From a bacterium (GTDB lineage: Bacteria; Lindowbacteria; 2-12-FULL-62-27), in NCBI GenBank assembly GCA_016202645.1, contig JACQOF010000075.1, positions 1 through 16,097 on the forward strand: DNA of 16,097 nt, in the 5' to 3' direction. The notes beneath the pieces were generated by a model. It was not told the DNA's origin. It saw only the letters and a program-made list of their open reading frames with translations, and made no database searches. The position numbers were made by a program, and so were the translations under genes. Shown one piece after another: positions 1-16,097 of the stretch (positions are counted from its first letter, which is position 1; each line of letters opens with the position of its first letter).

Positions 1-529
1 AGGCCATCAACTTGATCTCAAGAAACGTCACCGACAAAAACACCGCCGCCAGGATCGTGCGGCCCACGCCCAGGACATCCACTCCCCCGGAAAGCACCAG
101 TCCGGACACGACCGTCACGAAAAACAGGACCGGCGGATCGAGGATGTTCAGAATGACCGTCGTATCGGCGATCGCGCCGGATTTGAACGGCATCGTCAGC
201 CACAATTTTATATTCGTCACCGTCTGCCGGGCGAACTCCCGGGTAATCCCGACGAGCAGGATCAAGAGAAAAACGGCGTAATAGATCACGATTTCCATCC
301 TCCCCAGCCTCTCGATATAATCATTCAATCCCGGCCTTAGAATTTTTGGCTTGAATCCGGGAAATGTTGTGCCCCAGATGAGGGCGGCAAAATCGACGGC
401 GTAGCCCAGGGCGATCAGGGTCCAGAAAATTTGGTTGGTCCGGCTGGCCCGGAGTGAGGCGACAAATTCCCGCAATTTAAGCCAGAGGAGCAGGGACAGG
501 AGGTGGGATCCGGCCGGCGGCGCTTTCAT
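1..529 (-). CDS. Membrane protein, probable ABC transporter permease (3' end outside window)
   Basis: The frame opens at an ATG at 529 that overlaps the stop of the upstream ATPase gene (ATGA, 526-529). It stays open to the window edge, giving the first 176 residues. A short polar N-terminus with basic residues leads to a first hydrophobic segment near residues 34-52 (FWTLIALGYAVDFAALIW). A second lies near 83-94 (IVIYYAVFLLILLVGI). Two more lie around 135-150 and 155-172. I do not recognise a family signature. The permease role is inferred from the translational overlap with a lone ABC ATPase and from the multi-spanning topology. It is probably the channel half of an ABC-2-like exporter. The C-terminus, and so the full fold, is missing. 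Confidence 0.7.
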   Translation of the reverse strand, partial: MKAPPAGSHLLSLLLWLKLREFVASLRASRTNQIFWTLIALGYAVDFAALIWGTTFPGFKPKILRPGLNDYIERLGRMEIVIYYAVFLLILLVGITREFARQTVTNIKLWLTMPFKSGAIADTTVILNILDPPVLFFVTVVSGLVLSGGVDVLGVGRTILAAVFLSVTFLEIKLMA

Positions 530-1284
530 TTCATTCCGTCCAGAAATCGCCGAGCACGGTCTTCCGGCGTGGCCTGAATACACTTGAGGTAAATGCTTTC
601 CAGATTGTCCTCCTGAAACTCCCGGAAGAGATCCTTGATCCGGTCGTCCCGGAGGATCCGGCCGTCTTTCATCATGATGACTCGGTCGGCGGTCTTTTCC
701 GACGATGACAACAGATGCGTTGACATCAGAATGGCTCGGCCGCGGTCGGCCAGACCGCGCAGGACATGCCGGACCAGCCTCGCCGCCTCCGGATCGAGAT
801 TGGCGGTTGGCTCGTCCAGGAGAAGTACCGGAGGATCGGGCAGAAGCGCGCCCGCCAGGAGAATCCGGGTCAGCATGCCGGCCGAATAGGTTTCCATAAG
901 CGCGTTCTGGTGAGGCTCCATCTCAAGAAGCCCCAGCAGGCTATGGGTTCGCAGTTTCTCATCCTCCCGGCCCAGGCCGTGGCTGGCGGCGATGAAATGC
1001 AGATATTCCAGCCCGCTCAAAAAACCGAACAGCAGACGATCCTCCGACAAATACCCGATCGATCGCTTGACCCGAACCGGTTCCGCGCTCACGTCGAACC
1101 CCGCCACGCGGACGACGCCCGCCGTAGGCGCCAGGAGAGCCGCCAAGGTTTTCAAGGTTGTGGTTTTGCCGGCGCCGTTTGGCCCCGCCAAAATCCCCCA
1201 CTCTCCGGGCCGGACGGCGAAGCTGATGCCGTCGACGGCAACCTTGTCCTCGTATCGTTTAACCAGCCCGGCGACTTCGATCAT
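526..1284 (-). CDS. ABC transporter ATP-binding protein
   Basis: Complete 252-residue ABC nucleotide-binding subunit that would hydrolyse ATP to power the adjacent permease. Walker A is GPNGAGKTT at residues 34-42. Walker B is VLLLDE at 153-158, with Glu158 catalytic, followed by the D-loop (ANLDP). The H-loop His190 sits in STH. The signature motif is YSAGM (133-137), a divergent LSGGQ of the kind common in ABC-2/NatA-like exporters. The Q-loop position reads YLSED, without Gln. Its ATG at 1284 overlaps the stop of the TPR-protease gene, and its own stop overlaps the next ATG, so the three genes should be translationally coupled. The substrate cannot be told from sequence. ATPase identity is secure. 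Confidence 0.95.
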   Translation of the reverse strand: MIEVAGLVKRYEDKVAVDGISFAVRPGEWGILAGPNGAGKTTTLKTLAALLAPTAGVVRVAGFDVSAEPVRVKRSIGYLSEDRLLFGFLSGLEYLHFIAASHGLGREDEKLRTHSLLGLLEMEPHQNALMETYSAGMLTRILLAGALLPDPPVLLLDEPTANLDPEAARLVRHVLRGLADRGRAILMSTHLLSSSEKTADRVIMMKDGRILRDDRIKDLFREFQEDNLESIYLKCIQATPEDRARRFLDGMK

Positions 1285-3293
1285 TCGACGAGCACCGCCG
1301 CCGCGTTAAACAGGGCGTGGGCCGCGAGACAGGCCCAAAATCCCCGCCGGACGAAGAGAACGCTGAGGAGGGCGCCGAGGCCGGACACCTGCGCGAATTT
1401 CCACCACTCCGGAGACACCGTTCCCGCATGGGCGGCGGCCCATGCCAATGTCGAGAGTGTCAGGGCCGCCGTCAGAACATTGCGGCGCAGGCCAAACGCG
1501 CGGGCCGCAATGGCCGCCGGCAGGAGCCGGCAGATCGATTCCTCGGTAAACGCCGCCGCCACGACATACGCCAGCGCCTTTTGCGGCGGGCCCTCCAGCG
1601 GCGGCATGCCGAATTCGCTGGGCATATCGCTGATCGTCTTCATGACAGGCGACAGATCAGGCGTTTCAACTTGAATCAGGAACCGGGTCCAAAGGCCGCC
1701 CAACGCAACCACGAGCAGAGTCTCCAGCATCCCGGAGAACCCCATCCGCCTTTGAAATCCAGCGATGGAGAGGAGCGCCAGCGCGGTGTAGATGACGACG
1801 AAATTGCGCAGGGCCGAAAAAATCGTCCAGCTCCAGAAATTCGTGTTTATCACATCCGCCGTGACGAATTGCAGGATCAGGATCGCGGACGAAACTACGA
1901 TCGCCGCGCGCCGCGCGGTCGAATCTTCGGCCGGCAGACGAAAAAAATAGACCAGGGCCAGAGGGAACACCAGAATGGACAAGAGGTACGTCAGGGTCCA
2001 CGCGGTCAGAACCGGCGGCTGCCAGACGACGTAGGCCAGGGCAACCCAGAAGACATTCTCCAATCGTTCGATCCGGCTCACGGTCTGCGCCCGGACGATG
2101 TCCAACTGGGTGAATGCCTCCCCGGTATGCCCCACCCGGATGAGGGATTTGGCCCACGCCCGCCGAATATCCCTCACGCCGTAGTATACGGCCCTGGTTC
2201 CTTTGTCGTTCTCGATCGCCATGCGGCAGGCGTAGCTGATGTAGGAATCGGGCATCTCATCTTCGTCGGCCATCTTGACCCATTCCCTGCCGATACTTTC
2301 ATACCGCCGCCCGTAGGCCTTCTCGTATTTCTCATATACGCGGAGCGCGGAAGAAACGTCCTTCATGTCGTGTCTGTACAGCAGGGCAAGCCTCTGCGCG
2401 GACGGCCGCGTGCTGTTGTTCCAGCCGAGTTCCAGCGCCTCCTGATAATAGCGGATCGCCAGGGCCGTGTCCTTCCTGGACCATGATTGTTCGGCCAGAT
2501 TGAGAAGGACGTCGTCCTTCCAAGGGGCCGGCATGTCGAGGGCGGCCGTCAGGAGCGTATCGTAGTCCTTGAGCTTTTTATGCGATTCGATCCATCGAAG
2601 CCGGAAGAGTCCGTGGAGCGGACGGCGCGCGTAGAGAGCCATCAGGCGGCGGCATTCCGAGTCGGCCTCGACCCATTCGCCGGACGCCACGAGCGCGTCC
2701 ACGTATTCCAGATCAAAGACAGGATTTCCAAGACCCCGCTCACGGACCGATTTGAGCGACGCCAGCGCCTGCGTAGTCTGATACTTGCGTCTAAGCAACC
2801 ATGCCCGGAAGGCTACAGAGTGCAGGAGAGACGAATCCCGATGGAAGAGCGAGGCAAGTTCGGAATCTTCCGGCAGTGGCGTCCGGTCGAACGAAACAAA
2901 TTCAACGCCCTCCGATCCGGAAAGGTATTTTGAATACAGATGCAGAAAATGCGCCGCGGCGTTTGTCGTGTCCGGCGGAAAGACAGCCACCGTATCAGCC
3001 GGATCCTGCCACGCGGTAAACATCAATCCGATCAGCGCATCCAGGGGCCGCGACGGGGAGCGGAGCGCTTCGCTGTAGGAGATCCGGGCCGAATCGAATT
3101 GATGGTCCAGTCGATACATATAGGCCGTGTCGCAGGCGGGGGAGAATTTCAGGAAAGCCGCACCGATCAACGCCAAGGCGCCGGAGATCATCTCAGGCCG
3201 CTCGCAGGTTGTACCAACCGTGTCGGGCCGGGGTTCATGACCTGATTCATACCTGAAAACCGGAATTTTTTGAACTTTTCCTCCGGGGTTCAT
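1281..3293 (-). CDS. TPR-repeat protein with C-terminal CPBP intramembrane metalloprotease domain
   Basis: This 670-residue protein has two parts. Residues about 50-400 are helical and TPR-like, with repeated patterns such as ALAIRYYQEALELGW and SSALRVYEKYEKAYG. After about residue 410 there are several hydrophobic segments ending in a CPBP (type II CAAX protease/bacteriocin-immunity) domain. The three metal-site motifs are present: EESICR (584-589, the EExxxR motif), His622 in WAAAH, and HALFN (659-663). It is probably an intramembrane protease whose TPR part recruits a client. The start at 3293 has GGGAGG five nt upstream. An in-frame ATG at 3191 just before a hydrophobic segment (MISGALALIGAAFL) would give a more ordinary signal-anchor start but has a weak ribosome site. 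It is coupled to the ABC genes downstream. The substrate is unknown. Confidence 0.85.
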   Translation of the reverse strand: MNPGGKVQKIPVFRYESGHEPRPDTVGTTCERPEMISGALALIGAAFLKFSPACDTAYMYRLDHQFDSARISYSEALRSPSRPLDALIGLMFTAWQDPADTVAVFPPDTTNAAAHFLHLYSKYLSGSEGVEFVSFDRTPLPEDSELASLFHRDSSLLHSVAFRAWLLRRKYQTTQALASLKSVRERGLGNPVFDLEYVDALVASGEWVEADSECRRLMALYARRPLHGLFRLRWIESHKKLKDYDTLLTAALDMPAPWKDDVLLNLAEQSWSRKDTALAIRYYQEALELGWNNSTRPSAQRLALLYRHDMKDVSSALRVYEKYEKAYGRRYESIGREWVKMADEDEMPDSYISYACRMAIENDKGTRAVYYGVRDIRRAWAKSLIRVGHTGEAFTQLDIVRAQTVSRIERLENVFWVALAYVVWQPPVLTAWTLTYLLSILVFPLALVYFFRLPAEDSTARRAAIVVSSAILILQFVTADVINTNFWSWTIFSALRNFVVIYTALALLSIAGFQRRMGFSGMLETLLVVALGGLWTRFLIQVETPDLSPVMKTISDMPSEFGMPPLEGPPQKALAYVVAAAFTEESICRLLPAAIAARAFGLRRNVLTAALTLSTLAWAAAHAGTVSPEWWKFAQVSGLGALLSVLFVRRGFWACLAAHALFNAAAVLVE

Positions 3294-3298
3294 TCCCC

Positions 3299-3304
3299 CC
3301 TCCC
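3299..3304 (-). promoter_or_regulatory. Ribosome binding site for the TPR-CPBP gene
   Basis: On the minus strand GGGAGG lies five nt before the ATG at 3293. It supports that start over the in-frame ATG at 3191, which has only a short GAG immediately upstream. Confidence 0.5.
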
Positions 3305-3318
3305 GACGGCCGCTGCCC

Positions 3319-3347
3319 TTGACATTTGGTCATAATCGAATAATTAT
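3319..3347 (+). promoter_or_regulatory. Candidate sigma-70-type promoter for the ATPase-CYTH operon
   Basis: A perfect TTGACA (-35) occupies 3319-3324. Seventeen bases later, AATTAT (3342-3347) matches four of six -10 positions. Transcription would start around 3353-3357, at or just before the ATG at 3357. That gene has no Shine-Dalgarno (upstream ATTATTCGAATCAG), so a leaderless or nearly leaderless mRNA is implied. The region is clearly more AT-rich than its surroundings. Confidence 0.5.
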
Positions 3348-3351
3348 TCGA
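3336..3351. promoter_or_regulatory. 16-bp perfect palindrome, candidate operator in the divergent promoter region
   Basis: TCGAATAATTATTCGA is a perfect inverted repeat with no spacer. It covers the proposed -10 of the plus-strand promoter and lies between the divergent TPR-protease and ATPase genes. A dimeric regulator bound here could block the rightward promoter and affect the leftward one. There is no helix-turn-helix regulator gene in the window to assign it to. Confidence 0.4.
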
Positions 3352-3356
3352 ATCAG

Positions 3357-4580
3357 ATGACATCCACGTCCGTCCACACGTACCAGGCCGTACGCGCCGA
3401 ACTGGGGAAACGGCTGAAGGAACCGGCACCCGGCCGGGTACAAATCCTGTCCGGGCCGCGGCAGGTTGGTAAGACCACCCTGCTCCTTGAGATCGCCGGT
3501 GATTTCGGCGAATCCGCCCTTTACATCGCCGCCGACGCTCCGGAAGCGGCCCTGGCCGGGTGGTGGGATATCCAGTGGCAGCGCGCCCAGGAAATGGCCG
3601 AGCGTAGAAAGTCGATCCTCCTGATTGACGAAATACAGCACATCTTTGCATGGCCCAAACTGCTCAAGAGCCGGATGGACCAGGTTTATCGAAAAAAAGT
3701 GCCGCTTCACGTCGTGGTCACGGGTTCGTCCGCGCTGCATCTTGGCGCCGGATCCCGCGAGACCATGGCCGGCCGCTTCGAGCGTTTGTCGATTTTACAC
3801 TGGCCCGTTTCAGTGGTGGCGCAGCGATTGCGCATCAAGGAGAACAGAGCCTTGATGAACAGCCTGACGCTCGGCACGTATCCGGGGGCAGTCAGGTTCT
3901 GGAAGGATCCGGCCAGGTGGCGGGCCTATATTCGGGACAGCATCATCGAGCCCGCCATCGGAAAGGACATCCTGATGTTGGAATCCATCCGGAAGCCCGC
4001 ACTTCTTCGGCAAGTCTTCGCGGTAGCGACAGGCCATCCCGCGGAAATCGTGTCCCTGCAGAAGATGGCCGGATGGCTCAACGAAAAAAGCGCCCTCGAA
4101 ACCGTCGCGCATTACCTGCATGTCCTTGAAGAGGCATGCCTCGTCGCAGGCGTACGGAAGTATTCGCGCAGGGAGATTCGCAGGCGCATGGCGCCGCCGA
4201 AACTGATCACCCTCAGTCAGGCCTTTCTCTCCGTTTCCGGACCGGATGAACCTCCGTCTCTGAAGAAGGATCCAGCGCGATGGGGGAGATATATCGAGAA
4301 TGCATGCCTGTCGCATGCATGGAACTGCGGCCAGGAGATATATTACTGGCGGGAAGAGCCCCTGGAAGTGGATGGAGTTTTCATTGGGTCATGGGGTAAA
4401 TGGGCTGTCGAAGTCAAAACCGGCCCCTATACGTACAGGGATCTTGGGGGATTGACCGAATTTTGTCGTCGATATCCGGAATTCAAGCCGATGGTCATCT
4501 GCGATGAGACCCATGTATCCGTGGCGGCGCAGATGAATGTGAAGTGCTTAACGTGGAAAAAATTTCTATTAACGGGATGA
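3357..4580 (+). CDS. AAA-family ATPase with DUF4143 / PD-(D/E)XK-like C-terminal domain
   Basis: A 407-residue protein of the common prokaryotic AAA plus DUF4143 family. Walker A is GPRQVGKTT at 33-41 and Walker B is ILLIDE at 87-92. A sensor-like VTGSSA follows at 121-126, and the SRETMAGRFERL segment (133-144) is typical of the family. The C-terminal part carries a restriction-nuclease-like pattern: Glu314 in YIENA, Glu337 and Asp339 in LEVD, and Glu352-x-Lys354 in VEVK. ATP binding is secure. Whether the nuclease-like site cuts DNA is unknown, and the family has no settled role. No alternative start lies before Walker A, so ATG 3357 stands although no Shine-Dalgarno precedes it. Its stop overlaps the ATG of the CYTH gene. 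Confidence 0.9.
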   Translation: MTSTSVHTYQAVRAELGKRLKEPAPGRVQILSGPRQVGKTTLLLEIAGDFGESALYIAADAPEAALAGWWDIQWQRAQEMAERRKSILLIDEIQHIFAWPKLLKSRMDQVYRKKVPLHVVVTGSSALHLGAGSRETMAGRFERLSILHWPVSVVAQRLRIKENRALMNSLTLGTYPGAVRFWKDPARWRAYIRDSIIEPAIGKDILMLESIRKPALLRQVFAVATGHPAEIVSLQKMAGWLNEKSALETVAHYLHVLEEACLVAGVRKYSRREIRRRMAPPKLITLSQAFLSVSGPDEPPSLKKDPARWGRYIENACLSHAWNCGQEIYYWREEPLEVDGVFIGSWGKWAVEVKTGPYTYRDLGGLTEFCRRYPEFKPMVICDETHVSVAAQMNVKCLTWKKFLLTG

Positions 4581-5404
4581 AACTCAAGAAAGCATTCCCG
4601 ACGGCGGCCGAGTGGCGCTGGTTTGACCGCATCTGCCGGCGCCTGGACATCGACGACCCGCGGAACATCGAGATCGAGTCCAAGCGGAGACTTCTGCCGG
4701 AGGAGGCTGGGGATGTGCGGCGTTACCTGAAAAAACGGACGAGGCCGGGCAACGTCAAGACCACAATTTTTTTCGACCAATTTCTCGATACTCCTAAACT
4801 CGACATCCTCCGCGCCGGCGCCAGCCTCCGGCTGCGGTACAAAGGCAACGGATCGAAGGTCTATCTCCAGTACAAGGGCCGCGGGTTCCTCCACGAGGGC
4901 GTCCTCTACCGGTCGGAATTCACGTCCGGGGAGCTGCGCGATATTTTGCTGGAGGAAAGCCACCACGACGTCGTGCATTTCACCGAGACCACGGTCCGCG
5001 GCATCATCCGAAACCAGATCGATCCCGGCATGGCCGACGCCCTTCGCGCGCATCTGGGCGACCGAGTTCTGGCCCGGGTGACCAACGGGCCGATCATCTG
5101 CACCTACCGGAAGGACAAATTTCTGATTGATCTCGGAAAGGGATTTCTGGAACCTTCGGTGGACCAGGTCTTCGCCTTTGAAACGGCGACGCAGAGCCAC
5201 ACGGGCCTCCACTCGCTCTCGGCTTTCTGCGAATATGAAAACGAAATCAAATCCGACGGGGAAAACCTCCTCTTCAAACTCAAACACATCCCCGACCTGC
5301 TTGACTTCGACCGGAAACTCGCCAAACATTTCAACATGCCCCCGGAACGCCTCGACAAATACCACCGCTGCGCGTCGTGCTTCCTGCCGAAACGAGCCGC
5401 CTAG
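4577..5404 (+). CDS. CYTH-family protein (class IV cyclase / triphosphatase-like)
   Basis: A 275-residue protein with the CYTH/triphosphate tunnel signature ExExK near its N-terminus: Glu32, Glu34 and Lys36 in IEIESK. Alternating charged beta-strands follow: SLRLRYKG, KVYLQYKGR, YRSEF and CEYENEIKS. Proteins of this fold bind inorganic or organic triphosphates in a beta-barrel tunnel with a divalent metal. Known activities include adenylate cyclase (CyaB type), thiamine triphosphatase and inorganic triphosphatase, and polyphosphate polymerases (VTC) are related. The substrate here cannot be chosen. I use ATG 4577, which overlaps the ATPase stop (ATGA). A GTG at 4544 would add 11 residues and a 37-nt overlap. 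Four Cys-rich or basic residues near the C-terminus (HRCASCFLPKR) are unexplained. The stop shares four bases with the convergent gene. Confidence 0.75.
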   Translation: MKLKKAFPTAAEWRWFDRICRRLDIDDPRNIEIESKRRLLPEEAGDVRRYLKKRTRPGNVKTTIFFDQFLDTPKLDILRAGASLRLRYKGNGSKVYLQYKGRGFLHEGVLYRSEFTSGELRDILLEESHHDVVHFTETTVRGIIRNQIDPGMADALRAHLGDRVLARVTNGPIICTYRKDKFLIDLGKGFLEPSVDQVFAFETATQSHTGLHSLSAFCEYENEIKSDGENLLFKLKHIPDLLDFDRKLAKHFNMPPERLDKYHRCASCFLPKRAA

Positions 5405-6168
5405 GCGCCGTCCAGCTTGCCGAGCAGGCGGAGCAGGCCGTCGAGGATCGTCAGCGGATGGGGCGGACAGCCTGGAATGTAGAGATCGACGGGCAGAATC
5501 CCGCCCACGCCGGAATCGCCGCCGCGAAAGGGCCCGCCGCTGATGGCGCAGGCGCCGACGGCGATGACGAGTTTCGGTTCCGGGACGGCCTCGTATGTTT
5601 TCTGGAGGGCCAGGGTCATGTTCCGAGTCACCGGGCCGGTCACGAGAATTCCGTCGGCGTGGCGGGGGGACGCGACGAATTGGACGCCGAACCGGCCAAG
5701 ATCAAAAACGACGTTGTTCAGGGCCTGGAGTTCAAGGGCGCATCCACTGCAATCGCCGGCGGCGACCTGCCTGAGTTTAAGGGATCTGCCAAAGAGACTT
5801 CTCATTTTTTTGTCGAGCGCCTCCGCCAGCCGCGTCTCCGCGGATTTCCCGGAGATGACCAACGCTTCCCGCGTTCGCGCGGCCAGCCGGTGATCGGTGG
5901 TGTAGCGGATCGCGCCTTCGGGGCATGAGTCCACGCACTCGGTGCAGAACAGGCATCGGCCAAGATCCAGATGGATCCCGCGGTCGATTTTGATCGCCTG
6001 CGTCGGACAGGATTTCTCGCAAGCGTCGCAGTCCGTCGGGCATTTCGTATCATCGATCGCCGGGCGGCCGCGGAATCGTTCGGGAAAGGCCGGGATAGAC
6101 GCGGGATAGGCGGAAGTGCGATGTCCCTGCCGCATTCTTGCTTTCAGAACGTTCCAGAGGTTGATCAT
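5401..6168 (-). CDS. hyfI: Ferredoxin-NuoB fusion: small electron-transfer subunit of Ehr/hydrogenase-4-like complex
   Basis: A 255-residue fusion that joins what are two genes in E. coli hyf (HyfH-like and HyfI-like). The N-terminal half is a two-cluster ferredoxin. One cluster has Cys43, Cys47, Cys50 and Cys54 (C-x3-C-x2-C-x3-CP, one residue longer than the usual first spacing). The other has Cys72, Cys75, Cys78 and Cys82 (standard spacing). The C-terminal half is the NuoB/small-hydrogenase-subunit fold with all four proximal-cluster ligands: Cys140 and Cys143 in DCSGC, Cys207 in GAC, and Cys234 in PGCPP. It should carry electrons along three [4Fe-4S] clusters to the large subunit. The ATG follows the large-subunit stop directly (TAGATG). 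It is the last gene of the operon; its stop overlaps the convergent CYTH gene. The symbol reflects homology, not proven hydrogenase function. Confidence 0.9.
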   Translation of the reverse strand: MINLWNVLKARMRQGHRTSAYPASIPAFPERFRGRPAIDDTKCPTDCDACEKSCPTQAIKIDRGIHLDLGRCLFCTECVDSCPEGAIRYTTDHRLAARTREALVISGKSAETRLAEALDKKMRSLFGRSLKLRQVAAGDCSGCALELQALNNVVFDLGRFGVQFVASPRHADGILVTGPVTRNMTLALQKTYEAVPEPKLVIAVGACAISGGPFRGGDSGVGGILPVDLYIPGCPPHPLTILDGLLRLLGKLDGA

Positions 6169-7650
6169 CTAAAGATCATGGCCGGCGTAGGATAGGTTGA
6201 AACTTTTGTTGCAGAGCGGAAAATCCGAAATCGGCGTGTCCCGCAGGGCCATGGCCAGCGCCGTCCAGTTGTGAAACGACGGATCCTTGACCTTGTACCG
6301 CAGGATCTCTCCGCTTTCGCCGGTGATTCCCGCGTGCGCGATCTCGCCCCGCCAGCCTTCCACAAGACTCACCGCCATCCGGCCGGGGCGGGCGGCGGCG
6401 CAGGGTTGTTTCAGGGTTCCGGCGGGAAGATCCTGGATTTGGGAAAGCAGAAATGAAATGGACCGCGCGATTTCGAGATGCTTCAGCATCGCCCGGGCAT
6501 AAACGTCGCCGCCTTCGATAGTCGATACCGGAATGCGCGCGGACCGGTACGCGCCGTGGGGATGGTCCGACCGAACGTCGCGCGGAACCCCGCAGGCGCG
6601 GGCCGTCGGCCCGACCAAGCCCAGATCCCGGCATGCTCTTTCGGAAATGCGGCCGGTTCCCTCGAAGCGAGCCTGCACCGAGGGCGTCTCGAACATGAGA
6701 TCGGCGGCGGACGCGATATCCCGTTCGGCGCGGCCAATCCTCTCCGAAAAATCGCCGGCCATGTCCGCGGTCAGATCGAACCGGACGCCGCCCGGCCGGA
6801 TCAGCGAGCGGCCGTTCCGGTTTCCGCTCAGATCCATGAGAAGGTTCAGAAATTCTCCGCGAAGCCGTCCAAAATAGGCGGCGGAAGGCAGAAACCCGAC
6901 GTCCCCGCAGAGCGCTCCAAGATCTCCGACGTGATTGGCGAGCCGTTCCAGTTCCAGGGCGACCGCCCGGATCGCCTCGGCACGGGGCGGAACGGCGCCG
7001 CTCGACAGGGACTCGTGGACGGCGCAGTAGGCCAGAGCGTGGCCGATCGCCGTATCCCCCGCGATCGATTCCGCCACCGCCATCGCGCGCGGCGCGGGAG
7101 AAGATTCGAGAAGTGTTTCGGCGCCGCGATGCTGATACCCGAGCTGGATTTCCAGGTGAAGCACATCCTCGCCCCGGCACTGAAACCGGAAATGACCCGG
7201 CTCGATGATGCCCGCGTGGACCGGACCCACCGCCACCTCGTGAAGTTCCTCGCCCTCCGCCGAAAAAAACGCCGTGTCACCGGGGATGGAGTCCCGAGCG
7301 TCAGGATATCTGACCGGCTTCATCCACGGGTGGCCTTCCGGGACGATGCCAAACTGTTCCGCGATTTCGCGTTCGAAGAGATGCGCCTGCGGGCAGTCCG
7401 GCGTCAGAGATTCAAATCGGCCGCCGGGTTCGCACGACAGGACCGACAATGTTTTTTCGGAGTCATCGGCCAGAACGCACAGAAGACGAGTATTCGCGGC
7501 GCCGGGTCGAAAGCCGAAATAGGTCGAGATCCGCAGTCCCCGGGCGACGCTGTCCAGAATCTCCCGGCGAAATCGGTCTGCCGGAAGACGCGGGACATCG
7601 ACGGTCCGGAAGGATTCCCCGTTTCGTGCCGTCAGCGCGTCCATCGTCAT
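6169..7650 (-). CDS. hyfG: NuoCD/HyfG-like large subunit lacking NiFe ligands (Ehr complex)
   Basis: A 493-residue protein combining a NuoC-like 30-kDa domain (about 1-140, including HLFEREIAEQFGI) with a NuoD/[NiFe]-hydrogenase large-subunit domain (EIQLGYQHRGAE onward). The start is the ATG at 7650, overlapping the hyfF stop (ATGA). The frame extends 65 codons further upstream, but that part lies over hyfF. In group 4 hydrogenases the N-terminal RxCGxC and C-terminal DPCxxC bind the NiFe(CN)2CO centre. Here the aligned segments read SIAGDT (195-200) and DPSFHN (456-461), so all four cysteines are gone. The C-terminus runs on another 32 residues (DFPLCNKSFNLSYAGHDL). The usual trimming of the C-terminus by a maturation endopeptidase is therefore not expected. 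The quinone- or substrate-site role is unknown. Confidence 0.9.
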   Translation of the reverse strand: MTMDALTARNGESFRTVDVPRLPADRFRREILDSVARGLRISTYFGFRPGAANTRLLCVLADDSEKTLSVLSCEPGGRFESLTPDCPQAHLFEREIAEQFGIVPEGHPWMKPVRYPDARDSIPGDTAFFSAEGEELHEVAVGPVHAGIIEPGHFRFQCRGEDVLHLEIQLGYQHRGAETLLESSPAPRAMAVAESIAGDTAIGHALAYCAVHESLSSGAVPPRAEAIRAVALELERLANHVGDLGALCGDVGFLPSAAYFGRLRGEFLNLLMDLSGNRNGRSLIRPGGVRFDLTADMAGDFSERIGRAERDIASAADLMFETPSVQARFEGTGRISERACRDLGLVGPTARACGVPRDVRSDHPHGAYRSARIPVSTIEGGDVYARAMLKHLEIARSISFLLSQIQDLPAGTLKQPCAAARPGRMAVSLVEGWRGEIAHAGITGESGEILRYKVKDPSFHNWTALAMALRDTPISDFPLCNKSFNLSYAGHDL

Positions 7651-9113
7651 GGATCCGTGATCAGCCGCGCGGCTCGATCGAACGCGGATGAAAGCCACGG
7701 CGGCATCCAGACGCCGGTGAAAATGAGCCATGCGATCATGGCCGCCGCCAACCATCGCGCGCCAACGGTCTCCGGGCGCGGCGGCTCCATGCGAGGCGGC
7801 GGATCTCCAGCCGCCATGACGATGGCCGGCCTGAGCGCGCCGCAAAACACAACGGCGATAGACGCGATAAAAATGGCGCTGACAATCATATGCCCGCCGG
7901 CAATCCCCGCCCGGACGATCAAAAATTCACTCATGAAAATTGCGCCCGGCGCACAGCCGATCAAAATCAGAATTGCCGTGAAAAGACCCGTGCCCCACGT
8001 CGGGCAGGCGGCGGCGCTTCCGACAATCCCCGCCATGTTTCTCGTTCCGTACCGCTGGACCAGCCGGCCCGCGCAGAAAAACGCCAGAGTCTTGCTGACG
8101 GAGTGATTGAGCGTGTGATACAGGGCGGCGGCGCATCCGGCCGGTCCAAGCCCCAGGCCGACGGTGATGATGCCCATGTGCTCGACACTGCTGTAGGCCA
8201 GCAGGCGTTTCACGTCCCGCTGGATCAGCACAAACACCGCCGCCACCATCATGGAGGCAAGTCCAAAGCCCGTCAGAATCCGCCCGCCCCATTCGGGTCC
8301 GCCGGCGGCAGCGGAGACGATCGGGAGAAACCGGCAGATGCAGTACGCCGCGCAGTTCAGGAGCACGCCGGAAAATACAGCCGACACCGGCGTCGGCGCC
8401 TGACTGTGCGCGTCCGGCAGCCAGGCGTGCATCGGTGCAAGACCGACCTTGGTGCCGTAGCCGACCACGATCAGCACAAATCCTATTTTGACGAGGCCGG
8501 GATCCATCTGTCCCGCGTGGGTAACGAGGCTCGTCCATTGAAGGGCGCCTTCGCCCGACGCGCCCGCCGCCACTGACGCGCCGTAAATGAAGACCGTCCC
8601 CAAAAGGCCCAGAACGATGCCGGCCGAACAGATGATGAGATATTTCCACGCGGCTTCGACGGACAGCCGGTCGGCGTGAAGGCAGATGAGAAACGCCGAC
8701 GCCAGCGTCGTAGATTCCAACGCGACCCACATGAGACCGACGTTGTTGAAAATCAGCACGCCCACCATGGACCCGAGGAACGAAAACCACAACGCGCCGA
8801 ACTTGCGCGCCTCCCGGTCGTCGAGCGACCGGTCTGAATCCTCGTGGTCAAAATAATCGCGCGCGTAGATGGAGGAAAACAGAAAAATGCCCGTGACCAG
8901 GCAGAGGTGAAATGCCGAAAGAGCGTCGAGCGCAAGGTGCCCGAAACAGGCCTCCAGGCCGCCCCGGCGATAAACGGCGGATACCGCCGCGGCCGCCAGG
9001 GCCGTCTCGGCGGCGGAACCGAGGATGACCCAGGTGAAAACCGCGGACCGGCGCGGAATCAGAAGACAGACTAACGCAGCCATCAGAGGCACAGCCGCCA
9101 GCGCCCAGAGCAT
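7647..9113 (-). CDS. hyfF: HyfF/NuoN-like proton-conducting membrane subunit
   Basis: A 488-residue antiporter-like subunit of the NuoL/M/N family with about 14 hydrophobic segments. Family ion-path residues are visible: Glu133 in WVALES (TM5), Lys222 in GTKVGLAPMHAWLPDAH (TM7), Lys341 in NHSVSKTL, and Glu396 in MSEFLI (TM12). At the TM8 position where HyfB has MIKTG, this protein has LLNCA, without Lys. The ATG at 9113 is seven nt from a strong AGGAGG. A GTG one codon earlier (9116) is only four nt away and is less likely. The stop overlaps the large-subunit ATG. It probably moves H+ or Na+ across the membrane, driven by electron transfer in the peripheral arm. Confidence 0.92.
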   Translation of the reverse strand: MLWALAAVPLMAALVCLLIPRRSAVFTWVILGSAAETALAAAAVSAVYRRGGLEACFGHLALDALSAFHLCLVTGIFLFSSIYARDYFDHEDSDRSLDDREARKFGALWFSFLGSMVGVLIFNNVGLMWVALESTTLASAFLICLHADRLSVEAAWKYLIICSAGIVLGLLGTVFIYGASVAAGASGEGALQWTSLVTHAGQMDPGLVKIGFVLIVVGYGTKVGLAPMHAWLPDAHSQAPTPVSAVFSGVLLNCAAYCICRFLPIVSAAAGGPEWGGRILTGFGLASMMVAAVFVLIQRDVKRLLAYSSVEHMGIITVGLGLGPAGCAAALYHTLNHSVSKTLAFFCAGRLVQRYGTRNMAGIVGSAAACPTWGTGLFTAILILIGCAPGAIFMSEFLIVRAGIAGGHMIVSAIFIASIAVVFCGALRPAIVMAAGDPPPRMEPPRPETVGARWLAAAMIAWLIFTGVWMPPWLSSAFDRAARLITDP

Positions 9114-9120
9114 CACGCCG

Positions 9121-9126
9121 CCTCCT
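9121..9126 (-). promoter_or_regulatory. AGGAGG ribosome binding site deciding the hyfF start
   Basis: A consensus AGGAGG overlaps the hyfE stop codon (TAG, 9125-9127). It lies seven nt from ATG 9113 and four nt from GTG 9116, which favours ATG 9113. It is a strong Shine-Dalgarno at one of the few internal junctions of the module without an ATGA overlap. Confidence 0.6.
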
Positions 9127-9778
9127 ATCCCTTCAGCTTCCGCATCCGGCTGACATCAGTGTGCGAAAACTGCGCGTGGACGCTCTGAATGAACCCGCCG
9201 AATATCATGGCGGCCAGAAGCACGTCGAAGAGAATGGCCAGCTCGATCACAAAAGGCAAACCGCGGCTGATCCGCAGGGACAGAACCAGAACGCCGTTTT
9301 CGAGAATTAAAAATCCAATCACCTGCCCGACAGCTTTGCGCCGGTTCACCATGATCAACATGCCGCACAGGACCGTCGCCGTGCCCACGGCGCCCATGAG
9401 CGCGTCGTGCGGATGGACCGCGCCCGGAATCGCCGCGCCGGCCCGAAAGGCGACAGCGAGAATGGCGAAACCGAGAAGGACGGACGCGACGGGACCGAGA
9501 AAAGGGTGAACCACGCGGAATTCGTCCGTGGAATGGATCACTCGGACAAGGATCAGCGGCATCAGCACGCCCTTCACGATCATCGTTCCCGCCGCCAGAA
9601 ACACCGCCTCCGGAGAGCCGGCCAGCGCCTGAGGCAGAGGCAGGAGCGAGAGAAGACAGCCTTGAAGGGCAACGGCGCGGACGGCGTTGACGTAGCGGCC
9701 CGTGTTCAGGATGTAGAAATTGGTGATGACGACCAGAACCAGAACCCCTGAAAGCGTGCCGGTCACCCAGGCCGTCAT
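9125..9778 (-). CDS. hyfE: HyfE-like membrane subunit (NuoK-related)
   Basis: A 217-residue protein, almost the length of E. coli HyfE. It is highly hydrophobic with about six to seven segments, starting MTAWVTGTLSGVLVLVVITN. The C-terminal half resembles NuoK/MrpC: GFLILENGVLVLSLRISRGLPFVIELAILFDVLLAAMIFG, with acidic residues inside membrane segments (Glu in ILENG and IELA, Asp in LFDVL) that fit an ion path. The ATG at 9778 overlaps the hyfC stop. The open frame continues 173 codons upstream, but that part is low-complexity and arginine-rich, lies over hyfC and is rejected. It is an integral part of the membrane arm between HyfC and HyfF. Confidence 0.88.
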   Translation of the reverse strand: MTAWVTGTLSGVLVLVVITNFYILNTGRYVNAVRAVALQGCLLSLLPLPQALAGSPEAVFLAAGTMIVKGVLMPLILVRVIHSTDEFRVVHPFLGPVASVLLGFAILAVAFRAGAAIPGAVHPHDALMGAVGTATVLCGMLIMVNRRKAVGQVIGFLILENGVLVLSLRISRGLPFVIELAILFDVLLAAMIFGGFIQSVHAQFSHTDVSRMRKLKG

Positions 9779-10716
9779 CGCGGGGCCGCCAGAGACAGGA
9801 TCACGCCGAACCCGGAAAGAACAAAAGACAGCGTGAGAAGCTGCGGGATTCGCGAGAGCCGAAACCGGGCCATGGTCGACTCGACGACGCCGACGAGAAC
9901 CGCCAGAGCCGCAAGACCCAGGAGGAGAACCTCCCCGCCGTCCCAGAAACCGCCGCTGCGGATGGGATAAACAATCCGGACCAGCAGGGCGCCGAGGACG
10001 AAAAATTTGACGGCGGAGGCATATTCGATCAGGGCGAGGTCCGGGCCGCCGTGATCGAGCACCATGACTTCGTGGATCATCGTAAGTTCCAAGTGCGTGT
10101 TCGGATCGTCGATCGGGATGCGCGAGTTTTCCGTCAGAAACACCACGGCCATCGCGGCCGCCACGAGACACAGGGCCGGGGCGTGAATCGACCAGATGCG
10201 GATCAGGCCGACGCTTAACAGATCGCTCATCGATAAACTGCCGGCTTCCCGCGCCAGGGCCAGAAACCCGAGGAGAAGCGCCGGCTCGGCGAGACACGAG
10301 AAAATCGCCTCACGGCTCGCGCCCATGCCTTCGAAGGCCGAGCCTGTGTCGAGCGCCGCCGTCATCGTGAAAAATCTCGACAGGCCCCAGAGGTAGGCGA
10401 AGAGAATGAGGTCGCCCTGAAACGTCAGCGGCGCCTCCATCCCGCCGAACGGAATCATCAGCGACGCCGCCATGGCCGCCGAGAATGAGATCACCGGCCC
10501 GGCGCGGAGGACTGAGGTGGTAGACCGGCTGTAGACCGTGCCCTTTCGGAAAAGTTTGAGGATGTCCCAATAGAGCTGTAAAACCGGCGGCCCCTTCCGG
10601 CCGGAGAACCAGGACTTGGTCCGGGCGGCAAGTCCGGGCAGGATCGGCGCCGCGGCGAGGACAAAAACCCACTGCCGGAGAATGTCCTTCGCGAATTGCG
10701 CCGTCTCGCCGGTCAT
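9775..10716 (-). CDS. hyfC: HyfC/NuoH-like membrane subunit
   Basis: A 313-residue NuoH/HycD homologue, the subunit that docks the electron-transfer arm to the membrane and shapes the quinone or coupling cavity. The family signature is clear: an acidic stretch at residues 196-231 with ENSRIPIDDPNTHLE, then MIHEVMVLDHGGPDLALIE, nearly as in E. coli HyfC/HycD. An early cytoplasmic loop has GRKGPPVLQLYWDILKLFRK (39-58), and DTGSAFEGMGASREA (123-137) is another conserved loop. About eight hydrophobic segments are seen. The start is the ATG at 10716, overlapping the hyfB stop (ATGA). The 38 extra upstream codons in the same frame overlap hyfB and look non-coding. Confidence 0.93.
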   Translation of the reverse strand: MTGETAQFAKDILRQWVFVLAAAPILPGLAARTKSWFSGRKGPPVLQLYWDILKLFRKGTVYSRSTTSVLRAGPVISFSAAMAASLMIPFGGMEAPLTFQGDLILFAYLWGLSRFFTMTAALDTGSAFEGMGASREAIFSCLAEPALLLGFLALAREAGSLSMSDLLSVGLIRIWSIHAPALCLVAAAMAVVFLTENSRIPIDDPNTHLELTMIHEVMVLDHGGPDLALIEYASAVKFFVLGALLVRIVYPIRSGGFWDGGEVLLLGLAALAVLVGVVESTMARFRLSRIPQLLTLSFVLSGFGVILSLAAPR

Positions 10717-12665
10717 TGAAACATCTGGAACGACAGGAGGGCCGCGAGCGTGAGGAAAACATAGAGAAGATAGGTCTGCACGCGGCCCTGCTGGATCCAC
10801 AGCCATTTTTCCGCAAAGGTCTGGATCCATCCGAAGAGGGGTCCGAAAATCCCACGGGTCGCCAGATCGTCCGCGTGCGACTCATAGGAGGCCGCTTTCG
10901 GAAAATATCCGTGGGGGTCATGACGCCGCTCCCGCGGTTGAATGAGTGGCTGAAAAAGATCGATGAACGGCTGGACGAATGAACTTGCGGTGTACTGCAT
11001 CCGGCTCGTCGGCGCCGAATACCCGCAGTCCCACGTGACCGCCCGCGAAACCGGGCGGCCCCGAAAAATCCACGCGCGAAAGAAAATCACGGCGATTCCC
11101 AGTCCGACGAGGACGGCGGCGGAAAGCTGGACCCACGTGAGAACAGACGTCATCGACAGGAGGTGGTCTGTCTCCGAGGCCAGAACGGGAAAGATCAGCA
11201 CGCTGGCAGACACGGCCGGAAAGAGGCCGATCAAAATACAGGCGGCCGCCAGCACAGCCATCGGAGCCGTCATGGACAGGGGAGCCTCCGAGGCGGCCAG
11301 GGGCGTCCGGCGTTCTCCCAGAAACATCACGCCGAAAACCTTCGTAAAACAGGCGGCGGCCAACCCTCCGATTAGTGCCAGTCCCGCGATGGCGGCGGCG
11401 CCCGCCGCCCCGCAAACCGCCGGGCCGCCGAGGGCCAGTTTGAAAAAGCAGACATAAATCAAAAATTCGCTGACGAACCCGTTCAAGGGCGGCAGACCGC
11501 TGATCGAGGCGGAGCCGATGAGAAAGGTCGTTCCGGTCGCCGGCATTTGTTTCAGAAGTCCTCCCAACTTTTCGACGTCCCGCGTGCCCGTCGCGTGCAG
11601 GACGCTTCCCGCGCCCATGAAAAGAAGTCCCTTGAAGAGCGCGTGATTGACGACATGGAGAAGGGCGCCGGCCAATCCGAAAACGGCCGCCTCTTCCATT
11701 CCGTATGCCTGACCCAAAAGCGCGCCGCCGAGTCCCAGCGCGATGATGCCGATGTTCTCGACGCTGTGATAGGCGAGAAGCCGCTTGACGTCATGCTGGG
11801 CCAGCGCGAACAGCACGCCGAGAACGCCGGACACAAGTCCGGCGGACAGGAGCGCCATCCCCCACCACGCCGGGGGCGGACCCAGGAACGTCACGACGCG
11901 GACGAGTCCGTAGATTCCCGTTTTGATCATCACGCCCGACATCACCGCCGACACGTGACTCGGCGCCGCCGGATGAGCTTCCGGCAGCCACACATGAACC
12001 GGCCAGAATCCGGCCTTGGCGCCAAATCCGATCAGCGCGAGAACAAACCATGCGCCGGCGCGGCTTTCCGACGAGCTCGGGAGGCTCCGCCAGTCATCAA
12101 AATCGAAACTTCCCGCAACGGTTCCCATCCACGCGAACAAGACCAGAATAAACGCAGTGCCGATGTGAGTGGCGACCAGATACATCCATCCCGCATGACG
12201 GACCTCGCTTTGGCGGGAGTCGAGGAGGACAAGAAGAAACGAGGAAATCGCCATCATCTCCCACGCCAGTAAAAACAATATCGCGTTTTTGACGCAGACC
12301 ACGACGCACATGGAGACCGCCAGCAGATGAAACAAAAAAACCGCGCGGCCGACCTGCCGGTCATCCCTGCCATGCAGATATCCGATGCTGTAGACGGAAG
12401 CCAGTGCGCCGAGCAGAAAGATCGGCGCCAGAAAAACCGCCGAGAGGGGATCCACAGCCATGTGGATTTCGCCGTAGGGCATCGGCCATGCGGCGCGAAA
12501 GGACTCCGGCGCGCCGGTCTGAAGAACATGCGCCGCCGCCCCGAGTCCCAGCGCGGACCCGACGACCGCCAATGCCGCGGAGACGGCCGGCTGTCGCCTT
12601 CCTCCAAAAAGTCCGGCGACCCCGCCGACGATCCAGAGACCCAGGCCAACGAGAAGCGCTGTCAT
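10713..12665 (-). CDS. hyfB: HyfB/NuoL-like proton-conducting membrane subunit
   Basis: A 650-residue antiporter-like subunit close in length to E. coli HyfB. It has about 14-16 hydrophobic segments and the family core FGAKAGFWPVHVWLPEAHPA. Candidate ion-path residues are Glu136 (LAWEMM, TM5), Lys217 (TM7), Lys248 (MIKTG, TM8), Lys345 (NHALFKG) and Glu400 (FVSEF, TM12). The C-terminal region after TWDCGY carries the amphipathic linker and final membrane segment seen in HyfB proteins. Its ATG follows the stop of the DUF2419-like gene without a gap (TAAATG). It is the first gene of the six-gene complex. No HyfD homologue is found, so the module has two antiporter-like subunits, HyfB and HyfF. 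Confidence 0.94.
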   Translation of the reverse strand: MTALLVGLGLWIVGGVAGLFGGRRQPAVSAALAVVGSALGLGAAAHVLQTGAPESFRAAWPMPYGEIHMAVDPLSAVFLAPIFLLGALASVYSIGYLHGRDDRQVGRAVFLFHLLAVSMCVVVCVKNAILFLLAWEMMAISSFLLVLLDSRQSEVRHAGWMYLVATHIGTAFILVLFAWMGTVAGSFDFDDWRSLPSSSESRAGAWFVLALIGFGAKAGFWPVHVWLPEAHPAAPSHVSAVMSGVMIKTGIYGLVRVVTFLGPPPAWWGMALLSAGLVSGVLGVLFALAQHDVKRLLAYHSVENIGIIALGLGGALLGQAYGMEEAAVFGLAGALLHVVNHALFKGLLFMGAGSVLHATGTRDVEKLGGLLKQMPATGTTFLIGSASISGLPPLNGFVSEFLIYVCFFKLALGGPAVCGAAGAAAIAGLALIGGLAAACFTKVFGVMFLGERRTPLAASEAPLSMTAPMAVLAAACILIGLFPAVSASVLIFPVLASETDHLLSMTSVLTWVQLSAAVLVGLGIAVIFFRAWIFRGRPVSRAVTWDCGYSAPTSRMQYTASSFVQPFIDLFQPLIQPRERRHDPHGYFPKAASYESHADDLATRGIFGPLFGWIQTFAEKWLWIQQGRVQTYLLYVFLTLAALLSFQMFQ

Positions 12666-13622
12666 TTAGTAGCAGGTGGTCCGAAAAATGGGTTGGAAGA
12701 GGTCTTTTCGACGGGCGCAGACATCGCGAAGGACGCAGTTCGGGCAGTCAGGCTCCGTCATCTCGGGACAGCGGGTCCGATTCTCAAAGAAGAACCAGTC
12801 GATCGAATCGATGCCTTTACCGGATCTTCGAACAAGTTCCCGCACGATATCGTAGACCTTCCCGCGGATCGCCGCCTCGACGCCCGCGTCCACAAACCGC
12901 CGGTCGATCAGCCTCTTCTCGAGCGCCGCGTCCCGCACGTCCAAAAGACCGATCCGCAGGCAGGACCGCATGTTGTGGTAATCCACAATGGGCGGGATAT
13001 CGAAGGGCGTCCCTGCGGGCGCTCTGAGAAATCGTTCCGGGCGGTTTGCGAGGATCAGCGCGAGAAGCGCCGCCTTCTTGGCCAGCGGATCTTCCTTGTA
13101 CCCGCCGAGGCGGGAAAGAATCTTCATGAGATGCGGGATCGGGTCCAGGAGCTCGCGGCATTCGGCCACGATGCGGACCGGCGTTTTCTCCATCGCCAGT
13201 AAATCCCGCGCGAAGGCTCTCCAGAGCGCGCCGTGGGTATCCAGCCGCGGCAGAGGGCATCGTCCCTGATCGTCGGAAAAAACGGCCGCGACTTCGGCGT
13301 CGGACATTTCCGCCTGCCGTTTCGTATCGAATATGGAGGGGTCCGAGGCCGCCGAGCGTCTCAGGGAATGCCAGACAAAATCGCTTCCCTTCAGACGCTT
13401 TCCGCCCACCTCGGCGTACATCGGCTCGGTGTAACGTGTTCCATCGTCCAGCCAGAATCCGTACTGGTGCTTGACTCCGGTAAAAAAGTAATCCACCACC
13501 GCCGGTTCGTTCGGCGCGGGAAGCCCGGGGAAAGTCCAGTCCGTCGGCCTGCACGAATCCAGGCCTCGCAAAAAATCCGCCACTTGATCAAGCCGTTTTT
13601 CGTTTATGGCAATGTTCATCAT
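12666..13622 (-). CDS. DUF2419-like (queuosine-salvage/HhH glycosylase-type) protein with C-terminal four-Cys cluster
   Basis: A 318-residue soluble protein. By motif pattern it resembles the queuosine 5'-phosphate N-glycosylase family (DUF2419/Qng1). The resemblances are DYFFTGVKHQYGFW (44-57) for the family's N-F-x-FW region, MSDAEVAAVFSDD for the EL-x-x-IF-x-SD region, PIVDYHNMRSCLRI (211-224) for the DYR segment with a conserved Asp214, and a late FVDAGVEAAIRG and SIDWFFFE. Qng1 proteins are structurally related to helix-hairpin-helix DNA glycosylases. Unlike ordinary Qng1, it ends in Cys285-x7-Cys293-x2-Cys296-x5-Cys302, close to the [4Fe-4S] loop of endonuclease III (x6, x2, x5). It may salvage queuine, or it may be a divergent FeS glycosylase. 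Start ATG 13622 has AAGG upstream. It abuts hyfB. Confidence 0.55.
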   Translation of the reverse strand: MMNIAINEKRLDQVADFLRGLDSCRPTDWTFPGLPAPNEPAVVDYFFTGVKHQYGFWLDDGTRYTEPMYAEVGGKRLKGSDFVWHSLRRSAASDPSIFDTKRQAEMSDAEVAAVFSDDQGRCPLPRLDTHGALWRAFARDLLAMEKTPVRIVAECRELLDPIPHLMKILSRLGGYKEDPLAKKAALLALILANRPERFLRAPAGTPFDIPPIVDYHNMRSCLRIGLLDVRDAALEKRLIDRRFVDAGVEAAIRGKVYDIVRELVRRSGKGIDSIDWFFFENRTRCPEMTEPDCPNCVLRDVCARRKDLFQPIFRTTCY

Positions 13623-13631
13623 CGCAGGCCT

Positions 13632-14678
13632 TCAAAACCGGCGAGCGCCGGACCAGAGCGCAAGAAACGCTTCCGCATATCGCGCGACGGCCTCCGGCCG
13701 GCGGACGACCACGTTGATGTCGTTGTACAAATTCAGAGGACCGTGTCCCCAGTTGGTTCCGCCCACCACCGCGGCGCCGTCCACCACCAAGACCTTGGCA
13801 TGCGTGATCACTTCATCCGAATCAAACTTCACCGCGATACCGGCCTTCTCCATATATACTTGGGCCTCCCGGTTGAACTTCAGCGTTTTCTCGGCAAAAG
13901 TCCCGCCTGATTTATCCAGGAGCACTTTCACATCAACCCCGCGCTTTTTGGCCCGCTCCATTTCCCCGATCAGGTCCCGCGCGGCTGATCCCGGCGGACC
14001 GACGTTGATTCCGTAGAGGACGACGTAGATCCGGGTTTGGGCGGTTTGAAAGAGGCGTTTGACGGCGCGAAGATACTGCCGGTTGAACAACACATCCGCC
14101 TCAGCCGAACGGAAAGGCTCCAAGTCCGGTTCATCGGCCGCGTTTTTCCAGAGCCGATCAAAATAGGCGCGCACCTGTTTGGCCGCCGCCGGGTCGGCCA
14201 GGCACACATTGGCCTCGTTGTTGTCGGAAATGGATTTGTCGCTGAAATTGGTGGAGCCGACGATAAATCGTTGATCGTCGACCCATATCATTTTGGCATG
14301 CGTGGTCTTGTCCCCCGGCTCTCCGTACTCGCGCGTTTCATCCAGCTTGATGGCGATGCCTTTTTCGGCCAGCCGCTCCACATTTCTCCGGCTCGCGCGC
14401 ACGGTGTCGTCGATCAAAACGCGAACATCCACCCCGCGCCGGGCCGCGGCCAGAATTGCGTCTTCGATCCGCCGCACCGCGCCGTACGACACGTATTCGT
14501 ACTGAATGATCCGGACGCTGTTCTTCGCGGCGCCAATCATTTCCAGAACCGCGGGCAGATACTCCCGGCCAAGCACGGCTTGAATGGCATTCGAATCAGC
14601 CGCGGCCGAACCCGTGAACATCAGCCCGGCGGCGGAACCCCAAATCGTCAGGATCAGCCGAAAAAGCGGATTGCGCAT
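13632..14678 (-). CDS. Exported phospholipase D-like protein (two HKD motifs)
   Basis: A 348-residue PLD-superfamily protein. It begins with a Sec signal peptide: MRNPLFRLILTIWGSAAGLM, then SAAA with likely cleavage after Ala27. It has two HKD half-sites: His127, Lys129 and Asp134 in THAKMIWVDD, followed by GSTNFS; and His293, Lys295 and Asp300 in THAKVLVVD, followed by GGTNWG. The superfamily cleaves or transfers phosphodiester bonds through a phospho-His intermediate. Substrates range from phospholipids (cardiolipin synthase) to DNA (Nuc-like). The short two-motif layout without extra membrane segments suits a periplasmic hydrolase or nuclease. It lies 10 nt from the deacetylase stop and 9 nt before the DUF2419-like start, in the same strand run. 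Confidence 0.88.
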   Translation of the reverse strand: MRNPLFRLILTIWGSAAGLMFTGSAAADSNAIQAVLGREYLPAVLEMIGAAKNSVRIIQYEYVSYGAVRRIEDAILAAARRGVDVRVLIDDTVRASRRNVERLAEKGIAIKLDETREYGEPGDKTTHAKMIWVDDQRFIVGSTNFSDKSISDNNEANVCLADPAAAKQVRAYFDRLWKNAADEPDLEPFRSAEADVLFNRQYLRAVKRLFQTAQTRIYVVLYGINVGPPGSAARDLIGEMERAKKRGVDVKVLLDKSGGTFAEKTLKFNREAQVYMEKAGIAVKFDSDEVITHAKVLVVDGAAVVGGTNWGHGPLNLYNDINVVVRRPEAVARYAEAFLALWSGARRF

Positions 14679-14688
14679 GAGAGACGAA

Positions 14689-15600
14689 TCAAGTCCGAAG
14701 TTTTTGAATCAATTCCGGGATGTCCTGCTGGGTGATGGTTACACGTTTGAGGTCTGAAGGGTCAAGAGCCCGATTAAATCCGCCGTGAGCCGAGAGGCCG
14801 ATCAAGTTCATGTCCCGGATGGTTTGACGGGTTCGGTCGGAGTAGTGGTTTGGGCCGCCGTAGGGATAAGCGAAGTACCGGATCGTGCGCCCGGTTTTCT
14901 GTTCGAGTTTTCGCTGGGCGCCGTGGATTTCCGCTTGTTCATCTTCCGGATCCGCTGAGACGAGCATCAGGTGGCTTTGGGTGTGGTTGCCGATTTCGAT
15001 GAGAGAGTCCTGCCGGATTTCGTCGAGGTCAGACCAGGACATATAGAGCGGGACGGTTAAGTTCCCATAGACGCGTTCAAACACGTTCCCGACAGCCGAT
15101 TCGATTTCCGTTTTCCGAAAATGGTTTTTGGTCCACTTCAGGACGGTTTCCGGACGAAGATCCGTCAGGCCCGGAAAATCGGGGGAAAAAGCGGCGCGCA
15201 GAGATTCGCAAACGTCAGCGCCCCGTCCCGTGTTGCAGAGATACGCAAGCCGGTTCCGCCAGCCCGGCTCGCCCGTGGCGGCGAAATCCGTGCAGACAAA
15301 AAGCGCGGCCGGAATGCGCCGCCGCCGAAGTTCCGGGTACGCCGTCCGTCCGAAACTTCGAAATGCGTCGTCAAACGTCAGCGCGACGTGGACGCCCCGG
15401 ACCGGCTGCTGCTGAAGGATATTCACGGCCTGATCGAGACTGACCATCGGAAATCGTTCGGACAGAAAATCGAGATGGGACACGAACCGATCGAACGGCG
15501 TCGTGACCCCTTGTCCTTTCACCCAGTCGGATTCCTCCCCGACGTGGTGGTAGAGGAGGATCCAGACGCCGTCGGGAAGCTCCAGGTCCGGGGCGCTCAT
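14689..15600 (-). CDS. Polysaccharide deacetylase (NodB-type, carbohydrate esterase 4)
   Basis: A 303-residue NodB-fold protein that would remove N-acetyl groups from a glycan using a divalent metal. Motif 1 is TFDD at 75-78 (catalytic Asp77, metal Asp78). Motif 2 is HTQSH at 206-210, giving the two metal His. A YPYG loop sits at 245-248 and a late GLSAHGG carries His272. An N-terminal YHHVG (18-22) is typical of the intercellular-adhesion/PgaB-like subgroup. The start is the ATG at 15600, overlapping the methyltransferase stop (ATGA). The 48 extra upstream codons overlap that gene. No signal peptide is evident, so it may act on a cytoplasmic or lipid-linked sugar, or its export is unrecognised. 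Confidence 0.9.
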   Translation of the reverse strand: MSAPDLELPDGVWILLYHHVGEESDWVKGQGVTTPFDRFVSHLDFLSERFPMVSLDQAVNILQQQPVRGVHVALTFDDAFRSFGRTAYPELRRRRIPAALFVCTDFAATGEPGWRNRLAYLCNTGRGADVCESLRAAFSPDFPGLTDLRPETVLKWTKNHFRKTEIESAVGNVFERVYGNLTVPLYMSWSDLDEIRQDSLIEIGNHTQSHLMLVSADPEDEQAEIHGAQRKLEQKTGRTIRYFAYPYGGPNHYSDRTRQTIRDMNLIGLSAHGGFNRALDPSDLKRVTITQQDIPELIQKLRT

Positions 15601-16097
15601 GTCCGTTTCCGGAATTTTACGATATAGGTCGACCCCAGAATTCCCAGCGGCGTGGCGGCCAGAACTTCGAGAGGCCGCGCCAGGACGGCTTCGATCGGCC
15701 GGAACATTTGTCCGAAGGGATGGGGCAGGACATAGAAATGGCAAAACCGCTGAGCGAGGATGTCAAAGCCATTTTTTCGGAGGGTTCGCTTGAGGGCAAA
15801 CGGCGAATGTTCGCGCGAGATCGGTATCCGCTCCGGCGGAATCCGGCCATTTCTCAAAGGCGCGACAATCTTCGCGGCGACGGGCTTTGCCAGGTCTTCG
15901 TAAAAAAATCTCCACCGTACGGCCGGACAGAGGACATTCCGGGCCGTGAGGATGCCGGTCCCGCCCGGTTTCAAAACCCGCCGGCATTCCCGGATCATCG
16001 GCTCGTCGGAGTCCATGTATTCGATGACGCCCATGGCGGTATAGAAATCAACGCTGTTGTCCGGAAACGGAATGTTTTCGCAGTCCCCGATCAACAC
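15597..16097 (-). CDS. SAM-dependent methyltransferase, C-terminal part (5' end outside window)
   Basis: 166 residues to the stop. The first codon in the window is GTG and is not a likely start, because the SAM-binding motif I (GxGxG) lies further upstream. The rest is a class I methyltransferase: GDCENIPFPDNSVDFYTAMGVIEYM at the motif II and post-motif positions, then ECRRVLKPGG (the common LKPGG turn), then a C-terminal segment with HFYVLPHPFGQMFRPIEA. This resembles UbiE/COQ5-like or glycan-cluster methyltransferases. The target is unknown. The neighbouring deacetylase suggests a polysaccharide or lipid-linked sugar pathway upstream of this window. Confidence 0.88.
   Translation of the reverse strand: MLIGDCENIPFPDNSVDFYTAMGVIEYMDSDEPMIRECRRVLKPGGTGILTARNVLCPAVRWRFFYEDLAKPVAAKIVAPLRNGRIPPERIPISREHSPFALKRTLRKNGFDILAQRFCHFYVLPHPFGQMFRPIEAVLARPLEVLAATPLGILGSTYIVKFRKRT

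Follow-up and report, generated by a model that had tools for sequence, protein, structure and literature searches.

An energy-converting hydrogenase-related (Ehr) operon in a Lindowbacteria genome with a conserved former [NiFe] pocket devoid of the four NiFe cysteines

The analyzed stretch of DNA (16,097 nucleotides, hereafter the window) carries a six-gene operon on its minus strand. Its genes and features, and a neighboring ORF, are as follows.

12666..13622 (-), neighboring ORF outside the complex, 318 aa, four-Cys loop at the C-terminus
12665-5401, minus strand, Ehr operon, six genes
10713..12665 (-), HyfB-like antiporter subunit (EhrA type); NCBIfam NF005086, E 5e-188; Pfam Proton_antipo_M
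9775..10716 (-), HyfC/NuoH-like subunit; Pfam NADHdh, E 7e-31
10045..10122 (-), Ehr-invariant HyfC TMH5-6 loop RIPIDDPNTHLELTMIHEVMVLDHGG, from the conservation in 81 sequences
9125..9778 (-), HyfE-like subunit; NCBIfam NF008556, E 9e-17
7647..9116 (-), HyfF-like antiporter subunit; NCBIfam NF005044, E 1.8e-119
6169..7650 (-), EhrL, HyfG/HycE-like large subunit, 493 aa; Pfam Complex1_49kDa and Complex1_30kDa
7183..7230 (-), beta1-beta2 loop VGPVHAGIIEPGHFRF of EhrL; its E150 (HycE E193) is the proton glutamate of hydrogenase type
7051..7062 (-), first former NiFe motif, A197-G-D-T200 replacing CxxC, from the alignment with HycE
6172..6225 (-), C-terminal tail DFPLCNKSFNLSYAGHDL of EhrL, from the alignment with HycE and relatives
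6192-6181 (-), true second NiFe position S487-Y-A-G490, within the tail
5401..6168 (-), EhrS, fused HyfH-HyfI small subunit; Pfam Oxidored_q6 and Fer4

The ATG of hyfC overlaps the stop of hyfB (ATGA), and the ATGs of hyfE and ehrL overlap the stops of hyfC and hyfF, respectively. EhrL is a fusion of a 30 kDa-like and a 49 kDa-like domain, and in EhrS a HyfH-like part with two [4Fe-4S] clusters is followed by a HyfI/NuoB-like part. An earlier sequence-only reading had placed six genes at 6169-12665; the operon is real, but only five genes lie there, and the sixth, ehrS, is found at 6168-5401. The operon almost certainly encodes a six-subunit energy-converting hydrogenase-related (Ehr) complex with Hyf/FHL architecture.

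The membrane subunits and the FeS arm had been described as looking intact, and the residues agree with this. HyfB contains the pump residues E136, K217, K294, H341 and K345, and HyfF contains E134 and K223. All 12 FeS cysteines of EhrS, equivalent to three [4Fe-4S] clusters, are present, namely eight of the ferredoxin type (C43, C47, C50, C54, C72, C75, C78 and C82) and four of the proximal N2 type (C140, C143, C207 and C234). The HyfC loop follows the pattern DDPxTHLELTMxHE in Ehr; the same site is glutamate-rich in HyfC, HycD and NuoH of E. coli.

None of the four NiFe-binding cysteines (two CxxC) of group 4 [NiFe] hydrogenases is present in EhrL. As the sequence-only reading had claimed, all four are lost: in the alignment, C241, C244, C531 and C534 of HycE are replaced by A197, T200, S487 and G490. 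The first motif had also been located correctly, as SIAGDT (7068-7051) stands in place of RxCGxC and pairs in register with HycE RVCGIC. However, DPSFHN (6285-6268), formerly taken for the DPCxxC site, pairs with HycE ATYANW and Thermus Nqo4 APSFVN, while the true second position, SYAG at 6192-6181, follows approximately 30 residues further on; the conclusion of a loss is unaffected. A check for cysteines that could realign to RxCGxC (L1) or DPCxxC (L2) found none in the window EhrL. C480 precedes the L2 position by seven residues, and some relatives have N, I or T in its place; position 489, commonly Cys in relatives, is Ala here. A C-terminal extension of the kind removed by the maturation protease is absent from EhrL; its end, L493, is aligned with HycE R537, the final residue after cleavage, so the tail stops where HycE is cut. 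Judging by its sequence, a [NiFe] site cannot be built in EhrL.

Loss of the Ni/Fe ligands is what defines Ehr (PMC6349859, PMC10284858, PMC12342949). EhrL falls into one clade with Geobacteraceae, Planctomycetota and other Ehr, apart from hydrogenases and complex I (support 100/100), and this placement, together with the unbuildable [NiFe] site, bears out the earlier assignment to the Ehr type. With at least 578 EhrL relatives in GTDB genomes, the window complex is a typical member of an already published, widespread family. The complex is under purifying selection, with dN/dS values against sister genomes of 0.16-0.17 for EhrL, 0.13 for EhrS and 0.19-0.20 for HyfB. There is no sign of a viral gene, since EhrL was not found in IMG/VR and the matches in phage collections were of low identity and Hyf/Nuo-type.

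With regards to the emptied pocket, HycE E193 (for its role, see PMC9474812) corresponds to E150 and the canopy arginine R478 to R434 in all 91 EhrL sequences, and C531 is S487 in every one of them; G198 and D199 are kept in 90 of the 91. The tail NKSFNLSYxGxDL is nearly invariant, along with the former NiFe pocket, among approximately 120 relatives, and the last 18 EhrL residues show an entropy of 0.24 bit compared to a mean of 1.51. The tail was also present in 11 of 11 and 30 of 30 sequences from sets of relatives picked without that motif. The best solved-structure match of EhrL is HycE (7z0s_E, Z 46.2, 478 residues), and NuoD has the same fold (Z of approximately 43). In the AlphaFold model of EhrL, the pocket loops are uncertain, with a mean pLDDT of approximately 52-54 in the blocks containing the beta1-beta2 loop and the last residues. 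A fused EhrL-EhrS alignment was poor, its identity dropping from approximately 54% to 36%.

The FeS wire has been lost in part in different relatives, either at the distal cluster, at both ferredoxin clusters or at the proximal cluster, with the EhrL pocket intact. On the EhrL tree, the wire states require approximately 12 changes, at least nine of them forced by supported branches, compared to a mean of 20 for shuffled states. In this tree, L011, L012 and L013 were labelled 'full' by assumption; as the EhrS of L013 is devoid of the ferredoxin domain, the changes in that domain number nearer three than four. N2 was lost on several branches while pocket and HyfC loop were kept. Such N2-less EhrS are rare (approximately 5 of 115), represent the only Ehr copy in three genomes and, in one pair, show a dN/dS of 0.10. 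In these alignments, evolution holds the emptied pocket more strictly than the FeS wire meant to feed it. The earlier argument that a retained wire requires some other acceptor is reasonable for the window copy, but it is no rule for a family in which clusters disappeared from beside an intact pocket. Relatives without the ferredoxin domain or N2 keep the pocket, and therefore electron flow to it is not essential in every Ehr.

The genome, in which the sequence-only reading had proposed to look for hypA-F, has hypC, hypD, hypE and hypF. The first three and the end of hypF are located on G000:C84, and a group-3-type [NiFe] large subunit (RICGIC, DPCISC) adjoins hypF on G000:C98. The absence of hyp genes from the window, formerly cited in support of a hydrogenase loss, is thus uninformative because these genes and a true hydrogenase exist elsewhere in the genome. 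Pfam tallies of approximately 160 flanking ORFs from about 80 loci revealed no partner oxidoreductase recurring beside the operon, which points to a soluble electron donor. The only recurrent neighbor is an HTH-PTS-EIIA regulator, located before hyfB in many relatives including two sister genomes and absent from the window; it was found by profile search, and ORF clustering of the flanks gave only antisense shadow ORFs. The place that it has in the sister genomes is occupied by the 318-aa ORF in the window. This ORF was rejected as an Ehr partner, as the sister genomes carry it elsewhere, and searches of NCBIfam, Pfam, PDB and plasmids with it gave no matches. Two POR-gamma genes indicate that the genome can make reduced ferredoxin, and in another genome (G025) the Ehr cluster comes after POR/IOR-type ferredoxin oxidoreductase genes. 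Complex I genes, with the NADH input module, and two UbiA-family genes lie outside the operon in the window's own genome.

The best explanation overall, to which we assign a probability of roughly 55%, is an Ehr complex that couples ferredoxin-fed, proton-coupled redox at a remodelled pocket to ion pumping. The ferredoxin-fed, proton-coupled mechanism as such is tentative, its odds falling somewhat short of even. Reduced ferredoxin would give electrons to the two ferredoxin-type clusters of EhrS, and from there the N2-type cluster would relay them to a small acceptor in the pocket. This pocket would lie between the L1 loop with AGDT, the beta1-beta2 loop with E150 and the C-terminal tail, which contributes K482, S487, Y488, D492 and the free carboxylate. 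Proton-coupled reduction in the pocket may then work the HyfC loop and drive, or be driven by, ion translocation via HyfB and HyfF. It counts against the mechanism that a literature search found no biochemistry of any Ehr and that the pocket loops are uncertain in the AlphaFold model, and the wire losses among relatives keep open a less redox-centred function.

It is unlikely, in our estimation, that the complex is a ferredoxin:quinone oxidoreductase whose pocket reduces quinone as in complex I. The fold shared with NuoD (Z of approximately 43), the complex I genes and two UbiA-family genes of the own genome and a UbiA-family gene in nearly all tested Ehr genomes would suit such a function, and according to the FHL authors the NiFe site became the complex I quinone pocket (PMC9474812). 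However, E150 and R434 give the pocket a hydrogenase-like second sphere, the N2 site is a spaced CxxC (C140-x2-C143) and not a pair of adjacent cysteines, and in Margulisbacteria with Ehr no quinone pathway was found (PMC6349859). One genome (G337) gave no UbiA match, and the UbiA test (PF01040) discriminates poorly, since it also matches other prenyltransferases and all control genomes were positive. H38 and Y87 of Thermus Nqo4, quinone-binding residues of complex I, are aligned with I149 and G198, so these residues are missing from EhrL.

It is rather doubtful, too, that the catalytic part serves chiefly in protonic coupling, its conserved site either passing protons on or holding a ligand by which ion translocation is gated, and that electron transfer in some members of the family has a modulating role or can be dispensed with. 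The approximately 12 wire changes, N2 loss included, beside a constant pocket and HyfC loop would fit, as would N2-less EhrS as sole copies in three genomes and at a dN/dS of 0.10 in one pair. However, most Ehr, including that of the window, keep the 12 cysteines under purifying selection, which is hard to explain if electrons are irrelevant, and the rare N2-less forms (approximately 5 of 115) may have switched function. With a similarly low likelihood, the Ehr centre could be a protonic or ligand-operated coupling site and not an electron end point; the FeS wire would then be an optional input that is no longer coupled to the pocket in forms without N2, and such complexes would run or gate ion translocation with no classical redox catalysis taking place in EhrL.

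Ehr linked to formate dehydrogenase, as proposed for Margulisbacteria and Geobacter (PMC6349859), appears improbable. Geobacter Ehr is more abundant on formate (PMC7894505), but among approximately 80 loci the operon has no recurring molybdopterin or NuoEF-like gene as its neighbor, and in the own genome (82% complete) PF00384 matches only a 1298-aa frame and, weakly, the complex I region. We consider it highly improbable that Ehr reduces polysulfide or other sulfur compounds at the proximal cluster itself, like Mbs: this ferredoxin-fed group-4 relative has also lost NiFe ligands (PMC7684303), but it retains two of the four cysteines where Ehr has none, its proximal-cluster loop is three residues shorter where Ehr has the hydrogenase-type CxxC spacing, and the proximal cluster is missing from some Ehr. 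A decaying, non-functional hydrogenase, which the loss of all four ligands and a 2026 Geobacter paper terming Ehr nonfunctional (PMC13194489) might suggest, is a negligible prospect already contradicted by the selection data (dN/dS 0.13-0.20, pocket invariant across many phyla).

The comparison with relatives offers testable points in the invariant emptied pocket, where a serine has replaced a cysteine next to a conserved proton glutamate, in the Ehr-specific HyfC loop, and furthermore in the regulator at the head of many operons, in which a PTS-type part is joined to an HTH domain. Relatives that naturally lack the distal cluster, all clusters of the ferredoxin type or the N2-type cluster can serve as existing mutants to ask whether electrons are needed by Ehr at all, a question with implications for the coupling of redox chemistry to pumping in complex I.

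Among known systems, the Ehr of Geobacter (GSU0739-0745), comammox Nitrospira and Margulisbacteria match the window in gene set, four-Cys loss and pump subunits, and a clade is shared with Geobacteraceae; nothing essential differs, although the window is without the HTH-PTS-EIIA regulator of many relatives. The E. coli formate hydrogenlyase and hydrogenase 4 (HycE, HyfG; group 4a) are alike in fold (Z 46.2), Glu193/E150, Arg478/R434 and subunit types, whereas the window has A, T, S and G for the cysteines, no processing extension and a different HyfC loop, and the partners HycB, FdhF and HycI of formate hydrogenlyase are not in its operon. Complex I shares the NuoD-, NuoB-, NuoH- and NuoL/M-type subunits and the absence of NiFe; in contrast to it, the window complex has no H38/Y87-type pair, its N2 cysteines are spaced and its operon holds no NuoEFG. 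The ferredoxin-fed MBS of Pyrococcus furiosus is likewise of group-4 origin and without NiFe, but it has two of the four cysteines and a special proximal-cluster loop (PMC7684303), while the window EhrL has none of the four.

The energy-converting hydrogenase-related (Ehr) complex of the window is demonstrably encoded by a six-gene operon with its pump residues in place. The sequence-only reading had assigned six genes to 6169-12665; the operon stood, while that interval ends short of the FeS small subunit:

12665-10713, minus strand: HyfB, first gene of the operon
10716-9775, minus strand: HyfC, second gene
9778-9125, minus strand: HyfE, third gene
9116-7647, minus strand: HyfF, fourth gene
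7650-6169, minus strand: EhrL, large subunit, fifth gene
6168-5401, minus strand: EhrS, sixth gene, a HyfI/NuoB-like domain fused to a HyfH-like one that carries two [4Fe-4S] motifs

ATGA overlaps join hyfB/hyfC, hyfC/hyfE and hyfF/ehrL, and ehrL abuts ehrS (TAGATG), the arrangement that a translationally coupled operon should show.

The proposed loss of all four NiFe cysteines was borne out. A phmmer comparison with the HycE chain of the FHL structure agreed on a single register with an alignment of ten sequences that included HycE, HyfG, NuoCD and the NuoD encoded by this genome; in that register HycE C241, C244, C531 and C534 correspond to EhrL A197, T200, S487 and G490, and no cysteine occupies any of the four sites. 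DPSFHN, previously taken for the second NiFe motif, belongs instead to a PSFxN block common to Nqo4 and hydrogenases, the true position being the extreme C-terminus. The last residue of EhrL aligns with HycE R537, at which HycE itself ends once maturation cleavage has taken place, and ehrL thus encodes an already 'processed' end.

This tail is strongly constrained. Its last 18 residues have a mean entropy of 0.24 bit versus 1.51 for the whole protein in 91 EhrL, a set gathered partly by the patterns IEPGHFRF or NKSF[ND]LSY (the latter within the tail itself); the tail is equally fixed in 11 sequences aligned before the pattern scan and in 30 Verrucomicrobia loci retrieved via EhrS. N481, K482, S483, S487, Y488, G490 and D492 are invariant in the 91 sequences, and G198, D199, F484 and L493 are 99% conserved. 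The window lineage is under purifying selection, with approximate dN/dS values (dS about 1) of 0.16-0.17 for EhrL, 0.13 for EhrS and 0.19-0.20 for HyfB.

In a tree with hydrogenases and Nuo proteins, all Ehr lie on one side of a branch with 100/100 support, which upholds the Ehr-type assignment. EhrL shares 73-77% identity with two same-family genomes, and GTDB contigs yielded at least 578 relatives; those listed include Omnitrophota, Planctomycetota, Verrucomicrobiota, Geobacteraceae, sulfate reducers, Myxococcota, Acidobacteriota, Spirochaetota and Elusimicrobiota. Rhizobial and actinobacterial plasmids carry relatives too. At the family level, the complex is one more member of a published group, already named, with its missing ligands noted and its function called unknown (PMC6349859, PMC10284858, PMC10432482, PMC12342949, PMC7304191, PMC3569383). 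Two Ehr operons lie side by side on a Variovorax plasmid (L022) and in a Verrucomicrobia genome (L074).

All 12 FeS cysteines are kept in the window EhrS. Across about 80 EhrS, C43/C47/C50/C82, which ferredoxin geometry assigns to the distal cluster, are lost as a set in several lineages (L039, L082, L084, L060, L086, L100, L104, L105), where the other ferredoxin-type cluster's cysteines are kept, and partly lost in L059 and L102. Both ferredoxin clusters are missing in Gemmatimonadota (L029/L073) and in Omnitrophota (L026/L027), the closest kin outside the window's family, and rhizobial and Rhodococcus forms have no ferredoxin domain. The proximal N2-type cluster is lost in L034 (9546-10337), L071 (5179-5973), L097 (9578-10417), L163 and the plasmid copy L023 (11296-12168). 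The first four share recurring replacements: GGCNGCEAD has become GG...EEAD or VEAD and PGCPP has become PGWPP, with GAC changed to GAE in three, and the ferredoxin cysteines are kept. An N2-less copy is the sole Ehr in three genomes, and the pair L142 (=L097)/L163 has a dN/dS of 0.10. A 94-sequence EhrL tree requires 12 changes of wire state (likely one fewer, as L013 is mislabelled), at least nine of these forced by supported branches, and the C-terminal pocket tail is unchanged throughout. Given these wire-less relatives, part of the family may have a protonic role that is not redox-based.

That the window has no hyp genes, previously cited in support of a lost hydrogenase centre, is no evidence either way, because the host genome (a 2.9 Mb bin, 82% complete) has hypC, hypD, hypE and the end of hypF on contig C84 and, on C98 (L174), a group-3-type [NiFe] large subunit in which the two CxxC motifs are intact (RICGIC and DPCISC; 7167-8585), followed at the contig end by a hypF-like gene (9532-11665). 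The genome also encodes complex I (C22 and split contigs C1/C38), two UbiA-family proteins and two POR-gamma subunits.

No Pfam family recurs among about 160 flanking same-strand ORFs, which speaks against a formate dehydrogenase or NADH module dedicated to Ehr in this clade. The sole recurrent neighbour is an HTH_17 + PTS_EIIA_2 fusion at 46 of 87 loci (e.g., L114:3688-4410; L113:17797-18510, minus strand; L035:2243-2962), mostly ending at the hyfB start. The fusion sequences inspected retain IAIPH around the EIIA active-site His, so many ehr operons may be under the control of PTS phosphorylation, a link for which a limited literature search found no description. Both sister genomes carry the fusion; the window's genome has only a plain EIIA-like match. 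In the window the fusion's slot is occupied by an unrelated gene:

12666-13622, minus strand: 318-aa ORF whose C-terminal loop contains four cysteines

This ORF has no Pfam, NCBIfam or PDB match, and among 60 genomes it recurs only in the two sister genomes, at other positions. Further flanking genes encode a phospholipase D-like protein (13632-14678, minus strand; similar to NF038319, the DISARM DrmC model, at a score below threshold) and an AAA_14/DUF4143 ATPase (3357-4580, plus strand), overlapped by a CYTH-domain gene (4544-5404, plus strand) that converges on ehrS with a 4-base overlap. At L115 in another genome (G025), POR/IOR-type 2-oxoacid:ferredoxin oxidoreductase genes (990-3454) lie upstream of the Ehr cluster in the same orientation and may supply its ferredoxin.

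We propose that ferredoxin would deliver electrons to EhrS, whose N2-type cluster would pass them to an acceptor at the EhrL pocket. E150 and S487 would move protons, S487 standing where FHL has the Ni ligand Cys531, for which proton exchange with Glu193 has been proposed (PMC9474812), and a HyfC loop would relay the pocket chemistry to HyfB and HyfF. By homology, a quinone would be the obvious candidate acceptor, but the quinone residues are missing in EhrL. The AlphaFold2 model of EhrL (mean pLDDT 90.8) has low-scoring pocket loops, as might be expected from modelling without EhrS. It matches HycE most closely (Z 46.2, rmsd 2.2, 478 residues), and the 49 kDa subunits of complex I reach a Z of about 43 over about 350 residues; the common fold says nothing about function.

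The second coordination sphere of EhrL is hydrogenase-type rather than complex I-type: HycE H188, E193 and R478 are kept as H145, E150 and R434, whereas the complex I quinone His and Tyr are replaced by I149 and G198. HycE D529 and S283 are both Asn (N485, N239). At TMH5-6, the site of one of three loops linking the catalytic and pump arms in FHL and MBS (PMC9474812, PMC7684303), Ehr HyfC has the invariant loop RIPxDDPxTHLELTMxHExMxLDHxG, in contrast to the glutamate-rich loop of E. coli HyfC, HycD and NuoH.
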